DNA from: an uncultured Actinomycetes bacterium
GTDB lineage: Bacteria; Actinomycetota; Actinomycetes; Nanopelagicales; Nanopelagicaceae
DNA length: 64,000 nt
Reading direction: 5' to 3'
Assembly: GCA_903834145.1 (NCBI GenBank)
Contig: CAILHY010000022.1
Span: forward strand, 1 to 64,000
The notes beneath the pieces were generated by a model that was not told the DNA's origin, ran no database searches, and worked only from the letters and a program-made list of their open reading frames with translations. This document shows positions 1-64,000 of this stretch, piece by piece. Within the stretch, counting starts at the first letter, position 1, and the number at the start of each line of letters is the position of its first letter. A program made the translations under genes and the position numbers.

Positions 1-687
1 AGGATCTGGCAGATCCAAGCTATCTAAGAAATTGGTGGGGGAGGATTGATCGAGCGAGAGTCCTGCGACAATTGATTCAAACTCTGCGTCTATGAGTTCG
101 GTGTCATCATCAACCAATGATGCCGGCCAAAATCCATGGGATACTTCACTAATAAAAAGAATTGTTTCACCAATACTTGTTGATTCTTCGGTGTCAGAGA
201 GAACAATTTCTCGTATGTAGGAAGAAGAAATATTCTCCGCGATTTCTTGAGCCTGGCTAAATTGTTCACCATTTTCTCCTAGCGAATACATGAGCAGCAA
301 CGGATTTTCAATCAGGTCAAAACTTTCGAATACCTTTTTATATTCTTTGCGCTTTGTCCGACTGGCCCGCTTATCGGGGGCAGTAACCGGATCAATGAGG
401 ACGAGACCATCGACCTCTTCGCCAAATTCCTCACCGATAGCTAATGAGGATATGGCGCCTTCGCCAAAACTTATAAGAAAAACTTTTTCGCATCGGGCTC
501 TCAGGATAAGGAATTCACGACGAATATTTTCTGTCAGATCCTGGGATGGCAGATGAATCGTGACAATGGAATGCCCCGTTTGCGCGTTCAGTTGCGAAGA
601 AAAGTGCGAATTTGCCGATTGGGCGATCAGTATCCCGATACTTCCCCCTGGGAATTCTTCTCGGCGGGAGTTTGGGACCTGTGTCAC
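1..687 (-). CDS. Alpha/beta-hydrolase-like protein, partial (3' end outside window)
   Basis: An open frame reads on the minus strand from a GTG at 687 off the left edge (229 codons visible). An upstream in-frame TGA near 700 limits the start. The visible layout resembles an alpha/beta-hydrolase: a first strand with a GG turn (EFPGGSIGILIAQS), a strand ending in IHLP, a nucleophile-elbow-like segment VFLISFGEGAISSL, a strand GLVLIDP, and a late SEVSHGFWP that could carry the catalytic His. The elbow reads F-G-E-G where a hydrolase needs G-x-S-x-G, so the nucleophile Ser appears to be replaced. It may be a non-catalytic homologue or simply diverged. It is divergent from plsC. The frame is convincing because it stays open over the whole visible stretch; the family call is moderate. 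Confidence 0.55.
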   Translation of the reverse strand, partial: MTQVPNSRREEFPGGSIGILIAQSANSHFSSQLNAQTGHSIVTIHLPSQDLTENIRREFLILRARCEKVFLISFGEGAISSLAIGEEFGEEVDGLVLIDPVTAPDKRASRTKRKEYKKVFESFDLIENPLLLMYSLGENGEQFSQAQEIAENISSSYIREIVLSDTEESTSIGETILFISEVSHGFWPASLVDDDTELIDAEFESIVAGLSLDQSSPTNFLDSLDLPDP

Positions 688-797
688 TTTCCCATAGTGT
701 CATATCTCGGGAATTGCCACTAAATTAGGGCATTGGACAAGATCTCTTGATCTTCTCCAGTAGTCGCCCAATACTGGCCCGGAAGAGGAGGTGGTTC

Positions 798-1481
798 ATG
801 GTCAATCTGCCGTATGGGTTGCTGCGCGCCTTCCTGACGCCTTTCTTAATGCTCCTTTTCCGCCCCAAGGTAACGGGGCTGAGAAATGTTCCGATCAACG
901 GCCCAGTCATTATCGCCTCGAATCATTTATCTTTTAGTGATTCGATTTTCATGCCGCTGGTTGTTCCCCGTAAGGTCACATTCTTGGCTAAGAGCGAATA
1001 CTTCACATCCCCTGGTCCAAAAGGTCTTCTTAAGAAGTTGACCTTTATCGCTCTCGGGCAGGTACCTGTGGATCGTTCGGGAGGACGCCGAAGTGAGGCA
1101 GCGTTGATTACGGGTTTAAAAGTTTTAGCCGAAGGCAATTGCTTGGGAATCTACCCTGAAGGAACCCGCTCACCTGATGGACGTCTATATAAAGGACGCA
1201 CCGGAATCGCCCGACTGGCGATCGAATCTGGAGCACCAATTATTCCAGTAGCGATGTTCGATACGGACAAGATTCAACCAACAGGCAAAGTAATTCCTAA
1301 AATTATGCGAGTTAAAATGGTTTTTGGTGATCCGATTTACCTCAGTGGCGATTCATCGGATATGCAAGTACTTCGAGATGCAACAGATAATTTGATGCGC
1401 ACCTTGCAGGAAATGTCAGGACAAGAGTATGTCGATATTTATGCAACTAAAAGAAAAGCGGAGATTAACGACGAGGATTAA
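798..1481 (+). CDS. plsC: 1-acyl-sn-glycerol-3-phosphate acyltransferase (PlsC family)
   Basis: This 227-aa protein should transfer an acyl chain to lysophosphatidic acid at the inner membrane face. It has the LPLAT box NHLSFSDS (NHx4D, about residues 42-48), the substrate-binding PEGTR motif (about 120-124) and a hydrophobic N-terminus. The ATG at 798 was chosen because a strong GAGGAGG ribosome site lies just upstream; an upstream start at 747 lacks one. Its stop interlocks by 4 nt (TTAA) with the convergent nuclease gene. A second PlsC-type gene lies at 31.9-32.6 kb, so acceptor specificity cannot be assigned from sequence. Confidence 0.88.
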   Translation: MVNLPYGLLRAFLTPFLMLLFRPKVTGLRNVPINGPVIIASNHLSFSDSIFMPLVVPRKVTFLAKSEYFTSPGPKGLLKKLTFIALGQVPVDRSGGRRSEAALITGLKVLAEGNCLGIYPEGTRSPDGRLYKGRTGIARLAIESGAPIIPVAMFDTDKIQPTGKVIPKIMRVKMVFGDPIYLSGDSSDMQVLRDATDNLMRTLQEMSGQEYVDIYATKRKAEINDED

Positions 1482-2158
1482 TCCTCCAGTCCCAACCGTG
1501 CTGTGAGATATTTGCATGTGGGGCATTCACTTCCCGAATCAGGACATGGGCCTTCCAGTACGGAAATAAAATCTGCCATAACGGTGATAAATGCGCGCTC
1601 GTTGCGCTCTATCGGAACATAACTTTGCGCCACACCGAAGCCATAGCTTTCTGCGCTATCGCCAATGACGCGATTGGGTTTCCAGACAAGAAGCCCCATA
1701 CTCGCCACAGAGACTGCCCTATTTGTTGCGGGCATTTCTAGCGCGTAGGTATAGGCGTGTAATTGCGGAGAGTAGAAGTCACCGGAGTCTCTGGGGCTGT
1801 CAGAGACTTTGCAATCAATAAGTGCAACGGTGCCATCTTCGTTTTCTGCCACTAAGTCGTACTTGCCCAGGATTGCCCATCGTGTGCTTTCACCATTAAT
1901 GACGAGGGGTTTGCTCTTTACGAATTCGCCCAACTTAGTCACTCGTCCAGGGCGAAGGGAGGGATCAATCGCTTGAGTTGTAACTCCACGGAAAGCATTT
2001 TCTTGAAATGAAGAAAGCGGACCTACCAGCGGCATCGTCAGGGGCATCAATACTTTATGCCAATACTTTATCCAAAGACACCTTTTGCAAGTGGAGAGAC
2101 CAAAAGTGAGATCTGATGGTGAAATATTTTCACGCGCTGGTTTCGCAGGTTTTTTCAT
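1478..2158 (-). CDS. RecB/Cas4-like PD-(D/E)XK nuclease with probable Fe-S cysteines
   Basis: A 226-aa protein with a nuclease core GKYDLV...ALIDCK (the D...DxK pattern of PD-(D/E)XK enzymes) followed by a YSPQLHAYTYALE helix typical of RecB/Cas4-family exonucleases (QxxxY). Cysteines sit at both ends: CKRC near residue 22 and a C-terminal cluster (CPDSGSEC, CPTC). This is the arrangement that ligates a 4Fe-4S cluster in Cas4 and AddB. No cas genes or CRISPR repeats are nearby, so this is a stand-alone DNA-repair-type nuclease rather than a CRISPR part. The ATG at 2158 gives MKKPAKPAR; a longer in-frame extension overlaps lysE and reads poorly. It is the second gene after lysE, 17 nt downstream. 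Confidence 0.75.
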   Translation of the reverse strand: MKKPAKPARENISPSDLTFGLSTCKRCLWIKYWHKVLMPLTMPLVGPLSSFQENAFRGVTTQAIDPSLRPGRVTKLGEFVKSKPLVINGESTRWAILGKYDLVAENEDGTVALIDCKVSDSPRDSGDFYSPQLHAYTYALEMPATNRAVSVASMGLLVWKPNRVIGDSAESYGFGVAQSYVPIERNERAFITVMADFISVLEGPCPDSGSECPTCKYLTARLGLED

Positions 2159-2175
2159 AGTCGTAAGTATCGCCT

Positions 2176-2829
2176 TTATGCGCCAACGAGGTGTCGAATT
2201 GCTGCTCCGATAACGAGGGTCCCCAGGAGGACCATCACGATTCCACCTATGGTACGAAGTCGCACTAGACGGCTGGCATCTGTTGCAAGCCAATCGCGCG
2301 CAGTGCCTGCCAAGAGACCCCAACTGCCATCGCAGACAAGGCACATCACGGCAAATATTGTTCCTAAAAGAAGCAACTGCGCTGTCACTGAACCACGACC
2401 ACGATCAATGAATTGAGGCAATACGGCTGCATTAAAAACCAGTATTTTCGGATTAAGTAACGCAACCCATAAACCTTGGCGCATTGTTGTGAGGGGGGAG
2501 GGTTGAATTTCTCCGCGAGCTGCCATGTTCGCAGCATGAACGTGGCGATGTCGAATCGCATCAATTCCTAAGTAAATCAGATAAGCACCGCCACCCCATT
2601 GGACCGTGGCGTAGGCGATGTCAGATCGTTGAAGAATGGGACCTAAACCGACGGCAACGAGCGCCGACAAAATCAACGTCCCTATTGCATTTCCAAGCAC
2701 GGTAAATAGTGCGGTCTTGCGCCCCCACGAAATAGCGCGAGCGATAATAAAGAGAACGCTCGGTCCTGGTGCCAGGACGATGAGCAAAGATGAGGCGATG
2801 TACTCCCATATGCGCGTAGGTACGACCAT
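2176..2829 (-). CDS. LysE/RhtB-family amino-acid exporter
   Basis: A 217-aa membrane protein with about six hydrophobic segments and the LysE-family signature near the N-terminus (ASSLLIVLAPGPSVLFII, containing the conserved PGP). Members export basic amino acids, homoserine lactone or threonine; the substrate here is not readable. The ATG at 2829 stands 6 nt downstream of TAATAT and has no Shine-Dalgarno sequence, so the mRNA is probably leaderless. The nuclease gene follows 17 nt later and is likely cotranscribed. Confidence 0.85.
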   Translation of the reverse strand: MVVPTRIWEYIASSLLIVLAPGPSVLFIIARAISWGRKTALFTVLGNAIGTLILSALVAVGLGPILQRSDIAYATVQWGGGAYLIYLGIDAIRHRHVHAANMAARGEIQPSPLTTMRQGLWVALLNPKILVFNAAVLPQFIDRGRGSVTAQLLLLGTIFAVMCLVCDGSWGLLAGTARDWLATDASRLVRLRTIGGIVMVLLGTLVIGAAIRHLVGA

Positions 2830-2835
2830 ATGCGC

Positions 2836-2841
2836 ATATTA
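2836..2841 (-). promoter_or_regulatory. Candidate -10 box (TAATAT) for leaderless lysE
   Basis: TAATAT on the minus strand ends 6 nt before the lysE ATG, so transcription would begin at or next to the start codon. The position of a -35 would fall inside the 19-bp hairpin immediately upstream. Confidence 0.5.
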
Positions 2842-2842
2842 A

Positions 2843-2888
2843 CCCGACAGAGCAAGGAGCAGTGGAAATTGCTCCTTGCTCTGTCGGG
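2843..2888 (-). terminator. Perfect 19-bp hairpin after uraA / before lysE
   Basis: Arms 2843-2861 and 2870-2888 are perfect 19-nt inverted repeats (CCCGACAGAG... / ...CTCTGTCGGG) with an 8-nt loop. It follows the uraA stop codon by about 60 nt on the minus strand. Only a weak TTAATAT tail follows, so it could be an atypical terminator. Because it abuts the lysE -10 box it might also influence lysE initiation. Confidence 0.6.
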
Positions 2889-2946
2889 CCCTTTCAGGAT
2901 ACGTCAGTGATATGTCAGGCTTGTGTCAGTGCTCAACCTGGATCAA

Positions 2947-4209
2947 TTAGCTTGCGTTACCGCGACTCTTTGCGATGGAATGAAGCACTTGGTAGCCGAT
3001 TACTGCAACCAAAGTGGCGTTGATGATTCCGCCAAAAGTGTAATCCCCACTTGTCCAGGACATATCGGCAATGCCGATAATAAGCGCTGATGCGGCAATG
3101 ATGAGATTGGTGGAATCTGCGAAGTTCACTTTTCCTTCGATCCAGATTCGTGCGCCAAGGACACCGATCATTCCAAAGAGAGCAACGCCCACTCCGCCAA
3201 GTGCGCCGATTGGAGTTGCGCTCAGCACTGCTCCGAATTTAGGTGAAAGGCTCAAACAGATAGCGCCGATTCCGGCAACCCAGTAAGCGGCAGTGGAATA
3301 AACGCGAGTAGCAGCCATAACTCCAATATTTTCTGCATACGTTGTCGTCCCAGATCCGCCACCAGCGCCGGCCAACGTCGTAGAAAGTCCATCAGCAAAA
3401 AGTGCCATGCCCATTTGATCGTCAAGATTTTTGCCGGTCATTGCAGAAACCGCTTTAACGTGTCCAACGTTTTCGGCGATCAAAACTAAGACCACGGGTA
3501 AGAACAAGGCGATTGCTTTGCCATTGAAAGTAGGACTTGTGAAATGTGGAGCGGCAAACATTGCAGCGGATTTAATTCCAGAAGTATCTACATCGCCGCG
3601 AATAAGTGCCACGACGTACCCAACAACCAATCCCAAGAAGATGCTGATTCGTCCCATAAATCCGCGTGAGAAAGCAGCGATCAACCCGATAGATGCCAAA
3701 GTGATGATTCCTACAAGTGGGCCTTTGACAAAGTTATTCTTTGCAGCCCCTGCAAGGTTAAGGCCAATGACCATAACGATCGTTCCAGTTACCAGGGGAG
3801 GAAGAAGCCAATTGATCCAGCCAATTCCAGCGCTTTTAACGATAAGTCCGATGACTGCCAAAATCACACCTGTTGCAACAACTCCGCCTAGGGCGTTGGA
3901 CATTCCACCGCCAGCTTTTGCTGCAGCGATGGGAGCTAAGAATGCGAAAGATGAACCTAAATAACTCGGCACTCGGTTTTTGGTGATCGTGAGGAAAATT
4001 AAGGTGCCAACACCGGAGAAGAAGAGAGTTGTTGTTGGGGGCAATCCGGTAATGATGGGGACGAGAAATGTCGCGCCAAACATTGCAGCGATATGTTGAA
4101 TTCCGACGCCGATCGTGCGCGGCCAGCTCAAGCGCTCATCGGTTGATACAACTTCCCCTGCACCAATTGTTTTGCCGGTGCCATGGAGTTTCCACGAGAG
4201 TAGAGACAT
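2947..4209 (-). CDS. uraA: Uracil-xanthine permease (NCS2 family)
   Basis: A 420-aa polytopic protein of the nucleobase:cation symporter 2 family. It has the family-typical start GIQHIAAMFGATFLVPIITGL and the ENVGHVKAVSAMTG and GLSTTLAGAGGGSGTTTYAENIGV stretches. In UraA these segments carry the conserved glutamates of the uracil/proton site. The ATG at 4209 has a GGAAAGGA ribosome site. It is divergent from padR across a 279-bp region containing AT-rich palindromes, so it may share regulation. The 19-bp hairpin lies after its stop. Confidence 0.9.
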   Translation of the reverse strand: MSLLSWKLHGTGKTIGAGEVVSTDERLSWPRTIGVGIQHIAAMFGATFLVPIITGLPPTTTLFFSGVGTLIFLTITKNRVPSYLGSSFAFLAPIAAAKAGGGMSNALGGVVATGVILAVIGLIVKSAGIGWINWLLPPLVTGTIVMVIGLNLAGAAKNNFVKGPLVGIITLASIGLIAAFSRGFMGRISIFLGLVVGYVVALIRGDVDTSGIKSAAMFAAPHFTSPTFNGKAIALFLPVVLVLIAENVGHVKAVSAMTGKNLDDQMGMALFADGLSTTLAGAGGGSGTTTYAENIGVMAATRVYSTAAYWVAGIGAICLSLSPKFGAVLSATPIGALGGVGVALFGMIGVLGARIWIEGKVNFADSTNLIIAASALIIGIADMSWTSGDYTFGGIINATLVAVIGYQVLHSIAKSRGNAS

Positions 4210-4410
4210 CTGTGAATTCCTTTCCCAGTTGACGTCACCCGCCATCGGTGGCGAGAGACGTGGAAAATGCTGGGGAAGTTCTGGGGAAGTTCCATAACCA
4301 TAGGACGCCTTCCTCACGAGTGTGCGTTTACCCACGGGTACGCCACGCCAATCGCAAACCAACGTTTGGCTGAGTTGCCACGGGCGTATATATCGGCTTT
4401 AATGACGTCT

Positions 4411-4432
4411 CGATATATCGAATCGATATATC
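4411..4432. promoter_or_regulatory. Repeated CGATATATCG operator-like element
   Basis: The 10-bp palindrome CGATATATCG at 4411-4420 is followed by a second CGATATATC at 4424-4432, giving two copies spaced 13 bp apart. A looser CGTATATATCGG lies upstream near 4384. The element is about 60-80 bp upstream of padR in the uraA-padR intergenic region. PadR proteins bind AT-rich inverted repeats in their own promoters, so autoregulation and control of the downstream ino1 are plausible. Confidence 0.45.
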
Positions 4433-4488
4433 TTTTCACGCTAATCAGCGAGAAGTCAGAGTCAGGTCAGAGAGAGAGGGTGCCAGAG

Positions 4489-5025
4489 ATGAGGTCACGA
4501 AGTGAATCACTGGAATTCGCTCTTCTTGGCCTGCTGGCTCAAAACGACCTTCATGGGTATGAGCTACGCAAACGTTTGATGGCGATTTATGGACCCTTTA
4601 GGGCCCTTTCCTTCTCCGTTCTCTACCCACAACTTCGTCGGATGCTCGATGCTGGATTGATTGAGGAATCCATCTCCAAGGACCTTGCTACATCTCGGCG
4701 CTCGCGCATTGTTTATCGCTTATCCGATGCTGGGCGAACAAAGTTCACAATGCTCACCGAAACCGTGAGTCCTGACACGTGGGAAGACGAAGGATTTGAA
4801 ATCCGCTTTGCATTCTTTAGTCCGACATCTGGCGCTAACAGGGTACGAATTTTGGAAGGACGTCATCGTCGATTAAAGGAGCGCACAGAGATTATTCGCG
4901 CAGAACTTGAAAGATCTCCCGTGGGAATTGATAAATATCTAGAGGAGTGGCGCCGCCATTCTTTGGAATCAGCCGACCGAGAAATCGCTTGGCTTGAGGA
5001 CATGATTAAGACCGAGAGGAAATAG
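4489..5025 (+). CDS. PadR-family transcriptional regulator
   Basis: A 178-aa protein with the PadR winged helix at the N-terminus ([49 protein letters not shown]) and a C-terminal helical dimerisation region. The ATG at 4489 begins [10 protein letters not shown] and gives the usual family N-terminus; an upstream in-frame extension does not look like protein. The stop is followed after one base by the GTG of ino1, so the two are cotranscribed. A PadR gene next to ino1 also occurs in Mycobacterium, which supports regulation of inositol synthesis, but the ligand is unknown. Confidence 0.88.
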
Positions 5026-5026
5026 A

Positions 5027-6124
5027 GTGAAGATCCAGACAGGTAAAGGCGACATTCGTGTTGCGATCATTGGCGTAGGTAACTGCGCTAACTCCTTGGT
5101 TCAGGGCGTTGTTTATTATAAAGATGCACCTGAGAATCAGGAGATCCCTGGTCTTATGCATGCTGTCGTTGGCAGTTATCACATCAGCAACGTGAAATTT
5201 GTTGCCGCATTTGATGTAGATGCAAAGAAGGTAGGACTGGATCTTGCTGATGCCATCTGGGCCAGCGAAAACAACACCATTAAGTTCGCTGATGTTGCGC
5301 ATACGGGCGTTCCGGTTCAACGCGGCGTCACAAACGACGGTCTCGGAAAGTATTATCGCGAAACAATTACAGAATCCGATGCACCAGAAGTTGACATCGT
5401 GCAGGCACTAAAAGATGAAGCAGTAGATGTTGTCATTTGCTACCTGCCTGTTGGATCAGAAATTGCTGCTAAATATTATGCTCAATGTGCCATCGATGCT
5501 GGTTGCGCCTTTGTCAATGCACTTCCTGTCTTTATCGCATCAGATCCAGTTTGGGCAGATAAATTTACCAAAGCTGGTTTGCCGATTGTTGGAGATGACA
5601 TCAAGAGCCAGGTAGGAGCCACTATTACTCATCGAATCATGGCAAAACTTTTCCAAGATCGTGGTGTGCATCTGGATCGGACTTATCAGTTAAATGTTGG
5701 CGGAAACATGGATTTCAAGAATATGTTGGAACGCGATCGCCTGGAATCAAAGAAGATTTCAAAAACAAATTCCGTGACCTCACAGCTCGAGCATGATCTT
5801 GGTGCTCGCAATGTCCACATCGGACCTTCGGATTACATTCCATGGCTTGATGATCGCAAGTGGGCTTACGTTCGCCTAGAAGGTCGCGCATTTGGAGATG
5901 TTCCATTAAACCTCGAATACAAGCTCGAAGTTTGGGATTCGCCTAACTCTGCTGGCGTAATTATCGATGCTCTACGTTGCGCGAAGATTGGCCTGGATCG
6001 TGGAATCGGTGGACCACTTCTTTCACCAGCAAGTTACTTTATGAAAACTCCACCCGTGCAATACACCGATGAACAAGCTCATGTACGAACTGAAGAGTTC
6101 ATCGCTGGGACTATCGAAAGATAA
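5027..6124 (+). CDS. ino1: Inositol-3-phosphate (myo-inositol-1-phosphate) synthase
   Basis: This 365-aa enzyme converts glucose-6-phosphate to inositol phosphate through an NAD-dependent oxidation-cyclisation. The product feeds phosphatidylinositol and mycothiol in actinobacteria. It has the Rossmann start [16 protein letters not shown], the DIVQALKDE and [15 protein letters not shown]-like regions, and the core [15 protein letters not shown], which contains catalytic lysine and family signature residues. The GTG at 5027 sits one base after the padR stop, so translation is probably coupled. A strong terminator follows. Confidence 0.93.
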
Positions 6125-6162
6125 AACATACAACTGAGGCATCATGTATTTATGGCAAAGAA

Positions 6163-6195
6163 AACTCCCCCCGAATAACTCGGGGGGAGTTTTTC
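6163..6195. terminator. Bidirectional rho-independent terminator
   Basis: Perfect arms 6163-6174 and 6180-6191 (AACTCCCCCCGA / TCGGGGGGAGTT) with a 5-nt loop are followed by a T-run on the plus strand and preceded by an A-rich run. It can therefore end both ino1 and the convergent membrane-protein gene. Confidence 0.9.
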
Positions 6196-6219
6196 TTCAC
6201 CCTCACGGAGAGTAGAGGG

Positions 6220-6801
6220 CTAGATCGTCGCGTCTTCTGGAGTGCGACGAAGATGAACCCACCCTGCCATGGAAAGTACGAGCAGAAGCAATCCGCCAAG
6301 TAAGGCGACTCCTGCAGAGATTCGTGCAATTTGGCCGATCTCCCAAAACGCATAGGCAGTCAAAAGAGTTCCACGAAGTGTGGTTCCTTTAAATACTGTA
6401 TCGAGAGTTGCGAGAGCAGAGGCAGCAGCCTTTTGTAGCGCTGGATCACTTGGATTTGCTGCCGCTGCACCAGAAGCCGTACGGCTTGCTGTTGATGCAT
6501 CTGCATAGGTAGCCATTCGTGATAAGTGGAAACCGAGATAGTGATCTGCATACATTTGTGCTTGCTTACCCGTTGTCATCAACTTGCCAGCGTTTGCCTT
6601 AAAGAAGGCGGTAGTGGATGCATCTTCTGCTGAATTACCCGTGGCTGCCGGAATTGAAATCTTTTGCGCCGCTAGTTGTCCCGAGACAGCACTATCAGAG
6701 AAGCTATAACCCCAGTTCATAAGGCCTGCCGCTACAAAAAGAAAAAGACTTAAACCAAATCCGACCAAAGTGACGATTCCGTCAAAAGTACGACGTTTCA
6801 T
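6220..6801 (-). CDS. Conserved actinobacterial membrane protein, function unknown
   Basis: A 193-aa protein with a hydrophobic segment at residues about 8-28, a polar Ala/Ser/Thr-rich extracytoplasmic middle of about 120 residues, and a second membrane segment near residues 160-180, ending in a short basic tail. The ATG at 6801 (MKRRTFDGIV) has a GGAGAG site; an earlier start at 6828 is possible but less good. Relatives in actinobacteria have been labelled as LigA-like dioxygenase, but nothing here supports an enzyme. It is a single-gene unit ending at the shared terminator. Confidence 0.75.
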   Translation of the reverse strand: MKRRTFDGIVTLVGFGLSLFLFVAAGLMNWGYSFSDSAVSGQLAAQKISIPAATGNSAEDASTTAFFKANAGKLMTTGKQAQMYADHYLGFHLSRMATYADASTASRTASGAAAANPSDPALQKAAASALATLDTVFKGTTLRGTLLTAYAFWEIGQIARISAGVALLGGLLLLVLSMAGWVHLRRTPEDATI

Positions 6802-6950
6802 TGTTTTCTCTCCTTTAATGTTCATCAATGTATGAACATGCCCATTGATACACGTAACATCAAAGGGCGCGTGGAGAACTCGCGAGTGTTAGCCCCAGGA
6901 AAACTGTGATTTACATTAAGAAGTAGTGTGGCTCACTAGAGACTGGTAGA

Positions 6951-7000
6951 TATTCCTAAAGATTCCTAAATATTCCTAAATATTCCTAAATATTCCTAAA
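6951..7000. repeat. Five tandem copies of a 10-bp repeat (TATTCCTAAA)
   Basis: Five head-to-tail 10-bp units occupy 6951-7000; the second begins with G instead of T and the others are identical. On the minus strand the unit reads TTTAGGAATA. The stop codon (TAG) of the LuxR-type gene lies inside the last copy. A near-10-bp period places every copy on roughly the same face of the helix. Confidence 0.9.
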
Positions 7001-7313
7001 TATGGCGAGAACATAATGATTGGCCATCTGGTCCAATTTCATAATGCTGACACGCAATCGCTAGCCGATCGAAAGCTTTATCGCCATAGTGTGTCCGATA
7101 GGCAAGGGCTAAGAGCACGCGTAGATTTGTGTCGCCATCGGCACGAATTCCGAATGCTTTCGCGGTTCGACTGACAGTGTTTTCTACTACTTTTTCCGTA
7201 TGCGCCGTATCGCGCGCGATGGAAGAGTTCGATTTACCCTCACACAAGAGATCCATGACAAGTCGCTCGAATGGCGTTAAATCTCGAGTTGCGATCGTAA
7301 TGTCTACTGCCAT
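6996..7313 (-). CDS. LuxR-type helix-turn-helix protein (stand-alone HTH)
   Basis: A 105-aa protein that is essentially a GerE/LuxR HTH domain: LTPFERLVMDLLCEGKSNSSIA, then an ENTVSRTAKAFGI recognition helix. No receiver or ligand domain precedes it. A short Cys/His-containing tail (ACQHYEIGPDGQSLC) follows and could bind metal, though this is weak. It is likely a small DNA-binding regulator. The gene runs into the 10-bp tandem repeat at its 3' end. It is divergent from the catabolic operon starting at 7399 with only 85 bp between, so it may control that operon (inference). Confidence 0.75.
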   Translation of the reverse strand: MAVDITIATRDLTPFERLVMDLLCEGKSNSSIARDTAHTEKVVENTVSRTAKAFGIRADGDTNLRVLLALAYRTHYGDKAFDRLAIACQHYEIGPDGQSLCSRHI

Positions 7314-7386
7314 GATGTGCGGGGGCCTCTCCTGAAGGTTTGAGTAGTAACTCTCTTGACACTCGTACTTTACTCGTGCTCACCCT

Positions 7387-7392
7387 TAAGAT
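7387..7392 (+). promoter_or_regulatory. Candidate -10 box (TAAGAT) for a leaderless catabolic operon
   Basis: TAAGAT ends 6 nt before the ATG at 7399, and no Shine-Dalgarno sequence is present. A TTGACA lies at 7356-7361 but is too far upstream to serve as a standard -35. Confidence 0.5.
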
Positions 7393-7398
7393 TGCCAA

Positions 7399-8154
7399 AT
7401 GGATGATGTATTAGCAAGAGTAGATGGCGGTGTGTTGGTTCTCACAATGAATAGACCGGCGAAAATGAACGCGATCACCCGGTCGATGTATGCGGGGTTA
7501 TCCCGACACCTGACTGACGCCGCAGGAAACTTCGCAATTCGGACAGTCGTGATTCAGGGGGCAGGGGCTCATTTTACCGCCGGAAATGACATTTACGATT
7601 TCATCGAAGAACCTCCGACGGGCCCAGATTCGCCAGTAAGCCATTTCTTGGAGGTCATCCACAACTTCCCCAAGCCCATCATTGCGGCGGTGTCGGGTAA
7701 TGCCGTGGGGATTGGCACAACCATGCTCTTTCACTGCGAAATCGTCTTTGCTAGCCCCTCTGCCAATTTTTCTATGCCCTTTGTTTCCTTGGGATTGGTG
7801 CCCGAGGCCGGTTCGAGTTACATATTCCCAGCACTTGCTGGATACCAAGAAGCCTCTCGAATTTTTCTCACAGGTGAGAGTTTTAGCGCGGATGAGGCGA
7901 AAGGTTACGGGCTAGTGAGCGTTATTTGCGAAGATGCGCAGGAGCAAGCACTTATTATGGCGAAAAGAATTGCAGAGCAACCACCTACATCGGTGATCAA
8001 TACGAAGGCGCTACTCAAGGCTCGATCTCATGATGCAATCACGGCGGTAATGAAAGTAGAGGGCGAACTATTCATGCTTGCTCTGCAATCAGATGAAGCA
8101 ATGTCGGCGTTTATGAAATTCACCTCAAAGAAATCTAAAGGAGTCACAGAATGA
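7399..8154 (+). CDS. Enoyl-CoA hydratase/isomerase family protein
   Basis: A 251-aa crotonase-fold protein: RPAKMNAITRSMY near the N-terminus, the oxyanion-hole segment GAGAHFTAGNDIYDF (about residues 54-70) and the second oxyanion segment VSGNAVGIGTTM followed by PEAGSSYIFP. It would act on an acyl-CoA double bond. It lacks an obvious Glu pair of classical enoyl-CoA hydratases at one position, so isomerase or hydrolase activity is equally possible. It is the first gene of a four-gene operon; its stop overlaps the next start by 4 nt. Confidence 0.85.
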   Translation: MDDVLARVDGGVLVLTMNRPAKMNAITRSMYAGLSRHLTDAAGNFAIRTVVIQGAGAHFTAGNDIYDFIEEPPTGPDSPVSHFLEVIHNFPKPIIAAVSGNAVGIGTTMLFHCEIVFASPSANFSMPFVSLGLVPEAGSSYIFPALAGYQEASRIFLTGESFSADEAKGYGLVSVICEDAQEQALIMAKRIAEQPPTSVINTKALLKARSHDAITAVMKVEGELFMLALQSDEAMSAFMKFTSKKSKGVTE

Positions 8155-8981
8155 GCCTTCAAGGAAAACGTATTTTCATCACTGGGGGATCGCGTGGAAT
8201 TGGATTAGCAATTGCGCTCAAAGCCGCTGCCGACGGCGCATCGATCGCAATTGCGGCCAAGACAGCTGATCCGAATCCGAAATTGCCAGGCACTATTTAC
8301 ACTGCTGCCAAAGAGATAGAGGCAGCAGGTGGAATAGCCCTTCCGATCCAATGTGATTTGCGAGATGAGAATCAGATTTCTGAAGCAGTTGCCCGTGCGG
8401 CTCAAGAATTTGGTGGCATAGATATCTTGATTAACAATGCGAGTGCTATTAATTTGACGCGCACGGAGGAGACACCAGCCAAGCGCTTTGACCTCATGTT
8501 TGACGTCAATGTTCGAGGAACATTTTTAACTTCACAGGCTGCGATTCCGCATCTTCGCGAATCCGCGACAGCGGGTAGAAATCCTCATATTTTGACACTT
8601 TCGCCGCCGCTGTCGATGAAACCTAAATGGTTTAAGAATCACGTCGCTTACACCATGGCAAAGTATGGAATGAGCATGTGCGTGCTTGGGATGTCGGAAG
8701 AATTTCGGCGAGATGGCATTGCTGTAAATGCACTCTGGCCACGTACCGCAATTGATACCGCAGCTTTAGCGATGATTCCGGGGGTTGATACGGCTGCCTG
8801 CCGCACCCCAGAAATCTTGGCAGATGCTGCTTATGCAATATTTCAACGAAAAGCCAAGGATTGCACAGGTAATTTCTTCGTCGATGATGAAGTTCTCGCA
8901 AGTGAAGGAATTAATGACCTCGATAAGTATTCCGTGGTACCCGGAACGAAGGACTTCCTGGTCGACTTCTTTCTCGACTAA
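8151..8981 (+). CDS. Short-chain dehydrogenase (HSDL2-like SDR)
   Basis: A 276-aa NAD(P)-dependent oxidoreductase. It has the cofactor motif GGSRGIGLAIA (TGxxxGIG type), INNAS for NNAG, a catalytic stretch with Ser (TLSPPLS) and YTMAKYGMS (YxxxK). The long insertion after the first strand (AKTADPNPKLPGTIYTAAKEIE) is characteristic of the hydroxysteroid-dehydrogenase-like 2 subgroup. Substrate cannot be read. The start overlaps the upstream gene by 4 nt. Confidence 0.85.
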   Translation: MSLQGKRIFITGGSRGIGLAIALKAAADGASIAIAAKTADPNPKLPGTIYTAAKEIEAAGGIALPIQCDLRDENQISEAVARAAQEFGGIDILINNASAINLTRTEETPAKRFDLMFDVNVRGTFLTSQAAIPHLRESATAGRNPHILTLSPPLSMKPKWFKNHVAYTMAKYGMSMCVLGMSEEFRRDGIAVNALWPRTAIDTAALAMIPGVDTAACRTPEILADAAYAIFQRKAKDCTGNFFVDDEVLASEGINDLDKYSVVPGTKDFLVDFFLD

Positions 8982-9011
8982 GATTTTGTTGCATCTCACC
9001 AAAGGGGAAAA

Positions 9012-10478
9012 ATGTCGAACCAATCTGTAAATCCTCGCACCGGCGAAAAATTCGGTCCGATCTTTATCTCCACTTCGCCTCAGGCGATCGACGAACTCGT
9101 CTCACAATCGGTAGCGGCATTTGCATCATGGTCGATGACCAGCCCGGCCGAGCGCGCGCGAATTCTCGAAGCGATGGCAGATGCCTTAGATGCACATACC
9201 GAAGCGCTTGTAGATATCGCCGATCTTGAAACTGGCCTTGGACGCATCAGACTCACCGGTGAAGTTGCGCGTACGACTTTTCAAGTACGTGCCTTCGCGA
9301 AAGCCCTTAAAGCGGATGAATTTGTTTGCGTAGAGAGTGATCCCGCCGTGGAAGGTGCTCCACCACAAGGGCATCCGTCTTTTCTGCGCACAGTGCGCGG
9401 TATTGGCCCCGTTGCTGTTTTCGGAGCAAGCAATTTCCCGTTCGCTTTTAGCACTCTCGGTGGCGACAGCGCATCGGCACTTGCTGCAGGTTGTTCTGTT
9501 GTTATCAAAGCTCATCCAGCCCATCCTCAGACCGCCCAACTTACTTTTGATATCGCCACGGAATCCTTGACACAGGCTGGTGCACCGTTGGGACTCATTG
9601 GCCTTGCTCACGGATATGAATGCGGCAGCGCACTTGTTACCGATCCGCGCATCAGCGCAGGTGCATTCACTGGATCGCGTGCTGGCGGGCGTGCTCTTTT
9701 TGATCTTGCTCAATCTCGCGAGTACCCCATCCCTTTCTACGGCGAGCTCGGAAGCGTTAATCCTGTCGTTGCTTTAGAGAGTGCACTTGGAGATCCGAAA
9801 GCATTTGCAGGTGCATATTTAGATTCTCTCCTCATGGGCAATGGTCAATTTTGCACAAATCCCAGCGTTCTTTTTGTGCCAGAGAATCCAGAATTTCTTA
9901 ACCAGCTACAAGAACAAATCGCTCAACGCGATCTCGCGCCGTTTTTGAGTCACGCGACTAAATCTTTGCATGATGCAAATCGCGAAGAACTGTTGGGATC
10001 AGTCGTTGCTTCCACTTATGTAGGTAAGCCTGCAGTGGGTGATGGTTTCTACACGTCGCCGCTTGCCGTCGTAATTCAAGCCAGTGATCTCGGAGATTCA
10101 CTCGAAAGTATCGGCGAAGAATGTTTTGGGCCAACAGGTGTCGTGATTGTCTACAAAGATATTCGCGAAGTTGTACGAATTCTTTCGGGCATGGAAGGCG
10201 CACTCGCTGGTTGCCTTTTCGCGCAATCGAGCGACGAAAATGCACCCCGCATTCTCAACTCGCTTGCCTCTATGTGCGGGCGAGTTGCTTTCAATGCATG
10301 GCCTACAGGTGTTGCCGTAACCGTTGGTCAGCATCACGGCGGTCCGTATCCTGCATCGACTTCCTCGTTACATACCTCCGTCGGAACACACGCCATCGTT
10401 CGCTTTTTACGCCCCGTAAGTTTCCAGGGAGTTCCTCGTGAACTCTATGATTCAATGACAAAAGAAAATGGGAGATAG
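9012..10478 (+). CDS. NADP-dependent aldehyde dehydrogenase, ketoglutaric-semialdehyde dehydrogenase type
   Basis: A 488-aa aldehyde dehydrogenase. It has the NAD(P)-binding region FGASNFPFAFSTLGGDSASALAAGC, the ELG motif carrying the general-base Glu, and the catalytic Cys in GNGQFCTNPS. The sequence style matches the subgroup containing 2,5-dioxovalerate (alpha-ketoglutaric semialdehyde) dehydrogenases. These end oxidative pentose, hexarate or hydroxyproline pathways by yielding 2-oxoglutarate. A strong AAAGGGG ribosome site precedes the ATG. The FAH-family neighbour 3 nt downstream fits a Weimberg-like route, since some 2-keto-3-deoxy-pentonate dehydratases are FAH proteins (inference). 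Confidence 0.82.
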   Translation: MSNQSVNPRTGEKFGPIFISTSPQAIDELVSQSVAAFASWSMTSPAERARILEAMADALDAHTEALVDIADLETGLGRIRLTGEVARTTFQVRAFAKALKADEFVCVESDPAVEGAPPQGHPSFLRTVRGIGPVAVFGASNFPFAFSTLGGDSASALAAGCSVVIKAHPAHPQTAQLTFDIATESLTQAGAPLGLIGLAHGYECGSALVTDPRISAGAFTGSRAGGRALFDLAQSREYPIPFYGELGSVNPVVALESALGDPKAFAGAYLDSLLMGNGQFCTNPSVLFVPENPEFLNQLQEQIAQRDLAPFLSHATKSLHDANREELLGSVVASTYVGKPAVGDGFYTSPLAVVIQASDLGDSLESIGEECFGPTGVVIVYKDIREVVRILSGMEGALAGCLFAQSSDENAPRILNSLASMCGRVAFNAWPTGVAVTVGQHHGGPYPASTSSLHTSVGTHAIVRFLRPVSFQGVPRELYDSMTKENGR

Positions 10479-10480
10479 CA

Positions 10481-11326
10481 ATGAAACTTGCACGCCTGGG
10501 CGTATTTGGCCAAGAGAGAGCAGCTGTCGTCGTTAGTGATACAGAAGCGGTTTTTGTTGATGATGTTGTGGGGGATTGGGATAGAACTTCGCTAGAGGCA
10601 GGTGCGATGCAAAAAGTTGCCGCTCTAGACCTTTCGGCTCGTCCTCATGTTTTGCTAGCTGATTATCGTTTGGGTTCACCCGTAGCAAGGCCAACAAAAG
10701 TTATTTGCGTGGGACTCAACTACGCCCAACACGCAATTGAAACTGGGGCAACTCCACCACCGGAGCCCGTAATCTTCATGAAAGCTCCGGATACTGTTGT
10801 TGGAGGTTTCGATGACATCGTTGTCCCACCTGGATCCAACAAGACAGATTATGAAGTGGAAATTTGCGTAGTTATTGGCAAAAACGCACTTTATTTGAAA
10901 TCGCCAAACGAAGCGCGTGATCACATTCTGGGGTACACGATTTCTCAAGATGTTTCCGAGCGCCATTGGCAGACCGAACGCAGCGGACAATGGGTTAAAG
11001 GCAAGTCATTCCCATCCTTTAATCCCATGGGTCCATGGATTGTCACCGAGGATTCTCTCAATCCGAATGACATTCGTTTGTGGTGCACGGTAGATGGTGA
11101 GATGCGTCAGGACTCACGAACGAGCGATCTTATTTTCGGAATTGATCACTGTGTCTGGTACATCAGCCAATTTATGGAGCTCAAAGCAGGCGATGTAATT
11201 AATACCGGCACGCCACAGGGTGTCGGAATGGGATTCAAGCCAGAGAAATTTATTCACGGGGGAGAAATCATTGAAACGGGCATTGAAGGAATTGGAACGA
11301 TTAAATCGAAAGTGGTGAACGCTTAA
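10481..11326 (+). CDS. Fumarylacetoacetate-hydrolase-family protein (candidate 2-keto-3-deoxy-acid lyase/dehydratase)
   Basis: A 281-aa protein with the FAH core from about residue 70: ICVGLNYAQHAIETG, PVIFMKAPDT, the metal-binding DYEVEICVVIGK (two acidic residues) and GYTISQDVSERHWQ, then GKSFPSFNPMGPWIV and NTGTPQGVGMG. Family members bind Mg2+ and cleave or dehydrate 2-oxo acids. Next to a ketoglutaric-semialdehyde-type dehydrogenase, a 2-keto-3-deoxy sugar-acid dehydratase role is reasonable but unproven. Its TAA interlocks by 4 nt with the convergent enolase-like gene. Confidence 0.82.
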   Translation: MKLARLGVFGQERAAVVVSDTEAVFVDDVVGDWDRTSLEAGAMQKVAALDLSARPHVLLADYRLGSPVARPTKVICVGLNYAQHAIETGATPPPEPVIFMKAPDTVVGGFDDIVVPPGSNKTDYEVEICVVIGKNALYLKSPNEARDHILGYTISQDVSERHWQTERSGQWVKGKSFPSFNPMGPWIVTEDSLNPNDIRLWCTVDGEMRQDSRTSDLIFGIDHCVWYISQFMELKAGDVINTGTPQGVGMGFKPEKFIHGGEIIETGIEGIGTIKSKVVNA

Positions 11327-12597
11327 AAAGGTTTGCTGAAAACACTTTCTTCGGTTGCTTCAATTTCTAGGAGGCGGTTCCATTTCGCCGTTCGCTCAGA
11401 TCCATGAGTAGAGCCAACTTTAATCTGCCCTGCATTCCAACCCACTGCCAGGTCGGAAAGCCAGCTATCTTCACTCTCGCCAGAGCGAGCTGAAACAACT
11501 GTTGTAAATCCCGCAGCTTTGGCTTGCAGTAAGACCTCATGAGTTTTGGAGACCAATCCATTTTGGTTGGGCTTGATGAGTATTGAGTTTGCCGATTTCT
11601 CATGAACCCCTTTTGCCAAACGCGTGGCTTGGGTCGTGAAAAGATCATCACCCAGGACCTGGACGGGACGGTGTAATCCTTGGGAAAATTGCGCCCACTG
11701 GTTCCAGTCGTCTTCTGCGAATGGATCTTCTATAGAGAGGATCGGATGATTGTTGAGTAGTGAATGAATTTGGTCGCGCCATTGATCTCCAGAAAATACT
11801 TTGCCCGTACTTCGGGATATGTAATTTCCTTGATCAAAGAATTGAGTTGCAGCGACATCTAAAGCAAGGCCCACCTCAGAAGTGAGTGAAAGTCCCACAT
11901 CAGTGATGCAGTCAGTGACGAAAGCACATGCTTCATCGGTTGAAGAAAAAGGAATCCCTAAGCCACCTTCATCGGCTACTAGGTTGGTAATAAATCCACG
12001 TGCCGCTCCGGCTTGAGAGGCGCGTTCACGGATGGCGCTAATCCAAGAAAGTGCCTCGGCGATAGTTTGCGCCCCGTGTGCGATAACCAGAACATCTTGT
12101 ATATCCAGTGCTCCCTTAGCGTGCGCGCCACCCGAGAGAATATTTACCATGGGCATCGGGATGGTAAGTGCACCTGTAGGCTGAAAGAGTCGAGCAAGAG
12201 TCACTTGCTGTGCGTGCGCTTGGGCTATTGCACAGACCAACGAGATCGCTAAGGTCGCGTTTGCTCCCAAAATTTCATGACGCGTGCTCTCATCCAGCTT
12301 TGCAAGAGTTGTATCTACTGTCAACAGATCCGGTTGGCAACCTATGAGTTTTGGCGCGATGATGTTGTTGATATTAGCCACTGCCAAATAAACGCTTGAT
12401 CCGCCAAAGTATTTTTCACTAAATGGGCTACCCGCATCTCGAAGTTCTTGTGCTTCATGGCGACCTGTCGAAGCACCAGAAGGCACAGTTGCTTTATGCA
12501 CACTTCCATCACTCAGGGTCATTCGTGCGCAGACAGTAGGGCGACCTCGTGAATCTAAAACTTGGATTCCCATCAGGGAATGGATTCTCAGGCTCAT
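11323..12597 (-). CDS. Enolase paralogue with altered active-site residues
   Basis: A 424-aa enolase-fold protein aligned through its whole length. Retained: SGAST loop, His in GGAHAK, Glu in DEGG, metal ligands ALDVAA, SIEDP and GDDLF, Lys in IKPNQ, and Lys in GQIKVG. Changed relative to E. coli enolase: DIQEF is DIQDV (E167 to D), SHRSGETED is SARSGESED (H369 to A), and KFNQIG is KPNQNG. These residues surround the 2-phosphoglycerate hydroxyl and phosphate, so a different substrate is likely. It overlaps the upstream kinase gene by 4 nt and ends the minus-strand operon. A genome of this type should carry its housekeeping enolase elsewhere. It could also be a diverged true enolase. Confidence 0.8.
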   Translation of the reverse strand: MSLRIHSLMGIQVLDSRGRPTVCARMTLSDGSVHKATVPSGASTGRHEAQELRDAGSPFSEKYFGGSSVYLAVANINNIIAPKLIGCQPDLLTVDTTLAKLDESTRHEILGANATLAISLVCAIAQAHAQQVTLARLFQPTGALTIPMPMVNILSGGAHAKGALDIQDVLVIAHGAQTIAEALSWISAIRERASQAGAARGFITNLVADEGGLGIPFSSTDEACAFVTDCITDVGLSLTSEVGLALDVAATQFFDQGNYISRSTGKVFSGDQWRDQIHSLLNNHPILSIEDPFAEDDWNQWAQFSQGLHRPVQVLGDDLFTTQATRLAKGVHEKSANSILIKPNQNGLVSKTHEVLLQAKAAGFTTVVSARSGESEDSWLSDLAVGWNAGQIKVGSTHGSERTAKWNRLLEIEATEESVFSKPF

Positions 12598-13580
12598 AAC
12601 TCTGAGAATACTTCAGCCATGGATGCAGGAGTGTCACTCTGAAGCAATCCAAGACACGTGTTGCGAAGATTTAGTCGCCCATCTTCACTTAAGTAAGAAA
12701 CTCGGGAAACTCCATCAACCCGGGCAAGTGCGATCGCCGCGACATGCCATGACAAAGTTGGTGATGGAGATGTAAATGCCTGTTGGTACTGAGAAAGAAA
12801 GAGCATGGCAGAACGAGAAATTTTGCCCTGCGCAGTGGGACTTTGTGAATACTCAAATTTTGCCAATAGATGACCAAGGAAAAATGCTAGATCAAATACC
12901 GGGTTACCTGCGTGGGCGACCTCGAAGTCAAGAATTATCGGCGTTCCATTTTCTTCAACAAGAATATTCTTCGGTGAGTAGTCCCCGTGGACCAAAGAAG
13001 ATTTATCTCCTTCTAATTCTGCAATGAGATTGGCGATTCGAGAGCCTATTTCCGGGTTGGCGTGAGCAATGGCCCTATAGAAAGGTGAAATTCTCAATTG
13101 GTCGAAGAGTTCGTCCTCGTTGAAGTGCTGGAGGATTTCATCGCGCTGGACAGTTTTCTGATGCCATAGGCCAAGTATTCGACCGATCTCGCCGGCAACT
13201 TCGGGTTGTATTTTCCCGGCCAGTAAATCTTCCTTCCAATTTGTGACATTTCGTGGCGCGCGCTCAAGGACCAGGGTAAAACGTTCTGGGTCAGAGTCGA
13301 TGAGTTGTGGGACGTTGCGTGGTGTTATGCCTTGAAAGATCTTCAAGGCATCCGCCTCAACAATTGCCCTTCGTTGATCGGCTTTCCAGATCCCGGGAAC
13401 ATTAAGTTCAGGAAGTGCTTGTTTGAGAACTAAATCGCGACCTTCCCCTGACATGGCAAGTACCACGTTGGATACGCCACCCGTTAATATTTCGACCGTA
13501 ATTTCCGATGACGAGGAAAAGAGCCCACGCGATACCGCGTACTCAAGAACACTTTCTTTGTTAAGCAATTGCACCTGCAT
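12594..13580 (-). CDS. APH-fold small-molecule kinase (aminoglycoside-phosphotransferase / methylthioribose-kinase-like)
   Basis: A 328-aa kinase-like protein. It has a Gly-rich loop LTGGVSNVVLAM near residue 32, an LVLKQ lysine, the Brenner catalytic motif LVHGDYSPKNIL (HGDxxxxN, about residues 196-207) and the metal-binding ILDFEVAHAGNP. The DFEvAhaGnPvfDLAf spacing resembles 5-methylthioribose kinase and related sugar or homoserine kinases more than antibiotic-resistance enzymes. It lies between an SDR and an enolase paralogue. The context therefore suggests it phosphorylates the compound that the enolase-like protein then dehydrates (inference). Confidence 0.78.
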   Translation of the reverse strand: MQVQLLNKESVLEYAVSRGLFSSSSEITVEILTGGVSNVVLAMSGEGRDLVLKQALPELNVPGIWKADQRRAIVEADALKIFQGITPRNVPQLIDSDPERFTLVLERAPRNVTNWKEDLLAGKIQPEVAGEIGRILGLWHQKTVQRDEILQHFNEDELFDQLRISPFYRAIAHANPEIGSRIANLIAELEGDKSSLVHGDYSPKNILVEENGTPIILDFEVAHAGNPVFDLAFFLGHLLAKFEYSQSPTAQGKISRSAMLFLSQYQQAFTSPSPTLSWHVAAIALARVDGVSRVSYLSEDGRLNLRNTCLGLLQSDTPASMAEVFSEL

Positions 13581-13583
13581 AGG

Positions 13584-14270
13584 TTAGGGCAGGTATGTAA
13601 TTGAATGTGCGTTGTCGATGAGAATACTTTGGCCCGAGATCGCTGTATTCATTTCGGAACCAAGCATGTAGACGCCATTTGCGACGTCTTGCGGGTTGAC
13701 TAATCTACCAAGTGGAGTGAATTCCACGAGGTGCGCAAATTGATCAGGCGCTAATGTGTTTCTGGCCATAGGGGTTTCGACAACACCTGGCAGTACGCCA
13801 TTGACAAGGATTCCATGAGATCTTCCAAGATCAACAGCGAGTGATCGTACAAGCCCACCGACTGCTGCTTTCGAAATCGTATAAGCCAATTTTTCTTTGC
13901 GAGTGAAAATTTCCGCAAGAGAACTAATGATCACGATATGACCATTACGGGCAATTGCATGTTCCTTTAAGAGAAATTTTACTTTTTTGACAATGAAACC
14001 AACATTTGCATCAAAAAGCGAGGTGAGTGCGTCATCGCTGGTAGTTTGGATGGATCCATTCATGTTTATACCTTGGGCGAATATGACCGTATTGAAGTTA
14101 GCACCTTCAAAGGGAGAGGCGCTGGCAAAGGGCAGGACTATTTCATTGGGTAGCCCAGTTTCAACTCTGACAACGGGGACAACTTCCCACCCAAGATTGA
14201 GGTAGATCTCCGATATTGCACTTCCTAGTGCGCCTGTTGCTCCAAAGAGCAAAACGCGTTTGTGGGCCAT
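13584..14270 (-). CDS. Short-chain dehydrogenase/reductase
   Basis: A 228-aa SDR with cofactor motif FGATGALGSAISEIY at the N-terminus, catalytic Ser in IVIISSLAE, and YTISKAAVGGLV (YxxxK). It then has the usual VNGVLPGVVETPMA loop. The start ATG follows the U32-like gene's stop after two bases, and the kinase gene starts 3 nt beyond its stop, so it is the second gene of the operon. It would interconvert an alcohol and carbonyl in the same pathway; the substrate is not identifiable. Confidence 0.82.
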   Translation of the reverse strand: MAHKRVLLFGATGALGSAISEIYLNLGWEVVPVVRVETGLPNEIVLPFASASPFEGANFNTVIFAQGINMNGSIQTTSDDALTSLFDANVGFIVKKVKFLLKEHAIARNGHIVIISSLAEIFTRKEKLAYTISKAAVGGLVRSLAVDLGRSHGILVNGVLPGVVETPMARNTLAPDQFAHLVEFTPLGRLVNPQDVANGVYMLGSEMNTAISGQSILIDNAHSITYLP

Positions 14271-14272
14271 AG

Positions 14273-15202
14273 TTATCTGCTTTCGTATCCATATCGCGTG
14301 AGCATTGAGTGTCCGATAGAGGCGCGCCTTACGCGTTCGCGTGCCGTTGATTCAATAACCCCCTGAATGTGTCCACCTGCTGGGTATAAACCAGGGGAGT
14401 TCCTAATAGTAAATTTGAGATAAACCGGCGCAGCTACTCGCACGAGATCAGGCACTTCGTAATGGCGAACAACTCCACCAAAATCATCGGGTCCCTCGAC
14501 ATAAACATCGACGGGAACATCTACTTGAGCGCGTATAGCAGCGATCTGTTGCAAAGAAAGGTCTGTTGCCAAATTCAATGTGGATGCTCCGAGATCAACG
14601 AGAGTTTGGGCGGTGGCGGCGTTGGTGCAGGGGAGTGCAACAGAAGTTTTAAGAATAAAATCGCTGGGCAAGTCGCCTCGTTTTTTAGCCTCACCCAGGA
14701 CCTTTAATAAACCTAGATCCCCGACAAGTACCGATCTAATGCCAAGAGATGCACCATGAATGACATCTTCTACGGCATATCGAACCTGATCGCTCCCACG
14801 CAGGGTAGGTGATGCGACGCCGCCGGCCGAGGAGAGAGGCTGCTTACCGATATCCCATGATGCCCGGGGTCCTACAAAAAGGCAGACTTCAAGGTTGTTC
14901 GCTTTTCCTAGTGCAACCATTTCAAGAATCTCGTCATCCGTTTGCATCATGATGCCTGAACCTTGAGAGATGCGATGGAAGGGGAGCGAGCGTTTCTTAG
15001 CCTCATCAAGTACTACTTTGAAAGCGGCAGGACCTTCGACGGATGGAATTTCAATTTTCCAACGAGCCCCATCAGGAAACCGCTTTGCGGATTCGGGTAA
15101 GCCATCTGCATCGTGAAATTGGATATTTTGCGCGTTCAAAAGTTCGATCGATTTCGACATCGGTCCTTTGGGGTCCCGACTTGATGGCCACTCTCTATTC
15201 AT
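14273..15202 (-). CDS. Peptidase-U32-like TIM-barrel protein, function unknown
   Basis: A 309-aa protein. The second half has the U32-family pattern: LVGDLGLLKVLGE, then ILKTSVAL, CTNAATAQTLVDLGASTLNLATDLSLQQI, and VDVYVEGPDDFGG. The Cys cluster of the RNA- and ubiquinone-hydroxylating U32 proteins (RlhA, TrhP, UbiU/V) is not visible, so those roles are unlikely. The ATG at 15202 has an AAAGGAGTG site; an internal ATG at 15160 is an alternative. It is the first gene of the four-gene minus-strand operon, and is divergent from an SDR at 15359. A small-molecule lyase or aldolase-like role is conceivable but not shown. Confidence 0.7.
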   Translation of the reverse strand: MNREWPSSRDPKGPMSKSIELLNAQNIQFHDADGLPESAKRFPDGARWKIEIPSVEGPAAFKVVLDEAKKRSLPFHRISQGSGIMMQTDDEILEMVALGKANNLEVCLFVGPRASWDIGKQPLSSAGGVASPTLRGSDQVRYAVEDVIHGASLGIRSVLVGDLGLLKVLGEAKKRGDLPSDFILKTSVALPCTNAATAQTLVDLGASTLNLATDLSLQQIAAIRAQVDVPVDVYVEGPDDFGGVVRHYEVPDLVRVAAPVYLKFTIRNSPGLYPAGGHIQGVIESTARERVRRASIGHSMLTRYGYESR

Positions 15203-15358
15203 TCTTTTACACTCCTTTAAATAAGGTCGAAATGAGTGAACTCTCCAAGGCAAGGTTGCCACAGCCTTGAGTAGAAATGGAAGCCTTCACGCAATGGCAA
15301 CCCTCACATTAGAATGGTGAGATCGTGCCCGAGCCGGCTTCCTGGGAAATGGAGTTTC

Positions 15359-16114
15359 ATGAGCGACAAGAGTTCTTTTCATGGTCAAGTTGTGATGGTT
15401 GTAGGGGCAGGCAACGGCATTGGGCGCGCGACTATCGGTCTACTCAAGGGGCGAGGTGCGCGAGTTATTGCCCTTGATATGAACTCCGAGGCGCTTTCAG
15501 CCCTGCAAAATGAATTTTCTTTAGGTGTGGATCAAGTAAAGGTGTTGGATGTTTCCGATGAAGCGGCCATCGTTAAAACGATCGCTGAAATCAACAATGC
15601 CGAGGGGCGCATCGATGCGCTGGTTAATTCAGCAGGCATGACTGGACCAACGAATAGACCAATCAATACGATCTCCTGGGTCGAATTTGAAAAAACATTA
15701 CGAGTAAATCTTTTCGGAGCTATTTGGCTCACTCAGAATGTGATTCCGATTATGCAAAAACAAAAATATGGCCGCATCGTTCATGTTTCCTCGATCGCAG
15801 GTAAAGAAGGCAATCCTGGAATGGCGCCGTACAACACATCCAAGGCAGGAATGATCGGATTCATTAAGGGGGTAGCAAAAGAAGTTGCTCCCGAGGGAAT
15901 AACGATCAATGCCGTTGCCCCAGCTGTGATTCGGACACCTATGAACGCAGACACAAGCGATGAAACGCTGAAATATATGATTGCAAGAATTCCCATGGGG
16001 CGCGTAGGCGAGGCCGAGGAAGTTGCAGAAACTATTTGTTTTGCTGCCTCTAAGGCATGCTCATTTACGACTGGATTTACTTTCGACACCTCCGGAGGCA
16101 GGGCTACTTACTAG
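15359..16114 (+). CDS. 3-oxoacyl-ACP-reductase-like SDR
   Basis: A 251-aa classical SDR. It has VVGAGNGIGRATIGLL (TGxxxGIG variant), VNSAGMTG (NNAG), VHVSSIAGKEG with the catalytic Ser, YNTSKAGMIGF (YxxxK), and the C-terminal TGFTFDTSGGRATY. This is closest in style to FabG-type or sugar-alcohol dehydrogenases. The ATG at 15359 has a GGGAAATGGAG site. It is divergent from the U32-like operon across 156 bp, so a shared regulator is plausible. The SAM riboswitch lies after its stop. Confidence 0.85.
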   Translation: MSDKSSFHGQVVMVVGAGNGIGRATIGLLKGRGARVIALDMNSEALSALQNEFSLGVDQVKVLDVSDEAAIVKTIAEINNAEGRIDALVNSAGMTGPTNRPINTISWVEFEKTLRVNLFGAIWLTQNVIPIMQKQKYGRIVHVSSIAGKEGNPGMAPYNTSKAGMIGFIKGVAKEVAPEGITINAVAPAVIRTPMNADTSDETLKYMIARIPMGRVGEAEEVAETICFAASKACSFTTGFTFDTSGGRATY

Positions 16115-16130
16115 ATGCTCTCTGATAGTT

Positions 16131-16193
16131 GCGAACGATTTGCAGATTTTTGAGCGCAACTTCAAAGAATGCAGATCTTTTGCTATCGTTCGC
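16131..16193. repeat. 9-bp inverted repeat flanking the riboswitch promoter
   Basis: GCGAACGAT at 16131-16139 and ATCGTTCGC at 16185-16193 are perfect 9-nt inverted repeats 45 nt apart. The right arm overlaps the -10 box of the riboswitch transcript. It could be a spaced operator or coincidence. Confidence 0.4.
16184..16189 (+). promoter_or_regulatory. Candidate -10 box (TATCGT) for the SAM riboswitch transcript
   Basis: TATCGT ends 7 nt before the GGTC that opens riboswitch helix P1 at 16197, so the predicted transcript would start almost exactly at the aptamer's first helix. Confidence 0.5.
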
Positions 16194-16196
16194 GCA

Positions 16197-16309
16197 GGTC
16201 ATGAGTATCAGCGTTAAGCCTCAGCTAGCTGATCAGCAACCCTCCATCGCGGTGGGGTGCTCTGGGTGAAGACCCGGTCGGAAGCACAGTGCTCCGACAA
16301 GCGCAGATC
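16197..16309 (+). ncRNA. SAM-IV riboswitch
   Basis: The 113-nt element starts GGTCATGAGTATCAGCG and ends CAAGCGCAGATC; GGTC and GATC close helix P1. Internally it has GCAACCCTCC, GCGGTGGGGTGCT and GGGTGAAGACCCGG, which match the actinobacterial SAM-IV consensus as I recall it from the mycobacterial RNA. A further hairpin (GGAAGCAC/GTGCTCC) fits the 3' part. It lies 33 nt upstream of a substrate-binding-protein gene. S-adenosylmethionine binding would normally shut the gene off. No clear terminator follows, so control may act on translation. Confidence 0.88.
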
Positions 16310-16342
16310 TCTTAAGGGGATTACGAAAGGTATTCAAATTCT

Positions 16343-17188
16343 ATGAAGAAAATTATTAAGCTCGCACCCGTTGCAGCCATCGCCCTAGCGTTCACAGCGC
16401 TGACCGGCGTATCTACAAGTGCATCTGCCGCAAGCACATGCACACCAAGTACTCTCAAAACAGTCACTGCTAAGACCTTGACCATTGCTACAGGCACTCC
16501 TGCATACACTCCTTGGGTTATCGATGATAAGCCAGAGACCGGAAAAGGATTCGAAGCAGCAGTTGCTTATGCAGTTGCAAAGAAACTCGGTTATACAAAC
16601 GCTCAAGTGAAGTGGATTCGTACTTCTTTTGATGCCGCAATTGCCCCTGGACCAAAGAAGTTTGACTTTAACATTCAGCAATATTCCATCACTGCTGATC
16701 GTGCAAAGGTTGTCGATTTCTCATCGGCTTATTACAAGTCCAATCAAGCAATTGTCACTTACAAAGGAAGCAAACTCGATGGAGTGAAAAGCATCGCAGC
16801 CGTGAAGGCAGCCAAGGCGACAATTGGCGCCGCAGTTGCATCGACTTCACTCGATGCTGTGTCAAACCTACTCGGAGTTAAACCACAGGTATTCAACGAC
16901 AACGCAGCGGCTGTAACAGCTTTGAAGAATAAGCAGATTGATGGCTTGGTTGTTGATCTACCAACAGCTTTCTATCTTGCAGCAGCAGAGATTCCAAACG
17001 GTGTTATTGCTGGTCAATTCGCGAACGTAGATAAAGCAGATAAGGGTGCAGGTCTATTACTTGCCAAGAACAGCCCAATCACTGCTTGCGTCACGAAGGC
17101 GCTCGACGCGGTGCGTGCAAGTGGCGAATTGGCAACTATCACCACAAAGTGGCTCACTGCTTCTGCGGGTGCACCACTGCTTAAGTAG
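16343..17188 (+). CDS. Polar-amino-acid ABC transporter substrate-binding protein (SAM-riboswitch controlled)
   Basis: A 281-aa periplasmic-type binding protein of SBP family 3. It has a signal peptide (MKKIIKLAPVAAIALAF...SASA, cleavage near residue 30) and mature-region hallmarks PETGKGFEAAVAYAVAKKLGY, DFNIQQYSITADRAKVVDFSSAYY and DGLVVDLPTAFYL. No lipobox Cys is evident, though a Cys lies a few residues after the predicted cleavage site. It would deliver its ligand to the permease and ATPase downstream. The SAM-IV riboswitch immediately upstream points to methionine or a methionine precursor as substrate (inference). Confidence 0.88.
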   Translation: MKKIIKLAPVAAIALAFTALTGVSTSASAASTCTPSTLKTVTAKTLTIATGTPAYTPWVIDDKPETGKGFEAAVAYAVAKKLGYTNAQVKWIRTSFDAAIAPGPKKFDFNIQQYSITADRAKVVDFSSAYYKSNQAIVTYKGSKLDGVKSIAAVKAAKATIGAAVASTSLDAVSNLLGVKPQVFNDNAAAVTALKNKQIDGLVVDLPTAFYLAAAEIPNGVIAGQFANVDKADKGAGLLLAKNSPITACVTKALDAVRASGELATITTKWLTASAGAPLLK

Positions 17189-17209
17189 TTTCCAAGCAAT
17201 AAAACTCAC

Positions 17210-17215
17210 TAAACT
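17210..17215 (+). promoter_or_regulatory. Candidate -10 box (TAAACT) for leaderless permease mRNA
   Basis: TAAACT ends 6 nt before the permease ATG at 17222, and no ribosome site is present. It may provide a riboswitch-independent internal promoter for permease and ATPase. Confidence 0.45.
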
Positions 17216-17221
17216 AGATAC

Positions 17222-18133
17222 ATGTCTGAAGATGTAAGGCGCGGAGATGGGTCACCCAACTCCGCGCCTTACTCTTTTGGCGGGGAGTGGACTCCAAGCG
17301 ATTTCGAAATTCAACGTCGTGCTGATCGCAAAAAGAAGGTGCGAAAGAACGCATTTATAGCTGCATTTTCGAGTATTTTCGTTTTGGGAACCTTGATGAC
17401 AATTATTGTCACCTCTCCTGGATGGAAAGTACTTTCGGCAACGTTTTTTGATTGGTCTTATGGGTTCACAATCTTGCCCAAGATTCTTGTTGGGTTCTTT
17501 GAATCCAACGTCATCCTTACTCTCATCGCTTCAGCATCTGTCGCTGTTATTGGATTGACGCTCGCCCTTATTCGCACTTCTCGCTCGCCTGCCCTTACTC
17601 CTTTTAGAATCCTCGCCACCATTTATGTCGATATGTTTCGTGGCATCCCAATGCTCCTCATTATTTTGCTTGTTGGTTTTGGAATCCCTGCCCTTCAACT
17701 CAAGGGCGTCACTAACAATGTATTCATTCTTGGAATTATTGCTGTCATCATTACCTACAGCGCATATGTAGCCGAGGTAATTCGAAGCGGAATTCTTACC
17801 GTTCATCCCAGCCAGCGGGCGGCGGCACGATCTTTGGGACTCTCTAACTTTCAGACTCTTCGATACGTTGTATTACCGCAAGCTTTGCGACGTGTTACAC
17901 CGCCTCTTCTCAATGACCTTGTCGCACTGATTAAAGACACAGGCTTGGTCTCAATCCTGGGAGTCACGGATGCTATTCGTGCGGCTCAAATTGAAGCCAG
18001 CCGTACTTTTAACTACACCCCATATGTAATAGCAGCCTGCATTTTTCTTTTGGTGACTATCCCGTTGACTCGATACACCGACCGCACTCTACGCAGATCT
18101 ATAGAACGCCAGAATGCGCAGGGTCAAGCATGA
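17222..18133 (+). CDS. Amino-acid ABC transporter permease (HisM/GlnP type)
   Basis: A 303-aa protein with a charged cytoplasmic N-terminus of about 45 residues and five membrane segments. It has the PAAT-family permease signatures: VDMFRGIPMLLIILLV and the EAA-like loop AYVAEVIRSGILTVHPSQRAAARSLGLS, followed by VVLPQALRRVTPPLLND. It forms the membrane channel for the binding protein upstream. Its stop overlaps the ATPase start by 4 nt. Confidence 0.9.
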   Translation: MSEDVRRGDGSPNSAPYSFGGEWTPSDFEIQRRADRKKKVRKNAFIAAFSSIFVLGTLMTIIVTSPGWKVLSATFFDWSYGFTILPKILVGFFESNVILTLIASASVAVIGLTLALIRTSRSPALTPFRILATIYVDMFRGIPMLLIILLVGFGIPALQLKGVTNNVFILGIIAVIITYSAYVAEVIRSGILTVHPSQRAAARSLGLSNFQTLRYVVLPQALRRVTPPLLNDLVALIKDTGLVSILGVTDAIRAAQIEASRTFNYTPYVIAACIFLLVTIPLTRYTDRTLRRSIERQNAQGQA

Positions 18134-18879
18134 GTATGCCTGTCCTAGAGGTTAAGGAGGTGCGTAAAGCTTTTGGAAGTGAAGTAGTCCTGGAGGACAT
18201 TTCAATCACCGTTCCCGAACACACGGCGACAGTACTTATCGGGGCTTCAGGTTCGGGTAAATCAACGCTCCTTCGATGCATCAACCTTCTCGAACTCGTT
18301 GATGATGGAATCATTAAACTAGATGGGCAAGAAATCACTTCCGTAGATACTGATCCTGATGTTGTGCGCCGTAAATTGGGAATGGTATTTCAATCTTTCA
18401 ATCTTTTCCCTCATATGAAAGTTCTGGAAAATATCATTCTCGCGCCGATGCGCGTTCATGGAATGAGCCGCGATGAGGCTACCGAAAAAGCTCTGGAACT
18501 TTTGAATCGCTTTGGGCTCAGTGAAAAGGCAGATCAATATCCCGATCGTCTCAGCGGCGGCCAACAACAACGAGTTGCCATCATCCGCTCATTAGCAGTT
18601 GCTCCCAGACTCCTCCTTTTGGATGAAGTGACATCAGCGTTGGATCCCGTCTTGGTCAATGAAGTGTTGAGTACTGTCCGCGAACTCAAGGATCATGGCA
18701 TGACGATGGTTCTTGCTACGCACGAAATGGGATTTGCTAGACAAGTTGCCGATGAAGTTTGCTTCTTAGAAAAAGGAAGAATTTTGGAATGGGGAACACC
18801 TGAAAAAATGTTGGAGAATCCTACGAACCCTCGAACCAAGGATTTCTTGCAACGTGTTCACGAGGCCGGAAGGCTCTAG
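18130..18879 (+). CDS. Amino-acid ABC transporter ATP-binding protein (GlnQ type)
   Basis: A 249-aa ATPase with Walker A GASGSGKST (about residues 38-46), Q-loop VFQSFNLFPHM, signature LSGGQQQR, Walker B LLLLDEVTSALD and switch His in LATHEMGFA. All catalytic elements are intact. It powers the importer encoded by the two genes before it. The following gene's GTG shares the last base of its stop. Confidence 0.93.
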   Translation: MSMPVLEVKEVRKAFGSEVVLEDISITVPEHTATVLIGASGSGKSTLLRCINLLELVDDGIIKLDGQEITSVDTDPDVVRRKLGMVFQSFNLFPHMKVLENIILAPMRVHGMSRDEATEKALELLNRFGLSEKADQYPDRLSGGQQQRVAIIRSLAVAPRLLLLDEVTSALDPVLVNEVLSTVRELKDHGMTMVLATHEMGFARQVADEVCFLEKGRILEWGTPEKMLENPTNPRTKDFLQRVHEAGRL

Positions 18880-19685
18880 TGAATCCGAAGAATTTCGAGA
18901 TTATTCCCGGCTCTCTTGAATCACCCGTCATTCTTCACGTCCCTCACTCTTCTCGATCTATACCTGCAGATGTGCGCACCGAGATTCTCCTAGGAGATAG
19001 GCAACTTTCGGCGGAGCTCGATTCCATGACCGATACCCTCACTGACGAAATTGCCTTGCTAGCTGCCCAAAAAAGTGAAGTCAGGCCTTGGATATTTATC
19101 AATCGGTATTCTCGACTAGTTATCGACCCCGAACGTTTCCCAGATGATCGCGAAGTCATGAATGCCGTTGGCATGGGCGCCGTTTATCGCAAGACTTCGA
19201 CCGGCAAAAATCTACGAAGTCCAAATTTTGCGAGCGAGAGCGTTTTATTAGATAGCTTTTTTCATCCTTATTCGCAGGCTATAGAGACACTGGTGTCGGA
19301 GCGATTGGATGATCTTGGGGGAGTAACAATTATTGATGTGCATTCTTATCGCTCAGAACAACATGAGAATGCGGTCAATCATGGACAAAAACGACCACAG
19401 ATGTGCATTGGGACTGATGAATTTCACACACCTGGATGGCTTGTTGAGGCTGCGCAAAATTCCTTTAATCCCTTGGTCGAAACTTTTCTTAACGAGCCTT
19501 ATTCAGGTACCTATGTGCCCATGAAATATTTTGGTATCGAACCGAGAGTCTCGTCGATCATGATGGAGACCCGCGCAGATATTTTTCTTGATGAAAAATT
19601 AACATTACATGAGGGCGCCGAAGATGTGATACTTGGGCTCTCTTCTCTTATCGATCTCGTTAGACCTTTTGTACACCGCCAATAA
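18879..19685 (+). CDS. N-formylglutamate amidohydrolase family protein
   Basis: A 268-aa protein of the FGase (HutG-type) family. It has ILHVPHSSRSIPADVR near residue 16, a DRYS-like FINRYSRLVIDPERFPDD, TIIDVHSYRSE (His and acidic metal ligands) and a late SIMMETRADIFLDE. These zinc enzymes release formate from N-formyl amino acids. The GTG start overlaps the ATPase stop by one base, so it belongs to the transporter operon. With a SAM riboswitch in front, hydrolysis of an N-formyl (or other N-acyl) methionine-type substrate after import is an attractive but untested idea. Confidence 0.8.
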   Translation: MNPKNFEIIPGSLESPVILHVPHSSRSIPADVRTEILLGDRQLSAELDSMTDTLTDEIALLAAQKSEVRPWIFINRYSRLVIDPERFPDDREVMNAVGMGAVYRKTSTGKNLRSPNFASESVLLDSFFHPYSQAIETLVSERLDDLGGVTIIDVHSYRSEQHENAVNHGQKRPQMCIGTDEFHTPGWLVEAAQNSFNPLVETFLNEPYSGTYVPMKYFGIEPRVSSIMMETRADIFLDEKLTLHEGAEDVILGLSSLIDLVRPFVHRQ

Positions 19686-19739
19686 CGCGACGCGAGATGT
19701 GTAACTCCTTTCAGTTTCCCCAATCGACCTCCAGTGCAA

Positions 19740-19745
19740 TATCCT
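19740..19745 (+). promoter_or_regulatory. Candidate -10 box (TATCCT) for leaderless sulP
   Basis: TATCCT ends 7 nt before the ATG at 19753; no ribosome site is seen. Confidence 0.5.
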
Positions 19746-19752
19746 GACGAAT

Positions 19753-20997
19753 ATGTTGCCCAGACGCGCTGATTATCAGGTAGATCGAAAGTCCCTAACC
19801 GCTGACGTCGTTGCGGGAGTGACCGTTGCTGTAGTGGCACTGCCGTTAGCTATTGGTTTTGGAATTACAACTGGGATGTCAGCGGCGGCGGGATTAACAA
19901 CGGCGATCATCGCGGGCTTTTTAGCGGCGATTTTTGGTGGTTCCAACTATCAAGTAAGCGGTCCCACTGGAGCGATGACCGTTGTTCTGATTCCCATTAT
20001 TCATCAATACGGAATCGTTGCAATTCCATTTCTTGGTGTACTTGCAGGCTTGATTGTCATAGCCATGGCTTTGCTTCGATTGGGATCCATCATTAACCGG
20101 GTGCCGTGGGCGGTCGTAGAAGGTTTTACTGTTGGAATTGCCTGTGTAATTGCGCTGCAACAGCTGCCGCTAGCTTTTGGTATTGCAAAAGCCAAGGGTG
20201 ATCGGTCATTGGTTGTCGCCTGGGGAACGGTGCGAAATGCTCTCAACGCAGGTTTGCATTGGCAAACCATTTTCATAGTAATTCTCACACTGGTTGTGAA
20301 ATTCGGATATCCAAAACTTTCGCACCTATTTCATTTCAGGGTGCACATTCCGGCCAGCTTCGTGGCGATCATTGTTTCTCTTCTTGTTGTCAAAATCTTT
20401 TCTCTCTCGACAAAAACGATTGGAGATATTCCGCGCAGTGTTGGGAGTTGGCGCGGAGCAGATATTTCTTTCAATGACATCACTCATTTGTTGTGGCCCG
20501 CGTTTTTGATTGCACTTTTATGTGCCATTGAGTCGCTTCTTTCTGCCCGAGTGGCTGATGGGTTAGTGCACGTGCCAAAAGAGAAGCATTACAGCCCAAA
20601 CCGTGAATTATTGGGTCAGGGTTTGGGAACTGCTATTGCATCGCTTTTCGGTGGAATGCCAGCCACGGGCGCAATTGCGCGAACCAGTGTCAACGTTCGA
20701 GCCGGAGCAAAAACACGATTGGCCGCAGTGATCCATTCTTTCGTTCTTCTCTTCATTGCCCTTGTAGCTGCGCCATGGGTCAGCCAGATTCCTGCTGCAG
20801 CAATAGCAGGTGTCCTCCTTGGGACAAGTTACAGAATTCTCAATCCAACATCCCTTAAGGAATCTTTACGTACGACCAAAAGTGAAGCAACTGTTCTTTT
20901 AGTGACTGCTATTGCGACTGTTGCGATTGATCTCATTTGGGGGATCGGCATTGGGATCTGTCTCTATTTCTTTTTAAAGAAAATGCAGCGTCGCTAG
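19753..20997 (+). CDS. SulP-family anion transporter without STAS domain
   Basis: A 414-aa polytopic protein opening with DVVAGVTVAVVALPLAIGFGI and GSNYQVSGPTGAMTVVL, both SulP hallmarks. It then has FGGMPATGAIARTSVNVRAGAKT. It ends right after the last membrane segment (FLKKMQRR), so the usual cytoplasmic STAS domain of about 120-150 residues is absent. Family members carry sulfate, bicarbonate or dicarboxylates; the substrate is not assignable here. Its stop interlocks with the convergent ABC exporter gene through CTAG. Confidence 0.86.
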   Translation: MLPRRADYQVDRKSLTADVVAGVTVAVVALPLAIGFGITTGMSAAAGLTTAIIAGFLAAIFGGSNYQVSGPTGAMTVVLIPIIHQYGIVAIPFLGVLAGLIVIAMALLRLGSIINRVPWAVVEGFTVGIACVIALQQLPLAFGIAKAKGDRSLVVAWGTVRNALNAGLHWQTIFIVILTLVVKFGYPKLSHLFHFRVHIPASFVAIIVSLLVVKIFSLSTKTIGDIPRSVGSWRGADISFNDITHLLWPAFLIALLCAIESLLSARVADGLVHVPKEKHYSPNRELLGQGLGTAIASLFGGMPATGAIARTSVNVRAGAKTRLAAVIHSFVLLFIALVAAPWVSQIPAAAIAGVLLGTSYRILNPTSLKESLRTTKSEATVLLVTAIATVAIDLIWGIGIGICLYFFLKKMQRR

Positions 20998-22835
20998 CCT
21001 TCATCCCTCCAGGATTTCCAAAGTTCGGAGTAAGCCCCTCCTGCTTGCATGAGCTCTTGATGCGAACCCCATTCGGAAATCATTCCATCTTCAATAACAG
21101 CAATGATGTCGGCATCATGTGCTGTCTGTAGTCGATGTGCGATGGCGATGACGGTACGTCCTTCTAATACTTTAGATAGAGAGGATTCCAGATGACGTGC
21201 TGCACGTTGGTCGAGCAAGGATGTAGCCTCATCCAAGATTAAGGTATGAGGATTAGCCAAAACTAGGCGGGCCAGCGCAACCTGCTGGGCCTGTGTTGGC
21301 AAAAGCCGAGTCCCGCCCGTACCAACAAGTGTTTCCAGCCCTTCCGGCAACGCGCGTGCCCATTGGTCGGCATCGACAGCAGCCAGTGCGCTCCAAATTT
21401 CCTGTGGCGTGGCTTGCGGATTTGCGAGGGTAATGTTTTGCGAAAGAGTTCCAACAAATATGTGATGTTCTTGAGTGACCAGTGCAACGTGAGATCGTGC
21501 TTTCTCCACCGGTAAATAGCCAATTTCACTCTGCCCAACGGTAAGCCTTCCGCTATTTGGCGGTTGGATTCCTGCAAGAAGTTTACCTAGTGTGGATTTT
21601 CCAGCACCTGACGGACCCACGATCGCTAGGCGAGTACCCGGTTCCACGAGAAAGGAGATCCCTTTGAGGACATCGCGGCCTTCTTTATACCCATATCGAA
21701 TTTCATCACCCTTTACTTCAAATCCATCGGGCTCGGAATCTCTGATTTCTCGTTCATCTACTTCATGAATTCCCAGAAGGCGCGAGAGTGATGCCTTGCC
21801 ACCTTGAAGTTCATCAATCCACCAGAGCAGACCTTCGAGGGGGTCGATCATCATCTGCGAATACAGGAGTGATGTTGTGATTTGAGCAATCGTTAAGGTG
21901 CCGAGATTGTAGTAATGCGAGCCAACAAGAAGAACTACCGCTAGCGGAAGAATGTATCCCGCTTCAACAAAGGGAAACCATTGGCATCTCAGACGAAGCG
22001 TGTATCGCTCCCATTCGATCCATCGAGAAAGTGCGGCATCGCTGCGTTCAACTCGATCATCGCCTAACCGCAACGCATCAATAGTTCGGCCTGATTCAGC
22101 GGTTTCAACCAAGATCGAATTCATGAGCGCATACGATGATGCTTCCGTTCGGTAGGCCTGTGGAGATCTACGCAAATAGCGCCGAGTCACGACAAAGATT
22201 AGTGGCATCCCAATGAGTACCGCGGCGATGAAAATTGGCGCTGTAAAACCAATCGCCACCAAGATACTGGTAAGTGAGACCAAGCAAATTGTGATGATCG
22301 GGACTGCATCTCGTACCGCCCACTGTATGTGATCGATATCGGTAGTCGTTCGACTGAGTAACTCACCGCTACCTGCGCGCTCCACGACATTGGGTGGGAG
22401 TTCAACGACACGTTCGAGAAATCTTTCGCGAAGTGAAGATAGAACAAATTCTCCCAAGATTGATGCCTTAACGCGGGTCCAATATGCGAAGAGGGTCTGA
22501 ACAATCAATGCACTTCCTGCAATGAGCATGGCTCTCACGATATGAGCATGCGCGGGATCGCTGCTGAGTTTGCCCAAGAGGTTTCCAAAAATTCGAGGGG
22601 ATACAAGTGCGCAACCTGCTGTGATCAGTTGAAGGGCGGCAACTACATAGAAGCCCCTGCGGTGTTTGGCAACGAGAGTCAACATCTCTCGATTCACTGT
22701 TTTTGCAGAGGCGATAGGTAAACGCGATGAAGCTCGTCCTAACCCAAAATCCTTTGCGACTCTTTGGGATCGCTTTGGCGGCGACGGGAAAGCGCTCGGT
22801 GGCAGATATTGTTCTGCGGCAATTTTTCCTTTCAT
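20994..22835 (-). CDS. ABC exporter half-transporter B (intact Walker A, degenerate signature)
   Basis: A 613-aa type IV ABC half-transporter: six-helix membrane domain at about residues 50-330, then a nucleotide-binding domain. Walker A is intact (GPSGAGKST), as is Walker B with catalytic Glu (LILDEATSLLD) and the switch His (IAIAHRLQTA). The ABC signature, normally LSGGQ, reads LLPTQAQQVALARL. The gene starts inside the end of the upstream half-transporter (ATGA overlap), so the two form a heterodimer. Its lesion is complementary to its partner's. Likely role: export of a lipid, peptide or drug. Confidence 0.9.
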   Translation of the reverse strand: MKGKIAAEQYLPPSAFPSPPKRSQRVAKDFGLGRASSRLPIASAKTVNREMLTLVAKHRRGFYVVAALQLITAGCALVSPRIFGNLLGKLSSDPAHAHIVRAMLIAGSALIVQTLFAYWTRVKASILGEFVLSSLRERFLERVVELPPNVVERAGSGELLSRTTTDIDHIQWAVRDAVPIITICLVSLTSILVAIGFTAPIFIAAVLIGMPLIFVVTRRYLRRSPQAYRTEASSYALMNSILVETAESGRTIDALRLGDDRVERSDAALSRWIEWERYTLRLRCQWFPFVEAGYILPLAVVLLVGSHYYNLGTLTIAQITTSLLYSQMMIDPLEGLLWWIDELQGGKASLSRLLGIHEVDEREIRDSEPDGFEVKGDEIRYGYKEGRDVLKGISFLVEPGTRLAIVGPSGAGKSTLGKLLAGIQPPNSGRLTVGQSEIGYLPVEKARSHVALVTQEHHIFVGTLSQNITLANPQATPQEIWSALAAVDADQWARALPEGLETLVGTGGTRLLPTQAQQVALARLVLANPHTLILDEATSLLDQRAARHLESSLSKVLEGRTVIAIAHRLQTAHDADIIAVIEDGMISEWGSHQELMQAGGAYSELWKSWRDEG

Positions 22836-24571
22836 GCGCCCCACGTTACCAAATCTCGGTATGCCTGCGAGGTTTCAAGCAGATATGTATGACTTCCTTC
22901 AGATTCGCTGGCACCGTTAACTAAAAGAACGACGCGATCGGCTTTATCCAGAATTAGGGGAGAGTTGGTAAATACGACTGTGGTTTTACCCTCTCTGATC
23001 TCAAATATTCTCGAAGCAATTCGTGCTTCTGTATGCGCATCGACAGCGCTTGTTGGGTCATCTAAAACCATGATGGGTGGATCAACAAAGAGAGTGCGAG
23101 CCAGTGAAAGCCGCTGGCGTTGCCCCCCACTGAGGGTTCGACCTCGTTCGACAACTTCAGCTTCCATGCCTTCCCCTTCAAGGGAATCGAGAATATCTTG
23201 CGCACTCGCGGCTTGAATCGCATCATCGACACTGAGTCTTCCGCTACTGATCACCGAAAAAATCGATCCGATTGTTCCGGATAAAATGGCTGGATCTTTC
23301 TCCTGCGAATAGATTGCGCGGCGGATCGAACTCCTGCTGAAAGTAGTGAGAGGAAGTTGGCCCAGATAAACTTGATCGGCATCAACAAATCCACCAAGTC
23401 GATCACACAATTCATCCGCTAATTGCGGGTCGTCACTGACGATGGCGAGAAATTCGCGAGGGAGAATGGTGAGTCCTGATATGCCATCTTTGATAATCGC
23501 ACCAGTATCGGGGGATTCATTAGTGCCCCAATGATTGACCGTGTTTATGGATAGCAGATTGATAACGCGCCGAGCCGAAACACTTGCAGAAGTAATTCGT
23601 TGTGCGCTTTCCGTAAGAACTTTTAACGGCAACACTAAGAATGCGCTATATCCATAGAATGAAAGCAAAGCTCCGATTTTTAGGTTGCCCTGCACGACAA
23701 GATTTCCGCCAATGTAAATGACACCCAAGATCAAGGCGCCAGGCAGAATTACCTGCAACCCTTCTAGAAAAGATCGCATTCGTGCAGTTCGCACTGCGGC
23801 TGCCCTGACCTCTTGGGAAGCTGATTTAAATCGAGCGATAAATGCTTCTTCTCCACCGATGCCTCTTAATACCCGAAGGCCAGCTACCGTATCCGCCGCG
23901 AGGTTTGAAGCGTCACTGAGTTTTTTACGTTGATATGCCTCTCTGGCCTGCAGAGGTTTGATGATTGGCGCTATACCAAGACTCATGAGCGGAACGCCCA
24001 GAACGACAAGCCACCCGATAGTGGGCGATGATCTGATCAGAATCACTGACACGAAAATGAAAGAGATGATGGCGCCTGAGAGTCTAGGAATGAGATCAAA
24101 TGCACGAGCAACACGTTCCACGTCATTGCTATTGACCGAGACGACTTCGCCGGTGGATACCAATCTTGGTAAATCCGCCCCCAAGGATGCAGCTTTGCGA
24201 GTAATGATTTGTTGTAAACGCGTTGCGGCAACAACCCATCCACCTAGCGCCCGGCGGTGTCGCATAACACCAGCTAACGCTTGAATAGCGCCCAAGCACA
24301 TGATGGTGAAAGCCCATTTATTGACGCCAGCTTGATTGTGATCACTTATGGCTTGGATGCCTTTACCCAAAAATCCGGGCATGATGGCCAGGCAAGAAAA
24401 TGCGATAACTCCAAAGAAAGTTCCCGTAGTGATGATCCACCATTGGCTTCGACCGATCCAGAAAAGAAATGCGGGAACAGAGGAAATATTTGGGTTGCCT
24501 GGATCATGAAAGGGAACATGATCAAAGGGCGTACGTGGATCCCTACGCCGAAGTCCGAATATATTCTCCAT
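22832..24571 (-). CDS. ABC exporter half-transporter A (Walker A lost, intact signature)
   Basis: A 579-aa half-transporter with a six-helix membrane domain (about residues 40-320) and a nucleotide-binding domain. Where Walker A should be, the sequence reads FLAIVSDDPQLADEL with no GxxGxGK(S/T). The signature is canonical (LSGGQRQRLSLARTL). Walker B is LDDPTSAVD, so the catalytic Glu is Asp, and the switch His is replaced (VVFTNSPL). Paired with the next gene it would give one competent ATP site and one dead site. It is upstream of and overlaps its partner by 4 nt. Confidence 0.9.
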   Translation of the reverse strand: MENIFGLRRRDPRTPFDHVPFHDPGNPNISSVPAFLFWIGRSQWWIITTGTFFGVIAFSCLAIMPGFLGKGIQAISDHNQAGVNKWAFTIMCLGAIQALAGVMRHRRALGGWVVAATRLQQIITRKAASLGADLPRLVSTGEVVSVNSNDVERVARAFDLIPRLSGAIISFIFVSVILIRSSPTIGWLVVLGVPLMSLGIAPIIKPLQAREAYQRKKLSDASNLAADTVAGLRVLRGIGGEEAFIARFKSASQEVRAAAVRTARMRSFLEGLQVILPGALILGVIYIGGNLVVQGNLKIGALLSFYGYSAFLVLPLKVLTESAQRITSASVSARRVINLLSINTVNHWGTNESPDTGAIIKDGISGLTILPREFLAIVSDDPQLADELCDRLGGFVDADQVYLGQLPLTTFSRSSIRRAIYSQEKDPAILSGTIGSIFSVISSGRLSVDDAIQAASAQDILDSLEGEGMEAEVVERGRTLSGGQRQRLSLARTLFVDPPIMVLDDPTSAVDAHTEARIASRIFEIREGKTTVVFTNSPLILDKADRVVLLVNGASESEGSHTYLLETSQAYRDLVTWGA

Positions 24572-24663
24572 AAGCGGGAAAGACTACTACTGAGGTCATA
24601 TCTCATGGCGCCTGCAAGTAGGATTGCGCCCCTCGCGCATTGACACTATCAAGGAGAAATCAC

Positions 24664-26091
24664 GTGCCGTTCTTTGACCTGAATCTCGAACTCAATGGCA
24701 CTAACTTCATTCGTGAAGAAGAGCGTAGTGGAAATGCTCGATCCCTTTTTTGGCCATGGTGTGGAGCGAACGTGTCACTACTGGCCCTATCGTATGGCGC
24801 ATTTTTTCTAGGCTTTGGGATTTCCTTCTCCCAGGTATGTATTGCTGCTGTTCTTGGGGTTGTTCTCTCCTTTGTTTTAGTTGGCATTAGTTCTTTAGCA
24901 GGCAAACGTTCGAATGCTCCAACAATGACGCTTTCGCGGGCTGCCTTTGGGGTCAAGGGAAATATCGTTCCTGGTTTGCTTTCTTATCTCATCTTTGTGG
25001 GATGGGAAACGGTCCTGGTATCACTGGCCACATTGGCCACGCAAACAGTTTTTGCAAGAATCGGACACATCGATGCCAATCTCGCACGGATATCAGGTTT
25101 TATCCTGGCGGTTGGGCTCACAGTTTTTGGTGGGGTCCTTGGATTTCACGTGATTATGCGTTTACAAAAATGGCTTACGATCGCAACGGTCATTATGACC
25201 TTTGGTTACATCGCATTGACTTTTCATCACATTGTGTGGAGTTCGGTTTCCGCTATTCATGGGGGAAATCTTCAGGCAGTTATTGGCGCAACCATTTTTG
25301 CAATCACTGGTATTGGGTTGGGATGGGTGAACTCCGCTGCAGATTATTCACGCTACCTTCCACGTACTGTTACAAGCCGTTCTGTTGTGGGGTGGACAGT
25401 TTTTGGATCATCGCTGGTGCCGATCATTCTTGTGATTTACGGTTCAATGCTTGCAGGAAGCAGCAAAGAACTCAGTGACAAAATTGCCATGGATCCGATT
25501 GGCGCCCTGACAACACTGGTGCCAACCTGGTATCTAATTCCTTTTGCTTGCGTTGCAGTTTTAGGATTGATAGGTGGAGCTATCTTGGATCTCTATTCGT
25601 CAGGATTAGCTCTTGTTTCCATTGGCCTGCCGGTGCGCAGACACATAGCCGCAGGGATTGATGCCTGCATCATGTTGGCTGGAACGATTTATATCGTCTG
25701 GTTTGCGGGCAACTTCTCCGTACCTTTTCAGGGATTTTTGATCACTTTGGGAGTGCCGATCGCTGTATGGTCGGCAATCTTCGTAGCCGACGTCTTATTG
25801 CGAAAGAGTGATTACACAGAGCAGGATTTGTTCACGCCTAATGGCCGCTATGGTGCTTGGAATGTGCGTTCCCTAGTTTTGATGTTCATGGGTTCAGTTA
25901 TTGGATGGGGTTTCGTTACCAATACTTTTGCTTCCTGGTTGTCTTGGCAAGGTTATTTTCTTGGAACTATCGGAGGAAAAACTGGACCCTGGGCCTTTGC
26001 TAATGTCGGAGTGATCTTCGCTTTACTGATCGGATTTTTTGGACATATTGCACTTTCTCGTAAGGCAATAAGAAAACAGGAGTCCGACTAA
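24664..26091 (+). CDS. NCS1-family cytosine/purine permease
   Basis: A 475-aa polytopic protein. After a short cytoplasmic start it shows FWPWCGANVSLLALSYGAF, then MTLSRAAFGVKGNIVPGLLSYLIFVGWETV and WVNSAADYSRYLPR, all typical of CodB-like nucleobase:cation symporters. The GTG at 24664 was chosen for its AAGGAG site; an upstream TTG at 24640 is weaker. It would import cytosine, hydantoin or a related base. The stop shares CTAA with the convergent nhaA. Confidence 0.86.
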   Translation: MPFFDLNLELNGTNFIREEERSGNARSLFWPWCGANVSLLALSYGAFFLGFGISFSQVCIAAVLGVVLSFVLVGISSLAGKRSNAPTMTLSRAAFGVKGNIVPGLLSYLIFVGWETVLVSLATLATQTVFARIGHIDANLARISGFILAVGLTVFGGVLGFHVIMRLQKWLTIATVIMTFGYIALTFHHIVWSSVSAIHGGNLQAVIGATIFAITGIGLGWVNSAADYSRYLPRTVTSRSVVGWTVFGSSLVPIILVIYGSMLAGSSKELSDKIAMDPIGALTTLVPTWYLIPFACVAVLGLIGGAILDLYSSGLALVSIGLPVRRHIAAGIDACIMLAGTIYIVWFAGNFSVPFQGFLITLGVPIAVWSAIFVADVLLRKSDYTEQDLFTPNGRYGAWNVRSLVLMFMGSVIGWGFVTNTFASWLSWQGYFLGTIGGKTGPWAFANVGVIFALLIGFFGHIALSRKAIRKQESD

Positions 26092-27089
26092 TCCTGTTTG
26101 AATGAAACTTTTCTGAGGTAGATAAGTCCGATCGTGGCAGAAATAAGTGCAGCGATCAGAAGACCCGCTCGAACCTGATCCAGTGAAAGTGGATCCTTGA
26201 AAGCAAGTTCTGCGATGAAGAGCGAAACCGTGAGACCCATTCCTGCAAGGGCACCTGCACCTGCAATTTCTTTATAAGTCAGGGAATTCGGTTTTTGTGC
26301 AATGCCCATCTTTATCGCAAACCATGCAAAGAAAGTGATTCCGCAAATCTTGCCAACAACTCGTCCGATGATGAGACCCGCGCTGACAGGGGAGGAGATC
26401 AGGTGCGAAAGGTTATGAACATCAAATCGGACTCCGATGTTCACTAAAGCAAAGAGCGGGATTATGAGGAAACTTGTCCATGGATGGATGAAAGAAATAA
26501 GACGATCTGTGGAAATGATCCTTTTCAGCGGAAGGATCCATGCCAGCAAAACGGCGCCGATAGTTGAAGCAATTCGCACCGGGCTGATGCCTCCTGAGTA
26601 AAAAACCCCCAGGACAATGATGGATCCAAGGTCATCTGCAATGGCAAGGGTGAGTAGGAATATCTTCAAGGAGGTATCTATGCGCGATCCCAATAGCGCT
26701 AAGGCGCCTAACGACAAGGCGATATCGGTGGGCATCGCAACAGCCCAACCGTTGGCACCGCCGCCACTGTGGTTTAGGAGCAAGTAGATAAATGCGGGAG
26801 TCAGCATGCCGCCCATGGCTGCGATTATCGGTAGAGCTGCGGATTTGGGTTTACGTAATTCACCTTGATCGAATTCTCGTTTGATTTCCAAGCCGACCAA
26901 AAAGAAGAAAACGCTCATTAAACCTTCACTGATGAAATTCTTTGAAGGGTTCCAGAAATTTGTGTAGTCAGAAGAGAGGGGCGAATTCGCGAAAATCAAT
27001 GCAATGGCGCAGGAGGCAATCAGAAAGATGCCACCGGCAACTTCCGTTCTGAAAAAACGTGCTAACGCGGTGGAGAGACGACGAACCAT
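26088..27089 (-). CDS. nhaA: Na+/H+ antiporter NhaA
   Basis: A 333-aa antiporter slightly shorter than the typical 380-390 residues. It has FFFLVGLEIKREF, MPTDIALSLGALALLG and the Asp pair of the ion site in LAIADDLGSI. It also has the late AGMGLTVSLFIAELAF. It exchanges sodium for protons across the inner membrane. The start is directly behind a TACCCT box (6-nt gap), so it is likely leaderless. It follows the cytochrome operon terminator. Confidence 0.93.
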   Translation of the reverse strand: MVRRLSTALARFFRTEVAGGIFLIASCAIALIFANSPLSSDYTNFWNPSKNFISEGLMSVFFFLVGLEIKREFDQGELRKPKSAALPIIAAMGGMLTPAFIYLLLNHSGGGANGWAVAMPTDIALSLGALALLGSRIDTSLKIFLLTLAIADDLGSIIVLGVFYSGGISPVRIASTIGAVLLAWILPLKRIISTDRLISFIHPWTSFLIIPLFALVNIGVRFDVHNLSHLISSPVSAGLIIGRVVGKICGITFFAWFAIKMGIAQKPNSLTYKEIAGAGALAGMGLTVSLFIAELAFKDPLSLDQVRAGLLIAALISATIGLIYLRKVSFKQD

Positions 27090-27095
27090 GGTGGA

Positions 27096-27101
27096 AGGGT
27101 A
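27096..27101 (-). promoter_or_regulatory. Candidate -10 box (TACCCT) for leaderless nhaA
   Basis: TACCCT on the minus strand ends 6 nt before the nhaA ATG; no ribosome site is seen. It lies just past the terminator of the upstream operon. Confidence 0.5.
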
Positions 27102-27103
27102 TC

Positions 27104-27151
27104 CAAAAAAGACTCAGCCCCGAGTTCCTGTACCGGAACTCGGGGCTGAGT
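27104..27151 (-). terminator. Rho-independent terminator of the cytochrome b operon
   Basis: Perfect 17-bp arms 27112-27128 and 27135-27151 with a 6-nt loop are followed on the minus strand by a run of six or seven T. It lies 10 nt after the stop of the 311-aa gene and isolates the operon from nhaA. Confidence 0.93.
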
Positions 27152-27160
27152 GGAATTTAA

Positions 27161-28096
27161 CTATAGATTATTCTCTTTGTAATACTTGCGCCAGATAAGC
27201 CTATGGAAAGGAATCAGGCGAGGTAGTCGATTTATGAATGGCAACTTAGGCATAAAGATGAAGCCCAAGTTGAGCAGCATCAGCACGAAGAAAATTTGTG
27301 CGTCGGCATTTTCTGATGACTTGAATGGCTCGATTTGATACAACGAAGAGAACATCCATAGCCATGATTGACCAGGGTATGAACCTGTCTCGTTCATCAT
27401 TCCCCATTGGTCACCATGGAGATGTTGCTTAGCTCCGAGATCATCAAAGTATGCGCCATCTGCAAGGAAGAGCATTGGCATTGTGAAATCACTAGGCAAA
27501 GGAGTTACCTGAGTGGTTAAAAGTCCATCCAGAGAGCCTTCCTGAGCCAGATGCAAGAGCGCATTTGTGAGTATTGGGACGGGTCCATATGCAGCATCGG
27601 CGGTAACCGAGGCGGCATCTCCGGCTTTTTCAATGGCAGATGCATAATCTGAAGCCCACTTTGTCTGTTGATCAGAACTGGCGCCATTCCATGTAGCAAC
27701 AGCCCCAGGTACTGCAGGGTCAATACTTGACTTCAATGGCTTCAATACAAAATCTTCAGCTGGATTAACAGGAATCGTTACTCCGGCCCACTTCTGAATC
27801 TTTAGTGGCCCAAGATTTAAACCCTCAGCCGCTGTGTTGTAAGGAGCGCCGTAGCCTGCGCTGATTGTTGAACCAGCTAGCTCGCCTGTTGCCGTGGCAA
27901 CAAAGTCAGAGGGAGCGTTTTGTCCCCATTGCTGCAAAGTAATTGCGCGATCATCAGGTGAACTAAATAGTGCTGCAAGAGCGCCAACAAGGACTGTTAC
28001 GACAACAAGTGCGATAACAAATTCTTTTACTAGATCATATGGACGCTTTGGTCCGCTCCATTTTGCAAGATCGACATTGCGTTCTTTGGTACTCAC
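27161..28096 (-). CDS. Membrane-anchored extracytoplasmic protein of the cytochrome b operon
   Basis: A 311-aa protein with a membrane segment at about residues 25-45, a large extracytoplasmic region of about 215 residues, and a second membrane segment near residues 263-283 followed by a basic tail (NRLPRLIPFHRLIWRKYYK). There is no CxxCH heme motif and no Rieske cluster motif. The outer domain has a His-rich spot (KQHLHGDQW). Its start overlaps the cytochrome b gene by 4 nt. It may be the partner subunit of a small quinol-handling complex. I do not recognise the family. Confidence 0.7.
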   Translation of the reverse strand: MSTKERNVDLAKWSGPKRPYDLVKEFVIALVVVTVLVGALAALFSSPDDRAITLQQWGQNAPSDFVATATGELAGSTISAGYGAPYNTAAEGLNLGPLKIQKWAGVTIPVNPAEDFVLKPLKSSIDPAVPGAVATWNGASSDQQTKWASDYASAIEKAGDAASVTADAAYGPVPILTNALLHLAQEGSLDGLLTTQVTPLPSDFTMPMLFLADGAYFDDLGAKQHLHGDQWGMMNETGSYPGQSWLWMFSSLYQIEPFKSSENADAQIFFVLMLLNLGFIFMPKLPFINRLPRLIPFHRLIWRKYYKENNL

Positions 28097-28710
28097 TTGC
28101 CACCTCCAGCAATCTCTTTCGCATCAAGCGGAGGTACGACACCATTTTTACGAACAAGAATGACGTGCCATACCACGATGATTCCAACAGCAAGTGGAAG
28201 AAGCGCTACGTGAAGAAGTAAGGCTTGACCTGAGTTAAGGGTATTCATAAATGAACCGATACCCACGGAGTTCAAACCATCTTTAGCTTGGGTTGCAATC
28301 CATTGGGAATCGAAGTTTCCTTGAATGAGATATCCGGTAAAGGCGGTTGCAAGGGATGCAAGGAAACAGAAAGTTCCCGTTACCCACGTCATGAAGCGTC
28401 GTCCACGCCATGCGGCCATCCAGAACTTGCCCCATAGGTGAACAACCATGAATACGAAGAACATTTCAACTGCCCACAAGTGAACAGAGTTTACGTAATG
28501 CCCAACACTGGAGGAGTGCCACCAAGCAGCACCTTTAGTTGTGAGCCAAATTCCGGAACCGATAATTACCGCAAGAGCTGCAAGGGTTAATACGCCAAAG
28601 ACGTAAATCCACGATGCAACATAGGAGGGTTGATTATCTGGAAGTGCATCTTGAGGATCGATGCGTTCAATAGTTGCACGTCGTACGCGCGTGGTCCACA
28701 TAGTTGCCAT
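28093..28710 (-). CDS. Cytochrome b N-terminal-domain protein (b6-like, four helices)
   Basis: A 205-aa protein equal to the N-terminal half of cytochrome b. Two His pairs sit on two helices: HLWAVEMFFVFMVVH (14 apart, about residues 76-90) and HVALLPLAVGIIVVWH (15 apart, about 165-180). These would bind two b hemes across the membrane. The spacing matches that in this window's own QcrB. The Q-site PEWY region of the C-terminal half is not encoded here. A short one-helix gene precedes and an anchored extracytoplasmic protein follows. There is no Rieske or cytochrome c gene in the operon, so its electron partner is unknown. Confidence 0.85.
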   Translation of the reverse strand: MATMWTTRVRRATIERIDPQDALPDNQPSYVASWIYVFGVLTLAALAVIIGSGIWLTTKGAAWWHSSSVGHYVNSVHLWAVEMFFVFMVVHLWGKFWMAAWRGRRFMTWVTGTFCFLASLATAFTGYLIQGNFDSQWIATQAKDGLNSVGIGSFMNTLNSGQALLLHVALLPLAVGIIVVWHVILVRKNGVVPPLDAKEIAGGGK

Positions 28711-28715
28711 AGTTT

Positions 28716-28877
28716 CTACTTCCCGTCTTCTTTATGAGTAGGGAATGGAATAACCAGTGCCAAAATAAATAGCACAAAAATGCAACCAATCATGATGAGG
28801 TTGGGGATCGACACAGATATGAAGCCCCAGTTAAAGAATTTCGCAGGACCATTTAATGACAAAGCCAATAAAGCCAT
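28716..28877 (-). CDS. Small single-helix membrane protein of the cytochrome b operon
   Basis: A 53-aa protein: short amphipathic start (MALLALSLNGPAKFFNWG) and one membrane segment at about residues 24-45, ending FPTHKEDGK. The ATG at 28877 has a good GGAGAG site, 5 nt separate its stop from the cytochrome b start, and it looks like a small stabilising subunit as in other cytochrome complexes (inference). A longer in-frame start at 28928 is less likely. Confidence 0.72.
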   Translation of the reverse strand: MALLALSLNGPAKFFNWGFISVSIPNLIMIGCIFVLFILALVIPFPTHKEDGK

Positions 28878-29100
28878 AGCTCGCTCTCCTTTTTGACTCC
28901 TATGAATTAGGCGTCGCAATGTGGACAAGTATCCTTCTTTGTCCGATTTTCTACGGGGTTTTCACACTTAAACTATAGGAATATTGACCCTTTTAAGGGG
29001 CACCACTCTTGCCTCTGCTTTTTGGGGGAGACACCAATCTAGTATTTGCTTAGGTAGGTGTAGGGGATTAAGTGGTAAATGCCACGACAACGCCATGCAA
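28878..29100. other. Intergenic region between cytochrome b operon and glnA terminator
   Basis: About 220 bp with no convincing gene. It must hold the promoter of the minus-strand cytochrome b operon near its left end. A TTGTCC-like hexamer and AT-rich stretches are present, but no single promoter could be chosen. A TTTTAAGGGG stretch near 28990 was not assigned. Confidence 0.4.
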
Positions 29101-29103
29101 AAG

Positions 29104-29136
29104 AAAACCCCCGCCAAAGTTTCTGACGGGGGTTTT
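29104..29136 (-). terminator. Terminator of glnA
   Basis: Arms AAAACCCCCG (29104-29113) and CGGGGGTTTT (29127-29136) form a GC-rich hairpin after the glnA stop. On the minus strand a TTCTTTT tract follows, as expected for rho-independent termination. Confidence 0.88.
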
Positions 29137-29150
29137 GCTAGTAAAACTTT

Positions 29151-30581
29151 TTAGAGATCGAAGTACAACTCGAACTCTGCTGGATGTGGACGCAAGCGAA
29201 CATAATCTACTTCGGATTCACGTTTGAAGTGGATCCATGTATCGATGAGGTCCTTGGTGAATACTCCACCACGAGTAAGGAATTCGTTGTCGCGCTCTAG
29301 GTTATCCAGAACTGCATCGAGTGATCCTGGAACTTGTGGGATCAGCGCCGCTTCTTCCGCGCTGAGTTCGTAGAGATCCTTGTCAACTGGTAGTGGCGGC
29401 TCGATCTTATTGATGATTCCATCAAGGCCAGCCATCAACATTGCTGCGAAGGCTAGGTATGGGTTTGATGATGGATCGGGGCAACGGAATTCGATGCGCT
29501 TTGCCTTTGGATTTGTACCTGTGATTGGAATACGGATACACGCAGAACGGTTGCGAGCAGAGTAAACAAGGTTTACTGGAGCTTCGTATCCAGGAACTAA
29601 ACGACGGTAGGAGTTCACTGTTGGGTTAGTGAATGCGAGAAGTGATGGTGCGTGCTTCAAGAGTCCACCGACATACCAACGTGCCATGTCAGAGAGATCT
29701 CCGTAGCCTTCGCCCCAAAACAATGGCTTGCCATCTTTCCAGAGTGACTGGTGAACGTGCATGCCCGAACCGTTATCTCCAAAGAGTGGCTTTGGCATAA
29801 ATGTTGCAGTCTTACCGCCCTGCCATGCCGTGTTCTTGATGATGTACTTAAACTTCATGAGGTCATCGCCTGCATGCAAGATGTCGCTGAAGCGATAGTT
29901 GATTTCCATCTGGCCAGCAGTTCCAACTTCATGGTGTGCACGCTCTACAAGAAGTCCAACCTTGCCGAGATTCATGACCATTTCATCGCGAAGATCTGCG
30001 TACTGATCCGTTGGTGAGACGGGGAAGTAGCCACCCTTTACGCGAGTACGGTATCCGCGGTTTGGTGTGCCATCGGCATCTTTTTCGATTCCGGTATTCC
30101 ATGCGCCTTCATAGGAATCAATGTGGTGAAACGCTTCGTTGATTCCGGTTGAGAAACGAACTGCATCAAAGACGTAGAACTCTGCTTCTGGGGCAAAGAA
30201 GGCGGTGTCAGCGATTCCAGTGGAGCGCATGAAGTCAACGGCCTTGGCAACAATGCCGCGAGGATCGCGACTGTATGGGGAATTATCAACTGGGTTGTGA
30301 ACAGAAAAGTTTATGATCAAAGTTTTTTCTTTGCGGAAAGGATCAACGAAAGCAGATTCTGGAACTGGAAGAAGCTTCATATCTGATTCATGAATTGCTT
30401 GGAAACCGCGGATGGATGAACCATCAAACATCAATCCATCAGTAAAGACTGCTTCATCAAATGATTCAACAGGAACGTTGAAGTGATGTTGAATGCCAGG
30501 TAAATCGATGAATCGAACGTCAACGAGTTTGACATCCTCCTTCTTAATAAATGTAAAAATTTCTGCAGAATTCTTAAACAT
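29151..30581 (-). CDS. glnA: Glutamine synthetase type I
   Basis: A 476-aa enzyme that makes glutamine from glutamate, ammonia and ATP, as a dodecamer. It has [22 protein letters not shown] (metal-binding Glu), [12 protein letters not shown], and NRSACIRIP. The Tyr in [10 protein letters not shown] matches the adenylylation site of GlnE-regulated enzymes, so covalent control is likely. The ATG at 30581 has a GGGGG ribosome site and gives [11 protein letters not shown], the normal family start. Possible GlnR-type half-sites lie about 110-135 bp upstream. Confidence 0.96.
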
Positions 30582-30690
30582 GTTTCCCCCGTTGTCGCCG
30601 TGATCCGCAATTCGCGGTTCTGATCTAGATTGGCTCTCCATTGAGCGGTAACGCTTGGGCGTAAGGATAGGTCTCTGGCTCGAAAAGGTG

Positions 30691-30717
30691 ATAACTGCTC
30701 TGTTACATCCATGTTAA
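30691..30717 (-). promoter_or_regulatory. Candidate GlnR-type box upstream of glnA
   Basis: On the minus strand three AC-type half-sites (TTAAC, GTAAC, GTTAT) are spaced at exactly 11 bp. The GTAAC matches the gTnAC half of the GlnR consensus; the others match only partly. The position fits activation of glnA. Confidence 0.35.
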
Positions 30718-30727
30718 GAATTCTTAA
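30714..30727. repeat. Perfect 14-bp palindrome TTAAGAATTCTTAA
   Basis: It lies between the divergent glnA and RDD-gene promoters and touches the left-most GlnR-like half-site. It may be an operator or part of an AT-rich promoter spacer. Confidence 0.6.
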
Positions 30728-30752
30728 AGGACCTCTGGCGCCGGGTTGCCAG

Positions 30753-30758
30753 TAGGCT
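30753..30758 (+). promoter_or_regulatory. Candidate -10 box (TAGGCT) for leaderless RDD gene
   Basis: TAGGCT ends 6 nt before the ATG at 30765; no ribosome site is seen. Confidence 0.5.
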
Positions 30759-30764
30759 CGCCTC

Positions 30765-31130
30765 ATGAATTTCGTCAGAGTGGGCATGTGGAGGCGTTTT
30801 GCCGCCCTGATGCTGGATTGGCTGGCCTGTCTATCTATCTCTAACTCTGTGACCACGCGGGGCACCTTGGCCCATCAAGTGGCTCCTTTGGCCATCTTTT
30901 TTCTTGAAATCTGGATCCTCACGAGCCTGTCAGGGTCCTCCGCGGGCCAGCGAGTCCTGGGCATACGCGTTGTGAGATTTGGCGATGGGGGAAGAGTTGC
31001 CCCGCTTCAGGTCTTGATTCGAAGCGTTTTGATCGTTCTCGTTGTTACAGCCGTGACCTTCGACGAGAATGGTCGAGGCCTTCACGAGCGATTGAGCGGA
31101 AGTGTTTTGACCAGAGCTGAGAAAAAGTGA
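30765..31130 (+). CDS. RDD-family membrane protein
   Basis: A 121-aa protein with the RDD pattern: WRRFAALMLDW (Arg then Asp in helix 1), the middle motif SAGQRVLGIRVV, and a final ENGRGLHERLSGSVL. It has two to three membrane segments. It corresponds by position to the small RDD gene beside glnA1 in Mycobacterium. Function is unknown; RDD proteins have been linked to ion transport. The tail runs into short repeats of GTGAGAACAA near 31126-31150. Confidence 0.85.
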   Translation: MNFVRVGMWRRFAALMLDWLACLSISNSVTTRGTLAHQVAPLAIFFLEIWILTSLSGSSAGQRVLGIRVVRFGDGGRVAPLQVLIRSVLIVLVVTAVTFDENGRGLHERLSGSVLTRAEKK

Positions 31131-31170
31131 GAACAAGTGAGAACAAGTGAGATGAACTCCGTTGATCTCG

Positions 31171-31860
31171 TTAGCGTTTAGGAACCTTCACGCCTTTAGG
31201 CATGGGGCCTTTAGGAATTGGCATCGAAAGTCCACCGACTGCTTTTAAGCGATTTCGTACTTCTCGCATCTGAGCGGGGCTAAGTTTCTTTGGGAGCTTT
31301 GCCAATTTCTTCTGTAATTTACGAAGCTTTACTTGGCCCTCGTTATCGCCAACGATAAATTCAGTAATAGGCACTCCAGGTGCAAATCTTTCTGTCTTCT
31401 TCTTCTCATCAGCGAGCAATGCGCGAACGCCCGCTCCACCTTCACCGACAAGAACAATTCCAGCGCGACCAACACTGCGGTGGACCATATCTTGTGTGCG
31501 CGAAACAGCGACGGCGGGAGTAGTCGTCCATCCTTTACGAATCGCCATGAGCACACTTGCGCCCGCTCCAATTTGACCTTCAATAGAGGCATAGGCGGCG
31601 GTACCTGCAAGGCGAGTAAAGAAAAACAAAGCAGCGAGAATTGCCAAAGGCATCGAAACGAACGCGGCGTAAACGGGATGACCGAAGGCAAACCCTAGGC
31701 CAATACCGATCGCCCATACGCCAAGGAAGATTCCGGCAAGGGCCGAACCAATCCAAGGTTTCACATCTTTAGTGACACCGTACGCTTCGCGAACTGTTTT
31801 GAAGCGCTTCTCTTTGGGCGCAGATGCAGCCTTTTTGTTTCTCTTTAAGAAATTAAACAT
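31171..31860 (-). CDS. DUF4191-family membrane protein
   Basis: A 229-aa protein with two adjacent membrane segments at about residues 38-60 and 65-85, a basic N-terminus and a highly basic C-terminal tail (KLRKLQKKLAKLPKKLSPAQ...). It matches the conserved DUF4191 protein found between glnA and lipA in actinobacteria. No enzymatic motif is seen. It has a TAAACT box 6 nt before its ATG. Confidence 0.85.
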   Translation of the reverse strand: MFNFLKRNKKAASAPKEKRFKTVREAYGVTKDVKPWIGSALAGIFLGVWAIGIGLGFAFGHPVYAAFVSMPLAILAALFFFTRLAGTAAYASIEGQIGAGASVLMAIRKGWTTTPAVAVSRTQDMVHRSVGRAGIVLVGEGGAGVRALLADEKKKTERFAPGVPITEFIVGDNEGQVKLRKLQKKLAKLPKKLSPAQMREVRNRLKAVGGLSMPIPKGPMPKGVKVPKR

Positions 31861-31864
31861 GTGA

Positions 31865-32563
31865 CTAGTTTAGTGGAGCAGGTGCGCTACCACCAAGGCG
31901 AAGAGGCGCCCAGCGTTGACCCACGTGGCTATCAGGGTAGGTATTTTGCACCTGGTGCAGCATGGAAATCATGGTGGCGCGAAGATCGGCTTCGGCTTGT
32001 GTGACATCTTGATCTTTGGTGAAAAAAATCGGCTCTCCCACGACAACGGTAATCGGGACATGTTTTCTGCGAAGATCGCGGGGGACACCTTTAGTCCATA
32101 ATCTTTGGCTGCCCCAGATAATTGTAGGGATGACAGGAACTCCGGCGCCCATTGCTAATCGCACAACACCTGTTTTTAATTCCTTAATTTCAAAGCTCTT
32201 AGAAATCGTCGCCTCGGGGAAGATGCCTATGATTTCACCTGCGCGAAGTGCCCGTAGTGCTGCAACAAAAGATGCGGATCCATTGGAACGATCAACATTG
32301 ATGTGATGCATTCCGCGCATCAAGGGTCCGGCCAATTTATTATCGAAGATTTCTTTCTTCGCCATAAATCGAACGAATCTACCTGCTGGAAGTACAGCGG
32401 TGCCAGCCAGGGCAAAATCTAGATAGCTCACGTGATTAATCGCCAAAATTGCTCCACCGGTCCGCGGAACATTTTCCTCGCCAGCGAAATTCATTTTCAA
32501 ATCAAGATAGCGCCAAAAGAGTTTGGCGATTCCGATAACGGGCGGATAAACCAGATCAGCCAT
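31865..32563 (-). CDS. PlsC-type acyltransferase
   Basis: A 232-aa lysophospholipid acyltransferase-family protein. It has NHVSYLDF (NHx4D box) at about residue 39, [10 protein letters not shown], and the second box as FPEATIS, where the usual PEGT has Ala for Gly. It likely acts in phospholipid synthesis at the membrane. Its start overlaps lipA by 8 nt, and it may be cotranscribed with lipB-lipA. It is a paralogue of the gene at 798. Confidence 0.85.
31867..31872 (-). promoter_or_regulatory. Candidate -10 box (TAAACT) for leaderless DUF4191 gene
   Basis: TAAACT on the minus strand ends 6 nt before the ATG at 31860. It overlaps the end of the upstream plsC-like gene, so the DUF4191 gene could be expressed separately. 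Confidence 0.42.
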
Positions 32564-33488
32564 TAATAACCCGAGCCTCCATGGCTTGCTTGTATAAGCG
32601 CCCGGCTCGGTAACTTGAACGAACTAAGGGGCCACTCATTACTCCAAGGAAACCAATCTGTGTTGCCTCGGCTGCTAGTTCAACAAACTCTTGCGGTTTG
32701 ACCCATCGCTCAACAGGGTGGTGACGATTAGTGGGACGTAAGTATTGAGTGATCGTTATCAAATGGCACCCGGCACTATGGAGATCTTCCAGCGCCTTTC
32801 GAACTTCCTCGCGGGTTTCACCAAGTCCCAAAATCAGATTCGATTTCGTTATTAGTCCAAAGTCTCGCGCCATTGTTATAACTTCGAGTGAGCGCTCATA
32901 GGTAAAGGCTGGGCGCACTCGCTTAAATATGCGAGGAACGGTTTCGACATTGTGGGCAAATACTTCTGGTCGAGTTTCAAATACTTGATTGAGTAAATCG
33001 GCATGGCCGCTGAAATCTGGGGCCAACATTTCAACACCAGTGTTTGGATTGAGTTCGTGTACGGCGCGAATTGTTTCGGCGTACAACCATGCGCCTTCAT
33101 CTTCTAGGTCGTCGCGAGCAACCCCGGTGATTGTGGCGTATCGAAGATTCATGGCTTTGACAGACTCGGCTACACGACGAGGTTCATCGCGATCTAGCGG
33201 TTGAGGTTTACCAGTATCGATATTGCAGAAATCGCAACGACGTGTGCACTGTTCTCCACCGATAAGGAAGGTAGCTTCGCGGTCTTCCCAGCATTCAAAA
33301 ATATTTGGACATGCCGCTTCTTGACAGACAGTATGCAAGCCTTCGGATTTAACGAGCGAACGCATCTTTGTGTATTCAGGGCCCATATTTGCGCGAGTCT
33401 TAATCCACTCTGGTTTGCGCTCTATCGGGGTTTCTGAGTTGCGTGCTTCAATGCGAAGTAACTTACGACCATCAGGTGCCAAACTCAT
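32556..33488 (-). CDS. lipA: Lipoyl synthase
   Basis: A 310-aa radical-SAM enzyme that inserts two sulfurs into octanoyl-protein to form lipoyl groups. It shows the auxiliary cluster cysteines in [12 protein letters not shown] (Cx4Cx5C), the radical-SAM motif CTRRCDFC (Cx3Cx2C), and the C-terminal VRSSY that supplies the Ser ligand. Start overlaps lipB by 4 nt. Its substrates include SucB (37.4-39 kb) and the glycine-cleavage H protein. Confidence 0.96.
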
Positions 33489-34147
33489 GCACTCACCCTA
33501 ACCAATGCTTCGTAGATATGTTTTTCGAGAGTTGGTATGACTTCCTCTATAGAGATGGTGCGGCCGAGCTCTGCTGACATCGATGTCACATCGGCATCAG
33601 GAATGCCGCACGGAACAATGCGATCAAACCAAGAGAGATCAGGATTCACGTTGAGTGCGAAACCATGCATGGTTACGCCTTTTGCAAAGCGGATGCCAAT
33701 CGCTGCGATTTTACGATCGCCTTTTTCATCCCGCAGCCATACGCCCGAACGCTCGCTGAATCGGATAGCGTTGATGCCAAATTCCTGGCACACCTCAATC
33801 AAGGCGGCTTCGACTTCTCGGACAAATCCGACAACATCATGCCTCTTGGCTAAACGGACAATTGGGTAACCAACAATCTGTCCAGGGCCATGCCAGGTGA
33901 TTTTTCCACCGCGGTCTACATCGATCACAGGAGTTCCATCATTTGGTCGTTCGTGATCGAGGGTTCGGCGTCCGGCTGTGAATACCGAAGGGTGTTGCAC
34001 AAGCATCAAAGTGTTGGGGCGGGTGCCCTCGGCAATCTCGCTGTGGAGATTGCGTTGAATCTGCCAGGCCTTCTCGTAATCAACGATTCCGCTATGGGCG
34101 AAAGCAATTGAGGGGCGCAGGCGAGCTGTTTCGAGTGGCACCCCCAT
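33485..34147 (-). CDS. lipB: Octanoyltransferase
   Basis: A 220-aa protein transferring octanoate from acyl carrier protein to lipoyl domains. It contains [17 protein letters not shown] with the catalytic Lys region, [17 protein letters not shown], and the catalytic Cys in IVPCGI. It heads the lipB-lipA-plsC unit. A TACCTT box ends 6 nt before its ATG and there is no ribosome site, so it is likely leaderless. Confidence 0.94.
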
Positions 34148-34153
34148 AGCCTA

Positions 34154-34159
34154 AAGGTA
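34154..34159 (-). promoter_or_regulatory. Candidate -10 box (TACCTT) for leaderless lipB
   Basis: TACCTT on the minus strand ends 6 nt before the lipB ATG at 34147; no ribosome site is seen. Confidence 0.5.
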
Positions 34160-34234
34160 GAATTGCCTCACCCAAGCACGCAGGCAAGCCTGTGCCTGAC
34201 AAAGATGGTCCTCACGAGTGAAAGTTGAATCCAC

Positions 34235-36475
34235 GTGTCCAAAAAATCTCAGAGTTCTGACCCTGCAGCGCTTGCCCCTAAAAAGGTTCACGGTCGAAAG
34301 CCATTGTGGTTTGCGGTGATTGCCATTGTTGTCTGGATGGGGATATCCAGTGTCGCTGGACCGCTTTTTGGACAACTTTCTACCGTCCAGAAAAATGATA
34401 ACTCAAAATTCTTGCCCGATAAGGCAGAGTCACAGATCGTTTCTGCGCAGGCCCTTAAATTTCAAAAAAGTGCAACGGATGAGTTTCCAGCCTTGGCCCT
34501 CTTCATTGGCAAGGTAACGCCGGCACAAATTGCTAGCGCAAATGTTTTCTTTCAAGGAATAGGCGCTAAGCCTCTCGTCGATGCAAAAGGTGTCACGCTT
34601 AAAGATTCTTCAGGAAAAGACATGGGACTCACCATTTCAACATTCCTCACACCGGGGTCGCAGATAATTTCTTTTCCATCGGCAAAGAGTGATGCACTTT
34701 TGGCAAGTATTCCTATTGCAGGCAAAGAGGCGACAACAACTCTTTCTAATAAGAAACCCGCATTGCCTGCTGTTGTTACTGCATTGCGTTATTACACGCA
34801 GCAGTTTGCGGCCACGCAAGGGTGGGAATCGCATTTAACGGGTATCGGTGCAATTTTCGCAGACCTCTTCGGAGCATTTGGAAGTATTGACTCCAGTCTT
34901 TTGTTGACCACCGGACTTGTCGTGGCGCTCATTCTTATTGTTGTATACCGTTCACCAGTTCTATGGATTCTGCCACTTTTCTCGGCCATCACCGCTCTTT
35001 CGCTGGCCGGTGGAGTGATTTATGAATTAGCAAAACACAACGTGATTGATTTGGATGGGCAATCTCAAGGAATTCTTTCAGTCCTCGTCTTAGGTGCAGC
35101 AACGGATTATGCGCTCTTACTGATTGCGCGATACCGAGAAGAATTACATTTAGAAGAATCGCGCTTTGTCGCTATGAAGAAGGCATGGCGGGGAGTTGTC
35201 GAACCAATTATTGCCTCCGGTAGCACGGTCACATTAGGGTTACTCGTTTTACTCGTTGCGTCTTTGAAAAATAGTCGTGGCTTGGGTCCGGTTGGGGCAA
35301 TCGGAATCGTCGCCTCAATGTTCACGATTTTGACATTTTTGCCTGCACTTTTAGTGCTCTTTGGTCGGTGGATCTTCTGGCCGCGAATTCCTCATTTTGA
35401 TTCTGAAGATGAAAAACTCAGCGGTGTTTGGGCGAAAGTTGCGCGCGCGACAGCGGCGAAACCTCGTAAGTATTGGATTGCATCAGCGACTTTGCTCGTA
35501 ATTCTGGCCGGTTTTGCATCGACTCTTCATGCAAATGGAATTTCAAGTGTCGACCAATTCACCAAGAAGACTGATTCTGTCGTCGGTCAAGCTAAATTGG
35601 CGGATTATTTCTCTGGTGGTCAAGGTTCGCCAACACAAGTGCTTGTTCCGCAAAACAAAGTCGCAGAGGCTACATCGGCGCTACAAGCAATCAAGGGAGT
35701 TACCTCTGTGGTACCCACACTTGATGGCCCTGTGATTCCCGGCGGACCAGTGCCTTCGGTAAAGATTGTTGATGGCAAGGTTTTGCTCAATGCCACATTG
35801 ATCTATGCAGCAGACTCTCTTCCTGCAAGGAAAATGATTCCCGGAATCAGAAGCGCAATGCACGCCATAGACCCTTCAATCGCAACCGGTGGAACCTCGG
35901 CCGTCTATGCCGATATTGACGCTGCGTCAACGCGCGATCGAAACATTATTATCCCGATTATTTTATTATTGATCGCAATAATTCTGGGGCTGCTCTTGCG
36001 TTCTATACTTTCTTCAATCTTGTTACTGATAACAGTTGTTCTCTCATTCCTCGCAACGCTTGGGGTTGGTTCGCTGGTCTTCCATCACATATTCCATTTT
36101 GCCGGTGAAGATTCTTCATATCCACTCTTTAGCTTTGTTTTCCTTGTTGCTCTGGGTATTGATTACAACATCTTCTTAATGACACGTATCAGAGAAGAAT
36201 CCATCAAGTTAGGTACAAGAGCAGGTGTGACAAAGGGCGTGACTGTTACAGGTGGCGTTATTACATCAGCCGGAATTGTCTTAGCGGCCACCTTTACCGT
36301 GTTAGGCATCTTGCCGTTAGTTGCTCTGGCTGAAATTGGATTCACTGTCGGATTTGGCGTGTTGCTGGATACCTTGATCGTGCGTTCGATATTGGTTCCT
36401 GCATTGGTCCATGAGATTGGTCCAAAGATCTGGTGGCCTTCAGCCCTTGCAAAAGAAGAGTCTCCTAAAAACTAA
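34235..36475 (+). CDS. MMPL-family RND transporter
   Basis: A 746-aa protein with two repeats of one large extracytoplasmic loop plus about five helices each. The first repeat holds the GQSQGILSVLVLGAATDYALLLIARYREEL motif (GxxxDY) and the second VALGIDYNIFLMTRIREE, both carrying the proton-relay Asp-Tyr pair of MmpL proteins. Actinobacterial members export lipids or other hydrophobic compounds. The GTG at 34235 is the likely start (MSKKSQSSDPAALAP). It sits between lipB and the TIGR01777 gene, where Mycobacterium has no transporter, so it looks like a lineage-specific insertion. Confidence 0.9.
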   Translation: MSKKSQSSDPAALAPKKVHGRKPLWFAVIAIVVWMGISSVAGPLFGQLSTVQKNDNSKFLPDKAESQIVSAQALKFQKSATDEFPALALFIGKVTPAQIASANVFFQGIGAKPLVDAKGVTLKDSSGKDMGLTISTFLTPGSQIISFPSAKSDALLASIPIAGKEATTTLSNKKPALPAVVTALRYYTQQFAATQGWESHLTGIGAIFADLFGAFGSIDSSLLLTTGLVVALILIVVYRSPVLWILPLFSAITALSLAGGVIYELAKHNVIDLDGQSQGILSVLVLGAATDYALLLIARYREELHLEESRFVAMKKAWRGVVEPIIASGSTVTLGLLVLLVASLKNSRGLGPVGAIGIVASMFTILTFLPALLVLFGRWIFWPRIPHFDSEDEKLSGVWAKVARATAAKPRKYWIASATLLVILAGFASTLHANGISSVDQFTKKTDSVVGQAKLADYFSGGQGSPTQVLVPQNKVAEATSALQAIKGVTSVVPTLDGPVIPGGPVPSVKIVDGKVLLNATLIYAADSLPARKMIPGIRSAMHAIDPSIATGGTSAVYADIDAASTRDRNIIIPIILLLIAIILGLLLRSILSSILLLITVVLSFLATLGVGSLVFHHIFHFAGEDSSYPLFSFVFLVALGIDYNIFLMTRIREESIKLGTRAGVTKGVTVTGGVITSAGIVLAATFTVLGILPLVALAEIGFTVGFGVLLDTLIVRSILVPALVHEIGPKIWWPSALAKEESPKN

Positions 36476-37368
36476 CTCGTCGCATCCACCAAGGCCGATA
36501 TGGCTGCCCCAATATGGGGGTAGTCAAAGGTAAAACCAGCTTTAAGTAAGGCTTCTGGCATGACCTTTTTTGATCCGAGCATTTCACTGGCAAAGCCACC
36601 GAATGCTAATTTCAGCGCAATACCAGGGACTGGAAAAAGTGCAGGTCTATGCATGGCTCTGGCAAGGCATGAAGTAAATTCCTGATTCGTTGCAGGATTC
36701 GGAGCCGTGAGATTTATTGGCCCGGCGATTGGATTTTCTAGAGCAAAAGTAATCGCGCGAATAACGTCATGCAAAGTAATCCAAGACCACCATTGTTTTC
36801 CAGATGCCAATTTTCCGCCCACACCAAATCGAAAGAGTGGAATCATCTTTCCGAGTGCCCCACCTGTGGGATCTAATACAAGCCCTGTGCGAAGTTTTAC
36901 TGTGCGAACTTCACCAGCAAGGTCAGCTGCATTTTCCCATTCGCGACATACAACTGCCAGAAAATCTTCTCCGCCTCGGTCTGCCTCGGTGACAGCGCGG
37001 TTTCCTGTCTCGCCATACCAACCCATAGCGCTGGCTGAGATAAAGACCTTGGGTTGAATATGTTTCACTGCATTGGCAATTGTTGTAGTTCCCAGTAAAC
37101 GGGAATTGAGAATTTCTGCACGGTAGCGAGTAGTCCATCGCTTGTCGCCCACGCCAGCCCCGGCTAAGTGAATGACTGCATCGACTCCTTCAAGGGCTGC
37201 TAAATCTATTGTGCCATTCTTCGGATCCCACGTGATTTCATCCGGTGATGTTGCAGGGCGGCGAACCAAGCGTTGAACAGTATGCCCCTCTGATTTGAGG
37301 TGTCCAACAAGTGCGCCACCTATTAACCCTGAAGCACCAGTAACTGCAATGCGTTGAATAGGAGACAT
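36472..37368 (-). CDS. TIGR01777-family NAD-binding epimerase-like protein
   Basis: A 298-aa SDR-extended protein. It has VTGASGLIGGALVGHL at the N-terminus, VIHLAGAGVGDKRWT, FISASAMGWYGETG and the C-terminal PALFPVPGIALKLAFGGFASEML region typical of the YfcH/TIGR01777 family. The biochemical role is not established. The neighbour is sucB, 3 nt upstream, as in Mycobacterium. Its stop shares CTAA with MMPL. Confidence 0.88.
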   Translation of the reverse strand: MSPIQRIAVTGASGLIGGALVGHLKSEGHTVQRLVRRPATSPDEITWDPKNGTIDLAALEGVDAVIHLAGAGVGDKRWTTRYRAEILNSRLLGTTTIANAVKHIQPKVFISASAMGWYGETGNRAVTEADRGGEDFLAVVCREWENAADLAGEVRTVKLRTGLVLDPTGGALGKMIPLFRFGVGGKLASGKQWWSWITLHDVIRAITFALENPIAGPINLTAPNPATNQEFTSCLARAMHRPALFPVPGIALKLAFGGFASEMLGSKKVMPEALLKAGFTFDYPHIGAAISALVDATS

Positions 37369-37371
37369 TGA

Positions 37372-38982
37372 TTAAAGACCAAGGTCGGCTTCGAAGGCGC
37401 CAGTTTCAAGTCGTTCCTTAAGTGTCACAAGGAATCGAGCAGCATCTGCGCCATCGACAACGCGATGGTCATAGGAGAGAGCAAGATAAACCATAGAACG
37501 GATTGCAATGGTCTCTCCACCATCTTCTCCGCGAACAACCATTGGTCGCTTAACGATGGAGCCAAGACCAAGAATGGCTACCTGAGGTTGGTTAATAATC
37601 GGAGTATCAAAAAGGGCTCCGCGGCTTCCAGTGTTGGTTAATGTAAATGTTCCGCCGCCGAGCTCGTCAGGAGTGATCTTGTTGTCGCGGGTTCGCGCTG
37701 CAAGATCTGCGATAGAGCGGGCGATGCCACCCATATTGAAATTACCTGCGTCGTGGATGACCGGAACAAGGAGGCCTCGCTCAGTGTCAACCGCGATGCC
37801 TAAGTGTTCAGCAGCGTGATAGGTGATCTGGTCGCCTTCAACGGATGAATTAACCACGGGATGTTGTTTGAGTGCTTCGCAAACTGCGACGGCAAAGAAT
37901 GGCAGGAATGATAGTTTCACACCTTCTCGTGCTTCAAAATTAGATTTTGCTTTATCGCGAAGGCGAGCGATTTTTGTTACATCTACTTCAATAACCGTGG
38001 TGAGTTGAGCACTAACGTGCAACGACTCCACCATTCGCGCTGCAATAACTTTGCGAAGTCGCGACATCGTGACGGTTTGTCCACGAAGAGGTGAAGCAAC
38101 AACCGTTGATGGGCGAGGTGCAGATGCTTGCGTTGATGTCACAGCCGCAACGGCAGCCGCAATGGAAGGTGCAGCCGCAACGGGTGCCGCAGGTCGAACA
38201 GCCGCCCCTTGAACATCTTCTTTACGAATTCGTCCGCCCACACCAGTTCCGACAACGTTGGCAAGATTGACACCAAGCTCATTGGCCATCTTGCGAACGA
38301 GGGGAGTGACATAGGCGTCTTCAGGTTGTGCAACTACCACTGGTGAAACAGGGGCAGCAGGTGCAACCGATACTGGTGCAACCACCGGGGCAACCGGGGC
38401 AACTACGACTGCAGGTGGGGCTACTGGAGCGCCCCCAGCGACACCGATGAGAGCGAGTCGAGCACCGACAGGAACTGTGGTGTCCACTGCTACATCGATT
38501 GCGAGAAGGATTCCTGAAACAGGTGATGGAATTTCAGTATCAACTTTATCGGTGGAAACTTCTAAGAGGGCTTCATCCACGGCAACGCTATCGCCGACAT
38601 TCTTGAGCCATCGAGTAACAGTGCCCTCAGATACGGATTCTCCAAGTGCGGGCATAGAGATAACGGTTCCGGATGCAGATGCAACAACGGGAGCAACAAC
38701 GGGAGCAACAACGGGAGCAACAACGACTGCAGGCGCAACGCTTTCGCTATCGGCTATAACTGCTAATTCGGCGCCCACCAAAACAGTCTGGTCAATTCCG
38801 ACAACGATCTTTTGAAGAATTCCGGCAACAGGTGAAGGAATTTCCGTATCTACTTTGTCGGTGGAAACTTCAAGGAGTGGCTCATCAACCTTTACATGAT
38901 CGCCTTCAGCCTTGAGCCAACGAGTGACAGTGCCTTCGCTCACGCTCTCGCCCAGTGCGGGCATCGTTACTGAGAATGTCAT
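37372..38982 (-). CDS. sucB: Dihydrolipoamide acyltransferase (E2) of a 2-oxo-acid dehydrogenase complex
   Basis: A 536-aa E2 with two lipoyl domains (residues about 1-75 and 110-185), each with a DKVDTE lipoyl-Lys motif. They are joined by Ala-Val-Pro linkers, then a peripheral-subunit-binding domain ([29 protein letters not shown]) and a catalytic domain ending [16 protein letters not shown], with the active His and Asp. It forms the core of the 2-oxoglutarate/pyruvate dehydrogenase complex. Its lipoyl groups are made by LipB/LipA and reoxidised by Lpd upstream. The start has an AAAGGAGAG site. Confidence 0.93.
38691..38730 (-). repeat. Three 12-bp tandem repeats encoding a sucB linker
   Basis: Three GGGAGCAACAAC units on the plus strand encode the repeated VAPV linker between the two lipoyl domains. 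Low-complexity Ala/Pro linkers are normal in E2 proteins. Confidence 0.8.
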
Positions 38983-39038
38983 GGACCATCTCTCCTTTTA
39001 AAAGTTACCGAAGTACCTGGGCGATTGTAATTGCATTC

Positions 39039-40406
39039 CTAGCCATGCGCATGGAGAGGCTTTCCAGCCAGCGCCATATGTGCCTCACCCATTGCCTCTG
39101 ACAGGGTTGGGTGGGCGTGAATGAGAGGGGCAACATCTTGCGCCGTTGCTTCCCAGTTAAAGATGAGTTGAGCCTCTGCCAGTAATTCGCCAACGCGGGC
39201 GCCCACCATGTGGATGCCAAGTACTGGACCCTCTTTTTCTGAAACCAATTTGATTGAGCCGGATGTGCCCAAAATTTGAGCCTTTCCATTTCCGGCCAAG
39301 TCGTAGGTGAGCTCTACGACGTCATGACCGCGCTCTCTTGCTTGGGCGGTGGTCAAGCCAACTGAGGCAACTTCTGGATCTGAGTAGGTCACGCGAGGTA
39401 CGCCGTCGTAATTAATAGGACGTGGATTAAGTCCAGCAATTTCTTCAGCAACCAAAATTCCTTCGCCAAATCCCACGTGAGCTAATTGCAAGGTTGGAAT
39501 GAGATCTCCGACCGCCCAAATTCCAGGAACAGAGGTACGACATTTGTTGTCAACGAGAACATAGCCCCGATCCATTGCGATGCCGGCTTCTTCGTAACCA
39601 AGATTTGCAGAAACTGGTCCGCGACCTACTGCAACTAGCAAAATATCTGCGGAGAAAACTTTTCCATTTTCTAATGTGACGGTCACGCTATCTCCATTGA
39701 CCGAAGCAGACTTGAATCGATCTCCAAGTTCAAATTTGATTCCACGTTTGCGATAGGCGCGTTCAAGTTGCTTACTTGATGATTCATCTTCGAGTGCAAC
39801 TAAATGAGGAAGTGCTTCAATGATTGTGACATCGGCGCCAAAAGATTTCCATACAGAAGCGAATTCGCACCCAATAACTCCGCCACCCAAAACGATGACG
39901 CTCTTGGGCACGTAATCCAAATTAAGCGCATGATCGCTAGTGATAATCCGGGTGCCATCAATGTCAAGTCCGGGCAATGTGCGCGCGTAGGAACCGGTAG
40001 CAAGGACGATATTTGTACCTTCATATTTCTCGCCATTGACTTCTACAGTGTTTGGCGAAATCAAACGTCCATGGCCCTCTACAAAAGTGATGTTGCGAGA
40101 TTTGACAAGACCTTGCAAACCTTTATGCAACCGTGAAACAACGCCGTCTTTATAGGCATTCACCGCTGGCATATCCATGGAAAGGAATTGCGCATTGACG
40201 CCGTAACGACTTGCCTCGCGCGAGTTATCGGCGATCTCTCCTGAATGTAAAAGTGCTTTCGTTGGGATGCATCCACGATGTAGACAGGTGCCACCAAGCT
40301 TGCCTGATTCAATCAGGACAACAGACTTTCCCAGTTGTGCACTTCGAAGTGCGCAGGCATATCCGCCGCTTCCGCCACCGAGAATTACGAGATCAAATTG
40401 CGCCAC
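39039..40406 (-). CDS. lpd: Dihydrolipoyl dehydrogenase
   Basis: A 455-aa flavoprotein reoxidising lipoyl groups with NAD. It has FAD motif LGGGSGGYACALRSAQLG, redox-active GGTCLHRGCIPTK (Cys pair), NAD motif VLGGGVIGCEFA, and the C-terminal HAHPTLSEAMGEA supplying the His-Glu dyad. The start is GTG at 40406. It belongs to the pepA-lpd-sucB gene block and serves SucB and glycine cleavage. Confidence 0.95.
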   Translation of the reverse strand: MAQFDLVILGGGSGGYACALRSAQLGKSVVLIESGKLGGTCLHRGCIPTKALLHSGEIADNSREASRYGVNAQFLSMDMPAVNAYKDGVVSRLHKGLQGLVKSRNITFVEGHGRLISPNTVEVNGEKYEGTNIVLATGSYARTLPGLDIDGTRIITSDHALNLDYVPKSVIVLGGGVIGCEFASVWKSFGADVTIIEALPHLVALEDESSSKQLERAYRKRGIKFELGDRFKSASVNGDSVTVTLENGKVFSADILLVAVGRGPVSANLGYEEAGIAMDRGYVLVDNKCRTSVPGIWAVGDLIPTLQLAHVGFGEGILVAEEIAGLNPRPINYDGVPRVTYSDPEVASVGLTTAQARERGHDVVELTYDLAGNGKAQILGTSGSIKLVSEKEGPVLGIHMVGARVGELLAEAQLIFNWEATAQDVAPLIHAHPTLSEAMGEAHMALAGKPLHAHG

Positions 40407-40503
40407 GGTTAATCCTGTCTATTAATGAGTGGGAGGTAGGGTCATATCTTGCCAGCCTTACCTGAGTGCTTTTTACCTGCACAACTGTGCTCTTTCTCGC
40501 AGA

Positions 40504-42009
40504 TCAACTTTCCGACTGAGCCAAACGAACGAGGGATCGCATCGCTATTCCCGTGCCTCCAACTGGTGTATAGCCATGGGCGGCTCCTTCGTTGTATGCG
40601 GGTCCCGCAATATCCAAATGCAGCCACGGTAAATCAGAGGGGATAAATTCCTTCAGAAAGAGTCCGGCAACGAGCATCCCTCCCATTCGCTCGCCGATAT
40701 TTGCCATGTCAGCAACAGGTGAATCCAAGGAGGCGCGAAGTTCAATAGGAAGAGGCATTGGCCAGAACGCTTCGCCTGCTTTAGTGGCTGCTTTAAGAAA
40801 TTCCGATTGGAAATCTTCATCGTTCGTCATCACCGCACTGGTGCGCGTGCCTAGCGCCACAATTTGGGCACCGGTTAGCGTGGCAACATCGATGATGCCC
40901 GCCAGCTTAGGACCGCTCTTTCGCCCAATTTCAATGGCCCTTACAAGTGCATCAGCTAGGACTAAACGTCCTTCAGCATCAGGATTGAGCACTTCAATGG
41001 TTTTGCCACCGTAGATCGTGATGATGTCGCTAGGGCGCGTGGCGGTATCGCTCACCATGTTTTCGGCCAGTGGGGCCCATGCTTCGATAGCAATAGGAAG
41101 TTTAAGAGAAGCAATTGCCAACGTTGCCGCGCAGACAGCAGCAGCGCCACTCATGTCAGATTTCATTGCTTCCATACCTGAGGCTGGCTTGAGCGCAAGG
41201 CCGCCAGAATCGAAAGTTATTCCTTTGCCAACGAAGGCCAACTTCTTTTTAGCTTTTGCGGGCGTATAGGAGATGTGAAGAAGTCGTGGCGGATTGGCAG
41301 ATCCTTGTCCAACGCCGGTGATTCCACCGAAACCTTGTGCCTTTAATTGCTTTTCGTCTAATACGGAAACTTTGATACCGGCCGCCGAACCACCAGCGAC
41401 GGTGACTGCTTTCTTCATGATGTCTACAAATGTTGATGGCGTTAAGTGGCTCGGTGGCATGTTAATCAGATCGCGTACCAATGTTGTGTACTGGGAAATA
41501 ACGATTGCGCGCTTCGCAACCGCTTTTGCCTCTTTCTGATCGGCCAAAGAGGTGTGAATGGTTATGGATTCAACAGGAAGCTTACGATGGGCTTTTGTTG
41601 AGCCACGGAATTCATCGAATGCATAAGCACCCAGCGCAGCGCCTTCGGCAACTGCTCCCAAAGAAGATAAATCCTCTGAGGGCAATGCGTAAGAGACGGA
41701 TGGATTTCCAGCAAGTGCGCGAGTAGCTGCGCCACTGGCGCGGCGTAAGGTTTCATGCGGATAATGCGAGTGGGCGCTTCCAAGGCCAGTAAAGACGATC
41801 AAGCGAGTACTTGTTCCGGGAAGTTTAATTACTTCATCAGCTTTGCCCGTGGCACCGACATCCTCAAGCGCCCCCAGAAGAGTCTTGATATCTAGTTTCA
41901 GATGTCCAGATTCAATGACGAGCTTCTTATCGGAGCCCTCTTTAAAGGCCAGTCCTACAACCAAAATTTCGGGGGCTAGGACTGCATCAGTCAAGGTTAT
42001 CTTTGACAC
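40504..42009 (-). CDS. pepA: Leucyl aminopeptidase
   Basis: A 501-aa M17 metallo-aminopeptidase. It has VGKGITFDSGGLALKPASGMEAMKSDMSGAAAV, with the metal-binding Lys and Asp, and NPDAEGRLVLADALVRA (NTDAEGRL motif variant). The GTG at 42009 is preceded by a strong AAAGGAGA site. It removes N-terminal residues in protein turnover. It precedes lpd by about 100 bp without a visible terminator. The same neighbour order occurs in Mycobacterium. Confidence 0.95.
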   Translation of the reverse strand: MSKITLTDAVLAPEILVVGLAFKEGSDKKLVIESGHLKLDIKTLLGALEDVGATGKADEVIKLPGTSTRLIVFTGLGSAHSHYPHETLRRASGAATRALAGNPSVSYALPSEDLSSLGAVAEGAALGAYAFDEFRGSTKAHRKLPVESITIHTSLADQKEAKAVAKRAIVISQYTTLVRDLINMPPSHLTPSTFVDIMKKAVTVAGGSAAGIKVSVLDEKQLKAQGFGGITGVGQGSANPPRLLHISYTPAKAKKKLAFVGKGITFDSGGLALKPASGMEAMKSDMSGAAAVCAATLAIASLKLPIAIEAWAPLAENMVSDTATRPSDIITIYGGKTIEVLNPDAEGRLVLADALVRAIEIGRKSGPKLAGIIDVATLTGAQIVALGTRTSAVMTNDEDFQSEFLKAATKAGEAFWPMPLPIELRASLDSPVADMANIGERMGGMLVAGLFLKEFIPSDLPWLHLDIAGPAYNEGAAHGYTPVGGTGIAMRSLVRLAQSES

Positions 42010-42026
42010 AGGAATCTCCTTTTCAT

Positions 42027-42050
42027 CTTTCTCGGCATCTTTCTCGGCAT
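42027..42050. repeat. Tandem 12-bp duplication upstream of pepA
   Basis: TTTCTCGGCATC occurs twice in direct succession in the pepA-gcvT intergenic region. No function is evident. Confidence 0.6.
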
Positions 42051-42131
42051 CTGGTCTTATCTAAACTCATGTCACCAGACATGCAATCTAACTCACCAGC
42101 CCGGGAACTTCTCTAGATACGAGCCTAGCGA

Positions 42132-42137
42132 TAGGTT
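42132..42137 (+). promoter_or_regulatory. Candidate -10 box (TAGGTT) for leaderless gcvT
   Basis: TAGGTT ends 7 nt before the ATG at 42145. A GAGGG lies too close to the ATG to be a good ribosome site. Confidence 0.48.
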
Positions 42138-42144
42138 GAGGGAC

Positions 42145-43233
42145 ATGAAACTTTCGCCATTGAATTCTCGCCATGTAGACCTCCAAGCCAAGATGGCAGA
42201 TTTTGGGGGATGGCTCATGCCGATTGATTATCCGGCCACAGGAGTACTCACCGAACATGCCAGCGTGCGTGAGGCGGTAGGGATTTTTGATGTTTCCCAC
42301 CTAGGGAAGGCATCGGTTCGCGGGGCGGGAGCGTTAGATTTCCTAAATGGCGTACTCACCAATGACTTGACTCGGATCGTTGACGGGCAAGCCCAGTACA
42401 CCTTGATCTGTAATCCGGCTGGTGGGGTTATTGATGATTTGATCGCCTATCGAAATAGCGCCGATGATTTCTTTCTCGTGCCTAATGCAGCAAATACTGG
42501 CGATGTAGTGGCATATCTCAAAACGTTAGCACCAGCTGGCATCGAAATCGTGAACTTGCATGAGTCCTATGGGGTTATTGCTGTTCAAGGGCCAAAATCT
42601 GTAGCACTCCTTAATTCACTGGGCGTTGCCACGGATATGGATTACATGAATTTTTCCTCCATCACCATTGATGGTCGAAGCGCCATTCTTTGTCGTACGG
42701 GGTATACGGGCGAACTAGGTTTTGAAATTCTTCCATCGTGGGATGACGCACTTGCCGTGTGGGATTGCATTGCCGCAGCAATGGTTGACTTCGGCGGAGT
42801 AGTTTGTGGTCTGGGCGCTCGCGATACTTTGCGCACTGAAATGGGATATCCATTGCACGGACATGAACTTTCCTTAGAAATTACTCCAGTTCAGGCAAGT
42901 GCCAACTGGGCAATCGGCTGGGAGAAAGGAACCTTCTCCGGTGCCGATGTATTGCGTCAACAAAAGGCAACGGGCGCTGTCACAAAAATGCGCGGCTTAC
43001 TGTGTGTGGGTAAAGGAATTCCTCGTGGTGGAATGGATGTAAAAGATTCGCAAGGTGCGGTGATTGGAAAGGTTACAAGCGGAACTTTCTCACCCACGTT
43101 AAAGAACGGTATTGCTTTGGCTCTGGTATCGCCATCAGTAAAGGTAGGAGATCACCTGAAGATCGATGTGCGGGGCCGTGATCTTGAAGTGGAAGTAGTT
43201 ACTCTTCCCTTTGTTGCCTCGCACGTTCGTTAA
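42145..43233 (+). CDS. gcvT: Glycine cleavage system T protein (aminomethyltransferase)
   Basis: A 362-aa folate-dependent enzyme of the glycine cleavage complex. It has ADFGGWLMPIDYPATGVLTEHASVREAVGIFDVSHLG and GARDTLRTEMGYPLHGHEL, both T-protein signatures. It moves the methylene group from H protein to tetrahydrofolate. No gcvH or gcvP is next to it. The 3' end overlaps the convergent ECF gene by 35 nt. Confidence 0.94.
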   Translation: MKLSPLNSRHVDLQAKMADFGGWLMPIDYPATGVLTEHASVREAVGIFDVSHLGKASVRGAGALDFLNGVLTNDLTRIVDGQAQYTLICNPAGGVIDDLIAYRNSADDFFLVPNAANTGDVVAYLKTLAPAGIEIVNLHESYGVIAVQGPKSVALLNSLGVATDMDYMNFSSITIDGRSAILCRTGYTGELGFEILPSWDDALAVWDCIAAAMVDFGGVVCGLGARDTLRTEMGYPLHGHELSLEITPVQASANWAIGWEKGTFSGADVLRQQKATGAVTKMRGLLCVGKGIPRGGMDVKDSQGAVIGKVTSGTFSPTLKNGIALALVSPSVKVGDHLKIDVRGRDLEVEVVTLPFVASHVR

Positions 43234-44038
43234 ATTCAACAAATTCAATAGGAGCCAAAAAGGCAGCCCGTCTCTGCGTGCGCCGTAAGGCGGAGAGCAA
43301 TGTTGGGGCAGTGAACAAAAGCAAGGTGCTTGTAACAAAAGCGCGAGGAATGTCCCATGCCATAGACGATGCGAAATGAAAGATAATAAAACGGTGCATG
43401 TTTGTAGAAGTTGCTCCACCGGCTAGGTATGAAAGTTGAGTGTGAGATCCGAGAGCCCAGGGCCAAAACTGCAAATCCATGAGCGCACCAAAAGAAAGGG
43501 CTGCGAATATTCCATAGAGAACGAGGAGCAACACTTCGCTTTTGCCTCGAATTGAATATTTGCCGACTCTTTGCGGCAGGGCGCCTGCACCAAGACCAAT
43601 CCATCCCGCGGCAAACATTTGATAAGCAAGCCAAGGCCCGAAGCCGCCGGTAATAAATGCAGAAACGAAGAGAGCTGTTATACCTAAAATAAAACCGAAA
43701 GCGGCCCCGAATACTCGTGCACTCAAAATAAGTATGAACCACATAGGTTCAATTCCTGCGGCGCCAGCACCCATGGGCCGCAGTGCTGCCGTGAGCGCTG
43801 CCAGCACGCCAAGTAATGCAACAGATTTTGCATCGAGACGCTCATTACTTAATTCCACGATGAGCAGACCGAGTGCGATCGGGACAGCTATCCAGAAAAA
43901 CCATTGGGTGCGTGACTGATGGTGAGCGGCATTGAAAATAAAGGGCCAGAGAAAACCTGATGCGCTTACGATCCCGGTGAACGCCAGGGCCAATGCCGAG
44001 CGCTTACTAAATCGATATATATCTGAGGTGGTGCTCAT
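43199..44038 (-). CDS. ECF transporter substrate-specificity (S) component, B12 regulated
   Basis: A 279-aa polytopic protein with about six hydrophobic segments. It has the VALLGVLAALTAALRPMGAGAAGIEPMWFIL region and the SARVFGAAFGFILGITALFVSAFITGGFGPWLAYQM stretch typical of ECF S components. It gives ligand specificity to the EcfA/EcfT module encoded just upstream. The cobalamin riboswitch at the head of the operon makes cobalamin or a precursor the most likely ligand. Its start overlaps ecfA by 4 nt. Confidence 0.8.
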   Translation of the reverse strand: MSTTSDIYRFSKRSALALAFTGIVSASGFLWPFIFNAAHHQSRTQWFFWIAVPIALGLLIVELSNERLDAKSVALLGVLAALTAALRPMGAGAAGIEPMWFILILSARVFGAAFGFILGITALFVSAFITGGFGPWLAYQMFAAGWIGLGAGALPQRVGKYSIRGKSEVLLLVLYGIFAALSFGALMDLQFWPWALGSHTQLSYLAGGATSTNMHRFIIFHFASSMAWDIPRAFVTSTLLLFTAPTLLSALRRTQRRAAFLAPIEFVEFNERARQQREE

Positions 44039-45648
44039 GGATTATTTCTCATTGCCGTGAGTACGTCCTTCACGGTCAACCACGGCGATGGCGACATAAC
44101 TTTTGCTACTTGCGGTGCAAACGCGGGAGAAGAAAGAAGTACATCCATCGTCGTGCCGTCGGCAACAATTTCCCCTTCAGCGATGAAGATAACCCTGGAG
44201 GCGAGTTCGGCAACGAGTTCGACATCGTGAGTGGCGATAATGACCGCCCTGTCATGAGCATGTGCAATCTCTTTGAGTATGGAAATCAGAGAAACCTTAG
44301 CCGTGTAATCCAATCCACGGGTTGGTTCATCAAGAACAAGAAGTTGTGGTTGCGCAGAGAGTACGACGCTCAGTGCAAGACTCAGACGTTGCCCTTCAGA
44401 GAGATCCCTCGGGTGGGTGTTCTGTGAAATACCAGGGACGAGAGTTTGAATCAAAGCAAAAGTTTCACCGGAAGCCACATGATTATCCGCGTCTGCTTGC
44501 GAACATTCCTCGCGGACACTTTGTCCATAGAGTAAGTCACTGGGTTCTTGTGGAATAAATCCGACAAGCTCTGTGCGCTCTTTCCCGTGCAGAGAGAACG
44601 GATCCTTGCCCACAATACTGACTGCTCCTTTAGACGGAGAAGTTGCCCCGACGATTGCTCGAAGGAGAGAACTCTTTCCAGCGCCGTTTCGACCCATGAC
44701 CGCAACGATCTCTCCGGCGCAGATAGTGAGGGAAGTGTCGGCGATCGCCTCTTTTGCTCCGTAGGAAATGCTCATTCGATCCACTTTCACGACAATTTTT
44801 GCCTTGTCTACAGTGTGAACAACATCGGGGGTGATTTCACTCAAATGTTTTCGAATTGGTTCAGTGAGACGACGCATTTGTCGAACACTCAAGGGGATTT
44901 CGCTAACGTTCATGGCTCGAGCTAAATGAATAATCGGTGGCGCTAGCGCAGAGGAGGCAAAAATCGTTTCAGGAGTTCCGATCTGGGTCTGCCCGCCACC
45001 TTGGATATGGATAATTCGGTCCGCAAATTGAATCACTCGTTCTAATTTATGTTCGGAGACAATAACTGTCAGTCCCAGGTCGTGGACAAGTCGATGAAGG
45101 ATAGAGAGAACTTCCTCAGCTGCGACCGGGTCAAGTGCGCTCGTTGGCTCATCTAAGACAAGCACTTTGGGATGCATCACCAGCGCGCTACCAATGGCTA
45201 CACGTTGCTGTTCTCCACCGCTGAGAGTGGCAAGGGAACGGTTTCGAAGTTGCGCCAAACTCAATAGATCCAAGATTTCTTCAACGCGTTTGCGCATCAC
45301 ATCAGGTGGAAGATTCAAAGTTTCCATGCCGAAAGCCAACTCTTCTTCCACCGTGTCAGTGACGAAGCCATTGAGAGGATTTTGTCCCACGATTCCAATC
45401 AAATGGGCGAGACCACCTGGTTTAACGCTTTGGGTGCTGATCCCATTCACACTGATATCGCCAGCCAAAATACCGCCCGTGTGGTGGGGCACCAAGCCAT
45501 TGATTAAACGCAGCAGTGATGATTTTCCGATTCCGGTAGACCCCATCACTAGAACGAGTTCGCCTTCTGCAACGATGAAGGTGAGATCCTCAATGACCGT
45601 TTGTTGTGAATTCGGATATATGAGAGAGACGTTGGTGAATTTGATCAT
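44035..45648 (-). CDS. ECF transporter ATPase, two fused ATP-binding domains
   Basis: A 537-aa protein with two complete nucleotide-binding domains. Domain 1: Walker A MGSTGIGKSS (about residue 35), LSGGEQQRVAIG, VLDEPTSALDP. Domain 2: Walker A MGRNGAGKSS (about residue 320), DLSEGQRLSLAL, VLDEPTRGLD. The fusion replaces the separate EcfA1/EcfA2 pair of energy-coupling-factor importers. The second signature is SEGQ rather than SGGQ, a common tolerated variant. It overlaps its neighbours by 4 nt on both sides. Confidence 0.9.
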   Translation of the reverse strand: MIKFTNVSLIYPNSQQTVIEDLTFIVAEGELVLVMGSTGIGKSSLLRLINGLVPHHTGGILAGDISVNGISTQSVKPGGLAHLIGIVGQNPLNGFVTDTVEEELAFGMETLNLPPDVMRKRVEEILDLLSLAQLRNRSLATLSGGEQQRVAIGSALVMHPKVLVLDEPTSALDPVAAEEVLSILHRLVHDLGLTVIVSEHKLERVIQFADRIIHIQGGGQTQIGTPETIFASSALAPPIIHLARAMNVSEIPLSVRQMRRLTEPIRKHLSEITPDVVHTVDKAKIVVKVDRMSISYGAKEAIADTSLTICAGEIVAVMGRNGAGKSSLLRAIVGATSPSKGAVSIVGKDPFSLHGKERTELVGFIPQEPSDLLYGQSVREECSQADADNHVASGETFALIQTLVPGISQNTHPRDLSEGQRLSLALSVVLSAQPQLLVLDEPTRGLDYTAKVSLISILKEIAHAHDRAVIIATHDVELVAELASRVIFIAEGEIVADGTTMDVLLSSPAFAPQVAKVMSPSPWLTVKDVLTAMRNNP

Positions 45649-46436
45649 GGGGCCAAGACCAATGGTGATAGAGCAACGATGATCAAGAGATATTCTGGGC
45701 GAAGAAAAACCAGCAGGGCGAAAGCACAGAGCGCATAATCTCTAGTGGTCCAATGATCGTTTCGATATTTCGAGCGCTTTCGAGAATATCCATAACCACG
45801 TGAATCCATTGCAGCGGCGAGATCTAGCGAACGTGAAAGTGAATCTTCAAACAAGGGGAGTGCGATTCTTCGCCAGCTAGCCAAACCTCGGCTCTCGTGA
45901 CCACGCAATCGCTGAGCTTCTTTGATGCGCGAAACACTGGTGACAAATTGAGGAAGTATCGATGTTGCAATGACGATCGTCACTCCAAATTCATAGACCA
46001 TAACCGGCATAGAGCGAAGCAATCGATGAGGACTCGACAATGACGCGGCGGCGCCGAGTAAACCGATGATCGCTGCGATCAAGATTCCATCGTGGGCCGT
46101 TGATGAAAGTCGCTCAAAAGTTACGGGCCCGCCAATTCGGATTCCGGCCATCCAATCAGGCAAAGGGATGATCGGCAGAGTGAAGAGGGTCCGACCCGGG
46201 ATAGGTACGCCGATCAACACACCCGTGAGAACGCGAATTACAATCACCCATGTTCCAACTTTTATTGACCATGCAAAACTTTTTGCCCACGGTGCTTTCT
46301 CAGCCTTTCTTCTGACAATAAATCCCGCTGCACCCACAACGCCAAAGGCAAGGGGGATGGAGCTGGTCATTGCAACTGCAGTTGCAAGTGACCCGGCCCA
46401 AATCCACCAGACGAGTGGGTGCAGGGACTTATTCAT
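45645..46436 (-). CDS. ECF transporter transmembrane protein (EcfT/CbiQ family)
   Basis: A 263-aa protein with several N-terminal membrane segments. It has the coupling-helix motif in the cytoplasmic loop (VSRIKEAQRLRGHESRG, Ala-Arg-Gly type) and a second AAAMDSRGYG, which couple to the ATPase. It links the S component to the ATPase. The start lies 8 nt after the upstream secreted-protein gene. Confidence 0.88.
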   Translation of the reverse strand: MNKSLHPLVWWIWAGSLATAVAMTSSIPLAFGVVGAAGFIVRRKAEKAPWAKSFAWSIKVGTWVIVIRVLTGVLIGVPIPGRTLFTLPIIPLPDWMAGIRIGGPVTFERLSSTAHDGILIAAIIGLLGAAASLSSPHRLLRSMPVMVYEFGVTIVIATSILPQFVTSVSRIKEAQRLRGHESRGLASWRRIALPLFEDSLSRSLDLAAAMDSRGYGYSRKRSKYRNDHWTTRDYALCAFALLVFLRPEYLLIIVALSPLVLAP

Positions 46437-46444
46437 AAATGTAT

Positions 46445-46993
46445 TTAGTTCTTCTTAGTTAGTGCAGCAGGCGTATTAACTTCTACTCCGCATTCATTTG
46501 ATGGGTAACCATTGAGTCCACAAATGAATCCAGATGAACTTGCGCGAATTTTTGCAACTGCGTACACAACGTCTGAGCCAATGGCCTTCTTATCGAGAAC
46601 GAGACATTTGCTAAAGGATCGTGGAAGTGTTTCACCTTTAGGTTTCAAAAAAATACTTCCGAAGTCAACAACAATCCCTACTCTTTTCTTTCCAGCTGCA
46701 GGAATTTTTGTAGTTCCACAGATGCGGGAAAAATTTGGTGCAACGCGTGGTGTAGCGGCATCTGGAACGCTGTCACTGCTAAAAGTAAATGCCCAGCCTT
46801 CAACAGATCCATCGGCAACTATCGTTGTTGGCCCAGTTTGAGCCATAGTCCAAGAGGTTTGCCCTGGAGCACTTTGGAAATAACCCCAATAGCGGTAGCC
46901 CTTATCTGCGGCCTGTGCGGAAGGAGTAAGTAAAGCAGTAGCGATCATTGCCACTGATATCGCTGCGAATGTTCTCTTAGTTATCATCTTCAT
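46445..46993 (-). CDS. Secreted protein of the B12-regulated ECF operon (SCO2322-like)
   Basis: A 182-aa protein with a clear signal peptide (MKMITKRTFAAISVAMIATALL...AQA, cleavage near residue 28). The mature part begins DKGYRYWGYFQ, has Cys residues at three or four positions that could pair (RICGTT, SKCLVL, FICGLNG, NECGVE) and a short C-terminal tail. Members of this type precede ECF operons in Streptomyces. It may bind the vitamin outside the membrane, but this is inference. It is the first gene after the cobalamin riboswitch terminator. Confidence 0.72.
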   Translation of the reverse strand: MKMITKRTFAAISVAMIATALLTPSAQAADKGYRYWGYFQSAPGQTSWTMAQTGPTTIVADGSVEGWAFTFSSDSVPDAATPRVAPNFSRICGTTKIPAAGKKRVGIVVDFGSIFLKPKGETLPRSFSKCLVLDKKAIGSDVVYAVAKIRASSSGFICGLNGYPSNECGVEVNTPAALTKKN

Positions 46994-47056
46994 TTATAGA
47001 GCCTCACGTGTAGGGAGTCTCACAAGGGCCGACCTTAAGCATGTTATGAATGAAAT

Positions 47057-47086
47057 AAAAAAGTCGTTCGAAATATCTCGAACGAC
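47057..47086 (-). terminator. Riboswitch expression-platform terminator
   Basis: On the minus strand the arms GTCGTTCGA and TCGAACGAC (47063-47071 and 47078-47086) form a 9-bp stem, 6-nt loop, followed by six T. It lies between the cobalamin aptamer and the first gene, so ligand binding most likely triggers premature termination. Confidence 0.87.
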
Positions 47087-47099
47087 CCTAGCTTCCAGT

Positions 47100-47262
47100 T
47101 CAAACATTTCTGTTTGGACGAACGCCCCGCAAACCTCGGCGGTGGTGTCGATATCGAGCCTTTGATTTAGGTAATCCGACTTAACAACAAGGTTCGTTGC
47201 TTTACGGTTGCGGGTCAGCGCCGGATTCTCACCGGACTTCCCCTAAACACAAAGACGTTAAA
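47100..47262 (-). ncRNA. Cobalamin riboswitch
   Basis: On the minus strand the core reads GAAGTCCGGTGAGAATCCGG, then CGCTGACCCGCAACCGTAA, followed by a TCGGATTACC segment and a GGGGCGTTCG end. These are the diagnostic B12-box elements. A U-tailed terminator follows at 47057-47086, and then the gene for a secreted protein and the ECF T, A and S components. The rest of 46994-47383 holds nothing else that I can support. Confidence 0.93.
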
Positions 47263-47383
47263 CAAGACTTATGAAGTTTTTTCTTGAGTGCCAACCAAAC
47301 CACATCGCTTTCGCCTTGGCAATACGCCTCGCTCGTCATAAGGTGGCACTTTCACAATCGGGTTCATTTGAGGGGGATCGGCC

Positions 47384-48385
47384 GTGGAACATCGCCGTCT
47401 TGGAAGTTCGGGCATGTACGTTTCTGAGATTTCCTATGGAAACTGGATTACCCACGGTTCTCAAGTTGAACAACAGAGTGCAATTGCATGCGTTAAGACG
47501 GCGCTGGACGTTGGAATCACAACGTTCGATACCGCAGATGTGTATGCAGGTACGAAAGCCGAAACTGTTCTCGGTAAGGCCCTCAAAGGTGTTCGCCGTG
47601 AATCCTATGAGCTATTTACGAAGGTGTATTTTCCAACGGGCACAGGAAAGAATGATCGTGGCCTTTCTCGCAAACATATTATGGAGTCAGCACATGCTTC
47701 TTTGAAGAGATTGGGCACTGACCACATTGACCTCTATCAAGCGCACCGTTTCGATTACGAGACACCGCTGGAGGAGACGCTCAGTGCATTCAATGATCTA
47801 GTGCGTCAAGGAAAAGTGAATTACATCGGAACCTCCGAATGGAGCGCTACTGAAATAAGTGCAGCGCTCAAGATTCAAGATGAACGTGGTTACACCCGTT
47901 TCGTCTCCAATCAGCCTCAGTATTCGATGCTATGGAGAGTGATTGATGCAGAGGTTGTTCCCTTGAGCGACAAAGAAGGCATTGGCCAGATTGTTTGGTC
48001 GCCGATTGCCCAGGGCGTTCTCACGGGAAAGTACAAACCAGGTAAGAAAGTGCCTGCTGGTTCACGCGCTACAGATAAAAACGGTGGAGCAGGAATGATT
48101 TCGCGATGGCTCAATAATGACATTTTGACGGCAGTCGAAAAACTTCGCCCTATTGCAGAAGGGGTAGATCTTTCAATGGCTCAGTTGGCAATTGCATGGG
48201 TGTTGCAAAACAAGAATGTTTCCAGCGCAATCATCGGAGCCACGAAACCTTCACAGGTCAAAGAGAATGTAAAAGCCTCGGGTGTAAAGCTTTCAGCTCA
48301 AACAATGAAGGCGATCGATAAAGCCCTTGGGGGTATTCCCGAGACCAATCCCGCAAAAAACGCGAGCCCAAAGCCACGCGCCTAG
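47384..48385 (+). CDS. Aldo/keto reductase
   Basis: A 333-aa NADPH-dependent oxidoreductase. It has FDTADVYAGTKAETVLGKAL with the catalytic Asp-Tyr, LFTKVYFP (Lys region), SLKRLGTDHIDLYQAHRFD (His), and the C-terminal ISSAIIGATKPSQVKEN-type motif (here VSSAIIGATKPSQVKEN). It resembles the potassium-channel-beta / glyceraldehyde-phosphate reductase subgroup. The GTG at 47384 has a GAGGGGGATC site. It is divergent from the cobalamin operon. Confidence 0.9.
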   Translation: MEHRRLGSSGMYVSEISYGNWITHGSQVEQQSAIACVKTALDVGITTFDTADVYAGTKAETVLGKALKGVRRESYELFTKVYFPTGTGKNDRGLSRKHIMESAHASLKRLGTDHIDLYQAHRFDYETPLEETLSAFNDLVRQGKVNYIGTSEWSATEISAALKIQDERGYTRFVSNQPQYSMLWRVIDAEVVPLSDKEGIGQIVWSPIAQGVLTGKYKPGKKVPAGSRATDKNGGAGMISRWLNNDILTAVEKLRPIAEGVDLSMAQLAIAWVLQNKNVSSAIIGATKPSQVKENVKASGVKLSAQTMKAIDKALGGIPETNPAKNASPKPRA

Positions 48386-48401
48386 TCAGACAAGTTTCTG
48401 A

Positions 48402-48938
48402 TTAGTTAGTTTTATCTCCAGGTTTTACTTGTGGTGCTGGCGCGCGCAAACGACGAAGTTGAGTCGAGCGTGACCATCCGTAAGCGCCAATACCTTTTGT
48501 GGAAGCTTCCGGAAAACGGGTTTTCACTTCCTTCTTTAATTTGCGAGAGAGAATAACGCCTTCTGCCATCGCGCCTAGGAAAACTATGTACATCAGAAGA
48601 ACGGCAATACTTTGAAGCGCAGTAATGCGCGAAACCATAAGAACAACGAAGAGGAGTGGCAATAAATATTCAGCAAGAGAACGACGCGAGTCGACGTAGT
48701 TGCGAACGAATTTGCGGACCGGACCACGATCGCGCGCAGGTAGAGCACTTTCTTCACCGCGCATATAGGCAGCTCTTGCAGATCCGCGATGTTGGCGCTG
48801 AAGCTCTTTCTGCTTCTTTCGTTCTTCTTTATTAGCAGCAGGCGCCATGGAATTTACGACGCGCTTTGCTTGTGCATCTTTACGCGAAGGGGTTGGACGG
48901 CCCTTGTTGTCGGACTTATCTGGAGTATCTGCGCTCAT
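48402..48938 (-). CDS. DUF3043-family membrane protein
   Basis: A 178-aa protein. A highly charged cytoplasmic N-terminus (PTPSRKDAQAKRVVN, RGEESALPARDRGPVRKFVRNYVDSRRSLAEYL) precedes two membrane segments (about residues 93-112 and 114-130), then a basic tail. This is the DUF3043 layout, an actinobacterial family of unknown role. A TATAGT box lies 7 nt before the ATG. Confidence 0.87.
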   Translation of the reverse strand: MSADTPDKSDNKGRPTPSRKDAQAKRVVNSMAPAANKEERKKQKELQRQHRGSARAAYMRGEESALPARDRGPVRKFVRNYVDSRRSLAEYLLPLLFVVLMVSRITALQSIAVLLMYIVFLGAMAEGVILSRKLKKEVKTRFPEASTKGIGAYGWSRSTQLRRLRAPAPQVKPGDKTN

Positions 48939-48945
48939 AAGTCAG

Positions 48946-48951
48946 ACTATA
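48946..48951 (-). promoter_or_regulatory. Candidate -10 box (TATAGT) for leaderless DUF3043 gene
   Basis: TATAGT on the minus strand ends 7 nt before the ATG at 48938; no ribosome site is seen. Confidence 0.5.
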
Positions 48952-48995
48952 GAGGTTTTAGAGGCTTAAAAGGAGTGGTGGGCTTTATCTGGAAG

Positions 48996-50144
48996 TTAGG
49001 GCAGGGCCAGCATTCGCTCCAGCGCAAGCTTGGAGTAAATCGCGGTCTTGTCATCGACCCGAATCTGATTCACGAGGTGGTTGGCTAGGAGTGATTCCAT
49101 GACCCAGACCAGGTGTGGAAGATCGATGCGGTTCATGGTGGAGCAGTAGCAGACATCTTTATCGAGAAAGACGATTTGTTTATCCGTATGGGTTTTTGCC
49201 AATCGTTGGACGAGGTTGAGCTCTGTCCCAATCGCCCAGGATGAACCTGAAGGTGCCGCCTCAATAGTCTTGATGATCATTTCTGTCGAGCCGACGACAT
49301 CTGCACTAGAAACAACTTCGTATTGGCATTCAGGATGCACAAGAACTTGTACGTTGGGAATTCTGGATCTCACTTCATTAACGCTATCTACGGTAAATCT
49401 GCCGTGGACTGAACAATGTCCTCGCCACAAAATTACTTTTGCGTTAATAATCTCCTCGCGAGTAAGCCCTCCCTGTGGCTTCCAGGGATTCCACAAGACG
49501 CAATCTTCACGTGAGAGCCCCAGCGAAAGAACGGCAGTGTTTCGGCCGAGATGTTGATCGGGGAGAAATAAAACTTTTTCTCCTTGCTCGAAAGCCCATG
49601 CCATTGCTCGTTGTGCGTTGGAGGAGGTGCAGACCGTTCCGCCATTTTCTCCAGTAAAACTTTTGATGGCTGCCGATGAATTCATATAGGTCACTGGAAT
49701 CGTGTGTGATGCGACTCCGAATTCCTGTAAAACTTTCCAACATTCATCAACTTGAGATGCGGTAGCCATATCGGCCATAGAGCACCCTGCTGCAAGATCC
49801 GGCAGGATTACCTTCTGAGCGCTAGAGGTAAGAATGTCGGCGCTCTCTGCCATGAAGTGCACGCCACAGAAAATTATGTATTCAGCCTGGGTGGCAACAG
49901 CGGCGGCTTGGGCCAACTTAAAGGAGTCTCCTGTGATATCCGCGAAGGCAATGACTTCATCGCGTTGATAATGGTGGCCTAAAACTAGGGCCCGTTCTCC
50001 AAGGGCTGCGCGGGCTACCCGAGCACGTTCTATCAAGCCTGGTTCGCTTGGGTGAGGGAGTTCTCCGGTACAGGAAACCCCGCGTTCACTTGCCAGGTCT
50101 TTACCTTGTCCCAGCAGAAGGAGATCACTCAATGCCATAGGCAT
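48996..50144 (-). CDS. nadA: Quinolinate synthase A
   Basis: About 382 aa; a 4Fe-4S enzyme that condenses iminoaspartate with dihydroxyacetone phosphate in NAD synthesis. It contains LVLGHHYQRDEVIAFAD, the first cluster Cys in IIFCGVHFMAE, PEC (HPEC) and the last cluster region DVCYCSTMNRI. Starts at 50138 (MALSDL), 50144 or a GTG at 50210 are all possible; none has a strong ribosome site. Homologues begin close to the LLLLG segment. No nadB or nadC lies nearby. Confidence 0.93.
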   Translation of the reverse strand: MPMALSDLLLLGQGKDLASERGVSCTGELPHPSEPGLIERARVARAALGERALVLGHHYQRDEVIAFADITGDSFKLAQAAAVATQAEYIIFCGVHFMAESADILTSSAQKVILPDLAAGCSMADMATASQVDECWKVLQEFGVASHTIPVTYMNSSAAIKSFTGENGGTVCTSSNAQRAMAWAFEQGEKVLFLPDQHLGRNTAVLSLGLSREDCVLWNPWKPQGGLTREEIINAKVILWRGHCSVHGRFTVDSVNEVRSRIPNVQVLVHPECQYEVVSSADVVGSTEMIIKTIEAAPSGSSWAIGTELNLVQRLAKTHTDKQIVFLDKDVCYCSTMNRIDLPHLVWVMESLLANHLVNQIRVDDKTAIYSKLALERMLALP

Positions 50145-50239
50145 ATTCTGTCTGCTTCTTTGCCATCGTGCGAGTAGGATTTGGCCCGAAGTCGCACTGA
50201 TTTTCGTCACAGGTTCTGTATTAGGGGAGAGAAATAATT

Positions 50240-50596
50240 ATGAGCACTGATGTCACTATTGAAACAAGCGTTGCCAGCATCGTTTTGACCGATACCGCAG
50301 CCAGTAAAGTCGCTGCACTTTTGGCTCAGGAGGATCGCGATGATTTGGCTCTTCGCGTAGCTGTCCAGCCGGGCGGATGTTCAGGACTTCGCTACCAACT
50401 CTATTTTGATGATCGCGCCCTAGATGGCGATGTCACTCACGAATTCGGAAACGTCAAAGTCATCGTAGACAAGATGAGCGTCCCTTATCTTGCTGGCGCA
50501 TCGATCGATTTCGTTGACACCATCGAGAAACAAGGCTTTACCATCGACAATCCCAACGCAGGTGGTTCTTGTGCGTGCGGTGATTCTTTCCACTAA
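50240..50596 (+). CDS. erpA: Iron-sulfur cluster insertion protein (ErpA/HesB family)
   Basis: A 118-aa A-type carrier with the three conserved cysteines: CSGLRY (about residue 50) and the C-terminal CACGDSF. It delivers Fe-S clusters to apo-proteins; LipA, NadA and QcrA encoded in this window are candidate clients. The ATG has a GGGGAG site. It is divergent from nadA. Confidence 0.93.
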   Translation: MSTDVTIETSVASIVLTDTAASKVAALLAQEDRDDLALRVAVQPGGCSGLRYQLYFDDRALDGDVTHEFGNVKVIVDKMSVPYLAGASIDFVDTIEKQGFTIDNPNAGGSCACGDSFH

Positions 50597-50634
50597 TTTC
50601 TTGTAACACTCTTAACTCCTAACGAAGGTTGTTC

Positions 50635-51633
50635 ATGAAAATTGGCGTGGCTGGTTCGGTTGGTCGCGACCATTTGATGACCTTCCCGGGAAAATTCACG
50701 GACTCTCTCGTTGCGGGATCGTTGGAAAAGGTTTCTCTCTCCTTCTTAGTTGATGCTCTCGATGTTCGACGTGGTGGATGCGCTGCAAATATTGCATTTG
50801 GCATGGGCGTTCTTGGATTGCGTCCAACGTTGATTGCATCGGTAGGGAAAGATTGGGCCGATTACGATGCGTGGCTCTCACGCCACGGAGTTGATACGGC
50901 TCATGTTCTGATTTCAGAGACCTTGCACACCTGTCTCTTTATGGTGACGACCGATACCGAACTTAATCAAATTGCATCCTTTTTCCCTGGTGCCATGAGC
51001 GAGGCTCGCAATATCGAACTTGCACCGATCATGGCCAAAACTGGCGTCTTCGACCTGATTGTGATTTCACCGGATGATCCTGAAGCGATGCTGCGACATT
51101 CAGAAACCGCTCGCCAGCAGCAGATTGCCTTTGCGGCGGATCCTTCTCAACAGATGGCACGAATGGATGGCGATGAGATCAAGCGTCTCATCGAAGGGGC
51201 GGCTTACTTATTTCTTAATGAATACGAGTGCGCTCTAGCCATTCAAAAAACTGGATGGACTGATGCCGAAATCCTTGAACGTGTAAATGTTCGTATCGTC
51301 ACCCTCGGCTCTGATGGAGCAAAAGTTGAGGAAAAGGGCAAAGAAACGATCTATGTAGGGGTGCCACAAGAAAAAGCGCGGATTGATCCAACAGGCGTGG
51401 GTGATTCGTTTCGCTCTGGATTTATCGCAGGGCTTGCCGCGGATCTCAGTCACGAGCGTTGTGCACAGTTGGGCTCGATGCTCGCCACTTACGTGATCGA
51501 AACCAAAGGAACGCAGGAGTATCACTTCACGCGCGCAGAATTTTTAAACAGATTTGAAGTCGCTTACGGTGTCATCGCTACGGCAGAAATCAGCGAGAGT
51601 CTTGGCCACTTTGGTTTTGACGCACCACAATAA
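50635..51633 (+). CDS. PfkB-family kinase, adenosine-kinase-like
   Basis: A 332-aa ribokinase-fold protein. It has the first PfkB signature RRGGCAANIAFGMGVLGLRP and the catalytic DPTGVGDSFRSGFIAG with the Asp general base. Its location next to erpA and ctaC matches the mycobacterial adenosine kinase (AdoK), which supports phosphorylation of adenosine. Ribokinase activity cannot be excluded. The ATG at 50635 has a GAAGG site. The 3' end overlaps the convergent tusA by 44 nt. Confidence 0.85.
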   Translation: MKIGVAGSVGRDHLMTFPGKFTDSLVAGSLEKVSLSFLVDALDVRRGGCAANIAFGMGVLGLRPTLIASVGKDWADYDAWLSRHGVDTAHVLISETLHTCLFMVTTDTELNQIASFFPGAMSEARNIELAPIMAKTGVFDLIVISPDDPEAMLRHSETARQQQIAFAADPSQQMARMDGDEIKRLIEGAAYLFLNEYECALAIQKTGWTDAEILERVNVRIVTLGSDGAKVEEKGKETIYVGVPQEKARIDPTGVGDSFRSGFIAGLAADLSHERCAQLGSMLATYVIETKGTQEYHFTRAEFLNRFEVAYGVIATAEISESLGHFGFDAPQ

Positions 51634-51829
51634 AATTCGTTTCGCTTTGCCGGCTTACGGTGTTTCCCGTCATCCGTGACCATGCCTGAAGATCAGGCCA
51701 TGTCGCTGGATCATCAGACAAAAGTCTAAGTAACTCGCCATTGTTTGAGTTTAGAATTTCTTTTGCAATCACAATTATTGGAAGTGGACATCGCATACCT
51801 AAGCAATCGACTTCGCGGGTTGGCTTCAT
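51590..51829 (-). CDS. TusA/SirA-family sulfur carrier
   Basis: A 79-aa protein with the family motif DCLGMRCPLPI, whose first Cys would carry a persulfide, and the typical two-layer fold pattern. It relays sulfur from a desulfurase to tRNA thiolation or cofactor assembly. The start overlaps the desulfurase-like gene by 4 nt, so the pair forms an operon. It overlaps the kinase gene tail-to-tail by 44 nt. Confidence 0.9.
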   Translation of the reverse strand: MKPTREVDCLGMRCPLPIIVIAKEILNSNNGELLRLLSDDPATWPDLQAWSRMTGNTVSRQSETNFIVVRQNQSGQDSR

Positions 51830-52908
51830 CTCGATCGAATTCCCTCTACGACTCGACGAATTTCTTGGACCAAATCTCTGACCTCATCTTGGGTAGAGGA
51901 CGCGTGAAGTGTGATTCGAATGTTGCCGTGAGTGAGTACTCCCATCGCCGCAAGCACGTGGCTAGGGGCTAGGTCATCAGCGCTACATGCCGAACCTGAG
52001 TCCAGCGCGTATCCCGCGTTATCAAGTTGACGTAGGAGTTCTTCTCCTTCTACATAGAGAAATGACAAGGAGTTGATATGCGGCAATGATGATTCGAGGT
52101 TTCCCGCGATATCGCAGTGTGCAATGGTGGATGAAATTTCTTTACGCAGGTACTTTGATATTTCTCGAAGTCGGATTGCTTGCCCATCGAACTCTTTCTT
52201 CTTCGCCTCTAAGGCAATCGCGCTAGCCATGATGAGTGGAAGTGAGACTGATCCGGGGACTCGAGCCGGACCAATGTGAGGAAGCGGATTTATCCATTTA
52301 TGTGCTGAGTTGATGGCGAGGATTCCAACACCCTCGGGACCTTGCCAGGACTTTGAATCGAAGAAGGCGCTGTCCCAACGTTCAGGTAAGGGGAGCGCAA
52401 TTCCCGCACTGGAGAAATCACAGGCGATTCGCGCCTCTGGGAATTCTCGGATGATCTCTGTGTAATTCTGAATGACTCCGGTCTCGCCATTGGCTATCTG
52501 CACGGCAAATACACGATCCACTGACGGGGGAGCCAATGCAGGTGAGATGTCGATCTGGCCATCAAGAGAAACAGGAAGACCCATGCTGGCGCGGGAGCGC
52601 GCTAGGGCGAGAATTTCACTTTTATCGACCACCGAATGCAGCAGTAGGTCCTGCGGTCGAAGAAGTCCAGCGATGGAGTAGTAATGCCCCAAACGCGCCT
52701 CTCCTATGAACTCCAGCTTTTCAGCAGAGATATGCAAGTTGGACGCAATCGATTCGATAGCCTCATTCTTGAGAACTCTGGCTTTGGCACTTTGGTGGCT
52801 TAACTTGCGAGGATCGGCCCATCCTTGATCAAAGGCGCTCTCAAGCGCCTCTCGCGCAGCCAGATGGAGAGGGCCTTCGGAGGTGAAATTCCTTGTGATT
52901 TGAGCCAC
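51826..52908 (-). CDS. Divergent cysteine-desulfurase-like protein
   Basis: A 360-aa class V aminotransferase fold. It keeps the PLP Lys (in DSKSWQGPEG) and the persulfide Cys loop (SGSACS). However the ring-stacking His of IscS (TEHKA) is replaced (VVDKS), the Gln of DATQS is absent (CDFSS), and the His before the PLP Lys is Ser. The N-terminal YxDNAATT motif is also missing. Paired with TusA it may still mobilise sulfur, or may act on a different substrate. The GTG start follows TAGCGT by 7 nt. Confidence 0.82.
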   Translation of the reverse strand: MAQITRNFTSEGPLHLAAREALESAFDQGWADPRKLSHQSAKARVLKNEAIESIASNLHISAEKLEFIGEARLGHYYSIAGLLRPQDLLLHSVVDKSEILALARSRASMGLPVSLDGQIDISPALAPPSVDRVFAVQIANGETGVIQNYTEIIREFPEARIACDFSSAGIALPLPERWDSAFFDSKSWQGPEGVGILAINSAHKWINPLPHIGPARVPGSVSLPLIMASAIALEAKKKEFDGQAIRLREISKYLRKEISSTIAHCDIAGNLESSLPHINSLSFLYVEGEELLRQLDNAGYALDSGSACSADDLAPSHVLAAMGVLTHGNIRITLHASSTQDEVRDLVQEIRRVVEGIRSR

Positions 52909-52915
52909 CTGCCGA

Positions 52916-52921
52916 ACGCTA
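52916..52921 (-). promoter_or_regulatory. Candidate -10 box (TAGCGT) for leaderless desulfurase gene
   Basis: TAGCGT on the minus strand ends 7 nt before the GTG at 52908. It lies 34 bp from the oppositely directed ctaC box. Confidence 0.45.
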
Positions 52922-52954
52922 CCCGCACATGCGGTGAAGTTGGAAATGCCCCAC

Positions 52955-52960
52955 TATCCT
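52955..52960 (+). promoter_or_regulatory. Candidate -10 box (TATCCT) for leaderless ctaC
   Basis: TATCCT ends 6 nt before the ctaC ATG at 52967; no ribosome site is seen. Confidence 0.5.
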
Positions 52961-52966
52961 TTGCCC

Positions 52967-53731
52967 ATGTCATTTGAGCCTAAGAAGAAGAGATTTCGCG
53001 CAACGCTGTCCATGGGCGGAGGTCTTGGCTTAATGGCCCTGCTCAGCGGGTGTTCAAAAGTCTCGGGATTGGGCTACGAAAAGAATCTCTCCAGCGTCAA
53101 CCAGACCTCAATTTCGCTCTGGCAAGGCGCGTGGATTACAGCAGCAGTCGTAGGAACATTTACCGCTGGTCTAATTTTGTATTCGTCATTTGCTCATCGC
53201 AAAAAAGAGGGTCAAGAATTTCCTCGGCAAATTCAGTATCACATTCCTGTTGAAGTGGCATACACGCTCATTCCCTTTATTATCGTCGCGGTTCTTTTTG
53301 CATTCACTGCGCGTGATGAATCAAAGATCACCGATAAATCTCCTGCCAAAGTTATGCATAATATTTCGGTAAACGGAATTCAATGGTCATGGCAGTTTGC
53401 TTACCCAGAAGCAGGAACAAAAGCGTTGGTTACCGGAACTCCGGCTAATCCTCCAACGTTGTATTTGCCTCAAGGTGAGCGTGTTCGATTCACGCTTACG
53501 TCGAGCGATGTCGTGCATGGTTTTTGGATCCCTGCATTCATGATTCAGATTCAAAATCTTCCCGGCGTAACGAACTACTTGGAATTCACTGCCAACAAGA
53601 TTGGTGAATGGCCTGGTCGTTGCAACATCCTTTGTGGACGCGATCATTCACGCATGTACTTCAAAGTAAAAGTTGTTTCACCCGCTGATTATCAAAACTA
53701 CCTAGCAGGATTGAAAGCGAGCCAGTCATGA
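52967..53731 (+). CDS. ctaC: Cytochrome c oxidase subunit II
   Basis: A 254-aa lipoprotein-like subunit. It has a lipobox LLSGC near residue 28, two membrane segments (about 45-67 and 88-108) and a CuA cupredoxin domain. Ligands are visible as His in VVHGFW, the Cys pair in CNILC, and His/Met in RDHSRM. It passes electrons from cytochrome c to the heme a centre. The ATG at 52967 is preceded by TATCCT. Its stop overlaps ctaD by 4 nt. Confidence 0.95.
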
Positions 53732-55395
53732 CAACTCTTGCGCAACCACCTAAGACAGCGGTTGTTACTCGCCGACCTACTGCGCTTGCCCCAACAAGCA
53801 AGGGCCGTCTCTTTGTAAAGTGGATAACTTCAACCGATCATAAGACCATTGGATATATGTATCTGATTACATCATTTACTTGGTTTCTTATTGGCGGGAT
53901 TCTTGCTCTTGCTTTGCGCGCAGAGTTGACAGTTCCTGGTCAACAATTCTGGAGTAATGAGCAGTACAACCAAATTTTCACAATGCACGGAACAATTATG
54001 TTGTTGATGTTTGCAACACCGCTCTTTGTTGGCTTTGCCAACGTAATCATGCCTTTGCAAATCGGTGCAGCCGATGTGGCGTTTCCTCGTTTGAATATGC
54101 TCTCATATTGGCTTTATTTGTTCGGTGGAACAATGGCTTTTGGCGGCTTCCTTGCTCCGGGCGGGGCGGCTTCCTTTGGATGGACTGCTTACGCTCCATT
54201 AGCTAATTCGCAATTTTCACCAGGCATCGGCGGCGACCTTTGGGTTATCGGTCTTGCAATGGGTGGAATTGGAACGATCCTTTCGGGCGTCAACTTCATA
54301 ACCACAATCTTTACGATGCGCGCACCTGGTATGACGATGTTTCGTATGTCTATTTTTTCATGGAACATTTTATTGACATCGATTCTTGTACTACTTGCAT
54401 TTCCGCCACTTGCTGCTGCATTCCTTGGATTGGAATCTGACAGGCTCTTTGGTTCTCATCTTTTTGATCCGGCCAACGGTGGAGCCATGCTTTGGCAACA
54501 TCTTTTCTGGTTCTTCGGTCACCCCGAGGTTTATATTTTGGCCTTGCCTTTCTTTGGTATTGCTACCGAAATTTTGCCAGTATTTAGTCGCAAACCAATT
54601 TTTGGTTATAAAGGTTTGATTGCAGCAACAATTGCCATCGCGGCTCTCTCGGTATCCGTCTGGGCTCACCACTTGTTTGCAACGGGTCAAGTACTGCTCC
54701 CATTCTTCTCCTTTATGACATTCCTCATCGGAATTCCGACTGGTGTGAAATTCTTTAACTGGATCGGAACTATGTGGCGTGGAGCAATCACCTTTGAAAC
54801 TCCGATGTTATGGATTGTTGGATTTCTCATCACTTTCCTATTTGGCGGATTGACCGGAATCATTCTGGCCTCGCCTCCATTGGACTTTGCGGTGTCGGCT
54901 TCCTACTTCGTAGTTGCTCACTTCCATTACGTACTCTTTGGCACCGTTGTATTTGCCATGTTCGGGGGCTTCTATTTCTGGTGGCCAAAGATGACGGGCA
55001 AGATGCTCAACGAACGACTTGGCAAAGTTCATTTTTGGATGACTTTCTTTGGATTCCATTTGACGTTCTTGGTCCAGCACTGGCTGGGCATCAAGGGCTT
55101 CCCGCGTCGTTACGCCGATTATTTACCGACTGATGGATTCACATTTATGAACGAAATTTCTACTGTCGGTTCGGTACTTCTGGCGGCATCGATGATTCCA
55201 TTCTTGGTCAATGTCTGGATTACTCGAAAGTCACCGATGGTCGGAGTCGATGATCCATGGGGTTATGGTGCATCTCTGGAGTGGGCAACTTCGTGTCCAC
55301 CACCTCGTCACAACTTCCTTTCAATGCCACGGATTCGTTCTGAGCGACCAGCATTTGACCTGCATCATCCGCATATCAAGACCGAGGGGCACTAA
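53728..55395 (+). CDS. ctaD: Cytochrome c oxidase subunit I
   Basis: A 555-aa heme-copper oxidase catalytic subunit with about twelve helices. It has [13 protein letters not shown] (heme a His), [19 protein letters not shown] (CuB His, crosslinked Tyr and the proton-channel Glu of A-type enzymes), HHLFATG and the [11 protein letters not shown] heme ligands. It reduces oxygen to water and pumps protons. It is in an operon with ctaC and ctaF. Confidence 0.97.
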
Positions 55396-55399
55396 TTAG

Positions 55400-55801
55400 A
55401 TGAAGGTCTCATGGCAGTTATTTTTGGGTTTTACGCTTTTCTACTTCATGATGGCGATCATCTATTGGCAGCTCGGTGGTGAGCCCGTAGGTATCACAGC
55501 TATTGGACTCAGTGGCGGACTTGCTGGCCTGGTTGGTTTCTACATCTGGTATTCAGCCAAAAATACTGGGGGAATCTTGCCCGAAGATAATAATTTGGGA
55601 GAGATCGCGGATGGGGCTGGAGATCTTGGTTTTTATAGTCCTCATTCATGGTGGCCGTTGCCTGTTGCGCTTTCGGCTTGTGCCGCGGGACTTGGTCTCA
55701 TCATTGGTTGGTGGTTAACGATAATCGCCGTGGGCGCTCTACTAATAAGCATTGTTGGTTTTGTTACTGAGTACGAAAAGCCATCAGTTTCAACCCACTA
55801 A
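55400..55801 (+). CDS. ctaF: Cytochrome c oxidase subunit IV (CtaF)
   Basis: A 133-aa protein with four hydrophobic segments, typical of the actinobacterial aa3 oxidase subunit IV that follows ctaD. It contains YFMMAIIYWQLGGEPVG and YSPHSWWPLPVALSA. Its stop is followed almost at once by the BenE-type permease. Confidence 0.9.
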   Translation: MKVSWQLFLGFTLFYFMMAIIYWQLGGEPVGITAIGLSGGLAGLVGFYIWYSAKNTGGILPEDNNLGEIADGAGDLGFYSPHSWWPLPVALSACAAGLGLIIGWWLTIIAVGALLISIVGFVTEYEKPSVSTH

Positions 55802-55802
55802 G

Positions 55803-57038
55803 TTGGAATACGGTACTAGCGCCCTTTCTATAGGTCGTGCCTTCCGAGTAAATCTTCGCGGCCTTCCTCAAGCGGCTTCATGGGGTGCGCTATTTTCAGG
55901 ATTACTTGTTGTCCTAGTTTCGACCACGGGACCGCTGGCAATTCTCTTTCAAGCAGCAAGTGCTGGACGTCTTTCCGCAGATCAAAGAGCGTCATGGTTG
56001 TTGATGATCTTCTTGGGTTCTGGACTTTTCTCTTTGATTCTTTCCTTGCGCCATGGCATGCCCATTATTGGCGCCTGGGGAACCGCAACGACTGCGCTAT
56101 TAGTTACTGGACTGCCAACCAATTCCTTCTCTCAAGTCGTGGGGGCCTATTTCATCGCCTCGCTAGCACTCCTCCTTGTTGGTACAACAAAAAGTTTCAA
56201 TGCCATTATGAAACATGTTCCACGCCCAGTTGTCATGGCGATGTTGGCAGGAATTCTTTTTAGGTTTGGGGTAGGGATATTCACCAATCTTTCAACTAAC
56301 GTGCTCCTTGGTATTTCGATGATTGTTACCTTCTTTCTAGGTCGCAGATTTCGCTGGCGTGCACCCGTAGTAGGTTCGCTAGCAGTCGGTCTCTTGGTTG
56401 CGGCATTTCAATCCACACTTGTTAATCCGCATATTTCGTTCTCTCCGGCGCATCCAGTGTGGACTTCGCCATCTTTTTCAATCGGCGCGATCTTCACTTT
56501 GGCGCTGCCGATTTTCTTGATGGTGCTGACCACGCAGGATGCGGCTGGGATAGCTGTTTTACATAATTCTCACTACCAACCGCCAGAGAATCAGATCGTG
56601 ACATGGGGTGCGATCTTGTCGATTGCGGGTGCCGGTTTCGGGGGAAGCGGTGTGAATATTTCAACGATTACGGCTGCCATTGCAACCCAGGAATCGGCCG
56701 ACCCCAATCCAAAGACTCGATATTTTGCTGGAGTAGCATGTGGAACGTTCTATTTAGTACTAGCGTTTTTCGGGTCAACCGTTTCTGGTCTATTTGCCTC
56801 ATTACCGGTTGAATTAATGGCCACTATTGCTGGCCTTGCCTTAATTCCGGTCATCGCTTCCTCGGCTCACGATGGCCTTGTTGATGCCGGGTATCGAGAA
56901 GCAGGACTTGTTACCTTATTGATTACGGTTTCAGGCGTGAGTGCATGGCATCTGGGATCACCGTTCTGGGGCCTTGTAGGAGGAGTATTAGTACATCAAG
57001 TGACATCCTCGAAATTGAGAAAGTTCAAGAGAGAATGA
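55803..57038 (+). CDS. BenE-family benzoate/nucleobase-like permease
   Basis: A membrane protein of about 411 aa. It has GALFSGLLVVLVSTTGPLAILFQAA, PVVMAMLAGILFRFGV and FGGSGVNISTITAAIATQESADPN, matching the BenE/aromatic-anion symporter family. The start is uncertain. A TTG at 55803 directly follows ctaF, while a TTG at 55752 would overlap ctaF by 50 nt; neither has a good ribosome site. The substrate is not assignable. It is unusual to find it inside the respiratory block. Confidence 0.78.
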   Translation: MEYGTSALSIGRAFRVNLRGLPQAASWGALFSGLLVVLVSTTGPLAILFQAASAGRLSADQRASWLLMIFLGSGLFSLILSLRHGMPIIGAWGTATTALLVTGLPTNSFSQVVGAYFIASLALLLVGTTKSFNAIMKHVPRPVVMAMLAGILFRFGVGIFTNLSTNVLLGISMIVTFFLGRRFRWRAPVVGSLAVGLLVAAFQSTLVNPHISFSPAHPVWTSPSFSIGAIFTLALPIFLMVLTTQDAAGIAVLHNSHYQPPENQIVTWGAILSIAGAGFGGSGVNISTITAAIATQESADPNPKTRYFAGVACGTFYLVLAFFGSTVSGLFASLPVELMATIAGLALIPVIASSAHDGLVDAGYREAGLVTLLITVSGVSAWHLGSPFWGLVGGVLVHQVTSSKLRKFKRE

Positions 57039-57051
57039 AGGGGCAAGAGCA

Positions 57052-57528
57052 ATGAAGCGTATGAACCATCGCCTTTTTATGGCTGTACTTCTTCGACTAC
57101 TCGTCCTTTCGTGTTTCGTTTTGGCGGGTTGGATGATTTATTTAATGGTAGATCTGCCTGTTTCTTATCGCGCGCAGAACTGGGATCTGGCTTGGATTGG
57201 TTTTGACGGGGCAATGCTGACCACTCTTTCGGCGACCACTTGGTCGATTTGGAAACGCAGACAGTTAGCCATTCCTGCCTCGATGGTATCGGCAACCTTT
57301 TTGATTATTGATTCGTGGTTTGACGTGACCACTTCGCAAGCTGGAATCGATTTCAAACTAGCGTTATTGTCTGCGCTGCTTGTTGAGATTCCTCTGGCTT
57401 TGTTGCTGTTTAGATTCAGTCGAAGTTCAATAAAGCAGTCCCTCATTAGCGCCCATAAACACGCTGGCATCGAAGTCGTTTCCCTTTCCTTGTACAAGAC
57501 TCCTTTAACGATCTTCAAAACTGAATGA
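57052..57528 (+). CDS. Actinobacterial integral membrane protein, unknown function
   Basis: A 158-aa protein with four predicted membrane segments (about residues 8-33, 47-65, 74-92 and 103-121) and a cytoplasmic basic tail. It has WDLAWIGFDGAMLTTL and FLIIDSWFDVTTS motifs that recur in a conserved actinobacterial family. It starts 13 nt after the permease and overlaps the next gene by 4 nt. Confidence 0.72.
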   Translation: MKRMNHRLFMAVLLRLLVLSCFVLAGWMIYLMVDLPVSYRAQNWDLAWIGFDGAMLTTLSATTWSIWKRRQLAIPASMVSATFLIIDSWFDVTTSQAGIDFKLALLSALLVEIPLALLLFRFSRSSIKQSLISAHKHAGIEVVSLSLYKTPLTIFKTE

Positions 57529-59162
57529 TCAGTCGGAGGAAAGTGACCTCACGGAAAACTCCCATTCTTGTTGTGCTCTCATTATCATTAGCCCTGTTGC
57601 AACAGACCCAAGTTAGTGCAGCCGAACCTAATCCATGCGAATTTGATCGAAGCCCAACGTGGGTGGCACAAGAAAACAGCAAAGTCGGGGATTGGCAATG
57701 GGATGAGGGGATTCCTATTGCTCTTGAGGCAAACGTAAAGAAATTATCACCAACTAAACATGTTTCCAGATTGGCCAAGACACAAGATGCTAGGAGTCAA
57801 CGTCCGATCGAAGGATGGTTTAGTTCCTCCAGCGCACAATGCGGACAAAGTGTAGGACTACATATATCCAGCGCCGGCCGTTATGTGGATGCGAGTATTT
57901 TCAGAATTGGTTATTACGCTGGAGCCGGAGCTCGTCTCATTGAACGAGTGAAGATCAAAGTTCCCGATCTCACACCTCAAGAGAAAGCGGCGCCGATTCT
58001 GACCACCGAAGATGCAAGCAACTGGCCAGTTGCGTGGAGTCTTAAAGTGACAAAGAAGACGCCACCCGGTGAGTACGTTGTCAGATTGGATGCCTCGCAC
58101 ACCGAAGGCTCCTTTGTGCCCTTGGTTATTACAGATAAGGGATCGCGAAATGCAATCTCATTTCTATCATCGGCCCTTACTTGGCAGGCGTATAACAAGT
58201 GGGGTGGAAGATCTCTCTATTCCGGTGCTGATGGTAAAGCTGATACTCGAGCCACGATTGCAAGCTTTGCGCGGCCTTATGCTGGCGACGGTGCCGGCCA
58301 AGCAAGGTATATGGAGTATCCACTCATTTTTCTGGCAGAGAAGGTTGGATTGGATCTCAATTACGCCAGTGATATGGATCTAGATTCCGGTGGCGCTGCG
58401 ATAGAAAGTTCGCGTTCGATCATTCTTAGTGGTCATGCCGAATATTGGACTACCGCCATGCGCGCAAATCTCGAAAAGTCTATTGCTCGAGGTGCCAATC
58501 TAATTTCCCTCGGTGGGAATTCAATCTATAACAGGCCAATTGTAGATCGCGTTAGTAACACAACGAGTAACACAACGAGTGAAAGTATGAGCATGTGGAG
58601 GTGGGGTGGGCCCAAGGATCCCCATGCAAACGATCCACTTTTAGCATCAACTGCATGGCGAATTTTCCCCATTCTAAATCCAGAATCGCTACTTCTGGGA
58701 TCGCAATACTTGGGGATAACGCCTGTGACCGATCTTCACGTAGCAATTGGGAATCCGTGGCCGTTCAATGTTTTACCGGCTGGAGATATTTTGCGAAATG
58801 TCGTGGGAACTGAAATTGATTCACCACTGTATTCACCCGGGCCATCCATCCAGGAGTTAGCATCTGCAAAAGTTGTAGTACGCACCAAGGACGCAACGAT
58901 GATGTCTACATATTTTGTGACAAGTTCAGGGGCTGCAATTTTGGATATAGGAACTGATGGGTGGGTCTGTTCCATCGCAAATAATTGCCCATGGAAATCC
59001 AAAAGCAGAGCGGTTGATTCGGAGAAAGTTGCAAGAGTGACCGAAAATATCCTGGATTCCTTACGAACCAACCAACTCGCAGTGATTCATCCACCAACGT
59101 TGAACGTGCATGATCGCAATATCTTCTTTGATGAATGGGCCGGTATCGTCGAATTGAATTAA
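57525..59162 (+). CDS. Secreted N,N-dimethylformamidase-beta-like protein
   Basis: A 545-aa secreted protein with a signal peptide ending VSA (near residue 32). Central motifs TWQAYNKWGGRSLY, RPYAGDGAGQARYMEYPLIFLAEKVG and SGHAEYWT match the large-subunit DMF-amidase fold (DMFA2-type). It is exported, so it acts outside the membrane. Cys residues near the N- and C-termini may form disulfides. The substrate is unknown; the DMF label is only a family name. Its stop interlocks through TTAA with the convergent CuA gene. Confidence 0.8.
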   Translation: MISRRKVTSRKTPILVVLSLSLALLQQTQVSAAEPNPCEFDRSPTWVAQENSKVGDWQWDEGIPIALEANVKKLSPTKHVSRLAKTQDARSQRPIEGWFSSSSAQCGQSVGLHISSAGRYVDASIFRIGYYAGAGARLIERVKIKVPDLTPQEKAAPILTTEDASNWPVAWSLKVTKKTPPGEYVVRLDASHTEGSFVPLVITDKGSRNAISFLSSALTWQAYNKWGGRSLYSGADGKADTRATIASFARPYAGDGAGQARYMEYPLIFLAEKVGLDLNYASDMDLDSGGAAIESSRSIILSGHAEYWTTAMRANLEKSIARGANLISLGGNSIYNRPIVDRVSNTTSNTTSESMSMWRWGGPKDPHANDPLLASTAWRIFPILNPESLLLGSQYLGITPVTDLHVAIGNPWPFNVLPAGDILRNVVGTEIDSPLYSPGPSIQELASAKVVVRTKDATMMSTYFVTSSGAAILDIGTDGWVCSIANNCPWKSKSRAVDSEKVARVTENILDSLRTNQLAVIHPPTLNVHDRNIFFDEWAGIVELN

Positions 59163-59803
59163 TTCAGCGCATTTATCGTCTTGGTGAACTCAGTAGGCGA
59201 GAGAACTTGAGCTGTAAAAGACATTCCTGAATGCCCTCGTCCACACACTATGTTGCACAATCCAGGGAAGGTGCCAATCTTTTCTGCAGTGAAATCAAAC
59301 TTCGCTGCCTCTCCAGGTACGGCTTCCTTATCCAGCGAAAGTCCCGGAATCCAAAAACCATGGGAAGTATCGGCGGTATTTGTCAGGGTCAGGTGTATTA
59401 CTTTTCCTTGTGGGAGATAAAGGATGGGGCTCTTTTTCGTGCTCTTGTCATCCATGGTGTAGATAAAACTGAATGACCAGGAGAGGGCCACTATTTGAAT
59501 CTGATCAGAAGTCTTTGTCACCTCTTGAACAGGCGTCGTCGAGACACTCGGGGCGGGGACGGGGGCAGATGCAGGGGCAGGAGTAGTAGTGGTGGCAGAT
59601 GCAGGGAGAGCCGTTTTTGTAACTTTCTTCCAAGCAAGTTTTGATCCAGATTTAGCACAAATTAGAGAAAGCGAACCTGATCGTGAGGTGAGCCCTACCT
59701 TCTTACAAGGCTGAGCGACCGCATTAGCCGCCCATGCACTCGATGAGAGCGCAGCAGAAATAAGCAGAGAGAAAGACAGGAGCGAGATCGCAATTCGTTT
59801 CAT
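59159..59803 (-). CDS. Secreted stand-alone CuA cupredoxin (COX II-like)
   Basis: A 214-aa protein. It has a signal peptide (cleavage near residue 26), a short Cys-pair module (QPCKKVG...SLICAKSGSKLAWKK), an Ala/Pro/Thr linker (about residues 68-92) and a COX II-like domain. The domain keeps all CuA ligands seen in ctaC: His in SHGFW, Cys pair in CNIVC, His and Met in RGHSGM. It has neither a lipobox nor the two membrane helices of subunit II. It would be a soluble or wall-associated electron carrier between QcrC and the oxidase (inference). It is leaderless from TATGCT. Confidence 0.85.
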   Translation of the reverse strand: MKRIAISLLSFSLLISAALSSSAWAANAVAQPCKKVGLTSRSGSLSLICAKSGSKLAWKKVTKTALPASATTTTPAPASAPVPAPSVSTTPVQEVTKTSDQIQIVALSWSFSFIYTMDDKSTKKSPILYLPQGKVIHLTLTNTADTSHGFWIPGLSLDKEAVPGEAAKFDFTAEKIGTFPGLCNIVCGRGHSGMSFTAQVLSPTEFTKTINALN

Positions 59804-59810
59804 AACTCAG

Positions 59811-59816
59811 AGCATA
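59811..59816 (-). promoter_or_regulatory. Candidate -10 box (TATGCT) for leaderless CuA gene
   Basis: TATGCT on the minus strand ends 7 nt before the ATG at 59803. It gives the gene its own promoter within the qcr region. Confidence 0.5.
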
Positions 59817-59842
59817 GGCAGCCATGAGTGCTGGCACTAGGG

Positions 59843-61423
59843 TTATTCAATCTCCCTGTGAGTGTCGCCCCCTGGCTTTTGGATCTGCTCGGCATCGGCA
59901 CGACTGATCCGAGCGCGAAGCTTGCTTCCACGACTATTGGGGTTGCGCACACCGTGCTCGTCCTCGGTGAGGTGCTCGAGGGCAACCGGTTGTTCATGCT
60001 GGGTGAGCGTCCAAGCCTTCTCCTTGGAGATTGGTTCATGGACTTCGATGAATTCACCTTCAGCGCTCATCATCAAGCGGCCAGTCTCCTTGCCATGCAA
60101 CACAAGGTCTCTATCGGCTCTTTGTAGGGAGAGGCAGAGGCGTTTGGTGATTACGTAGGCAATTGGTGGCAGAACAAAGATTCCAATTCGGCTAAACCAC
60201 ATGATCTGATTTATGGTCAGAGAGAAGTGAGTTGCGATGATGTCATTTCCACCGTTGAGCAAGGTAACGAGGATAAAGGTGAGTGACATGGCACCTAAGG
60301 CTGTGCGATTTGGAGCATTGCGTGGACGATCCAAGAGATGGTGTTCGCGCTTATCGCCCGTGAACCAACTTTCAATAAATGGATAGAGAGCCATTCCCGT
60401 GAAAAGAATTCCAGGAACGATCAAACCAGGAATCAAAATATTCCAAGAAATCGTGTGTCCAAAGGCGTGAGTCTCGATAGGGGGAGACATACGAACTAAT
60501 CCATCGAGCCATCCCATATACCAATCGGGTTGGGATCCAGCAGAAATCTGTCCGGGTGTATAGGGACCATAAAGCCAAATCGGGTTGATGGATGCAAGAG
60601 CAGAGAGCAACGCAGTTACACCAAAGACGATGAAGAAGAATCCACCAGCTTTTGCCATGTAGACCGGCATCAACGGATAGCCAACAACATTCTTCTCTGT
60701 GCGACCGGGTCCTGGATATTGCGTGTGCTTCTGGTACCAGACCAACATGAGGTGGGCAGTAATAAGCGCCAGGAAAAGTCCAGGCAAAAGCAGAACGTGC
60801 ACCGTAAAGATTCTTGGAATGAATGCATCCCCAGGGAATGGGCCGCCGAAGGCGAAGAAGGAAAGATAGGAGCCAACGACAGGCATCGCTTGAATGATTG
60901 CTTCAGCGATACGAATCCCTGTACCAGAGAGAAGATCATCAGGAAGTGAGTAACCCAAGAAGCCTTCTACGATTCCAAGAGTTAAAAGACCGACGCCGAT
61001 GATCCAGTTAAATTCTCGAGGTTTGCGATATGCGCCAGTAAAGAAGACGCGAAGTAAGTGGGCAACAATCGCTGCCATAAACAAAAGCGCCGCCCAGTGG
61101 TGAATTTGGCGCATCAGCAATCCACCCCGGATATCAAAGGAGATATGCAAGGTGGAGACATAAGCGGCGGACATTTTGATCCCACTTAAAGGTTGATAGC
61201 TACCTTGGTAGAGAACTTCGCGCTGGGATGGATCAAACCAAAATGTTAAGAAAACGCCAGAGAGAAGCAAGATGATAAATGAGTAAAGTGCGATTTCACC
61301 GAGCATAAATGACCAGTGGTCAGGGAATACTTTTGTGAGATTCTTCTTGAGCCACTTGGCTGCGCCAGTACGTTCATCAACATAATTGGCTACCTTGCCA
61401 GCAGGAGTTTGTGGTGCACTCAT
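59843..61423 (-). CDS. qcrB: Cytochrome bc1 complex cytochrome b subunit
   Basis: A 526-aa subunit with the N-terminal four-helix heme domain. Helix pairs RQIHHWAALLFMAAIVAH and VHVLLLPGLFLALITAH hold the His ligands. The C-terminal half has PEWY-type quinol-site residues seen here as QPDWYMGWLDG. A long cytoplasmic C-terminal tail is typical of actinobacterial QcrB. It oxidises menaquinol. The ATG at 61423 overlaps qcrA by 4 nt. Confidence 0.96.
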   Translation of the reverse strand: MSAPQTPAGKVANYVDERTGAAKWLKKNLTKVFPDHWSFMLGEIALYSFIILLLSGVFLTFWFDPSQREVLYQGSYQPLSGIKMSAAYVSTLHISFDIRGGLLMRQIHHWAALLFMAAIVAHLLRVFFTGAYRKPREFNWIIGVGLLTLGIVEGFLGYSLPDDLLSGTGIRIAEAIIQAMPVVGSYLSFFAFGGPFPGDAFIPRIFTVHVLLLPGLFLALITAHLMLVWYQKHTQYPGPGRTEKNVVGYPLMPVYMAKAGGFFFIVFGVTALLSALASINPIWLYGPYTPGQISAGSQPDWYMGWLDGLVRMSPPIETHAFGHTISWNILIPGLIVPGILFTGMALYPFIESWFTGDKREHHLLDRPRNAPNRTALGAMSLTFILVTLLNGGNDIIATHFSLTINQIMWFSRIGIFVLPPIAYVITKRLCLSLQRADRDLVLHGKETGRLMMSAEGEFIEVHEPISKEKAWTLTQHEQPVALEHLTEDEHGVRNPNSRGSKLRARISRADAEQIQKPGGDTHREIE

Positions 61424-62412
61424 GATGATCGCTCCCAAAAGCTCGGTCCAACGGGTTCAGTAAAAGGCTTTTGCGCTACGAGATAACCTTCGGAATCAAT
61501 AGTGATTGCCAACTGTGGCAGTGGACGAGCAGCTGGTCCGAAAATCACCTTCGCCGCTCGAGGCACGTCGAAAGTGGATTGATGACATGGGCACAGTAAG
61601 TGTTTAGTCTGTTGCTCGTAAAGTGCAACAGCGCAGCCCATGTGTGAACAAATCTTTGAGAAAGCGATGATCCCTTCATACGTCCACGAAAGTCGCTCTG
61701 GAGAGAGTTCGAACTCTTCCGGGCGCAAGCGAATAAGTAGAACGGCGTCTTTGCCGATGTTGTTGAGAGTGCGCTCTTCACCTGGCAAGAGTTGAGGTAA
61801 TACTTGAGCAACAGCGCCCACCTCGAGATCTGATGGCTTGATGGCGCGGTTGCCAGGATCGGTAACAAGTCGAGTTCCAGTTTTCCAACTTGTGGTTTGC
61901 AATTGATTCTTAGGTAGTGGACCAAGATCGCGCAGTAATAGCAACGGCGAGGCAGCAAGAAGTCCGCCTGAAAGTCCTAGTGTTCGCTTGATAAGGGAGC
62001 GACGGCCTAGACCTGCGGCTGCGGCACGCTCTTTGACAGTGGCAACGAAATCTTCGCGATCAGATTCCTCAGATCGAAACTCGTGACGCTCTGCGATGAC
62101 CTCTTCATCAGGCATCAGAGTTTTAGCCCAATGGACCGCTCCAAGACCCATGAACAAGAGAGCAAGTGCAAGCCCTAATCCAAGAAAGAGTTCATGGGCG
62201 TTGGTTGTTCCCATGACAGGCAGGAATATAAATTCAGTAGTTGGAATGAAAATGTATGAGGCAATAAAAAGAATAGTTCCTACTGCACTCAGGAGAAAGA
62301 GGATGGCAACTTGACGTTCTGCCTTCTTTTCGGCAACAGGGTTTGTATCTGTGGCGCGATGGACGTGATCAGGCAATCCTGGATCAGAGATCGGCTCGAT
62401 TTCGTGTGACAT
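61420..62412 (-). CDS. qcrA: Cytochrome bc1 complex Rieske iron-sulfur subunit
   Basis: A 330-aa protein with three N-terminal membrane segments, as in actinobacterial QcrA, and a Rieske domain. Ligands lie in CSHMGC and CPCHQSTFD (Cys-His pairs). It transfers electrons from quinol to the cytochrome c domain of QcrC. It starts 4 nt after qcrC and overlaps qcrB. Confidence 0.96.
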   Translation of the reverse strand: MSHEIEPISDPGLPDHVHRATDTNPVAEKKAERQVAILFLLSAVGTILFIASYIFIPTTEFIFLPVMGTTNAHELFLGLGLALALLFMGLGAVHWAKTLMPDEEVIAERHEFRSEESDREDFVATVKERAAAAGLGRRSLIKRTLGLSGGLLAASPLLLLRDLGPLPKNQLQTTSWKTGTRLVTDPGNRAIKPSDLEVGAVAQVLPQLLPGEERTLNNIGKDAVLLIRLRPEEFELSPERLSWTYEGIIAFSKICSHMGCAVALYEQQTKHLLCPCHQSTFDVPRAAKVIFGPAARPLPQLAITIDSEGYLVAQKPFTEPVGPSFWERSS

Positions 62413-62415
62413 TAC

Positions 62416-63207
62416 TTATCTCGCTTTCGTTGCTAGCCAGACCGCAATGCCAATAAGCAATCCGAGTCCTAGTGTCCATATAAGTAAACCTTCTGTAACC
62501 GGCCCTACGCGCCCAAGCGATGCTCCGCCATGGGCAGGTTCTGCTTGAGCAGCTTTAATCCATTTAATGATGGAAAGTTTTTCAGTAGGAGTGAGAATTT
62601 TGTCGGAAAAAACCGGCATGGACTGTGGTCCCAAAACTAACGCTTCATAAATTTGGGTGGGAGTTGCCTGCATCAAAGATGGTGCAAATTTTCCTTGGCT
62701 AAGCGCCCCGCCTTGTCCGGCAAAGTTATGGCACATGGCGCAGTTCGTGCGAAAGAGTTCGCCGCCTTGCGCAGTGTTTCCATCGCGCTCGTAATTGATG
62801 ACATCTGCTGATGGAATAGCAGGTCCTGGGGAAAGGGATGCAACGTAGGCTGCGAGTGCTGCTACTTGATCAGGTGTGTAGGCAGGCTTCTTTCGCATTG
62901 CCTGAACAGTCATGTCAGCCATCGGCATGCGCCCAGTACCAACTTGGAAGTCCACATCTGCTGCGCCTACGCCAATTAGGGATGGCGCGATCGCACCGCC
63001 TTCAGCGTTGAGCCCGTGACATGACGAGCAACCTTTAAGGAAAATCTGTCGGCCTTCATCAACTGCTGCAGATCGAGCAAGTGTTGTTGCACTTTGACGA
63101 GTTGTTGCATTAGCGACCGAGAAAGTTGTTCCGATCATAAAGAGTGCAAAGACCATAAGCACTGGCCCTGCAAAGCGGTGACGTCTGTAACGCGAGAGGC
63201 GCTTCAC
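62416..63207 (-). CDS. qcrC: Cytochrome bc1 complex diheme cytochrome c subunit
   Basis: A 263-aa protein with an N-terminal membrane/signal segment, two heme-c motifs (CSSCH and CAMCH) and a C-terminal membrane anchor (LLIWTLGLGLLIGIAVWLAT). This is the actinobacterial diheme cytochrome that replaces a soluble cytochrome c, enabling a bc-aa3 supercomplex. It is 21 nt after ctaE. Confidence 0.96.
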   Translation of the reverse strand: MKRLSRYRRHRFAGPVLMVFALFMIGTTFSVANATTRQSATTLARSAAVDEGRQIFLKGCSSCHGLNAEGGAIAPSLIGVGAADVDFQVGTGRMPMADMTVQAMRKKPAYTPDQVAALAAYVASLSPGPAIPSADVINYERDGNTAQGGELFRTNCAMCHNFAGQGGALSQGKFAPSLMQATPTQIYEALVLGPQSMPVFSDKILTPTEKLSIIKWIKAAQAEPAHGGASLGRVGPVTEGLLIWTLGLGLLIGIAVWLATKAR

Positions 63208-63228
63208 TGTGTTGTTAGTTCCTTCCGA

Positions 63229-63855
63229 TTACTTAATAAGGTAAATAGCTGAAAAGAGCGCGATCCATACAACATCAACAAAGTGCCAGTAGTACGAAAC
63301 AACAATCGCAGTCGTCGCTTGTTTGTGGGAGAAACCGCCTGCTTTACTGACGCGAACCATCACAAGTAAGAATGCAACAAGTCCGCCCGTTACGTGCAAA
63401 CCATGGAAACCTGTCGCAAAATAAAAGACAGAACCGTAGGCCCGCGATGAGAGACTCAAACCTTCTTGAACTAAATTCGCATACTCATAAATCTGACCTC
63501 CCACGAAGAAGGAACCCATCAAGAATGTCAGTGCAAACCATTCGCGCATTCCCCACTTTGAGAATTTCCAGAGAGCAGCAGTGCGGCGAGGTTGTAAACG
63601 CTCTGCCGCAAAAACTCCGAACTGACAGGTAACGGATGAGAGCACGAGAACCGTTGTATTCACTGCGGCGAAAGGAACGTTAAGAATTTTCGTCGAGGCA
63701 AGCCACACTGCTGGGCCTTGTACTGCACGCGTGGTGAAGTACATGGCGAAGAGGGCTGCAAAGAACATGAGTTCACTGGAGAGCCAGACGATTGTGCCTA
63801 CGGCAACAATGTTGGGTCTATTGATCTTGGGCGTGGTGAGGCTGGCGCTAGGCAT
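63229..63855 (-). CDS. ctaE: Cytochrome c oxidase subunit III
   Basis: A 208-aa protein with about five membrane helices. It has [18 protein letters not shown] and [15 protein letters not shown], both subunit III signatures. It precedes qcrC-qcrA-qcrB as in other actinobacteria. The ATG at 63855 was preferred (AGGAAT site, [10 protein letters not shown]); an ATG at 63894 would add 13 residues. Nothing certain lies beyond to 64000. Confidence 0.94.
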
Positions 63856-64000
63856 GGGGTGATTATTCCTGTATTTGGGAGAGTTTCGCGCCATATGAGG
63901 CCTCTGGCAGAAGAATTTACCGCCAACCTTGGGGTGAAAAGAGTCACGACAATTCTGGGCGAGTGGGCTTGTGGCGGGGTGACGGGATTGGCCGGCGTTG

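What the first reader, a model, noticed from the sequence alone, without database searches (positions are those of the whole stretch)
27161..28877. Orphan cytochrome b operon without Rieske or cytochrome c partner
A 53-aa one-helix protein, a 205-aa four-helix diheme cytochrome b half and a 311-aa doubly anchored extracytoplasmic protein form one unit closed by a 17-bp terminator. The complete qcrCAB-ctaE set sits 30 kb away, so this is an extra complex. The cytochrome has both His pairs (spacings 14 and 15) but no C-terminal quinol-site half, and the 311-aa protein shows no heme or Fe-S motif. The electron donor and acceptor are therefore unknown.
Basis: partly seen in the sequence, partly recalled or inferred. 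Interest (0 to 1): 0.75.

Follow-up and report, generated by a model that had tools for sequence, protein, structure and literature searches.

The report
Orphan actinobacterial cytochrome b complex
Many actinobacteria carry a three-protein membrane unit with a cytochrome b6-like heme core and an unclassified partner protein; it looks like a real but unstudied electron-transfer complex, probably used when oxygen is scarce.

Summary
Three minus-strand genes (53-aa one-helix "sm", 205-aa diheme cytochrome b "cyb", 311-aa "p311") form one unit with a 17-bp terminator, 31 kb from a complete qcrCAB-ctaE set. The trio is not peculiar to this genome. P311 has cyb beside it in 114 of 116 fetched loci, from several actinobacterial classes; the two exceptions are cut by contig ends. 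In 151 genomes of the window's family, cyb and p311 are present or absent together except at contig edges. Natural cyb-p311 and sm-cyb-p311 fusions occur, so the three very probably form one complex. Cyb is a distant cytochrome b6 homolog (PDB profile E 4e-14). P311 matches no Pfam, NCBIfam or PDB sequence and no PDB fold. Outside the window's clade, published OsdR/DevR hypoxia boxes are enriched upstream (35/66 vs 60/422 controls; stricter 15/35 vs 13/111), and some neighbours are dormancy-regulon genes. The window has no such box. Best reading: a low-oxygen transmembrane diheme cytochrome b complex exchanging electrons between menaquinone and an outer-face partner. Donor, acceptor and direction remain unknown. 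New variant of the Rieske/cytochrome b kind; no description found in the open literature searched.

The parts
28716..28877 (-). sm: 53-aa one-helix protein (TM about 27-45), first gene of the unit
   Evidence: ORF; homologs found by BLAST at the same place in 63 loci, invariant N26, F37, A40, P44-F45-P46; fused to the N-terminus of cyb in L107
28884..28890 (-). ribosome-binding site AGGAGAG, 6 nt before the sm start
   Evidence: read from sequence; GGAGA conserved in relatives (alignment)
28093..28710 (-). cyb: 205-aa four-helix diheme cytochrome b, b6-like
   Evidence: PF13631 E 8e-13, above cut-off; family profile hit to cytochrome b6 E 4e-14; Foldseek prob 0.99 to cytochrome b6, E 0.015, on a weak model; H77/H91 and H167/H182 conserved
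27161..28096 (-). p311: 311-aa protein, two TM helices flanking an outer helical domain of about 220 aa, conserved block LxGDQWGMMNETGxYPGQxWxW
   Evidence: no database match; family alignment A1; predicted all-helical
27112..27151 (-). intrinsic terminator, 17-bp stem
28993..29009 (-). short element around GAGTGGTGCCCCTTAA upstream, recurring in many of the window's close relatives; not an OsdR/DevR box
   Evidence: alignment of upstream regions; role unknown

Best explanation
The three genes encode one integral-membrane complex. Its core is a cytochrome b6-like four-helix protein with two stacked b hemes that wires the inner face of the membrane to the outer face. P311, anchored by two helices, covers the outer heme and takes the place that Rieske protein, cytochrome c1/f and the C-terminal half of cytochrome b hold in bc1/b6f complexes. 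Sm is a one-helix subunit, comparable to the small Pet subunits of b6f. Most likely the complex exchanges electrons between the menaquinone pool and a partner at the outer face, and it is used mainly at low oxygen, under DevR/OsdR-type control in many actinobacteria. Shown: homology, conservation, joint inheritance, fusions and box enrichment. Inferred: bound hemes, quinone use, outer-face partner, hypoxic use. Direction and partner are unknown.
For: Homology and heme ligands. Same order with short or overlapping junctions in 80 loci; p311 with cyb in 114 of 116 loci, the two exceptions cut by contig ends. In the family sample all 48 cyb-positive genomes also have p311; the two p311-only genomes have p311 near a contig edge. 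Fusions: cyb-p311 in L113 and L114, sm-cyb-p311 in L107. OsdR matrix built from PMC5069765 Table 1: trio upstream regions 35/66 vs 60/422 controls at 6 bits or more; non-redundant with intergenic controls 15/35 vs 13/111, of which 11 vs 3 lie 70-130 bp upstream. Neighbours at some loci: Usp, PPDK, hemerythrin-tailed ATPase, nitroreductase, pyridoxamine oxidase, Hsp20. Co-occurrence with cydA in the window's family, odds ratio 7.9, p 1.6e-7.
Against: The window and its clade lack the OsdR box, so hypoxic control there is unproven, and about half of the other loci score below 6 bits. Co-occurrence with cydA is not phylogeny-corrected and is absent inside the window's genus. P311 carries no recognisable cofactor, so no onward electron path can be drawn. 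No constant neighbour names a substrate. No experiment shows heme or quinone.
Confidence: 0.55

Rival explanations
1. The trio is an assembly or accessory factor of the cytochrome bcc-aa3 chain rather than a separate redox enzyme, for example passing electrons to oxidase maturation or docking on the supercomplex.
For: In Acidimicrobiaceae loci and L117 the trio lies next to ctaA, a UbiA-family (ctaB-like) gene and an AhpC/TSA-redoxin family protein. The core is a distant paralog of QcrB.
Against: That adjacency is mainly limited to one lineage. Elsewhere neighbours are unrelated. The trio is present in only 20 of 397 genomes of the phylum sample, a patchiness not expected of a general oxidase assembly factor.
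Confidence: 0.13
2. The trio is a redox or oxygen sensor: p311 reads the redox state of the outer face or quinone pool through the two hemes, with no respiratory flux.
For: Linked to dormancy-regulon genes. P311 has conserved cytoplasmic ends on both sides of its helices (Y20, D21, K24, E25; P292, W302) that could contact a regulator.
Against: No signalling domain and no constant kinase or regulator neighbour. A transmembrane diheme wire is more than a sensor needs.
Confidence: 0.12
3. The complex works like superoxide oxidase (CybB): it takes electrons from superoxide at the outer face and reduces quinone.
For: Four-helix diheme b core; a nearly invariant extra outer-face His (H65, 96%); a very weak Foldseek hit to 5oc0 below the cytochrome b hits (E 1.7).
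Against: Sequence places cyb with cytochrome b6, not with b561 (PF01292 12.1 bits, cut-off 30.1). H65 is Gln in L113. CybB is not known to need partner subunits (own knowledge).
Confidence: 0.08
4. Chance assembly of unrelated small genes, or a decayed remnant of a bc complex.
For: Missing C-terminal half, Rieske and cytochrome c.
Against: Strong conservation across classes, overlapping genes, fusions, joint inheritance.
Confidence: 0.01

Closest known systems
Cytochrome b6 of the b6f complex (PF13631/PF00033)
   Same: Four-helix diheme b core of similar length, His spacings 14 and 15, TW-TG motif after helix B; b6f also has separate one-helix subunits (own knowledge)
   Different: About 20% identity; no subunit IV, Rieske or cytochrome f in the unit; the PW of the outer quinol loop is replaced (GYLxQxNFDSQW); the heme-cn Cys of b6 has no counterpart (read from the alignments)
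QcrB of the actinobacterial bcc-aa3 supercomplex
   Same: Same cytochrome b superfamily, same phylum, present in the same window
   Different: QcrB is full length and works with QcrA/QcrC; the NCBIfam QcrB model scores 17 bits on cyb against a cut-off of 500
ExtP b-type cytochrome of selenite/tellurite reduction operons (NF040969)
   Same: Stand-alone N-terminal cytochrome b; best NCBIfam hit, E 2.4e-14
   Different: 53.6 bits against a cut-off of 290; here the partners are sm and p311
DevR/OsdR dormancy regulon (PMC5069765)
   Same: Boxes and neighbours of the same kind at many trio loci
   Different: No cytochrome is mentioned in that S. coelicolor study (0 occurrences in the main text); the window's clade lacks the box

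Membership tests
Rieske/cytochrome b (bc1/b6f) complexes | Diheme cytochrome b N-terminal half with two His pairs | tested here: met
   PF13631 above cut-off, His pairs conserved
Rieske/cytochrome b (bc1/b6f) complexes | C-terminal half or subunit IV with the quinol site | tested here: not met
   Cyb ends after helix D; p311 and sm give no Pfam hit
Rieske/cytochrome b (bc1/b6f) complexes | Rieske Fe-S protein and cytochrome c1/f in the unit | tested here: not met
   None in the operon and none as a recurring neighbour
ExtP equivalog (NF040969) | Score above the curated cut-off | tested here: not met
   53.6 vs 290 bits
Cytochrome b561 / Ni-hydrogenase cytochrome b (PF01292) | Score above the curated cut-off | tested here: not met
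   12.1 vs 30.1 bits
DevR/OsdR regulon (trio loci outside the window's clade) | OsdR-type palindrome upstream | tested here: met
   Enriched as a group, 35/66 vs 60/422 and 15/35 vs 13/111 under stricter controls; not in every locus, and binding not tested
DevR/OsdR regulon (the window itself) | OsdR-type palindrome upstream | tested here: not met
   No good match in the window or its close relatives
Menaquinone-reactive b-type cytochromes | Heme content and quinol-dependent reduction | not testable with these tools
   needs purified protein

The most novel reading that the evidence does not exclude
P311 replaces subunit IV, Rieske and cytochrome c/f at once: its conserved outer block (GDQWGMMNETGxYPGQ) and the remodelled cd loop of cyb build a new outer-face quinone or substrate site, giving an electrogenic quinone-linked complex without Fe-S or c-type cytochrome that supports actinobacteria through hypoxia.
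Probability: 0.15. Interest if true: 0.88.

Novelty: new variant of a known kind. Interest (0 to 1): 0.62.

Why it matters
A widely distributed redox complex seems to have been overlooked, because its core matches only generic cytochrome b models and its partner has no family model in the libraries searched. It occurs in Streptomyces, Kitasatospora, Arthrobacter, Cellulomonas and Nocardioides as well as in freshwater actinobacterial bins. If it works at low oxygen, it adds a respiratory component to actinobacterial dormancy physiology, whose published OsdR target list holds stress proteins, nitrate reductase and others but no cytochrome. It also asks how half a cytochrome b can work without its quinol-oxidising half.

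Tried and rejected
Plasmid searches with p311 and cyb gave nothing. Rfam found no RNA element. A first neighbour clustering on raw ORFs was swamped by shadow ORFs and was replaced by a codon-scored gene call. Foldseek with the p311 model gave no significant hit; the model is of medium quality (pLDDT 76, pTM 0.57), so a missed fold is possible. The cyb model is poor (pLDDT 70, TM-scores about 0.3, best E 0.015), so the sequence match is the stronger evidence. Rhodopsin was tested as an ecological marker: trio and rhodopsin are anti-correlated in the family (odds ratio 0.19), which would fit darker or deeper habitats but may reflect ancestry. The literature searches gave no description of the trio; subscription journals are mostly not in that library.

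Full report
What is there. The minus strand carries sm (28716-28877, 53 aa), cyb (28093-28710, 205 aa) and p311 (27161-28096, 311 aa, GTG start). Cyb and p311 overlap by 4 bp. A 17-bp stem with a T run at 27112-27151 closes the unit, and glnA upstream ends in its own terminator-like site, so the trio is probably transcribed apart from it. qcrB, qcrA, qcrC and ctaE lie at 59843-63894 and are verified by Pfam. The trio is therefore an addition to a complete bcc-aa3 chain.

What the core is. Cyb matches Cytochrom_B_N_2 (PF13631, E 8e-13) but the b561 family only below cut-off. A family profile hits solved cytochrome b6 chains at E 4e-14. The four heme ligands H77/H91 and H167/H182 are conserved in 99-100% of relatives, with spacings 14 and 15; an extra outer-face His, H65, is 96% conserved. 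In the alignment with b6 the TW-TG motif is kept, the PW of the outer quinol loop is replaced, and the heme-cn Cys has no counterpart (read). The protein ends after the fourth helix, so there is no C-terminal quinol half.

What p311 and sm are. P311 matches nothing in Pfam, NCBIfam, PHROGs or PDB sequences; the PDB search was also made with a family profile. Its predicted model is essentially all-helical between two membrane helices and has no PDB fold match. It is strongly conserved all the same: L226, G228, Q230-E236, P241-Q243, W245 and W247 among others. It has no invariant Cys or His, so a classical c-heme, Rieske or Cu site is unlikely; two adjacent invariant Met residues remain. Sm has one helix and an invariant PFP after it in the main family.

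Distribution and coupling. A scan of one genome per species found 237 encoding stretches, of which the best 80 were kept; the records name Streptomyces, Kitasatospora, Arthrobacter, Cellulomonas, Nocardioides, Amycolatopsis, Acidimicrobiaceae and Solirubrobacteraceae among others, and some metagenome bins labelled Chloroflexota or Acidobacteriota. The order sm-cyb-p311 recurs with 4-bp overlaps or short gaps. Over all loci held, p311 has cyb in 114 of 116; the other two are cut by contig ends. In a phylum sample 20 of 397 genomes carry p311; in the window's family 50 of 151 do and in its genus 14 of 21. All 48 cyb-positive genomes of the family sample are p311-positive, and the two genomes with p311 only have it near a contig edge. 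Such patchy but joint inheritance marks one functional unit.

Fusions. In L113 and L114, two genera of one family, cyb and p311 are one reading frame; in L107, from another family, sm, cyb and p311 are one 611-aa frame. L114 comes from a single-contig genome. Because normal copies overlap in different frames, a single sequencing error could fake one fusion, but three genomes in two families make that unlikely. The fusions also constrain topology: the sm C-terminus, both cyb termini and the p311 N-terminus are on one side of the membrane (inference).

Hypoxia link. I built a matrix from the OsdR sites printed in Table 1 of PMC5069765, which is independent of these loci. Outside the window's clade, 35 of 66 trio upstream regions reach 6 bits, against 60 of 422 upstream regions of other genes in the same loci (p 3e-11). 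After reducing to loci under 80% cyb identity and using only intergenic control regions, the counts are 15 of 35 against 13 of 111 (p 1.4e-4); 11 of the 15 lie 70-130 bp before the unit, against 3 of 13 in controls. One site, CGGGACCTTCGGCCCT in L055, is identical to the published site upstream of SCO5979. Neighbours at some of these loci include universal stress proteins, pyruvate phosphate dikinase, a hemerythrin-tailed P-type ATPase, nitroreductase, pyridoxamine oxidase, Hsp20 and phosphoketolase, several of which are named OsdR targets in that paper. The neighbour link rests on a minority of loci (universal stress proteins in 10 of 80). In the window's clade there is no such box. There the only hint is co-occurrence with cytochrome bd (28 of 50 trio genomes against 14 of 101 without, p 1.6e-7) and anti-correlation with rhodopsin (p 5e-5), neither corrected for ancestry and neither significant inside the genus.

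Mechanism. Shown: a diheme-type cytochrome b6 homolog tied genetically to p311 and sm. Established for the family (own knowledge): such cores carry electrons across the membrane and contact quinone near the inner heme. Inferred: p311 sits over the outer heme and sets the partner or substrate. I put 0.55 on a menaquinone-linked, low-oxygen electron-transfer complex, with rivals listed. The direction of flow and the outer partner cannot be told from sequence.

Novelty. The core belongs to a known superfamily, so this is a new variant of a known kind, not a new kind. As a member of the bc1/b6f class it fails two defining features (no C-terminal quinol half, no Rieske or cytochrome c partner). The partner is an unclassified family. 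Full-text searches of an open-access library found no account of it, which does not exclude one in journals not held.

Noticed in passing
L104:2139-3794: A divergent cyb + p311-like pair (p311-like profile E 2e-33, cyb E 1e-33) in the neighbourhood of genes that look like glutamate synthase; a second subfamily, apparently without sm.
   Followed up: partly
L109:3-5741 and 7109-8808: A trio-like cyb + p311 pair lies divergent from a block that looks like complex I genes (a NuoB-type protein confirmed by Pfam, the others judged by eye).
   Followed up: partly
window 57525-59162: A 545-aa protein between the cytochrome oxidase genes and qcr carries the DMFA2_C domain (dimethylformamidase beta-like C-terminal, E 2e-66), unusual company for oxidase genes.
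   Followed up: no
window 28993-29009: Short element around GAGTGGTGCCCCTTAA (minus strand) upstream of the trio, recurring in many of the window's close relatives; unknown role.
   Followed up: partly
G000:C7:60694-61158 and G000:C30:58223-59071: The window genome's cydA match is split between two contigs, each part matching one end of the family model.
   Followed up: no
G379 and G092 (L102, L097, L100, L103): Two genomes of the phylum sample hold two matches to p311 on different contigs.
   Followed up: partly
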